Part shown: positions 1-64,000 of the stretch, piece after piece
Layout: each line of letters opens with the position of its first letter
Numbering within the stretch: the stretch's first letter is position 1
From: Halovivax limisalsi
GTDB taxonomy: Archaea; Halobacteriota; Halobacteria; Halobacteriales; Natrialbaceae
Length of the DNA: 64,000 bases
Assembly: GCF_023093535.1 (NCBI RefSeq)
Contig: NZ_CP095757.1
Location: 682,001-746,000 of the forward strand
Reading direction: 5' to 3'
Position numbers and translations under genes: made by a program
The notes under the pieces: generated by a model
Seen by the model: the letters and a program-made list of their open reading frames with translations, nothing else
What the model was told of the DNA's origin: nothing
Database searches by the model: none

Positions 1-26
1 CGGAGTCCACCGTCGGCGGCGACTGA
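1..26 (+). CDS. 3' end of an upstream gene (partial, unidentified)
   Basis: The third frame is open from the window edge and ends in TGA at 24-26, encoding a short acidic tail (ESTVGGD). Too little is present to name it. In other haloarchaea a lipoyl synthase gene often precedes the pdh genes, which would fit but is only an inference. Confidence 0.25.
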
Positions 27-376
27 CGCACCCGTTCGGTCCGACACCTCCGGGCACTGGACCCGCCAGACACCGGAGCGCGGCGGGAACGCGGGAGAGC
101 GAATATTCGGGACGTCGCGGGCCGCGGAGGATCGTCCCTTGCTAACACAGGACAGTGAACGCTCCTCCACGTGCGTTCAGTTTCTCATCGAAAATGAGGG
201 AGGATTGTTCGTATATCTCCGAGACGGGGGATAAAAACACGATCGTCCACAACACCACCCTATAGCCGACGGCGTGTGGCATCCCCTCGCAAAATTTCTG
301 CCGTTAGTAAACTATATACGAAAATTTGATACCGGGTGGCGTGTAATCCCCAGCACATGCGAAGGTGGGTTTACCC
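27..376 (+). promoter_or_regulatory. pdh operon promoter region with paired AAAATTT repeats
   Basis: This gap holds a good TATA-like box (ACTATATA, 311-318) about 60 bases before the GTG start of pdhA, so the transcript should have a leader of roughly 35 bases. A Shine-Dalgarno-like GGTGG lies at 364-368. Two identical AAAATTT heptamers, each preceded by CG or GC, lie at 291-297 and 321-327, exactly 30 bases apart and flanking the TATA box. That is a plausible operator pair. No gene is seen here. Confidence 0.5.
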
Positions 377-1486
377 GTGAGCACGCTTCAACACGAACCC
401 GACGATCGCGTCCAGATTCTCGACGATACCGGGCGCGTTCGCGAGGGCGCGACGGTACCCGATCTCGACGAGGACACCCTCGTCGAGATGTACGAACAGA
501 TGCGACTGGTCAGACACTTCGACGAGCGCGCGGTCAGCCTCCAGCGCCAGGGGCGGATGGGCACCTATCCGCCGCTGTCGGGCCAGGAGGGCGCCCAGAT
601 CGGGAGCGCGACGGCGCTCGACGAGGAGGACTGGGTCTTCCCCAGTTACCGCGAGCACGGGGCCGGACTCGTGCGCGGCCTCTCGTTAAAGCGCACGCTC
701 CTGTACTGGATGGGCCACGAGCACGGCAACTACGTCCCGGAGGACGTCAACCTCTTTACGGTCGCCGTGCCGATCGCGACCCAGATCCCGCACGCCACGG
801 GCGCGGCCTGGGCCTCCCGCCTGAAAGGCGAGGAGAAGGCCTTCCTCTGTTACTTCGGCGACGGCGCCACCTCGGAGGGCGACTTCCACGAGGGGCTGAA
901 CTTCGCCGGCGTCTTCGACACGCCGTCGGTGTTCTTCTGTAACAACAACCAGTGGGCGATCTCGGTGCCCCGGGAGCGCCAGACCGCGAGCGAGACCATC
1001 GCCCAGAAGGCGACCGCCTACGGCTTCGAGGGCGTCCAGGTCGACGGCATGGACCCGCTCGCGGTCTACCGGGTGACCCGCGACGCCGTCGAGAAGGCCA
1101 AGAACCCGGGCGAGGGCGAACTCCGCCCGACGCTGATCGAGGCGGTCCAGTACCGCTTCGGGGCCCACACGACCGCCGACGACCCCTCGGTTTACCGCGA
1201 CGACGAGGAGGTCGAGCGCTGGAAGCAGAAGGACCCGATCCCGCGCATGGAGACGTTCCTGCGCAACTACGGCATGCTCGACGACGAGCGCGTCGACGCG
1301 ATCGAGGCGCGCATCGAGGACGAGGTGGCCGACGCGATCTCGGCCGCCGAGGAGTTCGCCGCGGCCGAACCGGAGGAGATCTTCGCGCACGTCTACGAGG
1401 GGATGCCCAAGCGCCTCGAAGAACAGTTGCAGTGGCTCGAAACGCTTCGCGAGCGCCACGGTGACGAAGCACTCCTGGAGGACTGA
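377..1486 (+). CDS. pdhA: Pyruvate (2-oxoacid) dehydrogenase E1 component, alpha subunit
   Basis: This is the thiamine-diphosphate-binding subunit of E1, which decarboxylates pyruvate or branched 2-oxoacids and passes the acyl group to lipoyl-E2. The ThDP/Mg site is clear: GDGATSEGD followed about 25 residues later by the NNNQWAIS stretch (roughly residues 161-191). The length, 369 aa, is normal for the family. I chose GTG at 377, giving MSTLQHEP, the usual haloarchaeal N-terminus with a GGTGG 8 bases upstream; GTG at 365 is an in-frame alternative that adds four residues. It is the first gene of an operon with pdhB (2-base gap) and pdhC. The in vivo substrate is not settled by sequence, since haloarchaea also use ferredoxin oxidoreductases for pyruvate. 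Confidence 0.93.
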
Positions 1487-1488
1487 CC

Positions 1489-2505
1489 ATGGCGGCCCAA
1501 CAACAATCACAGCCGGCAGCCGACGCAGAGACCGAGAGCCTGACGCTCGTCCAGGCGGTCCAGGACGGCCTGGCGACCGAGATGGCTCGCGACGACGACG
1601 TCCTCGTCATGGGCGAGGACGTCGGCAAGAACGGGGGCGTCTTCCGCGCGACCGACGGCCTCTACGAGGAGTTCGGCGAGGATCGGGTCATCGACACGCC
1701 GCTGGCGGAGTCGGGCATCGTCGGCACGGCCGTCGGCATGGCCGCGTACGGCATGCGGCCCGTCGCCGAGATGCAGTTCCTCGGGTTCATCTACCCGGCG
1801 TTCGACCAGATCGTCTCCCACGCCGCGCGCCTGCGCACGCGCTCTCGCGGTCGATTCGAGTGCCCGCTCGTCGTCCGCGCGCCCTACGGCGGCGGCATCC
1901 GGGCGCCGGAGCACCACTCCGAGTCGTCCGAGGCCTTCTTCGCCCACCAGCCCGGCCTCAAGGTCGTCGTCCCGTCGACGCCGTACGACACGAAGGGGCT
2001 ATTGACGAGCGCGATCCGCGACCCGGACCCCGTGATCTTCCTCGAACCGAAGCTGATCTACCGCGCGTTCCGCGAGGACGTCCCCACGGGGTCCTACGAG
2101 GTCCCCATCGGCGAGGCCGCGGTTCGCCGCGAGGGAGCGGACATCTCCGTGTTCACCTGGGGCGCGATGACTCGGCCGACCATCGAGGCCGCCGAGGAAC
2201 TCGACGGCGAGATCGACGTCGAGGTCGTCGACCTGCGCACCCTGTCGCCGCTGGACGACGAGACGATCGTCGAGTCGTTCACGAAGACGGGCCGCGCCGC
2301 GGTGGTCCACGAGGCCCCGAAGACGGGCGGCCTCGCGGGCGAGATCACCGCGACGCTGCAGGAGGAGGCCCTGCTCTACCAGGAGGCGCCGGTCGAGCGC
2401 ATCACCGGCTTCGACACGCCGTTCCCGCTGTACGCGCTCGAAGATTACTACCTGCCGGAGGCCGAACGCATCGCCGACGGCATCCGAAACGCCGCGGAGT
2501 TCTAA
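1489..2505 (+). CDS. pdhB: Pyruvate (2-oxoacid) dehydrogenase E1 component, beta subunit
   Basis: This is the transketolase-like partner subunit of the E1 alpha2-beta2 tetramer, 338 aa. Its hallmarks are all visible: an N-terminal GEDVGKNGGVFRATDGL stretch, the DTPLAE..GTAVGMA segment, the APYGGGIRAPEHHSES loop, and the C-terminal transketolase domain with DLRTLSPLDDETI and HEAPKTGGLAGEI. ATG at 1489 lies two bases after the pdhA stop and the stop is one base before pdhC, so the three genes are almost certainly co-transcribed and translationally coupled. Confidence 0.94.
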   Translation: MAAQQQSQPAADAETESLTLVQAVQDGLATEMARDDDVLVMGEDVGKNGGVFRATDGLYEEFGEDRVIDTPLAESGIVGTAVGMAAYGMRPVAEMQFLGFIYPAFDQIVSHAARLRTRSRGRFECPLVVRAPYGGGIRAPEHHSESSEAFFAHQPGLKVVVPSTPYDTKGLLTSAIRDPDPVIFLEPKLIYRAFREDVPTGSYEVPIGEAAVRREGADISVFTWGAMTRPTIEAAEELDGEIDVEVVDLRTLSPLDDETIVESFTKTGRAAVVHEAPKTGGLAGEITATLQEEALLYQEAPVERITGFDTPFPLYALEDYYLPEAERIADGIRNAAEF

Positions 2506-2506
2506 G

Positions 2507-4117
2507 ATGGCACTCGAATTCACCTTACCCGACGTCGGCGAGGGCGTCGCCGAGGGCGAGTTAGTCTCCTGGCTCGTCGAGCCCGGCGACACCGTCTCCG
2601 AGGACCAGCCGGTCGCCGAGGTCGAGACGGACAAGGCTCTCGTCGAGGTTCCCTCGCCGACGGACGGGACCGTCCGCGAGTTGCACTGGGAGGAAGGCGA
2701 CGTCGTCCCCGTCGGCGACCTGTTCATCACGTACAACGTCGAGGGCGAGCCGGTCGACGAGTCGACCGACGCCGGGGCCGAGAGCGACGCCGGCACGGCC
2801 CAATCCGACGCGAGCGGGCAGGCCGACGCGGCCGGCGATCCCGGCGCGACCGGCGCCGAGGAGACCGGCGAAGTCGAGACGCCCTCCGGTCGAGTCTTCG
2901 CGCCGCCGTCGGTCCGGCGCCTGGCGCGCGAACTCGGCGTCGATCTCGAGACCGTCGAGGGAACCGGTCCGAGCGGCCGGCTCACCGAGGCCGACGTCCG
3001 GGCGGCGGCCGAATCCGGTGCGGACGAAGGCGACGAGCCGACCGACGGGGCGACGACGGCCGAGGCGGCCCGGACTGATGCCGGTCGCGATTCCGGCGCC
3101 GACGCGGCCGCCACCGCCGACGTGGCGGCGGGCGACGAGGGCGCCGCGACCGCGATGCAGTCGGCCCACACGCGCGGCGAGGCGGCCGCGCAGGTCGAGT
3201 CGGCCGATCGCGACCGGACGCTGGCGGCGCCCGCGACGCGCAAGCTCGCCGAGGAGGAAGGCGTCGACCTGAACGCGGTGCCGACCGACGAGGAGCGCGA
3301 CGGGGAGCCGTTCGTCACGCCCGAGGCGGTGATGGAGTACGCCGAGGCCCAGCGCCAGGCCCAGGAGGCCGACGCGGCGGCCGTCGCGGCCGGCGAGACC
3401 GGCCCGCGCGAGCGCCGCGAGCCGTTCAAGGGCGTCCGCAAGACCATCGCCGACGCGATGGTCGAGTCGAAGTTCTCCGCGCCCCACGTCACCCACCACG
3501 ACGAGGTCGACGTCACGAAGCTCGTCGAGACGCGCGAGCGCCTGAAACCGATCGCCGAGGAGCGCGGCATCCGACTGACGTACATGCCCTTCATCATGAA
3601 GGCGGTCGTCGCCGCGCTGCAGGAGTACCCCGAGATGAACGCGGTGATCGACGAGGAGAGCGAGGAGATCGTCTACCGCAACTACCACAACATCGGCGTC
3701 GCGACGGCGACCGACGTCGGCCTCATGGTGCCCGTCGTCGACGACGCCGACCACAAGGGACTGCTTCAGCTCTCCTCGGAGATGAACGAACTCGTCTCGA
3801 AGGCCCGCGAGCGGACCATCTCGCCGGACGAACTGCGCGGTTCGACCTTTACGATCACCAACATCGGCGGCATCGGCGGCGAGTACGCCACGCCGATCCT
3901 CAACTACCCCGAGTCGGGCATCCTCGCCATCGGCGAGATCAAGCGCAAGCCCCGCGTCGTCACCGACGAGAACGGCGAGGAATCGATCGAACCCCGCTCG
4001 GTGCTGACCCTCTCGCTGTCGTTCGATCACCGCCTCATCGACGGCGCCGTCGGTGCACGCTTTACCAACGAGGTCGCGAAATACCTCGAGGATCCGGAAC
4101 TGCTCCTGCTGGAGTAG
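2507..4117 (+). CDS. pdhC: Dihydrolipoamide acyltransferase E2 component
   Basis: This is the E2 core of the 2-oxoacid dehydrogenase complex, transferring the acyl group from lipoyllysine to CoA. The N-terminal lipoyl domain has the DKALVEVPSP motif with the lipoylated lysine near residue 43. An Ala/Asp/Gly-rich linker follows. There are two peripheral-subunit-binding-like segments, at about 131-168 (FAPPSVRRLARELGVD) and 239-278 (LAAPATRKLAEEEGVD). The catalytic domain ends with the active-site DHRLIDG near residue 506. At 536 aa it is long because of the extended linker and second binding segment. It starts one base after pdhB. E3 is not adjacent but lies at 8.0 kb. Confidence 0.93.
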   Translation: MALEFTLPDVGEGVAEGELVSWLVEPGDTVSEDQPVAEVETDKALVEVPSPTDGTVRELHWEEGDVVPVGDLFITYNVEGEPVDESTDAGAESDAGTAQSDASGQADAAGDPGATGAEETGEVETPSGRVFAPPSVRRLARELGVDLETVEGTGPSGRLTEADVRAAAESGADEGDEPTDGATTAEAARTDAGRDSGADAAATADVAAGDEGAATAMQSAHTRGEAAAQVESADRDRTLAAPATRKLAEEEGVDLNAVPTDEERDGEPFVTPEAVMEYAEAQRQAQEADAAAVAAGETGPRERREPFKGVRKTIADAMVESKFSAPHVTHHDEVDVTKLVETRERLKPIAEERGIRLTYMPFIMKAVVAALQEYPEMNAVIDEESEEIVYRNYHNIGVATATDVGLMVPVVDDADHKGLLQLSSEMNELVSKARERTISPDELRGSTFTITNIGGIGGEYATPILNYPESGILAIGEIKRKPRVVTDENGEESIEPRSVLTLSLSFDHRLIDGAVGARFTNEVAKYLEDPELLLLE

Positions 4118-4465
4118 GTCGGACGGCGTTCCCGAAGCCGTCGGATGGCGACCGACGATTGCGTACTCGTCTGCGCGCCGACGTCGGGCCAGCCCGGAAC
4201 CGCCGCCCGATCGTCCGGTTCGACCCGATTTTCCGATTGTCGGCTGACGTAGGCACCGATTGAAGTACGACTGCTGACAAAACACTTATCAGACCGGGCC
4301 ACGAATTTGTAAGTAAGGAGTAAAAACCAGTTCTCCGAAACTTTTATCCGGGAGTCCCAACTATCCCGTTTTCCCGAGGAACGGCCGCAGAAGCGCCGTT
4401 CTCGGTGTGAACGCATCGGGCCCGCGGAGCGACAGCTGCGGCGAACTGCCAATCGACTTCACCAC
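4118..4465. other. Intergenic region, no gene seen
   Basis: These 348 bases follow the pdh operon. The last half is AT-richer and contains a TATA-like CTTTTATC at 4341-4348, but it is about 118 bases before the next start codon, further than the leaderless pattern seen elsewhere in the window. Either the next gene has a long leader or the box serves an unseen transcript. Confidence 0.4.
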
Positions 4466-5047
4466 ATGTCCGACCAACGTACATCCGACCCGACGAACCG
4501 CCCAGCCGAATCGACGGATCGAGGCCTCGATCCGACGGACCGACTCGCCGACCCGTCCTCGCTCGTATCCCGTGCGGACGTGACCGCGACCACCGAGACC
4601 GTCGAACACGACGACCCCGACCACTGCGGCACGGGTCACGAGGGAAGTGCCGTCGTCGGCGTCACGAACGACGACGGCGAGACGCTCGTCCTGATCGAGG
4701 ACGATCACGGGATCGCCCTGCTCCCGCACGGCCGCGTCGAAGCCAGCGACGACTGGGCGGACGCGGCGCACGAGGGCGTCGAGGGCCAGACCGGTATCGC
4801 CGTCGCGCTCGAGTCGGTCGCGGCGGTCCGCACGGTCGACCACGTCGTCGACGGGACCGAAAACACCACGACGCGCCGGGTCGTCTACCGCGCCTCGCCG
4901 GCCGGCGGCGAGATTCAGGCCTGCAAGCGGTCGGCCGAGGCGGGCAGTGACGGCTTTCGCGCCGCCTGGGTCGACGAACTCCCGGCGGACGTCGAGGTCC
5001 CCGGCGGCGGGCCGGGCAACGACCTCCGACTCATCCTCAAGGGCTGA
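4466..5047 (+). CDS. Nudix-fold protein with degenerate Nudix box
   Basis: This 193-aa protein has a disordered acidic N-terminus (about 40 residues) and then a Nudix-like domain, with the strand VVGVTNDDGETLVLIED, a GRVE turn and the helix DDWADAAHEGVEGQTGI. Compared with the consensus GX5EX7REUXEEXGU, the first Glu is Asp and the catalytic REUXEE glutamates are EGVEGQ here, so the metal-binding residues are mostly lost. It may bind rather than hydrolyse nucleotides. It lies in the same direction as the next hydrolase, 119 bases upstream. The family assignment is by pattern; exact function is unknown. Confidence 0.65.
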   Translation: MSDQRTSDPTNRPAESTDRGLDPTDRLADPSSLVSRADVTATTETVEHDDPDHCGTGHEGSAVVGVTNDDGETLVLIEDDHGIALLPHGRVEASDDWADAAHEGVEGQTGIAVALESVAAVRTVDHVVDGTENTTTRRVVYRASPAGGEIQACKRSAEAGSDGFRAAWVDELPADVEVPGGGPGNDLRLILKG

Positions 5048-5166
5048 CGAGGAGTGCCGCCCTCCGGCCGTTGCTCCGTTCGATCCGCCATTCCGTCGCG
5101 GTCGCGGCCGACGACACCGTACAACCCGCACACGACCGTTCCACACGATCTCCGTTTCGCTAATCG

Positions 5167-6393
5167 ATGACAGAGAACCCCCGACACACGACCGACGTAG
5201 CGCACGCCGACCACGAACTGACGATCGACGCGCCGACCCGGAGCCGACGTGACGAACCGATCGAGATCCGTCTCACCGGGCTCGACCCCGGCGAGTCCGT
5301 GACGCTCGAGGCGACGACCACCGGCCGCGAGGGCCACGAGTGGCGATCGAGCGCGACGTTCACCGCGGACGAGGCGGGCGTCGTCGACCTCTCCGAACGG
5401 GCGCCCGAGGCGGGGTCCTACGACGCGGTCGCGCCGATGGGCTGGTGCTGGTCGATGCAGGGACCCGAAGACCAGCCGGTGTCGAATTTGATGGTTGCCG
5501 GCCCGATGGAGGTTAGCTTCCGGGCGCAGGCGGGCGACCGGACCGCCGAGCGAACGATCACCCGCCACGCCGGCGAGGGGGTCGAGCGGACCGAGGTAAA
5601 CACGGACGGCGTCGTCGGGACGATCTTCGAACCCGCCGACGACGGCCCGCACCCCGGCGTCGTGGTGCTGCACGGCTCCGGGGGCATCTCGACCGCGCTG
5701 ACCGCCTCCTTGCTGGCCGACCGCGGCTTCGCCGCGTTCTCGCTGCGGTACATCGGCGAGCACGACGCGCTTCCCGAGGAGATCGGCCGGGTGCCGATCA
5801 GTTACTTCGACGACGCCGCCCGGTGGTTCGGGGCGCGCGACGGCGTCCGCGGCGACCGGATCGGCCTCCTGGGTCACTCCCGCGGCGCGGAGATCGCCCT
5901 GGCGCTCGGCGCTCGCTACGACTGGGTGGGGGCCGTGGTCTCCTACGCCGGCAGCGGCGTCCTGTGGAACACGCCGGACGAGGCGCCCGCCTGGGTCGAC
6001 GAGGACGGCGAGCCGTTGCCCTACGTTCCCGGAAAGGGGAAACCGACGCTGCTTGAGGGCCAGCTCGACGAGGCCGACGCGGCGACGCGCGAGGCCGCGA
6101 CGCCCGCCGTCGAGGCGATCGAGGGCCCGATCCTGCTGATAACCGGCGAGAAGGATCCCATCTGGCCCGCCAGCCGGACGGCGGAGCGGGTTATCGACCG
6201 CCTGGACGGCGCCGACCACCCGTACCCCTACGAGCACCGGCGCTACGAGGGGGCCAGCCACTTCATCACGCCGCCGTACCTGCCGAAGAACCACCACGTC
6301 TTCGGCGGCGAGCCGGTCCACATCGCGCGGGCGGACGCGGACGCGTGGCCACGCGCGATCGACTGTCTCACGACGGGTCTCGACGAGGCGTAA
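5167..6393 (+). CDS. Acyl-CoA thioesterase/BAAT-like alpha/beta hydrolase
   Basis: This 408-aa protein has two parts. The N-terminal half looks like the immunoglobulin-like acyl-CoA thioesterase/bile acid-CoA:amino acid N-acyltransferase domain (RRDEPIEIRLTGLDPGESVTLEA, with the GWCWSMQ segment). The C-terminal half is an alpha/beta hydrolase with an HGSGG oxyanion region, a nucleophile elbow GHSRGAE (Ser near residue 238), an acid in ITGEKDPIWP and a His in GASHFITPP. It is probably a cytoplasmic thioester or ester hydrolase. In the bile-acid enzymes the nucleophile is Cys; here it is Ser, favouring hydrolysis. The substrate is unknown. Confidence 0.8.
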   Translation: MTENPRHTTDVAHADHELTIDAPTRSRRDEPIEIRLTGLDPGESVTLEATTTGREGHEWRSSATFTADEAGVVDLSERAPEAGSYDAVAPMGWCWSMQGPEDQPVSNLMVAGPMEVSFRAQAGDRTAERTITRHAGEGVERTEVNTDGVVGTIFEPADDGPHPGVVVLHGSGGISTALTASLLADRGFAAFSLRYIGEHDALPEEIGRVPISYFDDAARWFGARDGVRGDRIGLLGHSRGAEIALALGARYDWVGAVVSYAGSGVLWNTPDEAPAWVDEDGEPLPYVPGKGKPTLLEGQLDEADAATREAATPAVEAIEGPILLITGEKDPIWPASRTAERVIDRLDGADHPYPYEHRRYEGASHFITPPYLPKNHHVFGGEPVHIARADADAWPRAIDCLTTGLDEA

Positions 6394-6517
6394 CCTCGGC
6401 CGGAGCCCAAATTTCTCGGCGACGCTCGAGCCGGCGTGTCCAGACGAGATCGCGTTCACTCGCGTCCGCCGCCCGAAACCGAAGAAGGGTTGATCCCGGC
6501 ACGCGAACGCGGGCCGT

Positions 6518-7738
6518 ATGACGGATCTCGAGTTCGCGGACGTCGCGGCGGCGCGCGACCGACTGGACGACCCGTCGGTCGTCATGGAGACGCCGCTGGA
6601 GTCGAACCGGTCGCTGTCGGGGATGACCGACGCGACGGTCTACATGAAGATGGAGCACCTCCAGCGGACGGGCTCGTTCAAGACTCGCGGCGCGTACAAC
6701 AAGCTGGTCCAGGTGGCCGAGCGCGGCGACGTCTCCCGCGTGGTCGCGGCGAGCGCGGGCAACCACGCCCAGGGCGTCGCGCTGGCGGCGACGAAGAACG
6801 ACATCGACTCGACGATCGTCATGCCGCGCCACGCGCCGCAGGCGAAGGTCGACGCCACCCGGAGTTACGGCGGCGACGTGGTCCTCGAGGGCGCGGACTT
6901 TCAGGCGGCGATGACCCACGCGAAGACGCTCGCCGACGGCGACGACGTCGAGTTCGTCCACGCCTACGACGACCCGGCGATCGTCGCCGGCCAGGGGACC
7001 ATCGGCATCGAGATCCACGAGACGCTCCCCGAGGTCGACACGGTCGTCGTCCCGATCGGCGGCGGCGGGCTGATCGGCGGTATCAGCCTCGCGCTGTCGG
7101 AACTGGCGCCCGACGTGCGCGTCATCGGCGTCCAGGCCGAGTCGGCCGCGACGGTGCCGGAGAGCCTCGACAAGGGCATTCCCCAGGAAATCGACGACGT
7201 CCAGACCATCGCCGACGGCATCGCGACCGGCGGCATCTCGGAACTCACGCTGGGGCTCATCCGGGACCACGTCGACGAGGTGGTGACGGTTTCGGACGAC
7301 GAGATCGCCAACGCGACGCTGGTTCTCCTCGAACGCGCCAAACAGCTCGTCGAGGGAGCTGGTGCGGCCTCGGTCGCCTCGATTCTCTCGTCCGAGGTCG
7401 ACGTGACGGGCGAGACGGTCGTGCCCGTCCTCGGCGGCGGCAACATCGACATCTCGATGCTCCAGACCGTCCTCGAACACGCGCTGACCGACCGCGACCA
7501 GCTCCTCCGCCTGCGCGTGCGGATCACCGACCAGCCGGGCAAGATGTCGGAGATCTCGACGGTCATCTCCGACCACGGGGCCAACATCCGCACGGTGCGC
7601 CACGACCGCGCCGTCGACGACCTCCAGGTCGGCGAAGCCTACCTCGTCTTCCAGGTCGTCACCAGCGGCTCCGACCACGCTCGGTCGGTGATCGAGGCGA
7701 TCGAAGACCGGGGCTACGAGGTCGAACGCGTCCACTGA
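6518..7738 (+). CDS. ilvA: Threonine ammonia-lyase (threonine dehydratase) with ACT domain
   Basis: This PLP enzyme deaminates threonine (or serine) to 2-oxobutyrate, the entry to isoleucine synthesis or threonine catabolism. The PLP lysine is in SFKTRGAYNK (Lys55), the substrate loop is SAGNHAQG, and the phosphate-binding glycine loop is GGGGLIGG. A C-terminal ACT domain (from about residue 328) gives likely amino-acid feedback control. The length, 406 aa, matches single-ACT catabolic/archaeal forms. A TATA-like tract lies about 30 bases upstream, so the gene is probably transcribed alone and leaderless. Confidence 0.92.
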   Translation: MTDLEFADVAAARDRLDDPSVVMETPLESNRSLSGMTDATVYMKMEHLQRTGSFKTRGAYNKLVQVAERGDVSRVVAASAGNHAQGVALAATKNDIDSTIVMPRHAPQAKVDATRSYGGDVVLEGADFQAAMTHAKTLADGDDVEFVHAYDDPAIVAGQGTIGIEIHETLPEVDTVVVPIGGGGLIGGISLALSELAPDVRVIGVQAESAATVPESLDKGIPQEIDDVQTIADGIATGGISELTLGLIRDHVDEVVTVSDDEIANATLVLLERAKQLVEGAGAASVASILSSEVDVTGETVVPVLGGGNIDISMLQTVLEHALTDRDQLLRLRVRITDQPGKMSEISTVISDHGANIRTVRHDRAVDDLQVGEAYLVFQVVTSGSDHARSVIEAIEDRGYEVERVH

Positions 7739-7966
7739 GTCGGGCCGCGAGGCCGGCGGCCGGGAGCATCGACTGCCCGGCGCCGCTCCCGCGCGTCACC
7801 GTCGACCCGTGCCGACTGGTCGGCCGTCACCGATCTCCGCACCGACTGTTCGAGACGCGGCGGTCGATATTCGTCGCCTTTTCGCGTCAAAACTGGCCGT
7901 TAAGTGGACGAACGTGGTCGAATACGCCGGGAGAGCGGGCACTCCGCTCGGCGCGATACCTGCCAG

Positions 7967-7974
7967 TTTTTATA
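7967..7974 (+). promoter_or_regulatory. TATA box of lpdA
   Basis: TTTTTATA lies 27-34 bases before the ATG at 8001, the spacing expected for a leaderless haloarchaeal transcript. This implies that lpdA has its own promoter, independent of the pdh genes. The rest of the 260-base gap shows no gene. Confidence 0.6.
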
Positions 7975-8000
7975 GCTCCGTCGATACCGTGTAGATAGCT

Positions 8001-9464
8001 ATGGTCGTCGGAGACGTTACCACCGGAACGGACGTGCTGGTGATCGGCGCGGGACCCGCGGGCTACGTCGCCGCCATCCGGGCGGGCCAGCTCGATCTCG
8101 ACGTCACGCTCGTCGAGAAGGACGCCTACGGCGGTACCTGTCTGAACTACGGCTGCATTCCCTCGAAAGCGATGATCACGGCCACGGACGTGGCCCACGA
8201 GGCGGGCAACGCCGAGGAGATGGGGATCCACGCCGAACCCGCGATCGACCTCGCGGGGATGGTCGGCTGGAAGGACGACGTCGTCGACCAGCTCACCGGC
8301 GGGGTCGAGAAGCTCTGCAAGGCAAACGGCGTCTCGCTGATGGAGGGAACCGCGACGTTCGCCGACGAGAACACCGTTCGCGTCTCCCACTCCGGCGAGG
8401 GGCAGGGCTCGGAGTCCGTCCAGTTCGAACACGCCATCGTCGCGACGGGCTCGCGTCCCATCCGGATTCCCGGCTTCGACTTCGCCGACGACCCCGTCCT
8501 CAGCTCCCGACAGGCCCTCGCGCTCGAGACCGTCCCCGAGTCGCTGGTGCTCGTCGGCGCCGGCTACATCGGGATGGAACTCGCCGGCGTCTTCGCGAAG
8601 CTCGGCACCGACGTCACCGTCGTCGAGATGCTCGATGATGCGCTGCCCGGCTATCCCGACGACCTCACGCGCCCGGTGAAAGAGCGGGCCGAGGAACTCG
8701 GCATCGACTTCCACTTCGGTTACAGCGCCGCGGAGTGGCAGGACCTGGGCGACGGCATCCGCGTGGTGGCGGAGCCCGCGGAGGCTGTGGCCGGCGACGG
8801 CGGAAGCGCCGAAACCGTCGAAGCCGAGGCGCTCGAACTCGACACGGAGAAGGTGCTGGTCGCCGTCGGTCGCCAGCCGGTCTCTGACACGCTCGACCTC
8901 GAGGCTGCGGGCATCGAGACCGACGATCGCGGCTTCATCCAGACGGACGATCGCGCGCGATCGGACGTCGAGCACATCTTCGCCGTCGGCGACGTCGCGG
9001 GCGAGCCCATGCTGGCCCACAAGGGGAGCTACGAGGGCCAGGTCGCCGCCGAGGTGATCGCCGGCGAGCCGTCGGCGATCGACTACCAGGCGATGCCCGC
9101 GGTCGTCTTCACCGACCCCGAGATCGCCACGGTCGGGATGACCGAGGACGAGGCCGAGGACGCCGGCTTCGAACCAATCGTCGGCAAGTTCCCCTTCCGC
9201 GCGAGCGGCCGCGCGCTGACGACCGGCCACGCGGATGGCTTCGTCAAGATCGTCGCGGACGAGGAGAGCGAGTTCGTCCTCGGCGCCTCGGTCGTCGGGC
9301 CCGAGGCCTCCGAACTGCTCGGCGAACTCGGCCTGGCGGTCGAACTCGGCGCGACGCTCGAGGACGTCGCCGGGACGATCCACGCCCACCCGACGCTCTC
9401 GGAGTCGGTCATGGAGGCCGCCGAGAACGCGCTCGGCCACGCGATCCACACGCTCAACCGGTAG
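8001..9464 (+). CDS. lpdA: Dihydrolipoyl dehydrogenase (E3)
   Basis: This FAD enzyme re-oxidises dihydrolipoamide on E2 and reduces NAD. It has the FAD-binding GAGPAGYVAAIRAGQ, the redox disulfide GGTCLNYGCIPSK (about residues 43-55), an NAD Rossmann motif GAGYIGMELA, the second FAD motif with FAVGDVAGEPMLAHK, and the C-terminal dimer active site HAHPTLSE. The 487 aa are full length. It lies 3.9 kb from pdhC with a separate promoter, which suits a shared E3 that also serves glycine cleavage or other 2-oxoacid complexes. Confidence 0.95.
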   Translation: MVVGDVTTGTDVLVIGAGPAGYVAAIRAGQLDLDVTLVEKDAYGGTCLNYGCIPSKAMITATDVAHEAGNAEEMGIHAEPAIDLAGMVGWKDDVVDQLTGGVEKLCKANGVSLMEGTATFADENTVRVSHSGEGQGSESVQFEHAIVATGSRPIRIPGFDFADDPVLSSRQALALETVPESLVLVGAGYIGMELAGVFAKLGTDVTVVEMLDDALPGYPDDLTRPVKERAEELGIDFHFGYSAAEWQDLGDGIRVVAEPAEAVAGDGGSAETVEAEALELDTEKVLVAVGRQPVSDTLDLEAAGIETDDRGFIQTDDRARSDVEHIFAVGDVAGEPMLAHKGSYEGQVAAEVIAGEPSAIDYQAMPAVVFTDPEIATVGMTEDEAEDAGFEPIVGKFPFRASGRALTTGHADGFVKIVADEESEFVLGASVVGPEASELLGELGLAVELGATLEDVAGTIHAHPTLSESVMEAAENALGHAIHTLNR

Positions 9465-9697
9465 CGAGCGTCGTCCACCGTTCTCGACCGGCGGTTCGTC
9501 GTCGTTCGGTAGCCGACGCCGTCGGACTGTGTTCCGTTCGCCCCGGCGTCGACGACCAGCAGCCACCGGGCCGTGTTGGCGGCCCCGCCCGTCGACGTAC
9601 CGGGTGGACGAACATCTTCGCCGAACCCGATCGTCACTCTCGCCGGGCGGGAACCGGCTCCACCCCTTGATACCGCGGGGCTTCAAGCCCTACCTGT

Positions 9698-10870
9698 ATG
9701 AGAACCCACGGTCCCTCTCTCGATCGGCGGACGCTCCTCGCGACGACCGGCGCCGGCGCCCTGGCCGGGCTGGCGGGTTGCCTCGGCTTCGGGAACGACG
9801 AGAAACCCGCCTCTCCCGCTGCAGCGAGCGGCGGCGACGAAGCTGGCCGCGCTGACGCCGAATCGAACGGCTCCCTGACCGACCACGAGTACACCCAGCC
9901 CGCACCCGTGATCGACGTCCAGGAGCAGGGCCACGAGTCGACGATGCGGACCGTCCCCGCTCGCCACGAGCTGGTGACCTCCGAGGCGAAGGGCGGCCCG
10001 CTCGAGTTACCCGAGGTCTGGGCCTGGCAAGCCGACGACCACGCGCCGAGCGTGCCGGGGCCGCGCTATCGCGTGCCCGAGGGCGAGACGTTCGAGATCC
10101 ACTTCGAGAACACCGAGCACGACCGGAGCCACACGATCCACCTGCACGCGCTCGCGAAGGACTGGAAGGACGACGGCGTGCCGTCCACGACGGGCATTCA
10201 GGTTAACCCGGGCGAATCACACACCTACACCTACGAGGCCGACGTCCCCGGGACGCACCTCTATCACTGTCACTTCCAGACGGCCAACCACATGGACATG
10301 GGGATGTACGGGCTCGTGCGCGTGACTCCCGATGACGAGGACCCGCCGGATCGCGAGTACTTCCTCACGCTGCGCGAGTGGGATAGCGACCTCCACCACC
10401 GGGAGGCCGGCGCCGACGACGTCTCCTACGACACCGCCGAGCGCGACCCGACGCTGTACACCATCAACGGGCGGTCCGCGCCGACGACCTACCACCCCGA
10501 ACAGGGGACGCCGCTGATCGCCAGCGCGGGCGAGCGGGTCCGCGTCCACGTCGTCAACGCCGGGTACGAGAACCACGGCTTCCACACCCACGGCCACCGC
10601 TTCGAGGTCGTCGAGAAGGACGGGACGCCGATCCCGCCGGAGCGACGCACCGAGATGGACGTCCTCGACGTCGCCCCCGCCGAGCGCTACGCCGTCGAAC
10701 TGACGACCGACAGCGACCCGGGCATCTACCCGGTCCACTGTCACAAGGTCGATCACGTGACCAACGACGGCAGCTACCCCGGCGGGATGGTGACCGCACT
10801 CGTCTACGAGGAGGTCATGGACAGCCCCGAGTTCCGGTCCGTCATGGACGCGGCCGGCTACGAGGGCTGA
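9698..10870 (+). CDS. Two-domain multicopper oxidase, Tat-exported lipoprotein
   Basis: The 390-aa protein begins with a twin-arginine signal (DRRTLLATTGAGALAG) and a lipobox LAGC at about residues 25-28, then a low-complexity linker, so it should be lipid-anchored outside the membrane. Two cupredoxin domains follow. Domain 1 has HTIHLHA (about 144) and HCHFQTANHMDMGM (about 190). Domain 2 has HGFHTHGH (about 292) and HCHKVDHVTNDGSYPGGM (about 347). Both domains show the HxxHxH and HCH...H...M pattern of a type 1 plus type 2/3 site. It could be a laccase, bilirubin-oxidase-like or nitrite-reductase-like enzyme; the substrate is unknown. Confidence 0.85.
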   Translation: MRTHGPSLDRRTLLATTGAGALAGLAGCLGFGNDEKPASPAAASGGDEAGRADAESNGSLTDHEYTQPAPVIDVQEQGHESTMRTVPARHELVTSEAKGGPLELPEVWAWQADDHAPSVPGPRYRVPEGETFEIHFENTEHDRSHTIHLHALAKDWKDDGVPSTTGIQVNPGESHTYTYEADVPGTHLYHCHFQTANHMDMGMYGLVRVTPDDEDPPDREYFLTLREWDSDLHHREAGADDVSYDTAERDPTLYTINGRSAPTTYHPEQGTPLIASAGERVRVHVVNAGYENHGFHTHGHRFEVVEKDGTPIPPERRTEMDVLDVAPAERYAVELTTDSDPGIYPVHCHKVDHVTNDGSYPGGMVTALVYEEVMDSPEFRSVMDAAGYEG

Positions 10871-10939
10871 GTGTGCTCCCCGATCCCGTTTGACCACGGT
10901 GAAAACGCGGTCGAACCGTCGATCACGTAGACGGACCTC

Positions 10940-11229
10940 TCACTGCACGTACAGCGAGTACGCGATGACGGTAAAGCCGATCAGTACCAGCACGCTCTCG
11001 ACGAGGACGCCGAGCTCGATGCTGACCCCGAGGATCTCGTGGAGGAGGCCGGCGAAGGCCAGGCCGAGCGTCACGAGCCCGAATCCGCCGGCCAGGAATC
11101 CGAGCGCGCGCTGTCTCGTCCGCCGATACGCCTTGAACGCGAAGAAGGTGATGAGGCCCCGACGAGCAAGACGAGCGTCTTCACGACGGCGAGCGCGACG
11201 GTCACCTCCGTTGTGGTTATGATGCTCAT
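10940..11229 (-). pseudogene. DUF7521-family membrane protein, frameshifted
   Basis: From ATG at 11229 the frame encodes an N-terminal membrane segment (MSIITTTEVTVALAVVKTLV), then leaves frame at a run of four C at 11157-11160. Adding one C restores a continuous typical sequence (LITFFAFKAYRRTRQRALGF, then two more hydrophobic segments ending in AYSLYVQ) to the stop at 10940-10942. The total of 290 bases is one short of 97 codons. The start overlaps the stop of the HTH gene by four bases (ATGA), as usual for this haloarchaeal pair. Either a true single-base loss or a sequencing error in the homopolymer explains it. Confidence 0.7.
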
Positions 11230-11621
11230 GTTTCTCGTCTGACCTCCGACCACAGGTCCGCGAGCCGCTCGTCGGCCGACCGCGCCGGCCGTTCGACGGC
11301 GACGCCCAGCGTGTGGTCCTGTTCCATCGTGATTCTGATCTCGTCGAACGCGATCGCGTACTTGCTCGCGTGGTGGCCGTCCCGCCGGATCTCCGTCGAC
11401 TCCTCCAAGAGCGTCGCGTCGGTTAGCAACTCCAGCTTTCGGTACAGCGTCGACTGCGGGATGTCACAGCGTTCCTGTATTTCCGAGGCGGTGAGTGGCT
11501 CCTCGAGGGCGTGAATGATCTCTCGACAGTCCGGATCGTCGAGTGCCGCACAGATTTCGGCGGCCGACGGAACGTGTCTGGATGCGATCGGATCCCGGAC
11601 CATTCGTGCGAGGCTACTCAT
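11226..11621 (-). CDS. Winged-HTH (ArsR-like) transcriptional regulator
   Basis: The 131-aa protein starts at ATG 11621 (MSSLARMVRD); the longer in-frame N-terminal extension to 11729 is not protein-like. It has an ArsR-type winged helix-turn-helix (ALDDPDCREIIHALEEPLTA, then EIQERCDIPQSTLYRKLELL), followed by a beta wing and a helical tail. It overlaps the DUF7521 membrane gene by four bases. In haloarchaea such HTH/DUF7521 pairs are common, suggesting that the membrane partner senses a signal for the regulator; this is inference. Confidence 0.85.
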   Translation of the reverse strand: MSSLARMVRDPIASRHVPSAAEICAALDDPDCREIIHALEEPLTASEIQERCDIPQSTLYRKLELLTDATLLEESTEIRRDGHHASKYAIAFDEIRITMEQDHTLGVAVERPARSADERLADLWSEVRRET

Positions 11622-12654
11622 CCACTCCACATAGGCGCGTCGGTACCTCCTGTCCCGTGGGACGGCCGATCCTGCCACGTTACCGGCGACATCGGCCCGA
11701 ACGGACCAGCTCGCCAGAACGAACCACAAGCGAACGGACAGCGTCGCCGGAGCGAAGTATCCTTACGCACGCGGGCCCGAGCATGGACGCGCGAGTATCA
11801 TTCGACGGGACCGTACCTGCGAGGGTGGAATGACCGTCCGTCCTCCGCTCGCGCAACAGTCTCACCGTGGTCGCCGACACGGTCGAACGTTCTCACCGCG
11901 AATAGCCTGCCAGCGGCACGTCCTCGCCGCTGACCCCGGGCCGACTGTCGGCACTCGTTCATCGATACTCGCCTCCCGGGACGTTCGGCCAGCCTACAGG
12001 GCACTCGCTGCCAATTTTATATACCTCGTCGACGGTGGCGGGACGTGCAAAACCGTCCCATGGTACAGCGGTTCGATGCGAAGTTCGTTCGACGGCCTTA
12101 TATAGGAACCCGGCACTCGGATAGAATGCGAACGACGTGGCGCACACCGCCACTCCCTCCGGCCGCACCACGGCGCGGAGGCAGGAACCATCCACCCTCG
12201 ATCGACGGTTCGTCCGTCGGGTATCAGGAACGACTTCGTCCCTGCACGAAGCAGGCAGACGAAGACGACGCCCTTATATACTATGGACGTTTACGATCTG
12301 ATCCACGATCGTTCGCCCGGATGCGACTTCCGGGCGAGCTCCGATCCGATGCCCTTAAGTGATCGAGGGCGCTCGGATGGAATGCAAACGTGTGATCGCC
12401 GGCGCGACTCGCGCCGGTGGTCGGACGGTTCGGGTTCGAAGGGGTTAAGTACCTCTCCGAACGTACGAATACGTCCGAAGGAAATGAGGATTCCACCCCT
12501 GCGGTCCGCCGTACAGATGGGATCTGATGTTAGCCTCGACAGTTCGGTGACGCCCGATTGGTCGATTCGATCGGATCGCCGAACGTGGACCACGCAATGT
12601 GTGAGTGTGTACCAACATTCACCGCCAAACTCCCTGGCTCTGCCAGGGGATAGC
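11622..12654 (+). promoter_or_regulatory. rRNA operon leader with tandem promoters
   Basis: No protein gene is convincing in these 1,033 bases. At least five TATA-like boxes occur: TTTTATATA at 12015-12023, TTATATA at 12098-12104, TTATATA at 12274-12280, TTAAGT at 12355-12360 and TTAAGTA at 12445-12451. Two are followed about 25 bases later by near-identical start-like elements, TGCGAACG at 12127-12134 and TGCAAACG at 12383-12390; the last is followed by a weaker TACGAATACG at 12464-12473. This tandem array is the known arrangement of haloarchaeal rRNA operons. The last about 100 bases precede the mature 16S end and should contain its processing stem. Confidence 0.75.
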
Positions 12655-14126
<1,472 letters not shown>

Positions 14127-14282
14127 ACAGACCGGGACCGGGGCGATGCCCCGGCCCACTTCGTCACGGATCGCGCTTCACCGCTCGATCCGTGCGGTCC
14201 GACGTCGCGCGATCGCCGTTTCGGCCGATCGGGCACCTTTGAACTGTCGAGGCTAACGATACGCCCCCTCACTCGAGGGGGT

Positions 14283-14354
14283 GGGCCCATAGCTCAGTGG
14301 GAGAGTGCCTCCTTTGCAAGGAGGATGCCCTGGGTTCGAATCCCAGTGGGTCCA
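14283..14354 (+). tRNA. tRNA-Ala (anticodon TGC)
   Basis: Lies in the 16S-23S spacer as in other euryarchaeal rRNA operons. The 72-nt cloverleaf has acceptor GGGCCCA paired with TGGGTCC, which includes the G3:U70 pair that identifies tRNA-Ala. The anticodon TGC is at 14315-14317 and the T loop is TTCGAAT. The 3' CCA is not encoded. Confidence 0.97.
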
Positions 14355-14507
14355 TCTCTCGGGTGACGATCGCGAACCGTGCCCCTTAAGTGGGAGACGG
14401 CGCAACGATCTGATCCCGAAGATAACCGATGCACCACTCCGCGCAAGCGTGGGTGGGAAGGGTTGATGCAGGCCGGCTGTCGACCGGCGTGCAGATGAGA
14501 CTGTGTG

Positions 14508-14564
14508 TACGTGTAGTCCAGGCGTCCACTGGACCCGTTCCCGGGTCACTACGATCCGACGAAC
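14508..14564 (+). promoter_or_regulatory. 5' arm of the 23S rRNA processing stem
   Basis: TACGTGTAGTCC at 14508-14519 is the exact complement of 17526-17537 downstream of 23S, and the GGACCCGTTCC-containing stretch at 14531-14547 pairs with 17498-17513 with a one-base bulge. The two arms would bring the ends of 23S together in the bulge-helix-bulge substrate cut by the archaeal splicing endonuclease. Confidence 0.7.
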
Positions 14565-17480
<2,916 letters not shown>

Positions 17481-17540
17481 ATTCGCATGGATCGTATGGA
17501 CCCGGAACGGGTCCAGGCGTTAACTGGACTACACGTATGA
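17481..17540 (+). promoter_or_regulatory. 3' arm of the 23S rRNA processing stem
   Basis: Contains GGACTACACGTA (17526-17537) and a GACCCGGAACGGGTCC stretch that complement the sequence just upstream of 23S. See the 5' arm at 14508-14564. Confidence 0.7.
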
Positions 17541-17593
17541 CACAGTCACCACCGACACTGGCGTTCGTCGTGGTTCGATTCCACGAGTCGGCA

Positions 17594-17715
17594 TTAAGGC
17601 GGCCACAGCGGTGGGGCAACACCCGTACCCATTCCGAACACGGAAGTTAAGCCCACCTGCGTATCGGCCAGTACTGGAGTGGGAGACCCTCTGGAAACTC
17701 CGATTCGCCGCCTCC
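17594..17715 (+). rRNA. rrf: 5S ribosomal RNA
   Basis: About 122 nt beginning TTAAGGCGGCCACAGCGGTG and ending GCCGCCTCC; the terminal helix AGGCGGC/GCCGCCT is evident, as are the conserved CCCGTACCCATTCCGAACAC and GGAAGTTAAGCCC segments. Third rRNA of the operon. Confidence 0.95.
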
Positions 17716-17725
17716 ATTCATTTCA

Positions 17726-17757
17726 AGCCCACACAGCTCTCGCTGTGTGGGCTTTTT
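17726..17757 (+). terminator. rRNA operon terminator (hairpin plus T-tract)
   Basis: A perfect 12-bp stem, AGCCCACACAGC (17726-17737) with GCTGTGTGGGCT (17742-17753), closed by a TCTC tetraloop and followed by TTTTT. It resembles a bacterial intrinsic terminator. It separates the rRNA genes from tRNA-Cys, which may use residual read-through or its own promoter. Confidence 0.75.
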
Positions 17758-17830
17758 GTATTTATAGCGGAGTGGCCGATCGCGGTCCATCCGCTACGCT
17801 TAAACGAATCGGGTTGGTAGTGACATCTGC

Positions 17831-17907
17831 GCCAAGGTGGCAGAGTTCGGCCCAACGCATCCGCCTGCAGAGCGGAACCCCCGCCGGTTCAAATCCGGCC
17901 CTTGGCT
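17831..17907 (+). tRNA. tRNA-Cys (anticodon GCA)
   Basis: The acceptor GCCAAGG pairs with CCTTGGC and the discriminator is T (U73, the tRNA-Cys identity base). The anticodon GCA is at 17867-17869 and the T arm is GCCGG-TTCAAAT-CCGGC. 77 nt, no encoded CCA. Its position after 5S is the usual haloarchaeal arrangement. Its 3' end is repeated downstream. Confidence 0.95.
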
Positions 17908-18143
17908 CTTCTGACCGAGCATCGCGAGGTCGAAGAGCCGAACGGCTGCGATTTGAACCCTGCCAGTCGCAGCGCGAACGAAGTGAGCGACCGTCTGGCT
18001 CCGGTTCAAATCCGGCCCGTGGCTTGCTGGCGCGAACAACTCGTGAGCGAGGCGATCAAACAACGGATTTGAAGCCTACGAGTCGCAGCTGGCGAGCGGA
18101 GCGAGCCAGACGTCTCGGTCCGGTTCAAATCCGGCTCGCGGCC
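17908..18143. repeat. tRNA-Cys 3'-end repeats, direct and inverted fragments
   Basis: Downstream of tRNA-Cys the T-arm/acceptor segment CCGGTTCAAATCCGGC recurs at 18001-18016 and 18120-18135, each followed by a decayed acceptor end (CCGTGGCT and TCGCGGCC). Inverted fragments GATTTGAAC (17950-17958) and GGATTTGAA (18065-18073) lie between them, each followed by AGTCGCAGC. Short units such as GCGAACGAAGTGAGCGA (17974-17990) and GCGAGCGGAGCGAGC (18092-18106) are also related. The pattern looks like attachment-site scars from elements integrating in the tRNA gene; no integrase is present. Confidence 0.65.
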
Positions 18144-18183
18144 AATCACGGGCGATTTGGCCGTTGAATTCTTGCATCGCTGC

Positions 18184-18615
18184 TCACGCGGTCGATGATT
18201 GATCGCCGGCCGTCGATTCGAGATACTCGAGCTGGGCGGTCAGTTCCCGTCGGCGCTGCCGTTTGATCACCGTCGCGTCGAGAACGGCGCCGACGATCGC
18301 CACGTCGAGTGCGAACTCCGTCGTGGCGGTCACGTCGGTCCCGTCGGGCATCGATTGGACGTCGTACGTCGTCTGCATCTCCTCGAAGATCCCGTCTCGC
18401 TGGTCGATCCGCAGTGTCGCGTCGGCGTCGTCGACGACGGCGAGTTCGAGTTCGATATGCGCGATTCCGACTCGGTTGGCGACGTGGATCGTCCGGCCCG
18501 ACACCTCGACTTCGTCGAAACCGGCCGCGCGCGTGAACGCTTCGAGGTCGTCCATCGCGTCGCGGACGGCATCCACGGGGGCGGCGATCTCCCTGGATAC
18601 GGTGACCGTTTGCAT
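18184..18615 (-). CDS. SRPBCC-family (START-like) protein
   Basis: A 143-aa protein; I use ATG 18615 (MQTVTVSREIAAPVDAVRDA), because the upstream extension to 18666 does not fit the fold. The opening strand and the PVDAVRDAMDDLEAFTRAAG helix, followed by antiparallel strands and a long C-terminal helix, match the polyketide-cyclase/START-like fold that binds lipids or other hydrophobic ligands. The ligand is unknown. It stands alone next to the tRNA repeat region. Confidence 0.7.
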   Translation of the reverse strand: MQTVTVSREIAAPVDAVRDAMDDLEAFTRAAGFDEVEVSGRTIHVANRVGIAHIELELAVVDDADATLRIDQRDGIFEEMQTTYDVQSMPDGTDVTATTEFALDVAIVGAVLDATVIKRQRRRELTAQLEYLESTAGDQSSTA

Positions 18616-18696
18616 ACGATCGTCTTGACGCGCCAGGGTGAAACGTCCCTCGCCGAACGAAGCCAATTGGAAGCCGACGCTTTCGAATCGACGACC

Positions 18697-19551
18697 TTAC
18701 GCGTCGTTCCCAGCTGAGCCCGTTACGACACGTTCCGGTCTTGGCGTGATAGAACGAAGGAACCGAACCATCAGGAACACGCTGATCAGAGTCAACGCTC
18801 CGAAGATTACAATTTGGGCCAGCGGAACGCTCGCTCCGTCACGAATCATGAACGCCGCCATCGCGAGCACGGCGCCGCCGAGCGTGGCGATCTTCACGAG
18901 CAGGATGGTGGTGAACACGTACCCCCAGGGGTGGCGATTCCAGAGCCAGTACGCGGTGAGGACGAACGCGGGGACGATGATGCCGAGATCGAGCGAATAG
19001 ATGACGGAGGTCGGGAGCTCGGCGTCTGCAATACTCGGCGGCGTCGTCCCGGAAATAGTGGCCGGCAGGATCTCAGAGAGCCACAGGAAGGCTATCAGGA
19101 GGCTCAACAGCAAGTGGAACCCGATGTACGGACGGACCGATTTCGCGCCGATCGATCGCTTCAACGCGGTGGCATCGAGCCGCGCCACTCCGCCGACGAA
19201 GGAAAACAGCGTCAGCCAGAGCAGCGTCGTGTACACCAGGTACAGTTCGTTGAACGCGGTCGTGAACGCGTACGAGGCGTAGGTGTACAGCAGGTACCCC
19301 ATCACGCCGAGCCAGACGATGTACCCTCGAACCGATCCGCGAACGGCGAAAAATAGCGAGAGCGCCAGGGCGGGAACCGCGACGACGAGCGTCAGCAAAT
19401 CCTGGCCGTAGACCTGCGGGAGCAACACCGGCGCGTCGCGGTAGAAGTCCGGGACGAACAGCCCGACGGTTGTGGCGATGACCGTCAACACGAGGATGGC
19501 GACGGTCGCGAGGATGTACGGGCGCGGGACGGAGACGGGCGCGTCGGCCAT
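18697..19551 (-). CDS. Multipass membrane protein of unknown function
   Basis: A 284-aa protein starting at ATG 19551 (MADAPVSVPRPYILATVAIL); the longer open frame is rich in Arg/Lys and overlaps the neighbouring gene. About seven or eight hydrophobic segments, for example ILATVAILVLTVIATTVGLF, YIVWLGVMGYLLYTYASYAF, and a final pair ending with FLMVRFLRS. No transporter motif is recognised. It is separated by 64 bases from the flavodoxin gene upstream on the same strand, so they may be co-transcribed. Confidence 0.8.
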   Translation of the reverse strand: MADAPVSVPRPYILATVAILVLTVIATTVGLFVPDFYRDAPVLLPQVYGQDLLTLVVAVPALALSLFFAVRGSVRGYIVWLGVMGYLLYTYASYAFTTAFNELYLVYTTLLWLTLFSFVGGVARLDATALKRSIGAKSVRPYIGFHLLLSLLIAFLWLSEILPATISGTTPPSIADAELPTSVIYSLDLGIIVPAFVLTAYWLWNRHPWGYVFTTILLVKIATLGGAVLAMAAFMIRDGASVPLAQIVIFGALTLISVFLMVRFLRSITPRPERVVTGSAGNDA

Positions 19552-19615
19552 GGTGGCTCTCTCCTCACCCGGTTGCAATAACCGTCGTGGTATCCGAGCG
19601 CGCTGGGCCCGTTTG

Positions 19616-20203
19616 TCAGCCTTCGGTCCCATCATTTTCGTCGCCAGTCGGCGGGGCAATACCGAGCCGCCCCTCGACGAACGCGGCGACGTCGGCGGCG
19701 AACGCGTCGACCTCGTCCCAGTCGGTGAACTCCGCGTCCCTGGTGGTATCCGCGTCGGGCATCGACCGCTTGACGATCTGTTTCATCACCAACCGTTTGA
19801 GGAAGCCGTACTTCGAGTAGCGCAACGCGCCGCCGAAGAGGCCGATTCGATCCGGGTGCCACTCGGTCTCGTCGACGAATGCCTCGACGTACGATGCTGC
19901 CTGTGGCTGGCCCTCCTCGGTCGCCGAGGACAACGAGACCTGAAAGAACGCGGTCGGTATCGAATTCAGGGCGTCCGCGTGCGCGCGGACGAACTCGGTG
20001 ACCGCCCGCTGGTGAGTGCCGGCGTGCACCGACGCCCCGACGAGGACGGCCTCGAAGTCCTCGAGGGCGAGATCCGGCGTGATTTCGGCCGCGTTCTCGA
20101 CGGTGGCCTCGTGGCCGCGTGCCGCCAGGGCATCGCCGATGCGGGTGGCTACGTTTTCGGTCTGTCCCTCGCCGGTTCCGTACAATATCAGGAACGATAC
20201 CAC
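19616..20203 (-). CDS. Flavodoxin-domain protein (HemG-like)
   Basis: This 195-aa protein opens with a flavodoxin FMN-binding loop, ILYGTGEGQTENVATRI (T/S-x-T-G-x-T-like), then VLVGASVHAGTHQRAVTEFV and FFQVSLSSATE, as in menaquinone-dependent protoporphyrinogen oxidase HemG and flavodoxin-domain paralogues. It is likely cytosolic. Whether it is a haem-synthesis enzyme or a general flavodoxin-like reductase cannot be told. It is divergent from the NikR-like regulator gene, with a shared 108-base promoter region. Confidence 0.8.
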   Translation of the reverse strand: MVSFLILYGTGEGQTENVATRIGDALAARGHEATVENAAEITPDLALEDFEAVLVGASVHAGTHQRAVTEFVRAHADALNSIPTAFFQVSLSSATEEGQPQAASYVEAFVDETEWHPDRIGLFGGALRYSKYGFLKRLVMKQIVKRSMPDADTTRDAEFTDWDEVDAFAADVAAFVEGRLGIAPPTGDENDGTEG

Positions 20204-20311
20204 GTCACATCACCGGTACAGGTACTCGTTCGATTTCTATAAAACGACGGCCGAATCGACGGCGCCGACCGGATACGAATGTTTACCAATTTTGGGCCGT
20301 TCAGGGACACT

Positions 20312-20740
20312 ATGAGCGTCGTCAGCGTCTCGATGCCGGAAGCGTTACTGGAGCGAATCGACCAGTTCGCCGACGAGCACGGGTACACCGGCCGGAGCGA
20401 GGTGCTCCGGGAGGCCAGTCGGTCGCTCCTCGGCGAGTTCCAGGACGATCGTCTCGACGGTCGGCCGTTGATGGCCGTCGTAACGGTCGTCTTCGAGTAC
20501 GATTCGCCGAGCGTCGAAGAGGCGATGATCCACCTGCGGCACGAGCACGAGGAGGTCGTGACCTCGAGTTTCCACAGTCACGTGGGCGATCACCTCTGCG
20601 TGGAACTGTTCGTTCTCGAGGGATCGCTGGACGACATCTCGACGGTCGTCGGCGAGATTCGGGCCACGGACGAGACGCTGACCACCGACTATTCGCTCCT
20701 CCCCGTCGACGACGTCGGGCCGTTCGCCGAACTGGAGTGA
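20312..20740 (+). CDS. nikR: NikR-type ribbon-helix-helix metal regulator
   Basis: The 142-aa protein has an N-terminal RHH DNA-binding domain ([20 protein letters not shown]) and a C-terminal ACT-like metal-sensing domain. All four nickel-site ligands of NikR appear conserved in spacing: His77 in HLRHEHEE, then His88, His90 and Cys96 in [13 protein letters not shown] chose ATG 20312 because the residues before it are not family-like. It precedes a metal-binding ABC transporter by 232 bases in the same direction and may control it. The metal might be Ni or, given the context, another divalent ion. Confidence 0.85.
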
Positions 20741-20904
20741 TCGGTTGCCGGCATCGATTCGATGTCGGAATCGAGCGGTGCCGTCGTGAGTGGACTGCCC
20801 TCCGGTTCGACTGTTCTGTTTGCGACCCGCGGGGACAGATTCGGTTCGTATCCACATGCGAAACCGGTCGATGTTCGTGCGCCGGTCGACTCGTTCGGCA
20901 ACCG

Positions 20905-20972
20905 CCCCTAATTAACATATCTGTCGATCCCTTTAACAGCTCTTATTAATATGGGAGAAATTATTGTTAACC
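20905..20972 (+). promoter_or_regulatory. AT-rich promoter/operator region of the metal ABC operon
   Basis: A conspicuous AT-rich island just before the transporter operon. AATTAACA at 20911-20918 and TTGTTAAC near 20964-20971 are imperfect inverted repeats around a TATTAATATG core (about 20944-20953). It is a candidate binding site for the NikR-type protein encoded upstream; this is inferred from position only. Confidence 0.4.
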
Positions 20973-21998
20973 ATGCCTCGAATCACACGACGTCGATTCA
21001 CGGCGGGTGCTCTCGGCGCGACCCTGGGGGCGGTATCGGGTTGTCTCGACGCCGCCACGAGTGACGATTCCGACGACGGGCGGTCGACGGCGCGAGCGTC
21101 GTTCTTCGTCTTCGGTGATTTCGCGAGCGAAGTCGCTGGCGACGTCTCGACCGCATCGACGCTGGTGCCGGTCGGCCAGCACGGCCACGGGTGGGAACCC
21201 GGGCCGCGCATTCAGGCGGAGGTGCTCGACTCGGACCTCTTCATCTACGGCATGGATGGGTTCCAGCCGTGGGCGGACGCCCTCGTGGCCAGTCTGCGCG
21301 CCGACGACGCCGACGTCGATATCGTCCCCGCCGGCGCGGGCGTCGAACCCGTCGACCGGGAGGCGGGCCACGAGGACGGCGACGGAAGCCACGACCACGA
21401 CGGACACGATGGCGACGGCGCCCACGAGGAAGACGACGGAGACCACGATCACGACCACGGTGGCCGGACGGACCCGCACTTCTGGCTCGATCCGCTGCAG
21501 GCGAAGCAGGCCGTCGAAACGATTCGGCGGGGGTTCGTCGCGGTCGACGAGGCGAACGAGGCGACGTACGCGGAGACCGCGGCGTCGTATGGATCTCGCC
21601 TCGACGAACTCGATCGCGCGTTCGAGTCGGTCGTCTCGGACGCGTCGAACGACGTCGTGCTGGTCGCGGGCCACGACGCCTTCGGCCACCTGGCCCGGCG
21701 GTACGGTTTCGAGGTGCGAACGCTGACCGGACTTTCGCCCGACGCACGGCCGACGCCGAGGGACGTCGAGCGGGCCCGCAAGATCGTCGACGAGCACGAC
21801 CTGCGCTACGTCTGTGCCGATCCACTCGAATCACAGCGCGCGGCTACCCAGATCGTCGAGGAGACAGACGCGATTGAGGTGCTTCCGTTGACGCCGATCC
21901 CGGGACAGACGGAGGCGTGGGCCGACGACGGATGGGGATACGTCGAGATCATGGACCGTGTCAATCTCGAGACGCTCGAGACGGCCCTCGACGCATGA
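20973..21998 (+). CDS. znuA: Metal (zinc-type) ABC transporter substrate-binding lipoprotein
   Basis: A 341-aa cluster 9 (ZnuA-like) solute-binding protein. The N-terminus has a Tat-type RRRF and a lipobox VSGC, so it is exported and lipid-anchored. A His/Asp-rich loop at about residues 131-166 (repeated HDHDGH and DHDHDH units) is typical of ZnuA zinc chaperone loops, followed by DPHFWLDP carrying a ligand His. Later VAGHDAFGHLARRYG and the C-terminal EVLPLTPIP segment also fit. I use ATG 20973; TTG 20964 is possible. The stop overlaps the ATPase start by four bases. Confidence 0.9.
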   Translation: MPRITRRRFTAGALGATLGAVSGCLDAATSDDSDDGRSTARASFFVFGDFASEVAGDVSTASTLVPVGQHGHGWEPGPRIQAEVLDSDLFIYGMDGFQPWADALVASLRADDADVDIVPAGAGVEPVDREAGHEDGDGSHDHDGHDGDGAHEEDDGDHDHDHGGRTDPHFWLDPLQAKQAVETIRRGFVAVDEANEATYAETAASYGSRLDELDRAFESVVSDASNDVVLVAGHDAFGHLARRYGFEVRTLTGLSPDARPTPRDVERARKIVDEHDLRYVCADPLESQRAATQIVEETDAIEVLPLTPIPGQTEAWADDGWGYVEIMDRVNLETLETALDA

Positions 21999-22774
21999 GC
22001 GCGCCGAGCGACGCCGGGACGGCCGAGGCCGGACCCGAGCCGATCGTCCGGTTCGAGGACGTCTCGTTCGGGTACGGTGATCGGCCGGTCCTCGAGTCGA
22101 TCTCGCTCGAGATCGAACCGGGCGCGTTCCTCGGGGTGGTCGGGCCGAACGGGAGCGGAAAGAGCACGTTGCTCGACCTGTTGCTCGGTCTTCGCCGGCC
22201 GGATTCGGGGTGCGTCACGCTGTTCGGCGATCCGGCCCACGCCTTCGAGGCGGGCGAGCGAATCGGGTACGTCCCGCAGGACGTCGCGCACTCGTCGGAC
22301 GGGATGCCGATTACGGTCCGCGAGGTCGTCGCGATGGGCCGGTACCCGCGCCGGCCGGTCGGGCGATTCGACGATGACGATCGTCGCGCGATCGACGAGG
22401 CGCTGGCCGCCGTCGATATCGGGGCGATCGAATCGCGTCGCGTCGGACGACTGTCCGGCGGTCAGCGCCAGCGCGTCTTCGTCGCCAGGGCGCTCGCGGC
22501 CGACGCCGACCTGCTCGTCCTCGACGAACCGACGGTTGGTGTCGACGCGTCGTCCAGATCGTCCTTCTACGATCTCCTCGGCGAGCTTCACGCGTCGGGA
22601 CTGACGGTCGTCCTCGTCGAACACGACGTGGGCGTCGTCACCTCGTACGCGACGGCGGTCGCCTGTCTCGATCGCCAACTGCACTTTCACGGCGATCCCG
22701 AGGAGTTCGCCGAATCGGACGCCATCGAACGCGCGTACGGAACCGACCACCGCGTCCTGCACCACGACCATTGA
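21995..22774 (+). CDS. znuC: Metal ABC transporter ATP-binding protein
   Basis: A 259-aa ATPase with Walker A GPNGSGKST (near residue 50), Q-loop GYVPQD, signature LSGGQRQRVFVARAL (near 152) and Walker B LLVLDEPTVGVD. The start ATG overlaps the znuA stop (ATGA). It powers uptake of the divalent metal captured by the adjacent lipoprotein. The zinc assignment follows from the neighbour's histidine loop. Confidence 0.92.
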   Translation: MSAPSDAGTAEAGPEPIVRFEDVSFGYGDRPVLESISLEIEPGAFLGVVGPNGSGKSTLLDLLLGLRRPDSGCVTLFGDPAHAFEAGERIGYVPQDVAHSSDGMPITVREVVAMGRYPRRPVGRFDDDDRRAIDEALAAVDIGAIESRRVGRLSGGQRQRVFVARALAADADLLVLDEPTVGVDASSRSSFYDLLGELHASGLTVVLVEHDVGVVTSYATAVACLDRQLHFHGDPEEFAESDAIERAYGTDHRVLHHDH

Positions 22775-22776
22775 CT

Positions 22777-23742
22777 ATGTCCGCGAATACGCTCCTGGGG
22801 TCGTTCGCCGGATCACTTCGCCACATCCACCCTGGTTTCATTCGCGGCTGGTTCGAGTGGTTACTCAGCGACGTCTACGGGGCTGGAATGGAGGGCCTGA
22901 GCGAGCTGCTGGGCGTGGAGATGCTCGGCTATCCGTTCATGCAGCGCGCGTACCTGGCGGCGGTCTGCATCGGGATCGTCGGCCCGCTCGTCGGCACGTT
23001 CCTGGTCCACCGCGAGATGGCGATGATCGGCGACACGCTCGCGCACACGGCGTTCGCCGGCGTCGCCGTCGGGCTGTTCGTCGAGTCCGTCCTCTCGATA
23101 TCGCTCCCGCCGATGCTGACTGCACTCGCCGTGGCGGTCGTCGCGGCGCTGCTCGTCGAAGTGCTCGTCGACCGCGCCGGCGAGTACAGCGATACCTCGC
23201 TCGCGATCGTGTTGACGGGCGGGTTCGCCGTCGGCAGCATCCTGATCAGCGCCACCGACGGCGGGATCGCCGTGGGCATCGACGCCTACCTCTTCGGCAC
23301 TCTGGCGACCGTTTCGCGAGATCACGTCGGCGTCCTCGTCGCGATGACCGTCGCGGTCGCGGTTCTGGTCGCGCTGGCGTACCGCCCGCTCGTCTACGTC
23401 ACGTTCGACCCGCGGGCCGCGCGGGCCGCACGACTCGACGTTCGCCTGTACGAACGTCTCGTGGTCGTCCTCACCGCGATCGTCGTGGTCGGGGCGATGC
23501 AGATCATGGGCGTCATCCTGGTCGCCGCGATGCTCGTTATCCCCGTCGCCGCGGCGAACCCGCTCGCCCGGAGCTTCGGGGAGTCGCTCCTGCTCGCCGT
23601 CCTCGTCGGCGTGGGTGCGGCCGTCGGCGGCGTCTCCCTCTCCTACGCCTACGGTCTCGCGACGGGCGGTTCGATCGTCGTCGCCGCGATCGCCGTCTAC
23701 GCCGTCTCGATCGGGTTCGGCGGCTGGCGACGGTCGGGGTAG
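22777..23742 (+). CDS. znuB: Metal ABC transporter permease
   Basis: A 321-aa ABC-3 family permease with eight or so hydrophobic segments and the typical HREMAMIGDTLAHTAFAGVAVG coupling region. The last helices end with VYAVSIGFGGWRRSG. ATG 22777 is two bases after the ATPase stop; TTG 22771 would give an overlapping start. It closes the three-gene importer operon. Confidence 0.9.
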   Translation: MSANTLLGSFAGSLRHIHPGFIRGWFEWLLSDVYGAGMEGLSELLGVEMLGYPFMQRAYLAAVCIGIVGPLVGTFLVHREMAMIGDTLAHTAFAGVAVGLFVESVLSISLPPMLTALAVAVVAALLVEVLVDRAGEYSDTSLAIVLTGGFAVGSILISATDGGIAVGIDAYLFGTLATVSRDHVGVLVAMTVAVAVLVALAYRPLVYVTFDPRAARAARLDVRLYERLVVVLTAIVVVGAMQIMGVILVAAMLVIPVAAANPLARSFGESLLLAVLVGVGAAVGGVSLSYAYGLATGGSIVVAAIAVYAVSIGFGGWRRSG

Positions 23743-23790
23743 CCGGGGGTGACCGCTCGCTGGCGAGACCGGCAGTGGTAGGCAGTCCGC

Positions 23791-23796
23791 TTTATC
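23791..23796 (+). promoter_or_regulatory. TATA box of the LUD-protein gene
   Basis: TTTATC lies 23-28 bases before the ATG at 23819, giving a leaderless transcript separate from the metal transporter operon. Confidence 0.5.
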
Positions 23797-23818
23797 GGCC
23801 GTGTGGTGACGGGGCTGT

Positions 23819-24484
23819 ATGTCGGACGAGTACTACACGAAGGGTGATCTCGCGGCCGGACTCGACGAGGAAGCGTCGGCGTTCGACCAGGTGCCGGACG
23901 ACGAGACGGTCCGGGCGGTCGTCGATCGCATCGAGGAGCGAAACGTCGCGGTGTCAGTCGTCGACGATCCCGACGAGGCCCGCGAGCTCCTCCGCGAGCG
24001 GATTCCCGATGGGGCGACGGTCAACGACGGCCACTCGACGACGCTCGAGGAGCTGGGCTTTACCGACGACCTCGAAGCGGCCGAGGATTTCGAGTACGTC
24101 GGCAATCGACTCGCCGAGATCGACGACGAGGCCGAACGGGCCGAGGTGCGCCGTGAAGCGGTGACGGCGGACGTCTTCTTCGACAGCGTCAACGCGATCG
24201 CGGCGACGGGCGAGTTACTCGGCGCGAACGCGCTCGGTAACGGCGTGGGGGCGTGGCCGTTCGGCGCGAAGAATCTGGTGCTCGTCGGCAGCACGAACAA
24301 GATCGAACCGAGCTGGGCGGCCGCGGTCGATCGCATCCGCGAGTACGCGCTCCCGCTGGAGGATGCCCGCGCGGCGGACGTCTACGGCCAGGGCAGCGTG
24401 GTCGGGAAACTGGTCAGCATCGAGTACGAGCGCGTCGACGACCGCACCGAACTCGTCCTGCTCGACGACCGGTACGGATTCTGA
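23819..24484 (+). CDS. LUD-domain protein (LutC/YkgG-like)
   Basis: A 221-aa protein of the lactate-utilisation (LUD, DUF162) superfamily. The pattern ERIPDGATVNDGHSTTLEELG, VTADVFFDSVNAIAATGELL and KNLVLVGSTNKIEPSWAAAVDRI matches the isomerase-like LUD fold. The characterised LutC protein acts with LutA/LutB iron-sulfur proteins in lactate oxidation, but neither is nearby, so the role of this solitary gene is open. Confidence 0.85.
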   Translation: MSDEYYTKGDLAAGLDEEASAFDQVPDDETVRAVVDRIEERNVAVSVVDDPDEARELLRERIPDGATVNDGHSTTLEELGFTDDLEAAEDFEYVGNRLAEIDDEAERAEVRREAVTADVFFDSVNAIAATGELLGANALGNGVGAWPFGAKNLVLVGSTNKIEPSWAAAVDRIREYALPLEDARAADVYGQGSVVGKLVSIEYERVDDRTELVLLDDRYGF

Positions 24485-24513
24485 GGGCGATCGGCCGATA
24501 CGCCGGCGGCGGA

Positions 24514-25908
24514 TCAGTGCCCGCGCGTCGTCGACGCGGGGGCGGGCAGGCGCCAGACGGCGATCACGCCCGCGACGGTGCCGAGACCGATGGCGACGAC
24601 GGCCGACAAGGGGAGTGCCGCGTCTGGAACGGCGACCAGCCCGTCGAACCCGACGACGCGGGCGACCAGGCGGTTGAGCGCGTCGGCCGCGGGGTCGGCG
24701 GCGGCGATGGCGACGAGCCAGCCGCCGAGGCCGACGAGCGCCCCCTGGACGAAGACGAGCGACGCGACGGAGCGGCCGCCGACGCCGACGGCGCGGAGGG
24801 TGCGAAACGTCTCGCGGCGCTGGTAGACGTGCAGCGCCAGGAGCGTGGCCGTCAGCGCGGCCCCGGTGAGGACGGCGACGGCGCCGAGCAGGCCCGCGCC
24901 GACGAAGACGGCGGTCTGCTGGCCGACGACGGCCTCGAGTTGCTCCTCGTTCGTCCGGACGGCGTACTCGGGGTACGCCGCCTGGAGCTCGTCGTGGACG
25001 GCCTCGACGTCCGCGCCGTCCGCGACGGTGATCGCGATCATGGTCGCGGCGTCGGTCCCGGCCGTGCCCGAGAGGGTCTGTAGCTCGCTGGTCCGGATCG
25101 TCACCGTAGGCGTGCCGAGGAACGAACTGAACGTGTTCGAGACGCCGACGACCTCGTAGCGCGTCTCCCGGGCACGGGTGATCGAACCGCCGAGGTGGAG
25201 TTCGTCGCCGACGGCGACGTCGAACCGCTCTGCGATCCGCTCGTCGATCAATACCTCCTTCGTGAGGGGCCCGTCGTACGTCCCGTCCGCGTAGTGGGTG
25301 TCGGACCCGGTGAAGCCCGATCCCTCCCGAATGCTCACCGCGCTGCCGCCGCCGGGGACGCCCGTCGCGACGACGGTCTCCAGGTTTTCGGGATCCGTCC
25401 CGACGTAGAGGGTCTGGAACGCCATGGGCGCGGCGGTCGAGACTTCCGGTCGCGATTCCATCTCGGCCGAAATTTCGTGGGCGTCGTGGATGGTCGCCTC
25501 GAACCCGCCGCCACCGGCGGTCGTCAGGCCGATCGACTCGCCCGTCACCCAGAGGTCGCGGTCGGCCCGGTCGAACTGCTGGGTCCCCGTCTCGAGGACG
25601 CCGGCGCTCGTGCCGGCGAGCAGGAGCAGCGTCAGGACCGCCAGCGCGACGCCCGCGACGGCCAGCAGCGTACGCCCGCGGGCGAACGCGAGGTCGCGCC
25701 AGGCAAGCCCGACGATCGCTCGCGCGCGCGTCGGGAACCCGCGGAGCCGGCCGCGCGCCGTCGGCGCGCCGGTCGGCGAACCCGCGTCGCCGGCACCGGT
25801 TCCGTCACGCTCGCTTGCGCCCGCTCCGTCCCCCGCGAACGGGCCGGCCGCGTCGCCGCCGGACGCGTCCCGGTCCTCGCCCGGTCGATCGTCAGCCACC
25901 GCGATCAC
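24514..25908 (-). CDS. FtsX-like ABC transporter permease (second of pair)
   Basis: A 464-aa MacB/FtsX-family permease. After a disordered acidic N-terminus (about 60 residues) comes a first membrane helix (LLAVAGVALAVLTLLLLAG), a large extracytoplasmic domain, and three C-terminal helices (LGAVAVLTGAALTATLLALH, SLVFVQGALVGLGGWLV, AVVAIGLGTVAGVIAVW). It likely acts in export or mechanotransmission with the ATPase at 27.1-27.9 kb. GTG 25908 overlaps the preceding permease gene; GTG 25899 is an alternative start. Confidence 0.85.
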   Translation of the reverse strand: MIAVADDRPGEDRDASGGDAAGPFAGDGAGASERDGTGAGDAGSPTGAPTARGRLRGFPTRARAIVGLAWRDLAFARGRTLLAVAGVALAVLTLLLLAGTSAGVLETGTQQFDRADRDLWVTGESIGLTTAGGGGFEATIHDAHEISAEMESRPEVSTAAPMAFQTLYVGTDPENLETVVATGVPGGGSAVSIREGSGFTGSDTHYADGTYDGPLTKEVLIDERIAERFDVAVGDELHLGGSITRARETRYEVVGVSNTFSSFLGTPTVTIRTSELQTLSGTAGTDAATMIAITVADGADVEAVHDELQAAYPEYAVRTNEEQLEAVVGQQTAVFVGAGLLGAVAVLTGAALTATLLALHVYQRRETFRTLRAVGVGGRSVASLVFVQGALVGLGGWLVAIAAADPAADALNRLVARVVGFDGLVAVPDAALPLSAVVAIGLGTVAGVIAVWRLPAPASTTRGH

Positions 25909-27112
25909 CGTCCGCGTCGACCTGTCTGATCGCGATCGCGACGCTCGGGAGCGAACAGCCGGCGATCACCCACGCGACGAGCGGGCCGTAGACCAGCAAG
26001 AGCGGGTGAAAGGAGAGCGGTCCGTCCAGTCCCGTCAGCTCCCGGGCGAGCGCGTTACCCCCGCGAATGCTGGCGATCCCGAGCGCCGTGCCCGCGACCC
26101 CGCCCAGCGTCGCGAGGACGAACGCTTGGACGGCGAACAGCCCGCGCTGGCGCCGACGCGGAACGCCGATCGCGCGCAGCGTCTCGACGGCCCGTCGCTC
26201 CGAGAGGACGTCCATCGCGGTGGTGACGGCCACGAAGAGCGTGCCGACGAGGACCGAGACGACGAGGGCGGCCAGGCTCAACGCCAGCGGCAAGTCCGCG
26301 TCGCCGAGGCGACTCATCGCGAGCTCGTCGCTCGACCGGGCCTCGCTCGAGGGATAGACCGACTCGAGGGCCGCGGGATCGACGCCGTCGCCGCGGACGA
26401 CGAACCGATCCGCCTCGCCGGGCGCGCCGGCGAGGGACTGGGCCGTCGAGAGGTCGAAGACGACCAGCGGCGTCGCGCTGGCGAGGCCGTCGGCTTCCCC
26501 CACGTCGACGACCGGATAGCTCGTCCCGCCGATCGCGATCGACTCGCCGCGCCCGACCGAGAGCTCGGCCGCGGCCCCGTCGCTCAGTATGGCGCCCTCC
26601 TGAGTCCGGAGCGCCGACGGGTCGATCCCGTAGAGGTCGACGCCGGCGCTCGGATCGACGCCCACCGCCAGCACGAAGGTGCTGTCGTCGGTCCGGACGA
26701 CATCCGTCCGGACGGGACTCACGCCTTCGACGCCGTCGATCGCGCGCATTCGCTCGGCGCCCTCCTCGACCGACCCGAACGACGGGCCGCCGGTCGCCAC
26801 GAGCGGCGAACCGGACGAATCGGCGGGGCTCACCCAGTACTCCTGGGCGCCGAGGCCGGTCGCCGGCGCGACGAGTCCCAGCGAGAGCCCGGAGACGACG
26901 AGCAAGAGCGCCACCGCGATGGCGACGCCGCCGACGGCGGCCAGGCTCCGTCGCGGTGCGGTTCGACGCAAGCGGGTCCAGGTTCGACGGACGGCCAGGC
27001 CCAGCCATCCGATCCGTCGCCGGAGCCACGTCCGAACGGTATCGGTCCGTTCCGGGTCGACCGACGGCGGGGCACAATCGTCGCTCGTCCGCCCCGGCTC
27101 GTCCGCGCTCAT
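25892..27112 (-). CDS. FtsX-like ABC transporter permease (first of pair)
   Basis: A 406-aa permease with the same plan as its neighbour: one N-terminal helix (LAAVGGVAIAVALLLVVSGL), a periplasm-equivalent domain of about 230 residues with the SIAIGGTSYPVVDVGEADGL segment, and three C-terminal helices. The start ATG overlaps the ATPase stop by four bases and its own stop overlaps the next permease, so the three genes are one operon encoding a heteromeric type VII ABC system. Cargo is unknown. Confidence 0.85.
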   Translation of the reverse strand: MSADEPGRTSDDCAPPSVDPERTDTVRTWLRRRIGWLGLAVRRTWTRLRRTAPRRSLAAVGGVAIAVALLLVVSGLSLGLVAPATGLGAQEYWVSPADSSGSPLVATGGPSFGSVEEGAERMRAIDGVEGVSPVRTDVVRTDDSTFVLAVGVDPSAGVDLYGIDPSALRTQEGAILSDGAAAELSVGRGESIAIGGTSYPVVDVGEADGLASATPLVVFDLSTAQSLAGAPGEADRFVVRGDGVDPAALESVYPSSEARSSDELAMSRLGDADLPLALSLAALVVSVLVGTLFVAVTTAMDVLSERRAVETLRAIGVPRRRQRGLFAVQAFVLATLGGVAGTALGIASIRGGNALARELTGLDGPLSFHPLLLVYGPLVAWVIAGCSLPSVAIAIRQVDADGDRGG

Positions 27113-27891
27113 GGGACGTTCGCGGTGGCGCGATCGACGCGGGCGCCGTCCCGCAGGCGGATCACCCGGTCGACCGATCGGAGGATCGATTCGTCGTGCG
27201 TCGCGAGGACGACGGCGCGGTCGTCCGCGTGCGCCCGGAGAATCGAGAGCACGCCCCGGCCGGTTTCGGCGTCGAGCTCGCCCGTGGGTTCGTCTGCGAT
27301 GAGCAGGTCCGGGTCCGTCACCAGCGCGCGGGCGATGGCGACGCGCTGGCGTTCGCCGCCGCTCAACTGTCCGGGGCGGTGATCCAGCCGGTCGCCCAGC
27401 CCGACCGAGCCCAGTAGCGCCTCGGCGCGCTCGCGTCGCTTCGACCGGGCGACGCCGAGTTCGACGAGCGGCAACGCCACGTTCGTCCGGGCGCTAAAGG
27501 ACTCGAAGAGGCGGAAATCCTGGAAGACGAACCCGACGTGTCGCAGGCGGTGGCGAGTCAATTCGGCCGGCGTGCAGGCGCCGAGGTCGGTTCCGGCGGC
27601 GACGACGCGGCCCTCGTCGGCCCGTTCGAGGCCGGCGAGGATCGACAGGAGCGTCGACTTCCCGCTCCCGCTCGGGCCCGCGATGGCGACCAGTTCGCCC
27701 CGCTCGATCGAGACTGAGACGTCGTCGACGGCGGTGACGGTCGGCCGCTCGGGCGGGTCGGCCCACCACCGCAGCCGGGCGAACCGACCGGGACCGGCCC
27801 GTCGGTAGGCCTTGCGGACGTCGGACGCGCGGACGAGCGTCTCACCGGTCGACTCGTCCGCCGGCGTCGCCTGGGTCGTGAGCTCTGTCAT
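27109..27891 (-). CDS. ABC transporter ATP-binding protein (MacB/LolD type)
   Basis: A 260-aa ATPase with Walker A GPSGSGKST, signature LSGGERQRVAIARAL, Walker B LLIADEPTGELD and the switch His in VLATHDE. The sequence GELD/ADEPTGE is the usual LolD/MacB form. An unusual 20-residue insertion (RRAGPGRFARLRWWADPPER) sits between the first strand and the domain core. It is first in the operon with the two FtsX-like permeases. Confidence 0.92.
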   Translation of the reverse strand: MTELTTQATPADESTGETLVRASDVRKAYRRAGPGRFARLRWWADPPERPTVTAVDDVSVSIERGELVAIAGPSGSGKSTLLSILAGLERADEGRVVAAGTDLGACTPAELTRHRLRHVGFVFQDFRLFESFSARTNVALPLVELGVARSKRRERAEALLGSVGLGDRLDHRPGQLSGGERQRVAIARALVTDPDLLIADEPTGELDAETGRGVLSILRAHADDRAVVLATHDESILRSVDRVIRLRDGARVDRATANVP

Positions 27892-28093
27892 CGGATTCGG
27901 ACATCGAGACGCGACCGTCGCCTCGACGGTCAGTTACTGATGGTCGGCGATCCGACCGCATGAATGTTTGGCCATCCGGCGGCCCGCGTCCGAAAATGGG
28001 GGTCGACGCGGCCTCGAGCCGCCGGGTGCCGATCGTCGCCGCCCGCGCTCGACCGCGCGGCGGTTCTCCGGAGTCGATGCCGGCCGCTCCGGC

Positions 28094-30004
28094 TCAGTTC
28101 GCGCGGCGGGCGACCAGCAGGGCCGACGCGATCGCGAGCAGCGCCGCGACCGGTCCGAAGCCGGGGATGCCGTCGTCGTCGCCGTCGCCGGCGCCCTCTT
28201 CGACGGTGACGGTGCCGATGACGTCGTCGTCGATGGCGACCTCGTACTCGCCCGTCTCCTCGAAGGTGTGGGTGAAGGTGACGTCGCCCTGTTCGCCGGC
28301 GTCGAGGGTGATCGACCGGGTGTCGACGACCTCGCCGTCGATCAGGAGCTCGGCCGTGTGCGTGCCGGCCTGACCGCCTTCGTTGACGATCGTCGCGCTG
28401 ATTCCGACCGAGTCGCCGGGCGCGACCGTCGTCTCAGTCACCTGGCCGTTTCCGGTGGAGAATTCGGCCGGTTCGGGCGGCTCCGGCGGCGGGGTGACGG
28501 TCACCGTGGCGATGTCGACGCCGTTGACCGTGTAGTTGTGCGTGCCGGCCCGCGGCGCGTCGGCGACCGTGACGGAGTCGGACGCGCCGGGCTCGAGGGT
28601 GACGGACTCCGAACCGACGACCGCGCCGTCGCGTTTGAAGGTCAGCGACGCCGTCCCCTCGCCGTCGCCGACGTTAGTGACCTTCGCGGTCAGTTCGACC
28701 GTCTCGCCCTGTTCGATCTCCGTCGCGGAGACGCCGGTCTTCGAGATCTCGAACGACGGTTCCGGGTCCGGCTCGTCCGGCGGCGGTGGCGGGATGTAGC
28801 CGCCGTCGTCTGGCGCGATCTCGATGGTTCCGCTGCTGGTCGCGATATCTTGCCCGTCACCGGTGACGGCGACGTGGACCCACCGATAGTCGCCTTCGGT
28901 CCAGTTGTCGTAGGTCTGCACGTCGATATTCGCGTCGGGATCCGCGTCGGTCTTCACCGCAGCCGAGCCGTCGAGCACCTCGCCCTCGGGTGTCTCGCCG
29001 AACGTAACCTCGCCGCCGAGGACGTCGGTGAGGTTCACCTCACCGTTGAGGGAGGTGAGACTCGACTCGATTTGCACGAGGTCTTGGTCGGCCGAGCCGT
29101 CGGGCTCCTCCGTCATGTTGATGGTGAGCTCACTGCTCGTGAACGTCGATTCGTGGTAGAGCGCGACCGCGTGGTTGACGTTGTTCGTGCCACCGACGGT
29201 CGCATCGGTGTCGATCGTAACCGTGTCGCCGGGCTCGGCGTCGCTCGCGGCGCCGTTGGAACTCCCGTCCTGGACGAAGAGTCCCTCAACCCCGACGAGG
29301 GTCGCGTTACCGTCGACGTAGAGGTCGTTGGACGTCTCGTTGACCGCGAGACCGTCGCCGTCGGTGCTATCGTTGGTCGCGACCATCACGACGTACTGGC
29401 CGGAGCCGTCGCCGAACGCGTCGTGGGCAGATGTATCGACCGTAATCTGTTCGGTGTCACTGTTGATTTCCAGGTTGGCCTGCTGGGCGAACGTCGCGTT
29501 CTCGTTGAGGTCGTCGAGGTCGTTCGCCTGGAGCAGCGTCAGCATGTCGTCGAACGTGGTGGGGAGGCCGGTATCGGTCCCCTCGCCGCTCGGGTCGAAC
29601 TTGCCGACGACGACGGTCGCGGTTTCGCCCTTCAGATTATCGAGGGGGGCGTTACCCGACTCGCCCAGCGTCACCGTTACCGACGCCCCAGTCGGATAGA
29701 TTCCCGTCTCTTCGTAAATCGGACCGATTTCTGTCCCGTCCCAGTGCTTGAGTCGGACGTATGGATTGTTGGTCGTCCAGTCGGCCGCGGTCGTATCAGC
29801 GCGTAGCGAGAGCGGAGTCCGGTCCCAGACCGAGAGGTTCTCACTCACCTGGTAGGACGTCACCGCGCTACTTTCGGTTACATCAGCTGATTGATATGGG
29901 GACGACGCCGCTGTCGTCGATGCTCCTGCGCTCGCTGCCGCGCCGGCCACGGGGGCGATGGCCAACATGACAACGACGAGTATCACTGCCGGTATACGCT
30001 GCAT
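28094..30004 (-). CDS. Surface glycoprotein-like protein with CARDB repeats and PGF-CTERM
   Basis: A 636-aa secreted protein. It has a Sec signal (AVILVVVMLAIAPVAGAAASA), an N-terminal region like haloarchaeal surface-glycoprotein (BGTF) modules, a Pro-rich spacer (residues about 395-412), then two CARDB-type immunoglobulin-like domains (SKTGVSATEIEQGETVELTA and ETTVAPGDSVGISATIVNEG). It ends with a PGF-CTERM signal, GIPGFGPVAALLAIASALL plus arginines, the target of archaeosortase A, so it should be processed and lipid-anchored. Several N-x-T/S sequons are present. TATAAC on the reverse strand at about 30028-30033 suggests a leaderless transcript. Confidence 0.85.
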   Translation of the reverse strand: MQRIPAVILVVVMLAIAPVAGAAASAGASTTAASSPYQSADVTESSAVTSYQVSENLSVWDRTPLSLRADTTAADWTTNNPYVRLKHWDGTEIGPIYEETGIYPTGASVTVTLGESGNAPLDNLKGETATVVVGKFDPSGEGTDTGLPTTFDDMLTLLQANDLDDLNENATFAQQANLEINSDTEQITVDTSAHDAFGDGSGQYVVMVATNDSTDGDGLAVNETSNDLYVDGNATLVGVEGLFVQDGSSNGAASDAEPGDTVTIDTDATVGGTNNVNHAVALYHESTFTSSELTINMTEEPDGSADQDLVQIESSLTSLNGEVNLTDVLGGEVTFGETPEGEVLDGSAAVKTDADPDANIDVQTYDNWTEGDYRWVHVAVTGDGQDIATSSGTIEIAPDDGGYIPPPPPDEPDPEPSFEISKTGVSATEIEQGETVELTAKVTNVGDGEGTASLTFKRDGAVVGSESVTLEPGASDSVTVADAPRAGTHNYTVNGVDIATVTVTPPPEPPEPAEFSTGNGQVTETTVAPGDSVGISATIVNEGGQAGTHTAELLIDGEVVDTRSITLDAGEQGDVTFTHTFEETGEYEVAIDDDVIGTVTVEEGAGDGDDDGIPGFGPVAALLAIASALLVARRAN

Positions 30005-30359
30005 AGAACTACAATCCGAGTCACTGGAGTTATAGGTTTCCCATTATGTATTTCAGCAGTTACTGATATTTTGTGCCATGAAATAAGTTCGAAATCCGAC
30101 CGGTGGACGGAACCGTCTGTATGGGGCCTGTGGCGGGCGATCATGCGGTTCGGCGCGTCGGCACTCTCGTCGGATCGTGGCGGTCGAAGGTTGCCGGCGT
30201 AATCCGGTGCTGGCAACGTAATAAATTCGACGTGTAGGAACGTAATCTCGCTAGCGGGCGAGCGATCGATCGGCTGGCCGACCGGTCGGATCGAAAGAAT
30301 TACGGTCGCCTCCGCAGTCAATGGCCGGTAGCAACCCTGATTGCGCGTTGCCCCTCACC
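30005..30359. promoter_or_regulatory. Divergent promoter region between two PGF-CTERM genes
   Basis: A 355-base gap, locally AT-rich between 30020 and 30090. For the minus-strand gene a TATAAC box lies about 27 bases before its start. For the plus-strand gene AAGAATTACGG near 30294-30304 is a weaker candidate. No RNA gene or further open frame is convincing. Confidence 0.45.
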
Positions 30360-31436
30360 ATGTCCCCGAAACACGCCCTTCTCGCCCTTCTCTTGATCGG
30401 TTGTGTCGGCGCGGTCACGCTCGCCGCGAGCGCAGCCCCGGCGTACGACCTCACGGCCTCCCAGTCGATCGACACCCCCGAACAAACGGTGAGCATTCAC
30501 GGAAACACGTACACGATTACGTCCATCGCCACCGCGGCCCCGGACTCGTCCGTAACGGTCGACGTTACGGTGCCGGACGACACGTCGTACGCCGTGGATC
30601 TCTACAACGACGACGAACAGGTCGTCGTGGACCCGACCCTCGGAACTGGCTCCGGGACGGTCTCGGTCACGACCGAGGGCGTCGCCCCCGGGACCTACGC
30701 GCTCACGCTCCAGGCCGACAACGACTTTCGGGACGTCCAGCCCCTCGTCGTCGAGGGATACGACGTGTCGCTCTCCGCGCCGACGTCCGTCGAGGCCGGC
30801 ACGCCCCTGACTGTGAGCGTCGACGCGACCCCGACCGCCTCGTCTGGGGACCCGGCGGGCGGCGTCGAAGTCGCCGTCTGGAACGGCGACACCACGCGCC
30901 GCGTCGACGCGGAGCCGGTCGACGGTGAGGCGTACGAGGCGACGATCGAGGGTCTCGAACCCGGCGAGTACGAGATCTACGCCGCGGCGCTCGGGAGCGG
31001 GACGGTGATGGGCGAACCCGAAGTGCTGGGCGCGACGGGTGATCGGACGGTGACGGTCACGAACGACGCCGGCGGTGACGACCCGCCGGATGACGGTGGC
31101 GACGACCCACCCGACGAGGACGACGGCGACGGAACTGACGACGGCGGTGACGGATCCGGCGACGGCGATTCCGGGACGTCGGACGACGCTGACGACGGAT
31201 CCGGCGACGGCGGGACGGGTGCTGGCAGCGATGGCGACACGGGCGAATCCACCGACGGTACCGACGACGGAGACAACGAGTCCTCCGGGAGCGAGACGAT
31301 CGACCCGACCGATCCCGCGGCGGACGACGGGGCGAACGGCGGCTCCGACGACGATCCGGTCCCCGGCTTCGGACTCGAAGCGCTCCTCGTCGGCGCGCTC
31401 GCAGGCCTCGCACTCGCGATTCGACGGGTCGACTGA
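30360..31436 (+). CDS. Secreted PGF-CTERM protein with Asp/Gly-rich stalk
   Basis: A 358-aa surface protein. ATG 30360 gives a good signal peptide (HALLALLLIGCVGAVTLAAS); the upstream ATG at 30321 would add 13 residues before it. Two immunoglobulin-like beta domains follow (VTVPDDTSYAVDLYNDDEQV and APTSVEAGTPLTVSVDATPT). Next comes a stalk of about 85 residues made almost only of Asp, Gly, Ser, Thr and Glu, then the PGF-CTERM signal VPGFGLEALLVGALAGLALA plus RR. Function is unknown; architecture indicates an archaeosortase-anchored cell-surface protein. It is divergent from the larger PGF-CTERM gene. Confidence 0.85.
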   Translation: MSPKHALLALLLIGCVGAVTLAASAAPAYDLTASQSIDTPEQTVSIHGNTYTITSIATAAPDSSVTVDVTVPDDTSYAVDLYNDDEQVVVDPTLGTGSGTVSVTTEGVAPGTYALTLQADNDFRDVQPLVVEGYDVSLSAPTSVEAGTPLTVSVDATPTASSGDPAGGVEVAVWNGDTTRRVDAEPVDGEAYEATIEGLEPGEYEIYAAALGSGTVMGEPEVLGATGDRTVTVTNDAGGDDPPDDGGDDPPDEDDGDGTDDGGDGSGDGDSGTSDDADDGSGDGGTGAGSDGDTGESTDGTDDGDNESSGSETIDPTDPAADDGANGGSDDDPVPGFGLEALLVGALAGLALAIRRVD

Positions 31437-31530
31437 CGGCTCTCCTCGGTCGGAACGAACTGTACGAGCATGAACCGCCCGCTGACCGTCGTATTTGCCG
31501 TCCGCTTCTCCGGATGGCGAGCCCGCGCCG

Positions 31531-32496
31531 TCAGTCGTCGTCGGGCAGCGGCTCCGCGCCGTCGCCCTCGCCGGTAGCCGTTCCCTCCACGAGTCCGTCG
31601 ATCGCCGCCGTTCGTTCGGCCCGGGGCAGGCTCTCGCGGAAGCGTTCGAAGATCCGCCTCGCCTCCGCGAGTTCGGGTTCGCCGACGGCTTTCAGGAGGG
31701 CGAGGGCGCGACGGGCGCGGGTTCGGCGCCAGGAGTGTTCGCGGTGTTCGTAGGTCCGGACGGCCCGGAGGAAGTCGGCTCGCGAGAAGGCGGGCCAGTG
31801 GGGCGTACAGAAGTAGACCGCGGCCTCGTTGCCGTTGGCGTGCCAGGGCAGGAAGTTGGAGGTGCGCTCGTCGCCGCCCGTCCGGATGATGAGGTCGACG
31901 TCCCGGACTGGCCGATCGTAGAGACGCGCTTCGATCGCGTCGACGTCGATCGCGTCCGGGTCGAGGCTGCCGGCGTCGACGTCGCGCGCGACGCTGCGGG
32001 CCGCGGCCAGCAACTCGTTGCGCCCGCCGTAGGCCAGCGCGACGTTGAGTCGGAACGCGTCGTAGCCCTCGGTGCGGGACTCGGCGTAGGTTACGGCGTC
32101 CCGGACGCGTTCGGGCAGGCGTTCGATCTCGCCGATCGCGCGGATACAGACGCCCTCCTCGTGGACGCGTTCGGAATCGGCGAACTCGTGCAATTTCTCG
32201 ACCAGCAAATCGAACAGCGCTTCGTTTTGCTCCGCTGGCCGGTCAAAGTTCTCGGTCGAGAACGTATAGAGGGTCAGTTCCTCCACGCCCAGATCCTGAC
32301 ACCACTCGAGGACGTTTTCGGTGGTCTCCGCACCGGCGCGGTGCCCGGCGGTCGGCGCTTTGCCCTTGCGCCTTGCGTACCGACGGTTGCCGTCCTGGAT
32401 GACGGCGACGTGATCTGGCGCGCGGTCCGTATCGAGTTCGCGCCGGAGCAGCCGCTCGTAATACGCGCGCAGTTTCCGGCGCAGCCCCTGGGGCAT
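31531..32496 (-). CDS. uppS: Polyprenyl (undecaprenyl-type) diphosphate synthase
   Basis: A cis-prenyltransferase of 321 aa, making the long isoprenoid chain used as dolichol-type glycan carrier. Key motifs are the IPP/allylic site HVAVIQDGNRRYARRKG (Asp in QDGN), the TLYTFSTENFDRP segment, ALAYGGRNELLAA, and the C-terminal DLIIRTGGDERTSNFLPWHA with the catalytic RTGGExR-like motif. The unusual IQDGNRR in place of bacterial MDGNGRW is normal in archaea. It is the natural partner of the glycan genes in the second half of the window. Confidence 0.93.
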   Translation of the reverse strand: MPQGLRRKLRAYYERLLRRELDTDRAPDHVAVIQDGNRRYARRKGKAPTAGHRAGAETTENVLEWCQDLGVEELTLYTFSTENFDRPAEQNEALFDLLVEKLHEFADSERVHEEGVCIRAIGEIERLPERVRDAVTYAESRTEGYDAFRLNVALAYGGRNELLAAARSVARDVDAGSLDPDAIDVDAIEARLYDRPVRDVDLIIRTGGDERTSNFLPWHANGNEAAVYFCTPHWPAFSRADFLRAVRTYEHREHSWRRTRARRALALLKAVGEPELAEARRIFERFRESLPRAERTAAIDGLVEGTATGEGDGAEPLPDDD

Positions 32497-32728
32497 CGGT
32501 CCCCTTTTTGCCGTCTCGTGGTATGTGTGTTGTGGATTCCTGTCCGAATCCGTTCACGTTTGGCGGTCCCTACCTGTTGCACGCACCCGCATCGGCGTTT
32601 TCTCGCGATCGACGCTCGCCCGCGCCTTCGACTGGCGACGCTCGCCGACGCCGGCCGCTCCGCATCTCGGCCGCCTCCGTTCGATGAATTCTCCGATCGG
32701 TACGGATGTACTAACAATATAGCAGCAA

Positions 32729-32735
32729 TTTATTA
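32729..32735 (+). promoter_or_regulatory. TATA box of a 40-residue zinc protein gene
   Basis: TTTATTA lies 24-30 bases upstream of the ATG at 32759, within a locally AT-rich stretch. It implies a leaderless transcript and supports the small gene as real. Confidence 0.5.
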
Positions 32736-32758
32736 CGTAGTAAGTGGTAGTAGAATTC

Positions 32759-32881
32759 ATGGGTGAGACGTGTACGTGTCCGGAACCTGATCGGGTCGGG
32801 ACTGTCCCCTGGCAGGACGACTACTGCCGACGCTGTGGAGGACGGCTCGAGGACGAGGTAGAACAGCCGGAGAACATCTAG
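32759..32881 (+). CDS. Zinc-finger micro-protein, 40 aa
   Basis: An intact frame from ATG to TAG encodes 40 residues beginning METCTCPE-like (M-G-E-T-C-T-C-P) and carrying a second pair in YCRRCGG, thus a CxC...CxxC four-cysteine zinc site, with an acidic tail. It has its own TATA-like box. Haloarchaea encode many such one-domain zinc micro-proteins; some affect metabolism or biofilm in Haloferax. This one's function is unknown. Its stop codon TAG is the last three bases of the first CTAG in a downstream CTAG cluster. Confidence 0.65.
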   Translation: MGETCTCPEPDRVGTVPWQDDYCRRCGGRLEDEVEQPENI

Positions 32882-33058
32882 TCCCCGGCGCCCGCTCCCA
32901 TCTAGCGCGTCGAATGCGTCTAGGGCCAGAACGGTCGCCGACGGCCGAGTACGCTGGTCTCTAGAACCGCCGCGCCTCAATCTAGAACGCAGTTCTAGGG
33001 CCTCTTGGTGACGTCTAGATCCGAGAGTCACATCCTCCGGTTCGACCCTGCCGTCTAG
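32878..33058. repeat. Cluster of eight CTAG tetranucleotides
   Basis: CTAG occurs at 32878, 32902, 32920, 32961, 32982, 32995, 33015 and 33055, i.e. eight times in 181 bases. In haloarchaeal genomes this tetranucleotide is normally strongly avoided. Most copies are in the context TCTAG. No long repeat unit joins them and no open frame covers the stretch, which lies between the zinc micro-protein and the convergent DUF457 gene. Confidence 0.7.
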
Positions 33059-33095
33059 GTTCGAGACCGGCCGGTCCGGGGTGACGTCGGATCGG

Positions 33096-33656
33096 CTATC
33101 GGTCGCCGCCGGTGGGAAACCCCGGTCGGTCGATCGCGTCGCGCACGTACGCTAGTCCCGGTCGGCCGTCGCGCAGCCAGACGCCGAGCGCGATCGCACC
33201 GAGGAGGAACTCGACGAGGAAGTACGGCTGCCCGAGCGAGTCGAGTAGCAGCCCCACGATCGTCGGCGGACCGCCCTCGTAGGGTTCGACGGACAGGACC
33301 GGCCACAGCAGCTGGTTCGCGGTTCCGTCGCCCCACAGGCTGGGTACGACGTCGACGAGCGTGTGCGAGAGCGACCCGACGGCGAAGGCGACGCCGACCG
33401 CCGGCCGATCGACGCGCCTGGCGACGAGGAAGACGGCGACGGCGAGCGGGACCAGCAGGAGGAGCGAGTGCGCGAGCGTCCGCCCGGTGGGCAACACCTC
33501 GAGTCGCCAGGCCAGCGGCTTATCGACCAGGTCGGGGAACTGGCTGCCGATCGCGAGCGCGACGATAGTTTCGACCGTCGGTGGCCCGAGTCGACGATAG
33601 CGCCGCCCGACCGCGTACAGGATGTAGGCGACGGCGAGGTGTCCCAGCGGCCACAT
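33096..33656 (-). CDS. DUF457-family membrane metal-dependent hydrolase (YdjM-like)
   Basis: A 186-aa membrane protein with the family's signature: an N-terminal HLAVAYILY, then SQFPDLVDKPLAWRL with metal-type Asp residues, then GRTLAHSLLLLVPLAVAVFL and GSLSHTLVDVVPSLWG, giving the conserved His/Asp pattern of the YdjM/LexA-regulated DUF457 group. Five hydrophobic segments. The biochemical activity of this family is not well established. Confidence 0.85.
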   Translation of the reverse strand: MWPLGHLAVAYILYAVGRRYRRLGPPTVETIVALAIGSQFPDLVDKPLAWRLEVLPTGRTLAHSLLLLVPLAVAVFLVARRVDRPAVGVAFAVGSLSHTLVDVVPSLWGDGTANQLLWPVLSVEPYEGGPPTIVGLLLDSLGQPYFLVEFLLGAIALGVWLRDGRPGLAYVRDAIDRPGFPTGGDR

Positions 33657-33815
33657 CGTCTCGGCCTGTGCGGTGTGTGCTGATAAACGTCGCGGCTTCG
33701 GCCCGCAACGGGGATCGACGTGACGGCCCGCCCGCCGACGCGGTATCGTAGCTCGCGTCGCCGCGGTATCGGCGCGTCCGATCCGCCGGGCGAACCGCGC
33801 GTGTCGTCCGCCGGA

Positions 33816-34811
33816 TCAGCGATCCAGGACGTCGCGATACCACTCGACGGTGCGACGGATCCCCGTCTCGACGTCGACCGTCGGCTCGAAGTTCAGCTCC
33901 GACCGGGCGCGCGAGACGTCCGCTTCCGAGTGCTCGATGTCGCCCGGGCGAGGGTCGGTGTGGACGATCTCCGCGTCGGAACCGGCCGCATCGCGGATCA
34001 CCGCTGCGAGTTCGCGGATGGTGATCGAGCGGCCGGTCGCGACGTTGTAGGCCCGGCCGACGCGGTCGGCCGTCGCCGCGGCGAGGTTCGCCCGCACGAC
34101 GTCGTCGACGAAGACGAAGTCGCGGGTCTGGCTCCCGTCGCCGTGGACGGTGATCGGACCGCCCGACAGCGCCTGCTCGACGAAGACGCGGATGACGCCC
34201 GCGTAGTCGCCGCCGCGCTGGCCCGGCCCGTAGACGTTGAAGTACCGGAGCGGGACGGCCTCGAGCCCGTAGAGATCGTGATAGAGCGCCGCGTAGCGGT
34301 CGTTCGCGAGCTTCTCCAGGCCGTACGGCGACGTGGGCGTCTTCGAGTCGGCCTCGGCGATCGGCGTCGCGTCGGGGGCCCCGTAGATGGCCGCGCTCGA
34401 GGCGAGGACGACTCGCGCGTCGTGGCGGCGCGCGGCTTCGAGCAGCGAGAGCGTCGCCGTGCCGTTGACCGCGTGGGTCGTCTCCGGATCCTCGACGGAG
34501 CGCTCGACGCTGACGACGGCCGCCTCGTGAAAGACCACATCGGCCTCGGCGACGGCCGCCTCGAGCGCGTCCGCGTCGCGAACGTCGGCCTCCAGAACGG
34601 CGGCCTCGCGCGGGACGGCCGTCCGGTCCCCGCTCGCGAACGAATCGAGGACGGTCACGTCGGCGATCGGCGCCAGCGCGGCCGCGACGTTCGACCCTAT
34701 AAAGCCCGCGCCGCCGGTGACGAGCACGTCGCTGCCGGCCAGCTCGTCGGGGGGCGTGATTGGCTGGCGCGAGTCGGCGCTGCCTGCTGCGGCGGGTCCG
34801 GAATCGTCCAT
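33816..34811 (-). CDS. NAD-dependent sugar epimerase/dehydratase (GalE-like)
   Basis: A 331-aa extended SDR. It has the NAD motif VTGGAGFIGSNVA after a 30-residue leader, the HEAAVVSVERSVEDP segment, catalytic Ser in SSAAIYG and YGLEK (Tyr-x3-Lys), and RYFNVYGPGQ. This is the UDP-glucose 4-epimerase/UDP-sugar epimerase pattern. It probably makes a nucleotide sugar for surface glycans, though it lies 12 kb before the glycan island. Substrate cannot be fixed. Confidence 0.9.
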   Translation of the reverse strand: MDDSGPAAAGSADSRQPITPPDELAGSDVLVTGGAGFIGSNVAAALAPIADVTVLDSFASGDRTAVPREAAVLEADVRDADALEAAVAEADVVFHEAAVVSVERSVEDPETTHAVNGTATLSLLEAARRHDARVVLASSAAIYGAPDATPIAEADSKTPTSPYGLEKLANDRYAALYHDLYGLEAVPLRYFNVYGPGQRGGDYAGVIRVFVEQALSGGPITVHGDGSQTRDFVFVDDVVRANLAAATADRVGRAYNVATGRSITIRELAAVIRDAAGSDAEIVHTDPRPGDIEHSEADVSRARSELNFEPTVDVETGIRRTVEWYRDVLDR

Positions 34812-34903
34812 ACGGGCGTAGTGTCCGCGGGCGACGGTTTCAGTGTAGCGGTCACCCGCAGCCGGTGGAGCTCGAACGCCCGCGGTGGCGGCCGGGCGCG
34901 GTC

Positions 34904-34911
34904 TTTTTTAT
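34904..34911 (+). promoter_or_regulatory. TATA box of rdfA
   Basis: TTTTTTAT at 34904-34911 is 22-29 bases before the ATG at 34933, suggesting a leaderless rdfA transcript. Confidence 0.5.
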
Positions 34912-34932
34912 CCGGGAGGCTAAGGGCCCGCT

Positions 34933-35559
34933 ATGAGCGACGCGGACCCGGCGGCGGATCCGACCGATTCGAAGGTGGGGAGACTCATCGAGCGCTACGA
35001 TCTCGCGGGCCTGGGCGACGAACTCGTCGAACGCTGGACGGCGCCGGCCGAGGAGCGCGACAGCCTCCGGGAACTGGCCGACGTCTTCAACCGGCGCCTG
35101 CTCGCGGCGGCGCTCGCGGAGGCGGAGGTCGAGACGCTGGAGGGCGACGTCGAAAACATGTACCGGCTGCTGACCGACGACGTCTCGAGCGGGGTCCGAA
35201 CGGAGGCCCGGAACCGACTCGAACGCCAGGGCGTCGACGTCGAGGCGCTCGAGCGCGAGTTCGTCTCCCACCAGGCCGTCCACACCTACCTGCGAACGTA
35301 CCGCGACGCCGCGTTCGAACCGGCCGAACGGGGTCCCGACGAGCGCCGCGACGTCGAGCGCGAGCGGATCAGTCGCCTCCAGAGCCGAACCGAGGCCGTC
35401 ACGGAGGACGCGGTCGAGCGACTGGCCGAGGCCGACGCGCTCTCGATCTCGCGGCCGAGCGTCCTCGTCGACGTCCGCGTGTTCTGCGACGACTGCGGCG
35501 GCGACTACACCGTCGACGAGTTGCTCTCGCGGGGCGGGTGTCTCTGCGACGAGGCCTGA
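34933..35559 (+). CDS. rdfA: Rod-determining factor RdfA
   Basis: A 208-aa haloarchaeal protein matching RdfA in its start (DSKVGRLIERYDLAGLGDELV), the central helical part (LRELADVFNRRLLAAALAEA; MYRLLTDDVSSGVRTEARNR) and the C-terminal zinc-ribbon-like tail with CDDCGG...CLC. In Haloferax volcanii RdfA promotes the rod cell shape. It lies 178 bases upstream of an archaea-specific SMC-like gene in the same direction, an arrangement conserved in haloarchaea. Each has its own TATA-like box. Confidence 0.88.
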   Translation: MSDADPAADPTDSKVGRLIERYDLAGLGDELVERWTAPAEERDSLRELADVFNRRLLAAALAEAEVETLEGDVENMYRLLTDDVSSGVRTEARNRLERQGVDVEALEREFVSHQAVHTYLRTYRDAAFEPAERGPDERRDVERERISRLQSRTEAVTEDAVERLAEADALSISRPSVLVDVRVFCDDCGGDYTVDELLSRGGCLCDEA

Positions 35560-35704
35560 TTCGGACAAACCCGCAAGTGCGGTCCGGCAGATTCGAGGCC
35601 CGGCCCGGCCGGGTTCGACGGTCCCCTGGGGTCTGCGGCCGACTGGGCGGGATCGACGACGGTTCGTTCGCGCGATCACTTCGTTCCATCGCGAGAAACA
35701 TCAC

Positions 35705-35713
35705 TATTTTTAC
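35705..35713 (+). promoter_or_regulatory. TATA box of the SMC-like gene
   Basis: TATTTTTAC at 35705-35713 ends 24 bases before the ATG at 35738, consistent with a leaderless transcript separate from rdfA. Confidence 0.5.
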
Positions 35714-35737
35714 CCCGCCGCCCCGAACGGGTGATAG

Positions 35738-37675
35738 ATGAGCCAGGAACCGCTCGCTACCCAGCGGATCGCGGTCGACGTCACCAACGTCGGCGGCATC
35801 GACGACACGACCGTCGAGTTCTCGCCGGGCGTGACCGTACTCGCTGGTCGAAACGCGACGAACCGGACGTCCTTTCTCCGGTCGGTGATGGCCGCGCTCG
35901 GGAGCGAGAAGGGATCGCTCAAGAGCGACGCCGACGAAGGGGCCGTTTCCCTCTCGATCGGCGACGAGACGTACACGCGGACGTTCGAACGACGAAACGG
36001 CACCGTCAGGACGGACGGCGATCCGTACCTCGAGGACGGGACGCTCGCCGATCTGTTCGCCTTCCTCCTCGAGACCAACGAGGCCCGCCGGGCCGTCAGA
36101 CGCGGCGGCGATCTGCGCGAACTGATCATGCGGCCGGTCGACACGGCGGCCATCAAGGCCGACATCGACCGGTTGCAGGACGAGAAGGCCTCGATCCGGG
36201 ACGAACTCGACGAACTCGACGAACTCGAACGCGAACGAACCCGCCTCGAGACCGAGCGGACGAAACTGGTGTCGGATCTCGAGGACGCCCGCACGGAGCG
36301 CGAGGAAGTGGCCGCGACCGTGGACGACGCGGACCGCGACGTCGAGGAAACCCGTTCGGAGAAGGACGAGCTCGAGTCGACCCTCGAGGAACTGAACGAC
36401 GTCCGCTCCGAGCTCGAGTCGGTTCGCTTCGAGATCGAGACCCAGCGCGACAGCCTCGAGAACCTCCGCGAAGAACGCGAGTCGCTCCGCGAGGCCGTCG
36501 CGGACGCCGGCGGTGCGACCGACGAGGAACGCGGCCGCATCGAGGGCCGACTCGACGCCCTCCGCGAGCGAAAGAGCGAGGTCGAGTCGACTGTCAACGA
36601 CCTCCAGCGCATCGTCCGCTTCAACGAGGAGCTCCTCGGCGGCGGGAACGAGCCCGTCGTCGAGGCGCTGCGCGACGACACCGAGTCCGGCGAGGCGCCG
36701 ACCGACGCCCTGCTGCCCGACGACGGCGTCGTCTGCTGGACCTGCGGGAGCGAGGTCGACGCCGACCGGATCGAGGCGACCATCGAGCGACTGCGGGACG
36801 TCCGGCAGGAACACTCCGAGCGCCGGCGCGAACTCAAAGCCGAGATCGAGGAGCTGACCGACGAGAAGCGCGATCTCGAGTCCGAGCGCCGGGAGCGCGA
36901 GCAGACAGAGCGTCGCCTGGAGCGCGTCGAGTCCGAGATCGACGAGCGCGAGGCCACGCTCGAATCGTTGCAGGAGCGACGCGACGAGTACGCGACGCGC
37001 GTCGAGGCGCTCGAGGACGAAGTCGAGACGCTCGACGTCGTCGACGAGTACGACGACCTCCTCGAGAGCCACCGCCGGCTCAACCAGGTCGAGTTCCGGA
37101 TCGACCAGCTCGAAGACGACCTGGCCGAGACGGAATCGGCGATCGACGAGATCGACGCGCGACTGGCCGAACGGGACTCCCTCGAGGCCGACCTCGAAGC
37201 CGTCGAGGCTGATCTGGAAACGCGACGGACCGAGATCGAACGGATCGAGACCGAGGCCGTCTCGCACTTCAACGAGCACATGGAAGCGGTGCTCGACATC
37301 CTCGAGTACGGCAACTTGGAACGCATCTGGATCGAGCGTACCGCCGCGGACGGACGCGACGAGGCGAGCGCGTTCGACCTCCACGTCGTCAGGTCGACGG
37401 CCGACGACGCCGTCTACGAGGACACGATCGACCACCTCAGCGAGTCCGAACGGGAGGTGACCGGGCTGGTGTTCGCCCTCGCCGGCTACCTCGTCCACGA
37501 CGTCCACGAGCACGTGCCGTTCATGCTGCTGGACTCGCTCGAGGCCATCGACTCGGACCGGATCGCCCGCCTCGTCGAGTACGTCTCGTCGTACGCCGAC
37601 TCGCTCCTCGTCGCACTGCTTCCCGAGGACGCCGCGGCGCTGCCCGACGAGTACGAGCGGATTCGCGAGATCTGA
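35738..37675 (+). CDS. Archaea-specific SMC-related protein with zinc-hook-like CxxC
   Basis: A 645-aa coiled-coil ATPase-like protein. The P-loop region reads AGRNATNRTSF (residues 36-46), lacking the usual GKS/T lysine. Long coiled coils (about 170-320 and 345-520) flank a hinge with CWTCGSEVD near 333, similar to the Rad50 zinc hook. The C-terminal head has LSESEREVTGLVFALAGYLV (SMC signature-like) and a Walker-B-like FMLLDSLEAIDSDR with Ser where the catalytic Glu usually is. The pairing with rdfA suggests a role in cell shape or chromosome/envelope organisation. ATP hydrolysis may be weak or absent. Confidence 0.88.
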   Translation: MSQEPLATQRIAVDVTNVGGIDDTTVEFSPGVTVLAGRNATNRTSFLRSVMAALGSEKGSLKSDADEGAVSLSIGDETYTRTFERRNGTVRTDGDPYLEDGTLADLFAFLLETNEARRAVRRGGDLRELIMRPVDTAAIKADIDRLQDEKASIRDELDELDELERERTRLETERTKLVSDLEDARTEREEVAATVDDADRDVEETRSEKDELESTLEELNDVRSELESVRFEIETQRDSLENLREERESLREAVADAGGATDEERGRIEGRLDALRERKSEVESTVNDLQRIVRFNEELLGGGNEPVVEALRDDTESGEAPTDALLPDDGVVCWTCGSEVDADRIEATIERLRDVRQEHSERRRELKAEIEELTDEKRDLESERREREQTERRLERVESEIDEREATLESLQERRDEYATRVEALEDEVETLDVVDEYDDLLESHRRLNQVEFRIDQLEDDLAETESAIDEIDARLAERDSLEADLEAVEADLETRRTEIERIETEAVSHFNEHMEAVLDILEYGNLERIWIERTAADGRDEASAFDLHVVRSTADDAVYEDTIDHLSESEREVTGLVFALAGYLVHDVHEHVPFMLLDSLEAIDSDRIARLVEYVSSYADSLLVALLPEDAAALPDEYERIREI

Positions 37676-37794
37676 CCGGCTCGCGAGCGCCGTCGGGTGC
37701 CGCGTCGCCGCCTCGCCGGCGTTCGTTTTTCGCCGCTCCGTCGCCGTTTCCCTCCTAGTTACGCGCCGTGCCGGGCGTTTCCGCCGTCGGCTCC

Positions 37795-39012
37795 TCACGC
37801 GCCGCGGGCCGGATCGCTCGTCGGCATCCGGAGCGTGAGCGCGATGACGATCACCATGAGGACGGCGAGTGCCAGGTACCCCTCGTCGAAGTAGCCGTAT
37901 TCGCCGACGGTGCCGAAGACGACCGGGCCGGCGGACCCGAGCGTGGCGGTCGCGGTCCGGACGACGCCGAGGCCCGCGCCCTGGCGCTCCTCGCTAAAGG
38001 AGTCGGCGAGGTACGATTGCGTGATCGCGCCGGAGCCGAGCATCGTGCTGACCAGGGCGGTGATGGCGACGATCGGCCAGAAGCCCTCGACGAAGGGCAG
38101 GAGGGCCAGTCCGACCGCGGGCGGCGAGAGGACGGCGACGAGCGAGCCGCGCATGCCGACGCGGTCGTAGGCCGCGCCGGCCACCGGTTTGACGACGACG
38201 CCGACGGCGAAGAAGAAGCCGAACAGCAGGCTCGCGATCGTGGGCGAGAACTCCTTGCCCGTCTCGAGGTAGGTCGGGTAGAAGGCCGTGAACGATTGCC
38301 AGAGGAAGATGTACACCAGCATGATGAGCGTCATCGTCGCCATCGCCGGCGTGCGAAGCTCCGCGAGGACCGCCATCGTCTCCTCCAGCGTGAGGGGATC
38401 GTCGTCCGGATCGACCTCGCTCGCCGGGACGGCGAGGTAGATCGCGAGCGCGCCGAGGAGCAAGCACGGGACGAGGAAGCCGAGGCCGGCCTGCCAGGCG
38501 ACCGCGGCTGCGATGGCGGTCGCGACGGGCGGCAGGATCGTCTGGCCCACGTCGCCGGTCGCCATCGTCACGCCGAGTGCGCTGCCGAGCCGACCGGGAT
38601 AGAGCCGCGAGAGGACGGTGATGCGCGCGATGGGGTACAGCGAGTGGCCCAGGCCCCACACCGCCGTCGCGAGGAAGAGCACCGCGGCCGTCGGCGCGGT
38701 GACGAATGCCGCGATCCCGGCGGCGACCGCGAGCGCGCTCGCGGCCATGATGGTCCGCTCGTCGTAGCGGTCGGCGAGCACGCCGCCGGGGAGCTGGCCG
38801 ATCGCGGCGAACAGCCAGAGGACGCTGACGAGCAGGCCGGCGGTCGACAGCGAGAGCTCGAAGTCGCCCTGCAGCGAGGGCAACAGCACCGGCAGGACCA
38901 TTCGGGCGCCGACCAGCAAGCCCCAGGTGGTCGCGAGCGCGCCAAGGCCCGCTCCGGTACCGCCGTCCCAGAGCGCCGCCGCCTCGCGCCGTACGCCGCC
39001 TCGTACGTCCAT
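37795..39012 (-). CDS. Major facilitator superfamily transporter
   Basis: A 405-aa carrier with about 12 hydrophobic segments. The loop 2-3 motif GGVLADRYDERTIMA and PGRLGSALGVTMATGD in the middle are MFS signatures, and GVVVKPVAGAAYDRVGMRGS is the equivalent in the second half. No substrate can be inferred. It is monocistronic and convergent with the SMC-like gene. Confidence 0.88.
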   Translation of the reverse strand: MDVRGGVRREAAALWDGGTGAGLGALATTWGLLVGARMVLPVLLPSLQGDFELSLSTAGLLVSVLWLFAAIGQLPGGVLADRYDERTIMAASALAVAAGIAAFVTAPTAAVLFLATAVWGLGHSLYPIARITVLSRLYPGRLGSALGVTMATGDVGQTILPPVATAIAAAVAWQAGLGFLVPCLLLGALAIYLAVPASEVDPDDDPLTLEETMAVLAELRTPAMATMTLIMLVYIFLWQSFTAFYPTYLETGKEFSPTIASLLFGFFFAVGVVVKPVAGAAYDRVGMRGSLVAVLSPPAVGLALLPFVEGFWPIVAITALVSTMLGSGAITQSYLADSFSEERQGAGLGVVRTATATLGSAGPVVFGTVGEYGYFDEGYLALAVLMVIVIALTLRMPTSDPARGA

Positions 39013-39168
39013 TGCGGTCCGTTTCGACGGTCGGCGACGGGCCCGGTTAAACCTGTGCGATCCAGTCGCGTTTGCGGCTACTTCGTCGCGTCACGTCGAC
39101 GCCACCGTCCGACGCACTCAGTTCGAACCGCCCACGAATCCGGCGTGACAGTCGTGAGCGCGCGTCGA

Positions 39169-40656
39169 TCAGGCGTCCGACGCCGGCCGCATTTTCGTCG
39201 CGTAGCGGGTGAGCCCCTCCTGCGTGTAGAGCCGGCGGATTGTCGCCTCGACGCGATCGCCGACGGCGAACGCGTCGGCGTCGGCGCCGGTCCCCATCGC
39301 CGGGATACTCACCGTCTCGTCGGTCTCGCCCGGCGCGTCGAGCGCGACGATCAGCGCCGCGTAGTCGCCAGCTTGCGCCTGATACTCCGCGAACTCGGGT
39401 GGCGCGCCGCCCTGCGAGATGGTGGTGACGGACTCGACGGTCCCGGTGCCGGGCAGGGTGACGGGCTCGTAGCCGGACAACTCGCCGCAGGCCGAACACG
39501 CGCCGGACGGCGGGAACGCGAGCGCGTCGCAGGCGCCGCAGCGGCCGGCTTCGAGCCGGTGCCGCTGGGGGAGCGAGCGCCGCCAGGTCGGGACGCTGAC
39601 GTACGCGCCGCCGCCCTCGGGCGCACCCGAGGTGAGTCGACCGCGCTGGCGCAACGACTCCGCGTAGGAGGGGTCGGCGTCGCCGTCGAGCGCCATCGCC
39701 GCGGGCGTCGGCGTCTCGGTTTCGATGGCGAGGGCGTCGGCGCCGTCGCCGTAGCCCACGGCGAGGATCGACTCGTGGCCGTCGGCGAGCGCGCGGGCGA
39801 GCCCGACGGGGACGCTCGCCGCCCCGAGGTCGCCCAGGTCGTGGACGGTCGCACAGGTTCGAATCGCGTCGGCGTCGACGCCGCAGGCGTCCGCGGCGCG
39901 GTAGGGCAGTTTGCCGTCGGGCGCCTGGATGGCCACCGCGTCCGGGTCCGGTTCGACGGCGAGGCCGTCGACGGCGCCGTCGACGTGCTCGAGGAAGGCA
40001 CGACGGTCGTACTGCGTGATCCCGAGCCCCTCGGTGGCGGCCTCGCCGGCGCCGCGAAATCGCGTCCCTGGGTGGGCGCTGGCGTAGGCGGCACGATCGA
40101 CGATCCGGGCCGGCCCCTCGCGCGAGACGACGATCGCGCCCGCACCGGCGCCGGCCGCGTGGTCGATCGCGTCGTCGGGGTCGCCCCGCGGCGCGTCAGC
40201 GGCGACGACCAGCGCCCGACCGGCCCCGGCGGCGACGGCCTCGGCCGCGGCGGCGATCGCCTGGGTACCCGCCCTGGTGCTGCCGGTGAGGGTCGTACCG
40301 GGGACGTCGGACGCGATCCCGAGAAATCCTGCGAGGCGGGACGTCAGGTCGCCCTCCGCGACCGGCGGGGTGCTCGCGGCGAACGCGAGCCAGTCGACGT
40401 CAGCGCCGGCGAGGTCGCCCGCCTCGAGCGCGCGCGTCGCCGCCTCGTATCCCATCGTCAGCGCGTCCTCGTCGGCCCCGGGAACCGCGGTCTCGGAGAT
40501 GCCCGGCGCGCGGAACTCGCCCCAGGCCTCGGCGGCGGCCGCCGCGGTCAGCCGGAAGCGCGGGGCGTAGGCGCCGACGGCCTCGATGCGGGCGTCGCGT
40601 TCGCTCGCGGCCGGCGTGTCCCCGCTCTCGCCGCCCCAATCGGTCGGAGTCGTCAC
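39169..40656 (-). CDS. HMG-CoA-synthase-like protein fused to DUF35 zinc-ribbon/OB domain
   Basis: The 495-aa protein starts at GTG 40656, overlapping the thiolase stop (GTGA). The first about 360 residues follow the archaeal HMG-CoA synthase fold (IEAVGAYAPRFRL, DEDALTMGYEAATRALEAG, TLTGSTRAGTQAI, AVIQAPDGKLPYRAA-like). The usual nucleophile in ACKAGT is replaced: STRAGT places Thr127 at the Cys position. The last about 125 residues are a DUF35 domain with CGAC...CSAC zinc ribbon (about 372-392) and an OB fold ending with TRYATKMRP. It likely forms a complex with the adjacent thiolase. Confidence 0.8.
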   Translation of the reverse strand: MTTPTDWGGESGDTPAASERDARIEAVGAYAPRFRLTAAAAAEAWGEFRAPGISETAVPGADEDALTMGYEAATRALEAGDLAGADVDWLAFAASTPPVAEGDLTSRLAGFLGIASDVPGTTLTGSTRAGTQAIAAAAEAVAAGAGRALVVAADAPRGDPDDAIDHAAGAGAGAIVVSREGPARIVDRAAYASAHPGTRFRGAGEAATEGLGITQYDRRAFLEHVDGAVDGLAVEPDPDAVAIQAPDGKLPYRAADACGVDADAIRTCATVHDLGDLGAASVPVGLARALADGHESILAVGYGDGADALAIETETPTPAAMALDGDADPSYAESLRQRGRLTSGAPEGGGAYVSVPTWRRSLPQRHRLEAGRCGACDALAFPPSGACSACGELSGYEPVTLPGTGTVESVTTISQGGAPPEFAEYQAQAGDYAALIVALDAPGETDETVSIPAMGTGADADAFAVGDRVEATIRRLYTQEGLTRYATKMRPASDA

Positions 40657-41831
40657 GCGCCCACCTCCGACTCGCGTTCGAAGACGTGGACGACCGCGGC
40701 ACCGCCGCTGCCGCCGACGTTGTGCGTGAGCCCGCGGACGGGATCGTCGAGCTGACGGTCTCCCGCGGCTCCGGTGAGTTGTTTGAAGGCCTCGACGGCC
40801 TGGCCGGCGCCCGTCGCGCCGATGGGGTGGCCCTTGGCCTTGAGACCGCCGGAGGTGTTGACCGGCAGGTCGCCGTCGCGGTCGGTCCGGCCGGATTCGA
40901 TCAGCGCGCCGGCCTCGCCGCGCTCGCAGAAGCCCAGATCCTCGTAGGCCAGCAGCTCGGCGATGGCGAAGCAGTCGTGGACCTCCGCGAAGTCGAGGTC
41001 GTCGGGGCCGATCCCCGCGGCCTCGTACGCGGCTTCCCCGGCGCGGCGACTCGCCGGGATGCCGGCGTAGGTCTCGCGCTGGAAGAGTCCGACGTCGTCG
41101 CTGGCCGCGCCGACGCCGGCGATCCGGATCGGGTCGGCCGCGTAGGTCGCGACGACGTCCTCGCTCGCCACGAGGGCGACGGCGGCGCCGTCGGAGGTCG
41201 GACAGCAGTGATAGAGGGTGAGCGGGTCGGCGACGACGGGCGCCGACTGGGCGTCCTCGAGCGAGCACGGAAAGTCGAGCTGGGCGTGCGGGTTCGAGGC
41301 GGCGTTCTCGTGATTCTTCACGGCGACCCGCGAGAGCTGCTCCCGCGTCGTGCCGTGGGCCGCCATGTGGGCGGCGGCCATCTGGGCGTAGACGCCGGCG
41401 AATGTCGTCCCCGAGAGCCGTTCCCACTCGGTCTCGCCGGAGACGCCCAGCCAGTACTTCGTGACGTCGGAACTCGCGTCCGACATGACCTCGAACCCGC
41501 CCGCGAGGGCGACGTCGGCCATGCCGGATCTGACGGCCTGGACGGCGCTCCGGAGCGCGAAGCCGCTCGCCGCGCAGGCGTTTTCGACGCGCGTGCAGGG
41601 GACGCCGTCGAGGCCGACGTGCTCGGTCACCGCCGGCCCCGAGAGGCCGAGTTGCCGGCCGCCGACGCCCAGCGTGCCGACGAACGCCTCGTCGACGTCG
41701 TCCGTCTCGAATCCGTCCGGGACGCTCTCCGCGGCCGCCTCGAACGCGGTTCGGAAGAGCGATCGATAGCTCTCCTCGGGAAAGGCGCCGTAGGCCGACT
41801 GGCCCGCCCCGATGAGGTAGGCATCTCGCAT
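40653..41831 (-). CDS. SCPx-type thiolase / acetyl-CoA acetyltransferase
   Basis: A 392-aa thiolase. ATG 41831 gives MRDAYLIGAGQSAYG, the family start. The nucleophile Cys is in RVENACAASGFAL; the SCPx-type HDCFAIAELLAYEDLG replaces the classical NEAFA; NTSGGLKAKGHPIGATG and HNVGGSGGAAVVHVF complete the active site. It should condense or cleave acyl-CoA. It is co-transcribed with the HMGCS-like/DUF35 fusion, recalling the thiolase/HMGCS/DUF35 complex known in methanogens. Confidence 0.88.
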   Translation of the reverse strand: MRDAYLIGAGQSAYGAFPEESYRSLFRTAFEAAAESVPDGFETDDVDEAFVGTLGVGGRQLGLSGPAVTEHVGLDGVPCTRVENACAASGFALRSAVQAVRSGMADVALAGGFEVMSDASSDVTKYWLGVSGETEWERLSGTTFAGVYAQMAAAHMAAHGTTREQLSRVAVKNHENAASNPHAQLDFPCSLEDAQSAPVVADPLTLYHCCPTSDGAAVALVASEDVVATYAADPIRIAGVGAASDDVGLFQRETYAGIPASRRAGEAAYEAAGIGPDDLDFAEVHDCFAIAELLAYEDLGFCERGEAGALIESGRTDRDGDLPVNTSGGLKAKGHPIGATGAGQAVEAFKQLTGAAGDRQLDDPVRGLTHNVGGSGGAAVVHVFERESEVGA

Positions 41832-41905
41832 GCGACTATCTCGGGCCCTGTCCGGGATAAGTACGCCGCTCGTCGCGTCGAAACTCAGATCGAGCGTCGC
41901 GCGGA

Positions 41906-42181
41906 TCAGGGATTCGGCGGGCACTCGCCGGCTCGCTCGCCCGACTCGGCGGCCGAACTCGACCCCGCGTCCGATCCGCTCTCCCACTCCGATTCGTCCG
42001 CCGGCCCCGACTTCGACTCGGACGCCGCGTTCGTTCCGGCGGGCGATTTCGAGTCTGCCGTCTCCGTCGGGCCGTGCTCGTAGTGGGCCATCCAGTCGAC
42101 CGAGAGGACCCAGGTTTCACACTCGGCGCACCATCGCTGTACCTGCCGCTCGTCCCACTCGCCGTGTGTCCGATCGGTCAT
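41906..42181 (-). CDS. Small zinc-finger-like protein, 91 aa
   Basis: The N-terminal 40 residues have a CAEC pair and, 13 residues later, HYEH (WCAECETWVLSVDWMAHYEH), a possible CCHH zinc site. The rest is a low-complexity Ser/Glu/Ala tail. The length is short and no family is recognised, but codon use and acidity fit a haloarchaeal gene. Confidence 0.55.
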   Translation of the reverse strand: MTDRTHGEWDERQVQRWCAECETWVLSVDWMAHYEHGPTETADSKSPAGTNAASESKSGPADESEWESGSDAGSSSAAESGERAGECPPNP

Positions 42182-42614
42182 CGGATTCGGCGTCTCCCCG
42201 TCGATCGACGTGTTGGTTCCCGCTGTCGTTCGGCGTCAATTCGTTCCTCGTTCCGACGACCGACCCCGACCGGTTCGATACGTTTTCGAGGTACCTCCCG
42301 CCCCGTTACGCGTCCATTCCCGTCCTCCATGGGATCGTCACTCCCACCGAGCATCAATAACCTTCTGGCAACCGTTTCCACGGCAGTAATAGCCGATTAA
42401 CCGCCGTTACGAGCCGATATCGCCGGCAACGCGTCGTCTCGCACCGACGATCTCGGAACTGGTAGGTCGTGCAGTCCGGTATTTTTCCGGTCGGGCCGCC
42501 CCTCCGTAAGGCTGGATTGCCGTTCGGTTCATCGGCCGGATCGCACTAATACTGCGCGCATCCCCTCTGAACCCTTCCATTCCGTTTTTGATACTGTGAG
42601 ATATCAACTGGTGT
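42182..42614. other. Intergenic region, promoter only
   Basis: This 433-base gap separates two divergent genes. It is relatively AT-rich from 42350 on. The only recognisable element is TTTTTGATAC at 42585-42594, about 21-30 bases before the ATG at 42615, a likely leaderless promoter. I see no RNA gene or protein gene here. Confidence 0.45.
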
Positions 42615-44156
42615 ATGAGTTGGGTGACGCGGACGGAGCCGACCGGCACGGCGCGAGCGCTCTCGCCGGTCGTCGCCGTGACGATGCTGTTCGGGCTCGT
42701 CGCGATCACCAGCCTCGGACTCTTCGCCGCCGGCGGTCAGCTACTCGCGGATTCGTCGGCGGAACTCGAAGACGAGCGCGTCTCCGAGGCCTTCGTCCAG
42801 CTCGGCCGGACGATGGGGACGGCGACGACCGACTCGGAGGCGACGCGCGTCACCGCCTTCGAGGCCGGCGAGTTCGGCGCCGTCACGAAGACGGACGCCG
42901 GCTGGATCGCGATCGAAGGCGGCGATATCGACCTGACGGGCGCGGACCGCCTCTCGATCGGGGCGATCGAGTACGAGAGCGACGACGGCACGGTCATCGC
43001 CTACCAGTCGGGCGGCGTCTGGCGCGAGCGGGGCAACCGGACCCGGATGCTCTCGCCGCCGAACCTCAACTTCGATATCGAAACGGAGACGCTCACCTTT
43101 CCGGTGACGACGGTCTCCGGCGAGCGCGACCTCTCGTCGGGCCAGGTCAGGGTCCGCCACGAGGATACCCGGCCGGTTCGCGAGGCCGACATCGTCGAGA
43201 ACGACACGGTCACGATCACGGTCAAGAGCGACTACTACCGCGGCTGGCAGACCTATTTCGAGCGCCAGATCGGCGAGACGACCGTCCAGAACGTCGACCA
43301 CGCCAACCGGACGGTCACGGCGTCGCTCGGCTACGAGGACATGGAGCGGGCGTTCGAAAGCGGCGTCGGCGTGCCGAGCGAGGACAACGTCGACGGCTTC
43401 AAAGACGAGTTCGAAGACGACGTCCAGGTGGCGCCGATGCGACCGATGGACCCGGTGATCGACGCCCTCCTCGCGGACGTCGAGAACGGCTCCGCGGACC
43501 TCGATCGCGATCTTTCCGAGGCGGGGATCCCGGACACCCTCGGCCCCGGGACCTACTACATCGATTCGATCACGGAGCACGAGGACGAACTAGACGGGGA
43601 GGACAGCCTCGATTTCGACCTCTCTTCGGGTAACGCCACGCTGATCGTCCGCGGTGACGTCGATCTCGCCGCGGCGAGCATCGAGGTCACGGACCAGGCC
43701 GACGATTCGGCGTTGCAGATCTACATGGGTGGCGACGCCCTGACCGGTGGCGGCAGCGCCTGCGTCGGGGCCTGCGGAAACGACGGCCAGGCGAAGCACC
43801 TCCAGCTCTACGGCACGTCCGATACGGCGGTGGACTTCAGTTCGAGCGACGCGGCGGAGTTCGAGGGCGTGATCTACGTCGCCTCGAACGATCCGGACAA
43901 CCGGGTCTCGGTCAACGGAAACAAGTGCGATAACCTGGACGCCGATCCGCAAGTCTACCTCCAGGCCGGCGGCGACGAGGTATCGGGTGCGATCGTCGCC
44001 CACTCGATCTGCTCGCAGTCGAGCGGCCACGACTTCGCCTTCGACGACACGCTGGCGAACGAGGTGATCGATCCCTACCCGCCCGGCTACTCGCACCCGC
44101 CCCAGATCACCTATCTCAACGTCGCCGTCCACGAGATTTCGGTCACGAACGACTGA
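42615..44156 (+). CDS. Pilin-like N-terminal, DUF7289-type secreted protein
   Basis: A 513-aa protein with an archaeal pilin-like leader: a charged N-terminus, RALSPVVAVTMLFGLVAITSL as hydrophobic helix, then a long extracellular beta-rich region. Six Cys occur near the C-terminal half (SACVGACGND, KCDNLD, SICSQ), possibly disulfide-forming. It resembles the DUF7289/type-IV-pilin-related surface proteins of haloarchaea. It may be part of a pilus-like structure or an anchored surface protein. It stands alone with its own promoter. Confidence 0.7.
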   Translation: MSWVTRTEPTGTARALSPVVAVTMLFGLVAITSLGLFAAGGQLLADSSAELEDERVSEAFVQLGRTMGTATTDSEATRVTAFEAGEFGAVTKTDAGWIAIEGGDIDLTGADRLSIGAIEYESDDGTVIAYQSGGVWRERGNRTRMLSPPNLNFDIETETLTFPVTTVSGERDLSSGQVRVRHEDTRPVREADIVENDTVTITVKSDYYRGWQTYFERQIGETTVQNVDHANRTVTASLGYEDMERAFESGVGVPSEDNVDGFKDEFEDDVQVAPMRPMDPVIDALLADVENGSADLDRDLSEAGIPDTLGPGTYYIDSITEHEDELDGEDSLDFDLSSGNATLIVRGDVDLAAASIEVTDQADDSALQIYMGGDALTGGGSACVGACGNDGQAKHLQLYGTSDTAVDFSSSDAAEFEGVIYVASNDPDNRVSVNGNKCDNLDADPQVYLQAGGDEVSGAIVAHSICSQSSGHDFAFDDTLANEVIDPYPPGYSHPPQITYLNVAVHEISVTND

Positions 44157-44271
44157 CCGCGAGTCCGCCGGCCGGTGCGACCCGTCCGATCGCGGTCACG
44201 GTGGCGAACTGCCGGAACTGGCCGATTTTCTGGCCGTAACGAGGGTGGCTGATGCACCCGCTCTGTGTCCG

Positions 44272-44487
44272 CTACCGAAAACACTCTTCGCGCGGACTGC
44301 CGGGTGCTGCCGCGTCGGTCGTCCCGTCGACGTCGATCGGCGGCGACTGCTCGCGAATCGTCTCGATGAGCTCGTCGAGGTCGCCCGAGCGAGCGAACTC
44401 CGGGCTGTTCCTGGCCAGCGAGAGCGCCATCAGCAGGAGGTGGAGGTCCGTTCGAGCGAGTTCGATGCTCACTGGCTCGGTATTCAT
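44272..44487 (-). CDS. Small helical protein of unknown function, 71 aa
   Basis: ATG 44487 begins MNTEPVSIELARTDLHLLLM. The predicted structure is two amphipathic helices (LARTDLHLLLMALSLARNSP and SGDLDELIETIREQ) and a disordered tail. No known family is recognised. The in-frame upstream ATG at 44514 would add nine residues. Codon usage is haloarchaeal. Confidence 0.55.
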   Translation of the reverse strand: MNTEPVSIELARTDLHLLLMALSLARNSPEFARSGDLDELIETIREQSPPIDVDGTTDAAAPGSPREECFR

Positions 44488-44685
44488 TAGCACAGAATCA
44501 CCCACCAGCCACATAGTTATTTTGAAACGTGTCGGCAGAACAGCCGCCGGTCGACCGGCAGCCAGGGGATCGAGCGGTCGATCGGTCGGCGGTCGGGTGC
44601 AGCGAGCGCTCGGTCCGCCGGTGGCCGGACGGGCGGCGAGTGGCCGGTCGTTCGGTGGCCACGGCCGGTGGTCCGGCTGCGAGAC

Positions 44686-45756
44686 CTACCGTTCGAGTTC
44701 GCACTCGCCGGCCGCCTCGACGTACTCCGCCGCGCGCTCGGCCGTCTCGCGCCACTCCTCGTCCGATCGGCGCTGGCTCGCCGCCCGCGCGTAGGTTCGA
44801 GAGGCGCGCAGTAGCGCCTCGCCGTGACAGGACAGCCAGGCGGTGGCCCACCGGAATCCGCCCCCGCCGGAGCGCCCGGCGAGGGTGGCGTAGCCCGTCT
44901 CGGCCTCCTCGAACGCCTCGATCGCGGCCTCGTACTCCTCGCCCGACGGCGAGCGCGAGCGGAAGATCGCCGTGCCGTCGCTGCGCGCGGCGTCGGCCGA
45001 TCGGAGCCGATTCGCCGCGCCGATGATTCCGGCGAGGGCGTTTAACTCGCCCTTGACGCGCCGATGCTGGGCTTCGACGGCGTCCCGATCGAGCGCGTCG
45101 ATCGGTTCCATGGCTCCGTCCTCGCTGGCCGCGACGTACGCCATCTGGAGGGGCCCGGCCTCGAGTTCGTCGAGGGACCCGCGGAGCTCCTCGCGACGGG
45201 ACTCGACCTGCGACCAGCGCCGGCCGGCCAGCGCCTCGAGGAACGCCTCCGCGGGATCGAGGAGCGCGTGCAGACCCGGCTGGATGCCGACCACCCGGCG
45301 GACGAATCGCTCCGCGCGATCCAGCGCGGTGACCGTCTCCGACTGCCCGTCCGGGAGGGCGAGCCCGTTCGCCTCGTCGATCGCGTCGCGCGCGGCGTCG
45401 AGTTCCGATTCGATCGGCTCGGTGTCGACCTCGTCACGAGCGTCGAGTCCGGCGAAGCCGCCCGCCTGGGCCTGGAGTTCCTCGAGCGCGGCGGCGAGAC
45501 CGGCGCGCGCGGTTTCGATCTGGGACGAGGCGTCGGCGGGTTCGTCGTTCGACCCGTCCGACCCATCGTCCGTGCCGTCAGCGCCGTCAGTTTGGCTGTC
45601 AGATCCATCGGCTGTGTCGGTCGAGTCCGGTCCGTTCCGCGACTGGTCGGCCGGGTCATCGGTCCCGTTGGTGTCCGGGTCGCCAGCATCGGTGGCGCTC
45701 GTACAACCGGCGATCACGGCGGACGTGCCGACGACGAGGAAACGGCGGCGTTTCAT
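44686..45756 (-). CDS. Secreted lipoprotein of unknown function
   Basis: A 356-aa protein. ATG 45756 gives MKRRRFLVVGTSAVIAGC, a Tat-like basic start followed by a lipobox ending in Cys18. The upstream extension of the frame to 45915 is not signal-like. A low-complexity Asp/Gly/Ser/Thr linker of about 55 residues precedes a helical domain (about residues 75-356) with several coiled segments (ETARAGLAAALEELQAQAGG; ELRGSLDELEAGPLQMAYVA). It probably sits on the outer face of the membrane. No family is recognised. Confidence 0.8.
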   Translation of the reverse strand: MKRRRFLVVGTSAVIAGCTSATDAGDPDTNGTDDPADQSRNGPDSTDTADGSDSQTDGADGTDDGSDGSNDEPADASSQIETARAGLAAALEELQAQAGGFAGLDARDEVDTEPIESELDAARDAIDEANGLALPDGQSETVTALDRAERFVRRVVGIQPGLHALLDPAEAFLEALAGRRWSQVESRREELRGSLDELEAGPLQMAYVAASEDGAMEPIDALDRDAVEAQHRRVKGELNALAGIIGAANRLRSADAARSDGTAIFRSRSPSGEEYEAAIEAFEEAETGYATLAGRSGGGGFRWATAWLSCHGEALLRASRTYARAASQRRSDEEWRETAERAAEYVEAAGECELER

Positions 45757-46082
45757 GGATCCTGCTCCAACGGGACGAGCGTTTAGTATGGGCGGGCTTC
45801 CGGCCGCCCGCGATCGAACACCCTCGCGAACGTGACGATTTCGCGACCGTCCCGTCACCGTTCGCGACTGCGAGCTACCCGCGCCTCGACCGCGAACGGG
45901 CACGAATTCGAACATACGGGGTCGCGGCGTCGGTCACGGTCGAACGGGCCGCCTACGGGCCAAGTTCGAATCGATCGCGATACCACTGACCGCCTCCCAG
46001 CGCCGGCCACGACTGCCACGCGGATCTCTCTGGCGCGGTGGAACGACGAGCCGTTTTGTCCGTCGCGTTCCTACACGCGCGT

Positions 46083-46478
46083 ATGGATTCTCAGCCAGCC
46101 CGGACGACGGGCGACGCATCCGCCCCCGACCGCGGCTCCAGCACCGGTCTCAACGCCCTGATCGGCGCCGTCGCCGGCATCGTCCTCTCGTTCGTCCCGC
46201 TGTCGCCGCTGCTCGGCGGCGCGCTCGCCGGCTACCTCGAAGACGGCACCTACCGCGAGGGTGCGATCGTCGGGCTCGTTGCCGGTCTCATCATGCTCGT
46301 GCCGTTCGTCCTCTTCGGACTGTTCGTCACGTCGCTCTTCCTCGGGTTCGGGCCGAGCGGCTCGGGACTCGTGTTCGGCGTCTTCGGCCTCTTCGTACTG
46401 ACGACGTCCGCCGCCTACACCGTCGGACTGGGTGCCGTCGGCGGCTACATCGGGGTCTACCTCCGGGACGAACTGTAA
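46083..46478 (+). CDS. DUF5518-family membrane protein
   Basis: A 131-aa membrane protein with ATG 46083 (MDSQPARTTG). Four glycine-rich hydrophobic segments and the characteristic PLLGGALAGYLEDGTYREGAI turn match the haloarchaeal DUF5518 family, whose function is unknown. The longer frame from 46038 adds an unlikely N-terminus. Confidence 0.8.
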   Translation: MDSQPARTTGDASAPDRGSSTGLNALIGAVAGIVLSFVPLSPLLGGALAGYLEDGTYREGAIVGLVAGLIMLVPFVLFGLFVTSLFLGFGPSGSGLVFGVFGLFVLTTSAAYTVGLGAVGGYIGVYLRDEL

Positions 46479-46810
46479 GTCAGTCCTCTCCCCGCAAATC
46501 GGCCACGCCCCATCTCTGTCCGGAACCGTCCGGAATCGCTCGACCGTCCCGTCTTCACGTCGAGCATCGTGACGCCCACCTCGACATTGTTTCGACTCCA
46601 CCCTGTGCTCGATGTCGAAATGCCCGCGGTTCCGTGGGTCGCGTTCGCGAATGGTATCCCGCGTGATCGCTGTTCGCGCCCCCTAATTTTGACCGAGTAC
46701 CTCGTCCCCGGGGCTATGGATGGAGACCGTCGGGACGATTCTCGGGGCGGGACCGGACTGGCGTTACACGTTACGCCGACGCAGAACGGGCGGCGAGATC
46801 GGCGACTGTC
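46479..46810. other. Intergenic region, no gene seen
   Basis: A 332-base gap after the DUF5518 gene. A TATA-like CTAATTTTGACC lies near 46682-46693, about 120 bases before the next ATG. No RNA gene or coding sequence is convincing. Confidence 0.35.
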
Positions 46811-47974
46811 ATGACGGCGCACCCCGGCGTCGAATCGACGGTGGCGGACGACCGTTCGTCCGCGCCGCGCTGGCGGGCGCTCGTCCCCATCGCGGTCATC
46901 CTCGCGGCGAGTGCGCCGGTGACGTGGTTCGTCTCGTCCGAGACGGGCAACCTGCTGTCGGCAGCCATCCTCTCGCTCGTGGCGGGATACGGCGTCGTCG
47001 CGGCGAACGTTCGTCCGTGGACCGACGCCGCCTTCCTCGTCCCCTTCGGCGGCTACTGGGTCGGCCTGGTGGGCTACTACGTCCTGTTTCCCTCGCCCGT
47101 ACTGCTGCGGTACGTCCTGGCGACGCCGGTCGTCGCGCTGGCGACGGTGATCGTCCTGCCGCAGCTGGTGGCGGCCGACCGTGCGACGTACACCGCCGCT
47201 GTCACCGCCGTCGCGGTGGCGCTCGTCGCGTTCGGGCTGGGACTCCTCGCCCTCGAGCGCTGGACGGGGGTTGCGACCGGGGCGCCGAACTGGGTCGGCC
47301 AACCGGTGATGGGCTACGGCGCGATCCGGACCGTCTCGATCTACCACAACCCGAACACTTTCGGCTCGGTCATGCTGGTCGGGACGCTGACGGCGCTGTA
47401 CACGGCGCTCACCCGCCGCGGACTGCTCTGGGCGCTGGCGGTCCTGGTCTGCGTCGTGGGGCTGGTGCTCTCGGAGGGCGATCACGCCATCGTCGGGGTC
47501 GCCGTCGGGACGCCGCTGGTACTCTCGGGCGTCGATCGACGACTGGCCATCGGGTCGATCGGTGGCCTGGTCGTCGGGGCGGCGGCGTGGATCCGGTCGG
47601 GCCACGTCGAGACGGTGATGCAAACGACGTTTCTCGGACGGGTCTACCGCTGGGTCGAGGCGCTCGAACTGCTCTCGACGAACGCGGCGTGGGGGATCGG
47701 CTTCGACCGGATCGGGTCGTACGCGGTGCACAATTCGTACCTGCACGTCCCGCTCGCGACCGGGCTGATCCTGGGCGGGCTGTACGTGGCGTCGCTGTGG
47801 TACGCGCTCGGGCGGGGGTTGCGCGCTCGCTGGACGGCGTGGACCGGCTACGTCGTCGGAACCGGTGCCGGGTTCCTGGTGGCACTCGCGTTCGAATCCA
47901 CCACGCTCGGGGGCGTGAGCGTGACGGCCGTGTTGCTGGGGCTGTACGTCGGATTGCTGCTGGCGCTGGAGTGA
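46811..47974 (+). CDS. O-antigen ligase/polymerase-like membrane protein
   Basis: A 387-aa protein with about ten hydrophobic segments. The loop with YHNPNTFGSVMLVGTLTALY and the later HNSYLHVPLATGLILGGLYV follow the Wzy/WaaL pattern (conserved Asn/His/Tyr in a large loop), where the enzyme joins or polymerises lipid-linked glycans outside the membrane. It marks the left edge of the glycan gene region. ATG 46811 follows a likely promoter region with no gene in the preceding 330 bases. Confidence 0.75.
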   Translation: MTAHPGVESTVADDRSSAPRWRALVPIAVILAASAPVTWFVSSETGNLLSAAILSLVAGYGVVAANVRPWTDAAFLVPFGGYWVGLVGYYVLFPSPVLLRYVLATPVVALATVIVLPQLVAADRATYTAAVTAVAVALVAFGLGLLALERWTGVATGAPNWVGQPVMGYGAIRTVSIYHNPNTFGSVMLVGTLTALYTALTRRGLLWALAVLVCVVGLVLSEGDHAIVGVAVGTPLVLSGVDRRLAIGSIGGLVVGAAAWIRSGHVETVMQTTFLGRVYRWVEALELLSTNAAWGIGFDRIGSYAVHNSYLHVPLATGLILGGLYVASLWYALGRGLRARWTAWTGYVVGTGAGFLVALAFESTTLGGVSVTAVLLGLYVGLLLALE

Positions 47975-48407
47975 CTGGGTCCGTGTCGCATCGCCCGGAA
48001 TGCGGGTGCGGAATCGCGGTGGAAACGCGGCCCGGATTGATGGTGCCGTCGCTGGTATGGGGCGACGACGGGATCACGACGTTAGATCCCTCGACGTGTT
48101 CGCTGACAACGTTGTATATCGAGGTCGTTGTCCGCTACCGTTGAACCGGCCTGAACGCGTCGAGCAGTCGCTCGACCGCCAGTGCTCTCGGAGGAAATTC
48201 CCGTTGCCGGGGCTGTTCGATTCCCGCGGGCTCCGACCTCGATACCGAACGTTCCAAGTTCGGTGATTCACCCGCGTCCGTGTGCGAGGTATCACCGATC
48301 CTCGACGCGGTCGAAATCCCGATGGACACTCTTAATATGGATTCCGAACCTGTTATTCCTGTACCATTGCGCAACTCGCCCGAGTGTCACGAACCAAATA
48401 CCATCCC
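47975..48407. other. Intergenic region before the glycan genes
   Basis: A 433-base gap with falling G+C content toward its end. CTTAATATG at 48331-48339 is the best promoter-like box, about 70 bases before the next start. GTTGTATATCGAGG near 48112-48125 is another. No gene is seen. Confidence 0.4.
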
Positions 48408-49655
48408 ATGCAATCGATACTGTTCATCGTCGACGGAAATAACGAACTCGACCACGCCGCCCCCGTCATATATAAATTATCTACGAGAGAAAACGTGTCT
48501 GTAACTGTATCTGTCAGCTCTTCCATCACAAAAAACGATTATCGGATCGATCTTCTTCGAACGACCCCCAATATCGATCTCCAGTGGCACCACCAGGGGA
48601 TAAAACAAAAAATAAGCTCGTCGTTCCCGCCCCGCGTCGTTGGTCTCCTCTCGTTTCTGTACCACAGCCGCCTGGGTGATGCAGTAACTTCGGTACTCGA
48701 TCTGTTCGGCGATTCTAGTGACGAATCGATGGATGAATTCCCCCATTCAGTCGTCGCATACGATTGGTCCTATTCGAAACGGTCGGAAGCAGTGCAGCTC
48801 GGCCACTCGGACGAGGTCGCAACAATCGTATTACCGCACGGAGACAGCCCATTCATCAATAATATTGAGAACAATAATCAGTGGGATAGATTTCTGAAGC
48901 GCCTCGCCGACGAGAGTTCGTATCAGCCGGTGATCGGATACGATGAACACCCGCGGATGCTCCCTCACGATTACCTGTTGTTCCCCAACGAACTCACCGC
49001 AGATCGAGTCCGGCAATTCGGTGCGGAGGAACACGTCTACGAACTCGGTTCCCCTCGGTATAACCCGGAGTGGCTTGCCCGACTCGATACCGTCCGACCA
49101 CCGAACGCCCCGTCGATGTCGGCTGAATTGAACGTCCTCTTATTTTTAAGACACGAGAATTATTTCATAAACAAAAAGGACGTTGAGAACACCATATCGA
49201 TGCTCGAAAAAATACGAGACATTGGGGTGGTGATGAAGGAACACCCACGAAAGCAGCTACTTGATCCGTCCGTTACCGACGGTATGGAGACCGTCGAACG
49301 CATAAGAAATGAATATCCATCAATATCGCTGATAGACTGGGCGGACGTGGTACTGAGCCTCGGAACGACGATCACGTTCGAACCCGTAATGAAACGCAAG
49401 CCAGTCCTCGCCCTCGAATACGCCCATGGGAACTACACGACGGTAGCTCACTACTTCTCGAACGCCGAAATGCGGACGAAAGAGGATCTCTATCATACCA
49501 TCTATGAACTCTTGGAGAACGGGACGGACGGCTTCTACGACGACGCCGAACACGAGCGGTTCGTACGAGAAATGATCACCGCCGGGAACGATTCCGTGCT
49601 GGACAACTGGGCGGAGTTCATCGAGCGGGTGGTACTAGAGTCCGACGAAGGTTGA
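48408..49655 (+). CDS. GT-B-like glycan transferase (CDP-glycerol/polysialyltransferase-like)
   Basis: A 415-aa protein of noticeably lower G+C than the flanking genes. ATG 48408 gives MQSILFIVDGNNELDHAAPV; GTG 48384 is in frame. The C-terminal half has a GT-B-like pattern: NVLLFLRHENYFI, VVMKEHPRKQLLD, then SLIDWADVVLSLGTTITFEP, and KPVLALEYAHGNYTTVAHYF. This resembles the nucleotide-binding half of CDP-glycerol glycerophosphotransferases and capsule polymer transferases. Donor and acceptor are unknown. The N-terminal half is not recognisable. Confidence 0.6.
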   Translation: MQSILFIVDGNNELDHAAPVIYKLSTRENVSVTVSVSSSITKNDYRIDLLRTTPNIDLQWHHQGIKQKISSSFPPRVVGLLSFLYHSRLGDAVTSVLDLFGDSSDESMDEFPHSVVAYDWSYSKRSEAVQLGHSDEVATIVLPHGDSPFINNIENNNQWDRFLKRLADESSYQPVIGYDEHPRMLPHDYLLFPNELTADRVRQFGAEEHVYELGSPRYNPEWLARLDTVRPPNAPSMSAELNVLLFLRHENYFINKKDVENTISMLEKIRDIGVVMKEHPRKQLLDPSVTDGMETVERIRNEYPSISLIDWADVVLSLGTTITFEPVMKRKPVLALEYAHGNYTTVAHYFSNAEMRTKEDLYHTIYELLENGTDGFYDDAEHERFVREMITAGNDSVLDNWAEFIERVVLESDEG

Positions 49656-49735
49656 TCCGCCCCCGGCCGACCCTGTCGAAGCCGACGCAGTTCACCGGAA
49701 GCTTCAAATGTGACAGGTGAAACTCTTTCGCGTAG

Positions 49736-50731
49736 ATGACCGATCCAACGGCATCGATCGTTATCCGATGCTACAACGAACGGGAGCACATCGGCAAGCT
49801 CCTCCACGGGATCTTCGAGCAGTCGTTCGAGGAGTTCGAGGTGCTGCTCGTCGACTCCGGTTCGACGGACGGGACGCTCGAGATCGCCCGTCAGTATCCG
49901 ATCGAAGATGTCGTTCACATTCCGCCTGAGAAGTTTTCGTTCGGCCGGGCACTCAACTACGGGTGTGAGGCTGCACGCGGCGACTACTGCGTCTTCGTCA
50001 GCGCTCACTGCTATCCGAAGCGCGTCGACTGGCTCTCGCGACTTCTCGAAAAGTTCGACGACGAGGACGTCGCGATGGTCTACGGGAAACAGCGCGGCGG
50101 CGGCCCGACGAAGTTCTCCGAACGCCAGATTTTCCGTCGCTGGTTCCCCGAATCGGACATCGACTACCAGCTCACGCCGTTCGCGAACAACGCCAACGCG
50201 GCGATCCGACGGGATGTCTGGGAGGAGTTCCCGTACGACGAACGATTGACCGGCCTCGAAGATCTCGACTGGGGTAAACGAGTCAAAGAGGCCGGCTACG
50301 AGATCTCCTACGCCTCGGCGGCCGAGGTCGTCCACGTCCACGACGAGAGTCCAGGCGAGATCTACAATCGTTACCGTCGGGAAGCCATCGCTCACAAGCA
50401 AATCATTCCGGACCAGGAGTTCACGCTCTTCGATTTCGTTCGAGCCTACGCCCGTAACGTGCTATCCGACGGTCGAACGGCTCTGGAGGAGGGCTCGCTT
50501 CTCGACCATCTCGGAAGCATTCTGACGTTTCGATTGTTGCAGTTCTGGGGGACGTATCGCGGATTTTCGCGGGACGAAACGGTCTCGGAACAGCTTCGCC
50601 AGCGATTCTACTACCCCGACAAGAACGGATATCCGGCCGAATCGAATGCGACGGACGAGGACTCGAAGGCGCCACCGGTGGATTACACGGCGGTCGACTT
50701 CGAGTATCCGATCGAAGACATCAGCGATTGA
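49736..50731 (+). CDS. Family 2 glycosyltransferase
   Basis: A 331-aa GT-A enzyme with ASIVIRCYNEREHIGKLLHG, DSGSTDGTLEIAR (DXD-type loop partner), GCEAARGDYCVFVSAHC in place of the DXD, and LTGLEDLDWGKRVKEAGYEI (ED motif). It probably adds a sugar to a lipid-linked glycan at the cytoplasmic face. No membrane helix is present. It starts 80 bases after the previous glycan gene. Confidence 0.88.
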   Translation: MTDPTASIVIRCYNEREHIGKLLHGIFEQSFEEFEVLLVDSGSTDGTLEIARQYPIEDVVHIPPEKFSFGRALNYGCEAARGDYCVFVSAHCYPKRVDWLSRLLEKFDDEDVAMVYGKQRGGGPTKFSERQIFRRWFPESDIDYQLTPFANNANAAIRRDVWEEFPYDERLTGLEDLDWGKRVKEAGYEISYASAAEVVHVHDESPGEIYNRYRREAIAHKQIIPDQEFTLFDFVRAYARNVLSDGRTALEEGSLLDHLGSILTFRLLQFWGTYRGFSRDETVSEQLRQRFYYPDKNGYPAESNATDEDSKAPPVDYTAVDFEYPIEDISD

Positions 50732-50849
50732 TCGACCGGTCGAACCCGCGACCGAACTGAGCGCCGTGGTCTCACTTCGCTCCGGAACCGGCGGACGCGG
50801 GCGTACCGGGTAGCGAAATGTTTACCAGCCACTGCCCGACAGGGAAGGT

Positions 50850-51848
50850 ATGCGAGTCGTCGTCACCGATCGGCCCTTCCCGCAACCGAACCCGTATCAC
50901 GACTTACTGGAGACGACAGACGCCCTCTACGACGACGCTCTCACGGGTCCGGAGGACGAGATCGTCTACCCCGAGGTAACCACCGAGGAGGCGACGGTCG
51001 AGGCCTGTCGCGGTGCGGACGTCATCGTGACGTTCATCGCCCCGATCACCGGGCGCGTGATGGACGCAGCCGGTGACGTTTCTCTCATCGTTCGACAGGG
51101 GGCCGGCTACGACAACATCGACGTGACCGCCGCGACGGAGCGGGGAATTCCCGTCTCGAACGCCCCGGATTACGGGTCGAAAGACGTCGCGAGTCACGGT
51201 CTCGCGATGGCCATGGCCGCGAGTCACGACATCGTTCGGGCGGATCGACAACTGCGTTCGAACGAAGGATGGGGCTCGTCCCGGGTTATCGAACCGCTCC
51301 ACAGCGGGACGTACGGGATCGTCGGACTGGGTCGAATCGGTCGCCGGGCCGTCCCGATGGCGCGCGGTCTCGGGATGGACGTCATCGCGTACGACCCGGT
51401 GCTGGACGACGACATCTTCGAGGCGCTCGACGTCGAACCGGTCTCGTTCGACGACCTGCTCGATCGCTCCGATTGCGTCGCCCTGCACGCGCCGCTCACA
51501 GACGTCACCCACCACATGTTCTCCGCCGAGGAGTTTTCGAAGATGAAATCCTCCGCGATTCTCGTCAACGTCGCCCGGGGCCCGCTCGTCGACGAGGACG
51601 CGCTCGTCGAGGCCGTCGAATCCGGCGAGATCCGGGCCGCAGCGCTGGACGTGTTCGAATCGGAGCCGCCGACTGACTCGCCCGTCCTCGAATGCGACGG
51701 GATCACGGTCTCACCGCATCACGCCGGGAGTTCGCCGGCGGCGAAGGAACGCAAAATTTCGATCGTCCGCGACGAGATCGAACGCGCACTTCGCGGCGAG
51801 GCGCTCCACAACGTCGTCAACCAGGAAGTCTACCAGTTTCGGGGCTGA
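50850..51848 (+). CDS. 2-hydroxyacid dehydrogenase, CtBP/phosphoglycerate-dehydrogenase-like
   Basis: A 332-aa NAD enzyme. The catalytic residues of the D-isomer family are visible: Arg in IVRQGAGYDNIDVTAA, Glu in DVFESEPPTD, and His in VSPHHAGSS. The nucleotide fold is YGIVGLGRIGRRAVPMARGL. TTTACC about 30 bases before the start suggests its own leaderless promoter. It precedes a KdsB-like cytidylyltransferase, so it may make or oxidise a sugar-acid precursor; the substrate is inferred only. Confidence 0.85.
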   Translation: MRVVVTDRPFPQPNPYHDLLETTDALYDDALTGPEDEIVYPEVTTEEATVEACRGADVIVTFIAPITGRVMDAAGDVSLIVRQGAGYDNIDVTAATERGIPVSNAPDYGSKDVASHGLAMAMAASHDIVRADRQLRSNEGWGSSRVIEPLHSGTYGIVGLGRIGRRAVPMARGLGMDVIAYDPVLDDDIFEALDVEPVSFDDLLDRSDCVALHAPLTDVTHHMFSAEEFSKMKSSAILVNVARGPLVDEDALVEAVESGEIRAAALDVFESEPPTDSPVLECDGITVSPHHAGSSPAAKERKISIVRDEIERALRGEALHNVVNQEVYQFRG

Positions 51849-51969
51849 GCGGTCCGAGGTAGCTGGCAGTGAGCTGGTATCAGTTGATTTTGGCGTCCAC
51901 AGAACGCCGCAGTACTCTTCGTCCGTGCGTGTGAAAACTGGTAAGTGAGCGCCGAGAGTTCGGTGGCGT

Positions 51970-52731
51970 ATGCGCGTTGACGCAGTCATTCCCGTCCGAA
52001 TGGGGTCGTCGCGATATCCGGGCAAACCGCTCGTCGACATCGAGGGCTTCTCGATGGTCGAACACGTCTACCGGCGGACGAAACGAAGCGACGTCGTCGA
52101 CGGGACGTACGTGGCGACGCCCGACGAGGAGATCCGCGAGGAGGCCGAATCCTTCGGCGCCGAGGTCATCGTGACCGGCGAACACTCGCGGGCGACGGAC
52201 CGAGTCGCCGAAGCGGCCGAATCCCTCGAGGGCGATATCGTCATCGTCATGCAGGGCGACGAGCCGCTCGTCTACCCGGAGATGATCGACGCCGCGGTCG
52301 AACCGATGCTCGAAGACGACTCGATCGACTGCGTCAACCTCGGAAAGGAACTCGAATCCGAGGCCGCGTTTCGCGATCCGAACACGGTCAAAGTCGTCGT
52401 CGACGGGGACTGGGAGGCGCTGTACTTCTCGCGCGAACCGATTCCGAACCTCCACGACACGACGTTCGAGGACACCGCGGTGTACAAGCAGGTCTGCGTG
52501 CTCCCGTTCCGCCGCGAGGCGCTCTTCGAGTTCACGTCGATGGCCGAGACGCCGCTCGAACGCGCCGAATCGATCGACATGCTACGGTTGCTGGAGAACG
52601 GTCGGACCGTCCAGATCGTCGAGACCGATCGGACTATTCACGCCGTCGACACCCCCGAGGACCACGAACGCGTCAACGAGATGATGGCGACCGACGAACT
52701 CTATCTGGACTACGCCGACGACGCGAAGTGA
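51970..52731 (+). CDS. KdsB-like cytidylyltransferase (CMP-sugar-acid synthetase family)
   Basis: A 253-aa protein with the KdsB signature: AVIPVRMGSSRYPGKPLVDI, the SRATDRVAEAAESL segment (S/T-x-TDR), VIVMQGDEPLVYPEMI, and the later ALYFSREPIPN. CMP-Kdo synthetase activates 3-deoxy-manno-octulosonate with CTP. Kdo itself is not a known haloarchaeal sugar, and no KdsA/KdsC gene is in the window, so a related ulosonic or other acid may be the substrate. It sits between a hydroxyacid dehydrogenase and an SDR inside the glycan region. Confidence 0.8.
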   Translation: MRVDAVIPVRMGSSRYPGKPLVDIEGFSMVEHVYRRTKRSDVVDGTYVATPDEEIREEAESFGAEVIVTGEHSRATDRVAEAAESLEGDIVIVMQGDEPLVYPEMIDAAVEPMLEDDSIDCVNLGKELESEAAFRDPNTVKVVVDGDWEALYFSREPIPNLHDTTFEDTAVYKQVCVLPFRREALFEFTSMAETPLERAESIDMLRLLENGRTVQIVETDRTIHAVDTPEDHERVNEMMATDELYLDYADDAK

Positions 52732-52769
52732 CCGACGCGGTGGCGTAGCGTGGTCGGTTGAGCGCCCGC

Positions 52770-53576
52770 TCACCCGTCGAGATCGTCGAGATAGAGATCG
52801 TCCTGCAAGACGGCCGTCCGCCCGCCGTCGACGGCGAGGCAAGCGCCGGTCACGAACCCGGCTTCCTCGCTCGCGAGGAATGCGACCGCGTTCGCGACGT
52901 CTTCGGGCGTGCCGATCCGTCCGATGGGGTGGATCCGGTCGAGGTAATCGAGTTGCTCGTCGCTCAGGTCCGCAGCAATTCGTTCGACCATCGTCCAGCC
53001 CGGATTGACGCTGTTCACTCTGATTCCGTCTGTGCCCCAGGCGACCGCCATCGATCGCGTCATTCCGTCGATCCCGGCCTTGATCGCGTTGTACGGGAAC
53101 TTCCGGGGGTGGGTCGCGATCGCGTGGTTCGAGCCGACGTTGACGATCGCTCCTCGGTCGCTGTCGGCGAGCGCTGGATACGCATACTTCGCCGCGAGCC
53201 AGTACGCCCGGAAATCCGTTTCGAGGAGGGCGTCCCACGTCTCCAGATCCACCTCGTCCGGTTTCGTGTCGGTCTCGAAGGCCGCGTTGTTGACGAGCAC
53301 GTCGAGCCCACCGAATTCGCGCTCGGCGGTCTCGACGAGCGACTCGATCTCGCCGGGCTCGCGGACGTCAGTCCGATGGAAGATGGCGTCTCCGCCCTCT
53401 TCCTCGATGGATTCGACGACGGCGTCTCCGTCCTCGCTCGTTCGACCGCTGACGACGATCGACGCCCCATCGCTCGCCAGTCGCCGGGCGATCGCCGCGC
53501 CGATGCCGCGCGTACTCCCGGTCACGATCGCCGTCGCGGTGGCGCGTTCGGTTGGGGCCTCGCGTTCACCGTTCAT
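52770..53576 (-). CDS. Short-chain dehydrogenase/reductase
   Basis: A 268-aa classical SDR. ATG 53576 (MNGEREAPTERATATAIVTG) is preferred to 53609. It has the NAD(P) motif TGSTRGIGAAIARRL, NNAAFE, the catalytic Ser region VNVGSNHAIATHP, then Tyr-x3-Lys in FPYNAIKAGIDGM, and a C-terminal GACLAVDGG. It is convergent with the KdsB-like gene. It could act on a sugar-acid intermediate, but many substrates are possible. Confidence 0.88.
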   Translation of the reverse strand: MNGEREAPTERATATAIVTGSTRGIGAAIARRLASDGASIVVSGRTSEDGDAVVESIEEEGGDAIFHRTDVREPGEIESLVETAEREFGGLDVLVNNAAFETDTKPDEVDLETWDALLETDFRAYWLAAKYAYPALADSDRGAIVNVGSNHAIATHPRKFPYNAIKAGIDGMTRSMAVAWGTDGIRVNSVNPGWTMVERIAADLSDEQLDYLDRIHPIGRIGTPEDVANAVAFLASEEAGFVTGACLAVDGGRTAVLQDDLYLDDLDG

Positions 53577-53732
53577 AGACCGTTGCTCGGACGCCCGCGG
53601 ATAAAACACTGGTCGAATCGAGGACGCCGGGCGCCTCTGGCTACGATACGAGCCGAACCCGTTTCGAATACCGCCTCCTCGTTCATCAGTAAATGAAATA
53701 GGTTATGGTCGTCGGGTTGAATACCTCGGTTC

Positions 53733-54692
53733 ATGACCCCCGCCCAACTCAAAACGGGGATCCGCCATCCCGATCGCGCTCTCCGATTTTTGAAAAACAG
53801 GGTCGGCTCTCGACTCCTTCGGTGGTCGTTCGACGACAACGGCGTCCACGTCCTCGACGAGCAGTGGGACACCCTGATTATTCTCGACTGCGGGCGCTAC
53901 GACGTGTTTGCGGAACTGGTCACGGCCGGAGACGCGCCGGTGGAGGTGGACGGAGAACTCGGGAACGTGCGCTCGCTCGCGTCCGTGACGAACAATTTCG
54001 TCAAACGCAACTTTCGCGACCGACGGGCCCACGATCTCGTCTACCTGTCCGCGAACCCGGCGGTTGCGAGCCAGGCGGAGTACCTGGACATCCACAAACT
54101 CGTCGGCATGTGGCACGACACGCCGGAGGAAAAGCGGGGCCAGGAAAACCGTCGTGCGCTGACCGACCCCCGGCCGGTCGTCGAGCGGGCGCTCGAACTG
54201 CACGATGAGTACCCGAACAAGCGACACGTCGTCCACCTGCTTCCGCCGCACGTCCCCCACCTGTTCAAGGACGGCGAACGCCTCCCCGAGGAGTCACCGT
54301 ATCGCAACTACGAAGCAGCCCGCGCCGGCGACGTAGAAGCGAGCGAGATGCGGCGGGTCTACGCCGAAAACTACCGGTACGCACTCCAGGAGATAGCGCC
54401 GCTGGTGAGCGAACTCGAGGGAAAAATCGTGGTGACGGCCGACCACGGCGAACTGCTCGGCGAGGGAATGCCCCGGTGGATGAAGTTCTTCCATACGCGG
54501 TGGGGGGATCGGTGGGAGAAGTACGACTTCGGCCACTACGACAACGTCGACGTTCCGGGACTGGTCGAGGTCCCGTGGCTCGAGGTACCGTTCGACGACC
54601 GACGAGAGGTCGTAGCCGAACCACCGACCACCGACGAGTACGATACGGAGAGTATCGAAGACACACTCACTGCATTGGGCTATCGGACCTGA
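53733..54692 (+). CDS. Alkaline-phosphatase/sulfatase-fold protein
   Basis: A 319-aa protein with two motifs of the alkaline phosphatase superfamily, a first metal-binding Asp in DTLIILDCGRYDVF and the second site VVTADHGELLGEG with an Asp/His pair near the C-terminal third. It ends in TLTALGYRT, similar to haloarchaeal sulfatases. The sequence between is typical of glycan-cluster sulfatase-like proteins. It may act as sulfatase, phosphatase or phosphoethanolamine-like transferase. No signal peptide is seen. Confidence 0.75.
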   Translation: MTPAQLKTGIRHPDRALRFLKNRVGSRLLRWSFDDNGVHVLDEQWDTLIILDCGRYDVFAELVTAGDAPVEVDGELGNVRSLASVTNNFVKRNFRDRRAHDLVYLSANPAVASQAEYLDIHKLVGMWHDTPEEKRGQENRRALTDPRPVVERALELHDEYPNKRHVVHLLPPHVPHLFKDGERLPEESPYRNYEAARAGDVEASEMRRVYAENYRYALQEIAPLVSELEGKIVVTADHGELLGEGMPRWMKFFHTRWGDRWEKYDFGHYDNVDVPGLVEVPWLEVPFDDRREVVAEPPTTDEYDTESIEDTLTALGYRT

Positions 54693-54746
54693 TCACTGAC
54701 GAATCACCACGTCGATCACGGGAGATCCGGCATACGCATCGCACTC

Positions 54747-56033
54747 ATGTCGCTATTCAGACGGGCGAAATCGGCCTGGAAACGGGAAGGGATAGTGTAT
54801 CTGTTGAAGGAAGCGCCCGGTCATCTGCGTCCGGATATTCGGGATCAGTTGTCTTATCGCTGGTACAATCCGTACGGCCACGTTACGAGAGGCGAACTAC
54901 GATCACAGTGTGATCGAGCGGATTCGATCTGGTATTACGGGTCCAGGGAGCGGTTCGAAATCGCGCCACCGATTTCGGGACCCCCGCCGGAACTGTTCGA
55001 CGGCGTGATTGGTACACACGAGGTCCCCCGCTCGTTCGTCTGTGAAGTCCCATCAGTCCGGTTGTTCGGCGACTGGGCGTTGAGTCAACGGCTGGATGGG
55101 ACCTACGTCGTCGAGGAGATGGGACACGAATCCACGCTCCGGAATCGATTGCTGGAGACCTTCCGCTCGTTCGGCATCCGACGACGCGTGAGCGAGATCG
55201 CCAAACCGTCGCCGGAGCAGTTTGCCCGGCCGGATTTCGAGACGATTATCAACCTCGTGCCCCGCCACGGGGGACGCCACAACAATTACGTTAATTTCGG
55301 CCACTGGATTCTGGAGGATCTCCCGCGCTTGCGAGGATATCATCGGTATTACGAGGCGACTGGTCGCAAGCCGACCCTCCTGTTGAAGAATGATCCGCCG
55401 TCGTGGATGATCGAGACGCTGACGTTACTCGGGTTCTCTTCGTCCGACTGGACGGAGTGGAACCGGGAAAGCGCTACCGTCTCTCGGTTGGTCGTCCCGA
55501 AGTTGAGTTACATTCACAGCGTCGGCGCAGAATATCAGCCGTCGGACAGAAAATGGGTCGTCGACCGGATGAAGTCAGCGGTCGATCTCTCGACCGACGC
55601 CGCATTCCCGGAACGCGTCTTCGTCTCGAGACAGGGACAGGACAGGCGGAAGATCGCCAATTACGATGCAGTTATGGAAACGCTGTCCGAGTTCGGATTC
55701 GAATCGATTCGCCCCGAGGAGTTATCCATTGAATCGCAAATTAGACTCTTCGATCAGGCTGAGGTGGTCGTCGGCCCGTTCGGTGCTAATTTGACCAACG
55801 TCGTATTCGCGACGGATGCAACGTTGATCGAAATATTCCCGCCCGGCGCGATCAAGACGGTATTCTATATCGTGGCGAGCGAACAGGGCCTGCGATACGA
55901 TTTCGTCCGCGGTGACCTGACCGAAGATGGACCGGCGAACACGCCTCGAAATTCGGATATCGTGGTCCCGCTTGAGGACCTGACAGCAAAGCTTGATGCG
56001 CTCGAATTGGACGACAGTGGGGCTGACTTCTGA
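54747..56033 (+). CDS. Family 61 glycosyltransferase (DUF563)
   Basis: A 428-aa enzyme. The central motif HNNYVNFGHWILEDLPRLRG, then RVFVSRQGQDRRKIANYDAV and VVVGPFGANLTNVVFATDAT with a conserved Asn/Asp, match GT61 (EGT/DUF563) proteins. A short N-terminal region is basic (RRAKSAWKREG). The gene is slightly poorer in G+C than its left neighbours. It is likely a glycosyltransferase of the surface glycan pathway. Confidence 0.85.
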   Translation: MSLFRRAKSAWKREGIVYLLKEAPGHLRPDIRDQLSYRWYNPYGHVTRGELRSQCDRADSIWYYGSRERFEIAPPISGPPPELFDGVIGTHEVPRSFVCEVPSVRLFGDWALSQRLDGTYVVEEMGHESTLRNRLLETFRSFGIRRRVSEIAKPSPEQFARPDFETIINLVPRHGGRHNNYVNFGHWILEDLPRLRGYHRYYEATGRKPTLLLKNDPPSWMIETLTLLGFSSSDWTEWNRESATVSRLVVPKLSYIHSVGAEYQPSDRKWVVDRMKSAVDLSTDAAFPERVFVSRQGQDRRKIANYDAVMETLSEFGFESIRPEELSIESQIRLFDQAEVVVGPFGANLTNVVFATDATLIEIFPPGAIKTVFYIVASEQGLRYDFVRGDLTEDGPANTPRNSDIVVPLEDLTAKLDALELDDSGADF

Positions 56034-56173
56034 TTCTTCGTACCGTGCGCCGTCTCGCCGTGTTTTCGCGGGGGTTCAGATAAGTTAAATTCGTTCTGTC
56101 ATATCACCCGAAACCGTCACCACCTCACTCCTTGCAACTCCTATCTGGACACCGCGATTCTCGTGGACCTTCC

Positions 56174-56183
56174 CTTTAATAAT
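56174..56183 (+). promoter_or_regulatory. TATA box of the rfbC-rfbA operon
   Basis: CTTTAATAAT lies 27-36 bases upstream of the ATG at 56210, which is right for a leaderless transcript starting the dTDP-rhamnose genes. Confidence 0.5.
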
Positions 56184-56209
56184 GCTTCCGCCTGAACCCC
56201 TGAATAACG

Positions 56210-56683
56210 ATGGCGGCGAAGATACACGATGTCGAGGTCCGAGATCTCCAGGTGAATACGGACGAGCGGGGCCATCTCGTCGAGCTGTACCGTACCGACT
56301 GGGGCGAGTTCGATCCAGACCCAGCGATGTCGTATTACTCGATGACGTATCCAGGAATCGTACGCGCATGGCATCGACACACGGGCGGCCAAGTAGACTA
56401 TTTCGTCTGTCCGCAGGGGCGCATCAAACTCGGTATCTACGACGACCGTGAGGGATCGTCGACGCGCGGGGCGTTAGAGACGTATGTCATCGGCGAGCAC
56501 AATCAACGACTCGTTCGAGTTCCTGGCGATTGCTGGCACGGGTTCAAGGCGATCGGCAACGAGCCAGCACTCATCGTAAACTTTCCCAGCGAGCGCTACG
56601 ACTACGAGAACCCGGACGAGGAGCGTATTCCGTACGATACAGACGAGATCCCGCTCGATTGGGAAGCCGAACCACACAAGTAA
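56210..56683 (+). CDS. rfbC: dTDP-4-dehydrorhamnose 3,5-epimerase-family protein
   Basis: A 157-aa cupin-like epimerase. The expected residues for the RmlC fold are present: VNTDERGHLVELYRTDW (N-terminal), YYSMTYPGIVRAWHRHTGGQ with the catalytic His, FVCPQGRIKLGIYD, and VPGDCWHGFKAIGNE. It converts dTDP-4-keto-6-deoxyglucose to the rhamnose configuration. ATG 56210 follows the TATA box. Next gene: rfbA after 21 bases. Confidence 0.9.
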   Translation: MAAKIHDVEVRDLQVNTDERGHLVELYRTDWGEFDPDPAMSYYSMTYPGIVRAWHRHTGGQVDYFVCPQGRIKLGIYDDREGSSTRGALETYVIGEHNQRLVRVPGDCWHGFKAIGNEPALIVNFPSERYDYENPDEERIPYDTDEIPLDWEAEPHK

Positions 56684-56704
56684 ACTCCTCTCCTATCCGA
56701 AGCA

Positions 56705-57778
56705 ATGAAAGGTGTTCTTCTCTCGGGCGGAACCGGTTCTCGACTACGGCCAATAACACATACGGGACCGAAACAGCTTGTCCCGGTAGCGAACAAACCC
56801 GTCCTCGAATACGCGATCGAAGACCTCAAGGACGCCGGGATCACGGAAATTGGCGTTATTCTGGGACACAAGGGCCGCGACGAGATTCAGGAACTCCTCG
56901 GTGATGGATCTTCGTACGGTGTCGACATTACGTACATCGTTCAAGGTAATCCACTCGGTCTCGCCCACGCCGCCGGGTGCGCCAAAGATTTCGTCGGTGA
57001 CGATGACTTCGTGATGTATCTCGGCGATAACATCCTCAAATCCGGAATTACCGATCTCGTCCACAGTTTCGAGGCCGGCGACTACGGCGCCGGGATTGCA
57101 CTGCAGGAAGTCGAAGATCCCCAGGCGTTCGGTATCGCGGACGTCGATAACGCCGGAAACGTCACCGAACTGATCGAAAAACCCGATGACCCACCGACGA
57201 ACTTGGCCCTCATCGGAATGTATGTCTTCTCTCCTATTGTATTCGATGCGATCGAAGGTATCGAACCCTCGTGGCGCGGCGAGCTCGAGATAACTGATGC
57301 CATCCAGTCGCTGCTTGATGATGGACAGGACATCGACTCACAAGTGGTTCATGGGTGGTGGAAGGACACCGGGCGGCCCGAAGATATTCTCGAAGCCAAC
57401 CGACTTGTCCTTGAGGATATGCAACTAAATCGGGATGGTCAGGTTGCATCAGATGCGACTGTGGAAGGGAGGGTTGATCTAGACGAAACGGCTACCATCG
57501 AGGCCGATGCAGTCGTCCGCGGGCCCGTTTCTATCGCGGAAGGGACCGTTATCGGATCGGGGACGTACGTTGGCCCGTATACGTCAATAGGACCAAACTC
57601 GACGCTCGAAGGGATTCACATCGAAAACAGCGTCGTAATTGGCGAATCCACCATTCAGACGAGCGGCCAGATCGTCGACAGCCTTCTTGGTCGCGGCGCG
57701 GATATCGGTAGTGCCGACGAGGACCTTCCCCGAGGCCGTCGTCTCGTTGTTGGTGAAAATTCCCAACTCAAATTGTAA
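56705..57778 (+). CDS. rfbA: Glucose-1-phosphate thymidylyltransferase
   Basis: A 357-aa nucleotidyltransferase with MKGVLLSGGTGSRLRPITHT, the VPVANKPVLEYAIEDLK site, and YLGDNIL. A C-terminal left-handed beta-helix-like part (about 240-340; repeats such as EGRVDLDETATIEADAVVRG) is longer than in bacterial RmlA but usual for archaeal enzymes. It activates glucose-1-phosphate to dTDP-glucose. It is in an operon with rfbC and is followed at 2 bases by a zinc-ribbon gene. Confidence 0.92.
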   Translation: MKGVLLSGGTGSRLRPITHTGPKQLVPVANKPVLEYAIEDLKDAGITEIGVILGHKGRDEIQELLGDGSSYGVDITYIVQGNPLGLAHAAGCAKDFVGDDDFVMYLGDNILKSGITDLVHSFEAGDYGAGIALQEVEDPQAFGIADVDNAGNVTELIEKPDDPPTNLALIGMYVFSPIVFDAIEGIEPSWRGELEITDAIQSLLDDGQDIDSQVVHGWWKDTGRPEDILEANRLVLEDMQLNRDGQVASDATVEGRVDLDETATIEADAVVRGPVSIAEGTVIGSGTYVGPYTSIGPNSTLEGIHIENSVVIGESTIQTSGQIVDSLLGRGADIGSADEDLPRGRRLVVGENSQLKL

Positions 57779-57780
57779 CA

Positions 57781-57960
57781 ATGCGAATAATTACGCACAC
57801 CTGTCCAACGTGTGGCACCATTGTTTCGGCAAACGAGCTGGAATCGAACCGGGTCATGAAATGTCCCGGTCTGCAATGCGACGATGTCCTCAAATTCACG
57901 GATCTCCCTCCGGAGGACCGTGCATTTTTCCTCGAGAACATCGAACAGTACGAACTCTGA
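57781..57960 (+). CDS. Zinc-ribbon protein, 59 aa
   Basis: An intact frame starting at ATG 57781, two bases after the rfbA stop, encoding 59 residues. Four cysteines form two pairs, CPTC (about 8-11) and CPGLQC (28-33), giving a zinc-ribbon, and an acidic helical tail follows (PPEDRAFFLENIEQYEL). Its tight coupling to rfbA argues for co-translation. No function is known; such one-domain zinc proteins are common in haloarchaea. Confidence 0.7.
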   Translation: MRIITHTCPTCGTIVSANELESNRVMKCPGLQCDDVLKFTDLPPEDRAFFLENIEQYEL

Positions 57961-57968
57961 TCGCGGCC

Positions 57969-58862
57969 TCAGACTGCGAGTTTTTCTCCGATGTTCTGGA
58001 GGTCCTCCGTGAGTGTCGGTTGAGGACGTCCAAGTTCCGTCTCGACGGCGCCCACGTCCAGACAGGTATACGCCGGCCGATCCGCGTCTCGGGTCACAGC
58101 CGATCGTGTGCTCTTGGCGACCAACTCCTCTCCTTTTCCCTGCAGTCCTGCGATCTCTTTTCCGAACTCGTATGGTGTTACGCATGATCGACAGGCAATG
58201 TGATAGGTACCGGTGGCTCCCTGTTCGAGAAGATCTAGAACCGTTGTTACGGCTTGTCCTGCCCTGGTTGGTGTGAGGTGTTGGTCGACGAATAGTGGAA
58301 CCTTCTCTTCCGCCTGTAACGTATTGCGGACCCATGCAGGGAAGCCGATGAGTTCGTTTGTATCGCCTCGTACACCGTAGACGAACGAAAGCCGCGTCAC
58401 TAGGGTGTCCCTGCTGGCGGAACGAACGGCTTTTTCGCCCTCCAGTTTCGATTCACCGTAGACCTGTATTGGGGATGGTGTCACCGTTTCGTCGTATGGC
58501 TCAGTTGTGTTGCCGTCGAAGACGTAGTCCGTCGAGATGTGAACGAATTGAACGTCGCGTTTCACACACGCTGTGGCGAGTTCTCCCGGCGCATCGCCAT
58601 TTACTTCGAAGGCCCTTTCCCGACGAGACTCGCATTCATCGACATCAGTTAGGGCGGCGCAGTTTACGACGGTATCTGGGCGATGTTCGTCCAGGAGTGA
58701 TTGAAAGGCGGCGGTGTTACGAATATCGTGGTTTTCGAGTTGGATATCGAACGCTGGAGCAGTCGAATGGTACGTTCCAGCCACGTCGATGGATCGTTCC
58801 AGACAGTGGCGTACGAGCGAACTTCCGAGCAACCCGCCTGCGCCGAGAACGAGGAGCGTCAT
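57969..58862 (-). CDS. rfbD: dTDP-4-dehydrorhamnose reductase
   Basis: A 297-aa SDR of the RmlD type: GAGGLLGSSLVRHCLER (NADPH), AALTDVDECESRRERAFEVN, HISTDYVFDGNTTEPYDE (catalytic Ser/Thr), then YGESKLEGEKAV (Tyr-x3-Lys). It catalyses the last step to dTDP-L-rhamnose. It is convergent with the rfbC-rfbA-zinc-ribbon operon and divergent from rfbB. Confidence 0.92.
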   Translation of the reverse strand: MTLLVLGAGGLLGSSLVRHCLERSIDVAGTYHSTAPAFDIQLENHDIRNTAAFQSLLDEHRPDTVVNCAALTDVDECESRRERAFEVNGDAPGELATACVKRDVQFVHISTDYVFDGNTTEPYDETVTPSPIQVYGESKLEGEKAVRSASRDTLVTRLSFVYGVRGDTNELIGFPAWVRNTLQAEEKVPLFVDQHLTPTRAGQAVTTVLDLLEQGATGTYHIACRSCVTPYEFGKEIAGLQGKGEELVAKSTRSAVTRDADRPAYTCLDVGAVETELGRPQPTLTEDLQNIGEKLAV

Positions 58863-58914
58863 GTGGCTATTCCTGTCCCGTAAGTGTAAATATGTGCAGG
58901 ACCGGTGCTACTAT
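58863..58914. promoter_or_regulatory. Divergent promoter of rfbD and rfbB
   Basis: Only 52 bases separate the two start codons. GTAAATATG (about 58885-58893) is the only TATA-like stretch for rfbB and lies 22-30 bases upstream of its ATG. The two promoters must overlap, so their expression may be linked. Confidence 0.45.
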
Positions 58915-59847
58915 ATGCGCATTCTCGTTACTGGCGGTGCTGGCTTTATCGGGTCAAATTACGTTCATTACACACTTGAGAACAGTGATAGTGAGGTAAT
59001 CACGCTCGATGCGCTCACGTACGCAGGTTCGCGTGACAACCTCGATGGGGTTCTCGACCACCCCCGCCACGAGTTTGTTGAAGGAAGCGTTTGCGACCGT
59101 GAACTCGTGACAGACCTCATCTCCGACGCTGATGCTGTTGTCAATTTTGCTGCCGAGTCACACGTTGACCGATCCATCGAAGGCGCAGAATCGTTCGTTG
59201 AAACAAATATCGAGGGCACGCAAGCGCTCCTTGAGGCCTCCATCGACGCGGATATCGAACGCTTCCTTCAAATCTCCACCGACGAAGTATATGGACAAAT
59301 TCTTGACGGTGCTTTTAGCGAAGAGGCTCGGCTAAACCCACGAAACCCATACGCTGCTACGAAGGCGAGTGCCGATTTACTCGCTACGAGTTATGCAACT
59401 ACCCACGACCTCCCGGTTCTTATTACGAGGACCTGTAACAACTTTGGCCCGCGGCAGCACTCGGAGAAACTCATCCCAAAATTCATTCAGAACGCGTCGT
59501 TGGGGAAGGAATTACCAGTATACGGCGATGGATCAAATATCCGAGAGTGGATTTTCGTTCAGGACAACTGTCGAGCGATAGACTTAGTCCTCCGTAAGGG
59601 CACCCCTGGGGAGGTATACAACATCGGAACCGGAATAGAATTAACTACTATCGAAGTCGCTGAGAAGATTCTGGATCGAGTAGGGGGATCAACAGATCAG
59701 ATTACCTTTATACGGGACCGGCCAGGACATGATCAACGATATGCAGTAGACTCAAACAAGATCGAGAGCCTTGGATGGGAACCACGCTGGTCGTTCAAAG
59801 AAGGCCTTGAGCGAACCGTAGCATACTATGTGGATAACGGAATTTGA
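58915..59847 (+). CDS. rfbB: dTDP-glucose 4,6-dehydratase
   Basis: A 310-aa extended SDR. ATG 58915 gives MRILVTGGAGFIGSNYVHYT; the longer open frame upstream crosses rfbD and is not used. It has the AAESHVDRSIEGAE dehydratase signature, STDEVYGQI, catalytic YAATKASADL (Tyr-x3-Lys), and NNFGPRQHSEKLIPKFI. The third base composition is clearly lower in G+C than rfbD beside it, pointing to a different origin or recent transfer. Confidence 0.93.
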   Translation: MRILVTGGAGFIGSNYVHYTLENSDSEVITLDALTYAGSRDNLDGVLDHPRHEFVEGSVCDRELVTDLISDADAVVNFAAESHVDRSIEGAESFVETNIEGTQALLEASIDADIERFLQISTDEVYGQILDGAFSEEARLNPRNPYAATKASADLLATSYATTHDLPVLITRTCNNFGPRQHSEKLIPKFIQNASLGKELPVYGDGSNIREWIFVQDNCRAIDLVLRKGTPGEVYNIGTGIELTTIEVAEKILDRVGGSTDQITFIRDRPGHDQRYAVDSNKIESLGWEPRWSFKEGLERTVAYYVDNGI

Positions 59848-60299
59848 TAGCCGATTAAGTACTTACAACCCCTTCATTGGTAAGTTCGATGACTATAGCG
59901 GGCGTTGGTAGTCATCTATACCCCAGCTCTTCTAACCGTCGTTCCGCCGCCGTCGATACCGAATCGAAGGTCGATGCGTCCGTAGACCGCTCGACGAACT
60001 CCCTCGCCAGCGTCCGCAATTCATCCTTTCGACCGTCTGTGAGCGCCCCTCCGTCAGCTCGTCCCCGCCGCGATAGAACTCTTCTAACACCGGACCCTGG
60101 CGTAATTGCGCCGGTGATGGCCATTCGTGATCATTTTACTCGCAGGGACCCGGTGAATCGCCATACAGCGTCGGGTTCTGGTGGTTCAATGCAGCTGTGA
60201 GAGCGTCAATTCTCTTCATTACTGCCGGTATTCTCGACGCTCCCAGGCACTTTCGCTCCGGCATGGTGCTTCGAGCGACGTAATTCTACGCAGTAAGGA
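59848..60299. other. Non-coding remnant region
   Basis: No intact gene. A reverse frame at 59912-60124 ends with an ERRLEELGYR-like tail similar to the C-termini of haloarchaeal sulfatases, so it could be a fragment of a lost gene. The rest lacks start codons with recognisable products. It borders the decayed transposase. Confidence 0.35.
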
Positions 60300-60799
60300 G
60301 CCGCCGTCTTGGATTCATCAGAGCCCTGTACAGTGGATTACGATGATAGATTACGAATCAGTTTCGACGAGAGCGGTCGGTTAGAGTGTCCGAACACGAT
60401 AAGTTGTCCGTCGACAGTAGTGTTTGATTGTGTTTTCGCGGTCGAAAAATGTCGCTTCCATCGTAGCGTGACCAGATGGCTCGTGCAGTTTCGCCTGTCG
60501 GCGCGACTGCCCTCGCCAGACCGCCATCTTGATCCTCCTATCGCCGTCACTAGCGTCAAGTAACCCGGGAAATCGGCCTTTTCAAGGACGTCTTCGCCAA
60601 TATTTGTTGCATCTCGCTCAGAAGATCGGACGCTTCCCGAAAGGATTTCTCCAAGTAAATCGGGAGACAATGACGCGATCCGACGGCGCAGTCGACGAAT
60701 TCCCTTGCCACCCTGGAGGGCGGTGGATTCGCCTCGGCCGCCAACAGCACATTTTGCCAACGTCACGACCTTCCCAGTGAACTGGGAAATTTTGGACAC
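60300..60799 (-). pseudogene. Decayed IS5-family transposase
   Basis: Reading the minus strand across frames recovers a transposase in order: MSKISQFTGKVVTLAKCAVG at the start, then REFVDCAVGSRHCLPIYLEK and FREASDLLSEMQQILAKTSL in a second frame, then SGHATMEATFFDRENTIKHY and CRRTTYRVRTL in a third, followed by two stops with recognisable sequence between them. It resembles haloarchaeal IS5-family (ISH-type) transposases with ATFFDRENASKHYCRRT. The catalytic Asp before ATFF is Glu here. At least two frameshifts and two stops make it inactive. Confidence 0.75.
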
Positions 60800-60972
60800 G
60801 AATCATCCGCCGGTTCCCGGTTCAACTTCCTAGGCCTGGCGGATCAAGTCAGCGCTGTCTTGCGATTCACAAGCGCCCATACATTGGAATCCTTCCAACG
60901 GAATTTCTCACGTTGGCGCGGTTGCTTCGCTTTGACAGCGTACAATACTGATCGATACGAGCCCACCGGATT
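60800..60972. other. Short gap between transposase remnant and FkbM gene
   Basis: These 173 bases contain no recognisable gene. No clear terminal inverted repeat of the insertion sequence could be paired by eye. Confidence 0.3.
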
Positions 60973-61755
60973 TCAATATGTCGCAGTGAGGATATAAACA
61001 CCGTTTTCTTCGACTACAACTTCACTGTTTTCAATAGTGTACCCGAGCGTAGATAATTCGTCCCGAACAGCTGCTTCGGGAGCCCCTCGATGACCGTGGG
61101 TTTCGACGACGAGCGTGTCCGGCCGTATCTTCAAATTCCGTAAAATCTCGACCTCGGCGCCTTCACAATCGAGTTCGAGTAGATCACATTCGGGAAGATC
61201 TTCCGCGGACAAGTTCCTCGCAGCACCCGTGCCCCCCTCGTTCGGTAACCCGCCACCCGGGTTGATGGCTGGACCGACGATGGCGTGATGGACGGTACAT
61301 TGATCGGCGACTCCGTCGAACGCAGCGGTCTGTTCGATGACGTTAACGCGATAATCGATGGCCTCGTACGTGGTCACAGTCCCTGCCTTCTCGATTTTTC
61401 GAGCGGCGACGACTGAGGTTATCCCGTATCCTCCGCCGACGATCACGACGTCATCTCCCGGATTCAGACGCGTACGGAGGGCGTCCACGAGCGGCTTTTC
61501 GTACGAGGGTCTATCCGACGACGAGGGTACTGAAATAGGAACGATCGAATCGAACGTGTGCGGTCGGTGCTTTTCTGCACAGACAGTGACACCGTTGTAG
61601 GTGGGATACTCGCCTGCTGGAAGCAGTGGGCGAAGATAATCGTTGTAGGCGGCTCGGATAGTTGATGCGATTGTCAATTCATATCCTTCGGACACGACGT
61701 GAGCAAGTCCGTGTTCTCGGTACGCGTCAATAGCTCTAGTAGCAAGCCCTACCAT
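60973..61755 (-). CDS. FkbM-family methyltransferase
   Basis: A 260-aa SAM-dependent methyltransferase. The SAM-binding part is DDVVIVGGGYGITSVVAARK followed by TVTTYEAIDYRVNVIEQT; the FkbM hallmark LLELDCEGAEVEILRNL is present near residue 195. Such enzymes O-methylate sugars in glycan clusters. The first 60 residues are helical and unrecognised. It is convergent to nothing and on the same strand as the next GT-like gene. Confidence 0.88.
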   Translation of the reverse strand: MVGLATRAIDAYREHGLAHVVSEGYELTIASTIRAAYNDYLRPLLPAGEYPTYNGVTVCAEKHRPHTFDSIVPISVPSSSDRPSYEKPLVDALRTRLNPGDDVVIVGGGYGITSVVAARKIEKAGTVTTYEAIDYRVNVIEQTAAFDGVADQCTVHHAIVGPAINPGGGLPNEGGTGAARNLSAEDLPECDLLELDCEGAEVEILRNLKIRPDTLVVETHGHRGAPEAAVRDELSTLGYTIENSEVVVEENGVYILTATY

Positions 61756-61937
61756 GTTCGGAGTGGGGTTTCGATATTCAAAAACCCTCCTCTAGGCTCA
61801 GTGTAGTGAATTAGAAATATCGGACGTTATATAATGTATCTTAATAAAATCTACCATCTGAATTATAGGGGAAGCTCCCCCTCTCTAAGCAACCACACAG
61901 ACTTTTCGAGCAGCAGGGACCCTCTCCGGTGGCACCA

Positions 61938-63353
61938 CTAGTTACGATGATAACAGGTAGCGCTGGTTCTCAGGTTCTCGATCGTCGTTGCCATCGACTC
62001 GACGGCGTCCGGCGCGAAGATGTGCGAGGTTCGAACGGATCCCGATCGGCGACCGATCCGATCGACCAGTGTCTCGGCGCTCGAAACCCGTTCCGCCACG
62101 CCGTCCGTGACCAACGCGTCGAGTGCATCGGCTCCGGGGCACTCGTAGATGAACGTCTCTAAATCGAACGCGAGCCCCTCGTAGATCGCCGTCGAACCGA
62201 CCCCGATCTGTGCGCTCGATTGCGCGAACAGTTCGTACAGCGGCGGCGCCGAACTGTCGACCACGTCGAACGGTGCGTCGACGAGCCACGGATAGTCCGT
62301 TTGCCACCGGTCGTACTCACCCGGATGTAGTTTGTAGACGATTTCGAAGTCACGGTCGGGGTGCTCGGCGACCGCCAGTGCGAACTTCGATAGCTGCTCA
62401 CCGATCGTCCCCTGTGAAATGAACAGGAGTTGCTTCTTGGACGCAACGTCGTCGTATCGTTCTTTCCGCAATTCCAAGTACGGATACCCTACGGGTAGTA
62501 TCCGTTCGTCAGGAAGCGGAACGTCGGCGGCATCGTTCCAGAACGCCCCGAATGTGAGGAGGTAATCGGGGAAGGCCCGTTTGGTTCGCGGCGCAGGAAA
62601 GTGATAGCCGTAGTGGTGCTCGGTAATGACGCCGTGCTGGAGTTCGGCCACCGGTACGTCGCGTTCGTGAGCGGCCTCGATGACGATCTCGTTGTCGTAA
62701 CTCACCGCGAGGACGAGCAATTCGGGATCGATCCGCTCGATGATACGCTTATACGGCCCGAGGCGGATCGCCCGTTTGTGTAGTTCCTCGACGGCGATGG
62801 CTTCGAGATCGACGGACGCATCGAACTGTTGCTCGATTGCAGCCTGCGTCTCGCGTAACGTCCTCGAAATGACCGGCGAAAGCGACGGTCGACGCACCCC
62901 TAGATGCCGGAGAACTTCGCCACCGTACTTCGGCAGATCCATGTATCGAATCCGCGGAGTCGGGACGGGCACCGAATGATCGAGCTGATAGGCGAACTCC
63001 AGGTGGAGATATTCCGCCTCGAGCGCGTCGTGGATCGGATCCGTATAGAGGTCCCACCACAGCCCGTCCTCGAGCTGTTTTCTTCGCGGGTGTCCGACGA
63101 AGACGACGTCGGAGCGATCGCCGAGAAACGGGTTCTTCACGGCGATGTTTTTCGATGCGAGCCATAGGGCCTTGAGATAGGCTCGACTTCCCGCTTGAAC
63201 CTGCGTGTGCGCCTCGCCGATTCCAGCCTGTTGTCGAATCTCGGTTGCGACCTTCCTTCGCATCCGTTCCCAGATCCGGACCCCGTCGGCTTCGAGTCCG
63301 TAGAGGTCATGTTCGACCTCGAGTTCGAGAAACCGCTCGTGGTCGAAAGCCAT
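61938..63353 (-). CDS. GT-B-like capsule/polysialyltransferase-like protein
   Basis: A 471-aa protein starting at ATG 63353 (MAFDHERFLELEVEHDLYGL); the frame upstream to 63455 is not used. The C-terminal half has a GT-B-type pattern: VAELQHGVITEHHYGYHFP, QLLFISQGTIGEQLSKFALA, EIVYKLHPGEYDRW, and IGVGSTAIYEGLAFDLETFI. This recalls capsule polymer and polysialyltransferase-like transferases. GTTATACC on the minus strand at about 63384-63391 gives a leaderless promoter. Confidence 0.6.
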   Translation of the reverse strand: MAFDHERFLELEVEHDLYGLEADGVRIWERMRRKVATEIRQQAGIGEAHTQVQAGSRAYLKALWLASKNIAVKNPFLGDRSDVVFVGHPRRKQLEDGLWWDLYTDPIHDALEAEYLHLEFAYQLDHSVPVPTPRIRYMDLPKYGGEVLRHLGVRRPSLSPVISRTLRETQAAIEQQFDASVDLEAIAVEELHKRAIRLGPYKRIIERIDPELLVLAVSYDNEIVIEAAHERDVPVAELQHGVITEHHYGYHFPAPRTKRAFPDYLLTFGAFWNDAADVPLPDERILPVGYPYLELRKERYDDVASKKQLLFISQGTIGEQLSKFALAVAEHPDRDFEIVYKLHPGEYDRWQTDYPWLVDAPFDVVDSSAPPLYELFAQSSAQIGVGSTAIYEGLAFDLETFIYECPGADALDALVTDGVAERVSSAETLVDRIGRRSGSVRTSHIFAPDAVESMATTIENLRTSATCYHRN

Positions 63354-63737
63354 TGCTCGTAGTCCCTCGTTGGATAGCGGAGGTATAACGCTGTCTATCG
63401 GTAATCGAGAGCCGTGGACCGGGCGAACTGCACCACTGGCGGGCTGCGATGGCACGTACGTCGCTCCCTACCGGGACTCTGTTTCGAGGGAGCCAATCGG
63501 TTCCCCTGTACCCCGTTCTGCAACCCGCTCCCCGGGCGGACGTTCCTTCAGGTTCCGAAACCGATGCGATGGACAGTCAGGTTCGTCGCTTGGAGGTCGG
63601 ACGCCATCGATTGTAGACGGTCGGACCGAACGGTCGTTTCGTGGATACTCTTCGTCCGGACGCTCGAATCTGATCGCGTCAGTCCGTTCGATGAAGTTAA
63701 ATCGCTGTGGCAGTGAGAGCACTACTGTTCCCTCTCC
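63354..63737. promoter_or_regulatory. Divergent promoter region
   Basis: A 384-base gap. For the minus-strand gene a TATACC box lies 30 bases before its start. For the plus-strand ABC gene GTTAAATCG at about 63696-63704 is 35-42 bases upstream of ATG 63738. No further gene is seen. Confidence 0.4.
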
Positions 63738-64000
63738 ATGACGTCTGCCGATCTCGAATCGATCTCTCGACGCGCCAAACTGCAGGCGATGCTCGACGTC
63801 GCCCGTTTCGATCCCAAGTTATCGATACTCATCGTCTCGTTCGGCCTCGTTGCGGCGATTCTCGAGGGTATCGGTCTGAGTTTCATCCTCCCCATCATCG
63901 AGATCGTTCAGGTCGACGATCCAACGGCCGAAGCGGACGGGCTCATGGGCGTCTTCGTCGCCGTATATGACGTGTTGGACGTCCGACTCACCCTTGGAAC
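63738..64000 (+). CDS. ABC transporter, flippase-like membrane domain (N-terminal part)
   Basis: The frame from ATG 63738 is open to the window end (87 residues). It opens with RRAKLQAMLDVARFDPKLSI, then a long helix LIVSFGLVAAILEGIGLSFI and a second hydrophobic start, with IEIVQVDD between. This matches the first transmembrane helix of MsbA/PglK-type ABC exporters that flip lipid-linked oligosaccharides. Truncated by the window edge, so the ATPase domain is not seen. Confidence 0.7.
   Translation, partial: MTSADLESISRRAKLQAMLDVARFDPKLSILIVSFGLVAAILEGIGLSFILPIIEIVQVDDPTAEADGLMGVFVAVYDVLDVRLTLG

Follow-up and report, generated by a model that had tools for sequence, protein, structure and literature searches.

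A dense, one-strand TCTAG array at a non-origin locus of Halovivax limisalsi

Haloarchaea avoid the tetranucleotide CTAG, yet most of them keep an orphan CTAG methyltransferase, which is a stated open question (PMC6471742). A stretch of 64,000 nucleotides from Halovivax limisalsi, referred to here as the window, has eight CTAG sites gathered in 181 bases of intergenic DNA. The cluster is real and extreme, and no ordinary cause that was tested explains it.

Eight motifs in a CTAG-avoiding genome

The array extends from 32878 to 33058 on the plus strand, with the C of CTAG at 32878, 32902, 32920, 32961, 32982, 32995, 33015 and 33055, giving site-to-site spacings of 24, 18, 41, 21, 13, 20 and 40. 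All eight sites listed in the initial annotation were recovered both by reading the sequence and by pattern scan, while its description of them as mostly TCTAG was too cautious, since T precedes CTAG in 8/8 and the motif is therefore TCTAG, on the plus strand throughout. The first copy includes the stop codon TAG (32879-32881) of a gene for a 40-residue zinc-ribbon micro-protein. A short extension of the motif, TCTAGNNC, is found at seven of the eight sites, and the site positions favour one helical face, a marginal and weak signal (P 0.02 for the single period of 10.5 bp; P 0.07 for 10-11 bp). Extension and helical tendency are weak hints of a DNA-binding protein. Two of the sites are linked by a perfect 7-bp inverted repeat read directly at 32982-32998 on the plus strand (CTAGAAC-GCA-GTTCTAG), a single case that may be incidental. 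The G+C content of the array is 63%.

CTAG is avoided in the window, because dinucleotide shuffles predict 92.6 copies and it has 33; the rRNA operon accounts for 10 of these and the array for 8. The background rate was taken from a 211-kb sample (5%) of the 3.89-Mb genome, which contained 64 CTAG (0.30/kb) and at most 3 per 181 bases. At this rate the Poisson chance of eight CTAG in 181 bases is ~2e-15, and without avoidance it is 4e-10. None of 20,000 simulations reached eight copies when the local 554 bases supplied the Markov model, itself inflated by the composition of the array. CTAG is avoided in the sample as well as in the window, and the counts exclude plain chance by a wide margin.

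Clusters this dense might still have been common genome-wide by chance, a possibility raised at the outset; they are uncommon in this genome. A genome-wide pattern scan for three CTAG with gaps of 9-38 returned only three places in 3.89 Mb: the 16S rRNA gene, the TCTAG array and, next to an AbrB-like gene at 814.2 kb, a weak three-copy site. The array is the one dense CTAG cluster of the genome outside rRNA, and it is located away from oriC1. The 814.2-kb site (G000:C1:814227; L220:8227-8287) holds three CTAG in 61 bases between AbrB-like and peptidase-like genes and has an outer inverted repeat, CCTAGCT/AGCTAGG.

The locus and its ordinary explanations

The gene order is an uppS-type cis-prenyltransferase gene (31531-32496, minus strand), the zinc micro-protein gene (32759-32881, plus strand), a YdjM-type membrane protein gene (33096-33656, minus strand), an epimerase gene and rdfA. 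The cluster indeed follows the zinc gene and lies between convergent genes, as first described, the zinc gene and its right neighbour being the convergent pair. The only congener sharing the order uppS, YdjM-type gene, epimerase and rdfA is G002, in which ~0.1 kb separates uppS from the YdjM-type gene, compared with 0.6 kb in the window. The additional ~0.5 kb (32541-33061, edges approximate) contains the zinc gene, with the array at its right end. Gene order differs at this place in the other congeners, and either gain in this genome or loss from G002 would account for the block. A search of 125 family genomes found no DNA relative of the array, which is also absent from its orthologous place in G002. 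The initial annotation had named absence of the cluster from close relatives of the same gene order as a result that would speak against it; G002 gives that result in form, but G002 lacks the whole block, zinc gene included.

Coding was rejected on both strands. The initial annotation's statement that no open frame crosses the cluster held for the plus strand in the frame of the zinc gene, which is broken by five TAG, and failed for the minus strand, where a frame is open across the array (32711-33031). In that frame CTAG would be read as CTA-GAN or TCT-AGA, which are rare codons in haloarchaea generally. Pyrrolysine-type read-through was also rejected, as the sites occupy two frames.

The initial annotation had offered an RNA with conserved CUAG as one explanation, for which no support was found: the array folded no better than shuffles on either strand (z -0.35 and -1.42) and matched no Rfam family. 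A related possibility is that an RNA-binding protein reads the UCUAG copies as part of a 3' untranslated region in the mRNA of the zinc gene, consistent with the placement of all motifs on the sense strand of that gene and with the inclusion of its stop codon in the first. A linear motif would be invisible to folding, so the fold scores bear on it only in part; the missing Rfam match and the other members of the zinc family, which do not have the element, also speak against it, and this RNA reading is distinctly improbable.

No array was detected at the cluster by Tandem Repeats Finder, autocorrelation stayed at shuffle level with no periodic repeat, and the flanks of the eight sites resembled one another no more than random positions do (P 0.09). 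The sites are unlike the products of a recent duplication, because only TCTAG recurs, the flanks are unlike and periodicity is lacking; tandem duplication was rejected, its units not being alike beyond the core motif.

A mobile element or virus was rejected, since DNA searches of plasmids and phages gave no match to the array; the hairpin pattern gave 65 scattered short matches in viral contigs. An insertion sequence of ~0.98 kb is present in several copies in the congener G001, with relatives in G002 (L269, L272, L276, L278, L267, L277), and one of its ends in G001 carries four CTAG in 51 bases just upstream of a transposase-like gene. Such CTAG-rich ends, together with the species-specific and unconserved ~0.5-kb block, lend something to the idea that the array is functionless, having arisen in new intergenic DNA either through an accident of mutation or as the terminus of a mobile element since lost. 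However, the array shows no homology to the G001 insertion sequence any more than to plasmids or phages, the counts exclude plain chance, and no mutational process known to us yields TCTAG alone. An array of no function is on this evidence unlikely.

The adjacent 40-residue protein is a four-cysteine member of a zinc micro-protein family with ~54 members in genomes of the host's family, marked by an invariant C, TV-WQ and CxxC (pattern TVPWQxDxCxxCG); no Pfam or NCBIfam model matched the family above cut-off. Its genes (L012-L041, L281-L328) are often near YdjM-type, epimerase, sugar-nucleotidyltransferase or GlmS-type genes. A strong motif array stands just downstream of 3/54 members, this one included: directly downstream of L036 (G002:C1:1841398) lies a 26-nt repeat in eight copies, and directly downstream of L040 (G028:C10:63938) lies CTCGAGAG six times in ~25/49-nt units. 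The excess of downstream arrays gave P 0.003 when compared with all tiles, rising to P 0.10 if a worst-case intergenic background is assumed. A general link between the family and downstream motif arrays is possible, a lead rather than a result, as significance is lost once the strictest background is applied.

The regulatory array suggested in the initial annotation is compatible with the recurrence of TCTAG alone, without its flanks. One form of it would be an operator array, in which a regulator of, for example, the zinc gene or its convergent neighbour recognises TCTAG regardless of methylation and the CTAG core is a coincidence. The strict orientation in 8/8 sites, the start of the array at the stop codon of the zinc gene and the 7/8 agreement with TCTAGNNC all suit such a regulator, as does the Halobacterium zinc micro-protein Brz, which regulates transcription of its neighbour bop (PMC2253796). 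Operators are unusual at a position 3' of both flanking genes, though, and no TCTAG array follows the other members of the zinc family, so that an operator blind to methylation is a possible but rather unlikely explanation.

A probable CTAG methyltransferase and origin-linked clusters

The genome encodes a PF01555 protein with an SPPY motif, which is present in all five congeners and shares 50% identity with the methyltransferase of plasmid pFZ1, whose gene adjoins an MjaI-family nuclease. M.MthZI, from the organism that carries pFZ1, is a characterised m4C CTAG enzyme, mthZIM being plasmid-encoded, and SPPY occurs in the Haloferax homologue of the CTAG methyltransferase (PMC5867850, PMC6471742). 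Judged by these resemblances, the PF01555 protein is probably a CTAG N4-cytosine methyltransferase.

Blow et al. 2016 (PMC4752239) described clustering of CTAG at the orc genes of haloarchaea and a correlation of these clusters with an orphan m4C CTAG methyltransferase; the running text there prints CATG and the figure legend CTAG. Both points were discussed for Haloferax by Ouellette et al. 2018 (PMC5867850). The 125 family genomes were searched for three TCTAG within ~90 bases, and the main origin was the recurrent match in the loci read, where an Orc1/Cdc6 gene adjoins a stretch rich in both CTAG and A+T that is flanked by ORB elements. Among 45 CTAG-rich loci examined, which are those fetched rather than a complete list, every locus with at least 6 CTAG in 181 bases except this array has an Orc1/Cdc6 homologue within 1.5 kb, the threshold having been set after the loci were viewed. 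The origin clusters mostly have 39-56% G+C, compared with 63% in the array, and most are mixed in orientation, against 8/8 on one strand here, with 7/8 in one cluster beside an Orc paralogue. The link to CTAG methylation proposed in the initial annotation is compatible with this picture of a probable methyltransferase in the genome and dense clusters at origins in relatives.

Many genomes of the host's family do have an origin CTAG cluster. Across five genomes of the genus (L198-L202; G000-G004), the numbers of CTAG within 1.5 kb of orc1 are 0, 0, 0, 0 and 2, and the host's own oriC1 has none within that distance. Methyltransferase and oriC1 cluster are thus uncoupled in this genus, because the enzyme gene is present while the orc1 loci are without a CTAG cluster.

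It could be supposed that the array is what is left of a replication origin, or a part moved away from one, that lost its orc gene, as the other examined loci of such density are all Orc-linked and the genome's oriC1 is without CTAG. The window, however, contains no Orc1/Cdc6 homologue, the nearest strong one being ~200 kb away, and ORB-core matches (up to 3 mismatches) number 15 against 20 expected from shuffles, with none in the cluster. Since the G+C content also departs from that of the origin clusters and G002 keeps the same gene order without the array, an origin remnant is very unlikely.

A proposed protein-bound array and its known counterparts

The reading we tentatively prefer, at somewhat less than even confidence, is that a protein binds this one-lineage array as DNA, through its short directional motif, at a non-origin locus, and that CTAG methylation plausibly tunes it. 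Selection would keep TCTAG in a spacer whose other bases vary freely, and a sequence-specific protein would bind it, in a single copy or several. The conserved haloarchaeal CTAG methyltransferase would act on the CTAG core, and the protein would read the methylation or hemimethylation state of the grouped sites, as might happen at origin clusters, here at a locus that is not an origin. We consider it most likely to work in the manner of the origin clusters, because the core is the methyltransferase target and comparable clusters in the family lie at Orc1/Cdc6 origins. Binding by a protein, the role of methylation and any effect on the zinc gene or a neighbour are what we infer from this arrangement. 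Several observations count against the preferred reading: the array occurs in one genome only, so that the 125 family genomes offer none of the conservation by which function is usually proved; the motif is TCTAG rather than CTAG alone; most origin clusters are of mixed orientation; and the phasing signal is marginal.

A more specific proposal, which we consider improbable as it stands, is a methylation-read CTAG array used away from the origin, for example for titrating or parking a protein of replication or of chromatin, the genus having no CTAG cluster at oriC1. If true, it would mean epigenetic control by grouped m4C sites at an archaeal chromosomal locus. Lying off the origin, the array could let the influence of CTAG methylation on binding and expression be studied separately from replication.

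Three known systems can be set beside this locus. Haloarchaeal zinc-finger micro-proteins (PMC6562870, PMC11241148; Brz, PMC2253796) resemble the product of the adjacent 40-residue, four-cysteine gene and its family-wide set; the TVPWQxDxCxxCG family differs in being unmatched above cut-off by Pfam or NCBIfam, and any regulatory role for it is putative. The GATC cluster of the Escherichia coli oriC, read by Dam and SeqA (PMC6471742), offers a model of grouped methylation sites read in the hemimethylated state, whereas the array is not at an origin and a SeqA-like reader for it would be hypothetical. The array also resembles the origin-linked haloarchaeal CTAG clusters (PMC4752239, PMC5867850), which are likewise intergenic, with 6-9 CTAG per ~180 bases in a CTAG-avoiding genome that encodes a CTAG-type methyltransferase. 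In contrast, the array has no Orc1/Cdc6 or ORB nearby, is G+C-rich, keeps TCTAG on one strand and belongs to one species, and the host's own oriC1 is without CTAG. Most of the dense clusters seen in this analysis lie at origins, where such clusters are known (Blow et al. 2016, PMC4752239); this one is equally dense but lies off the origin, in a genus whose oriC1 has none.
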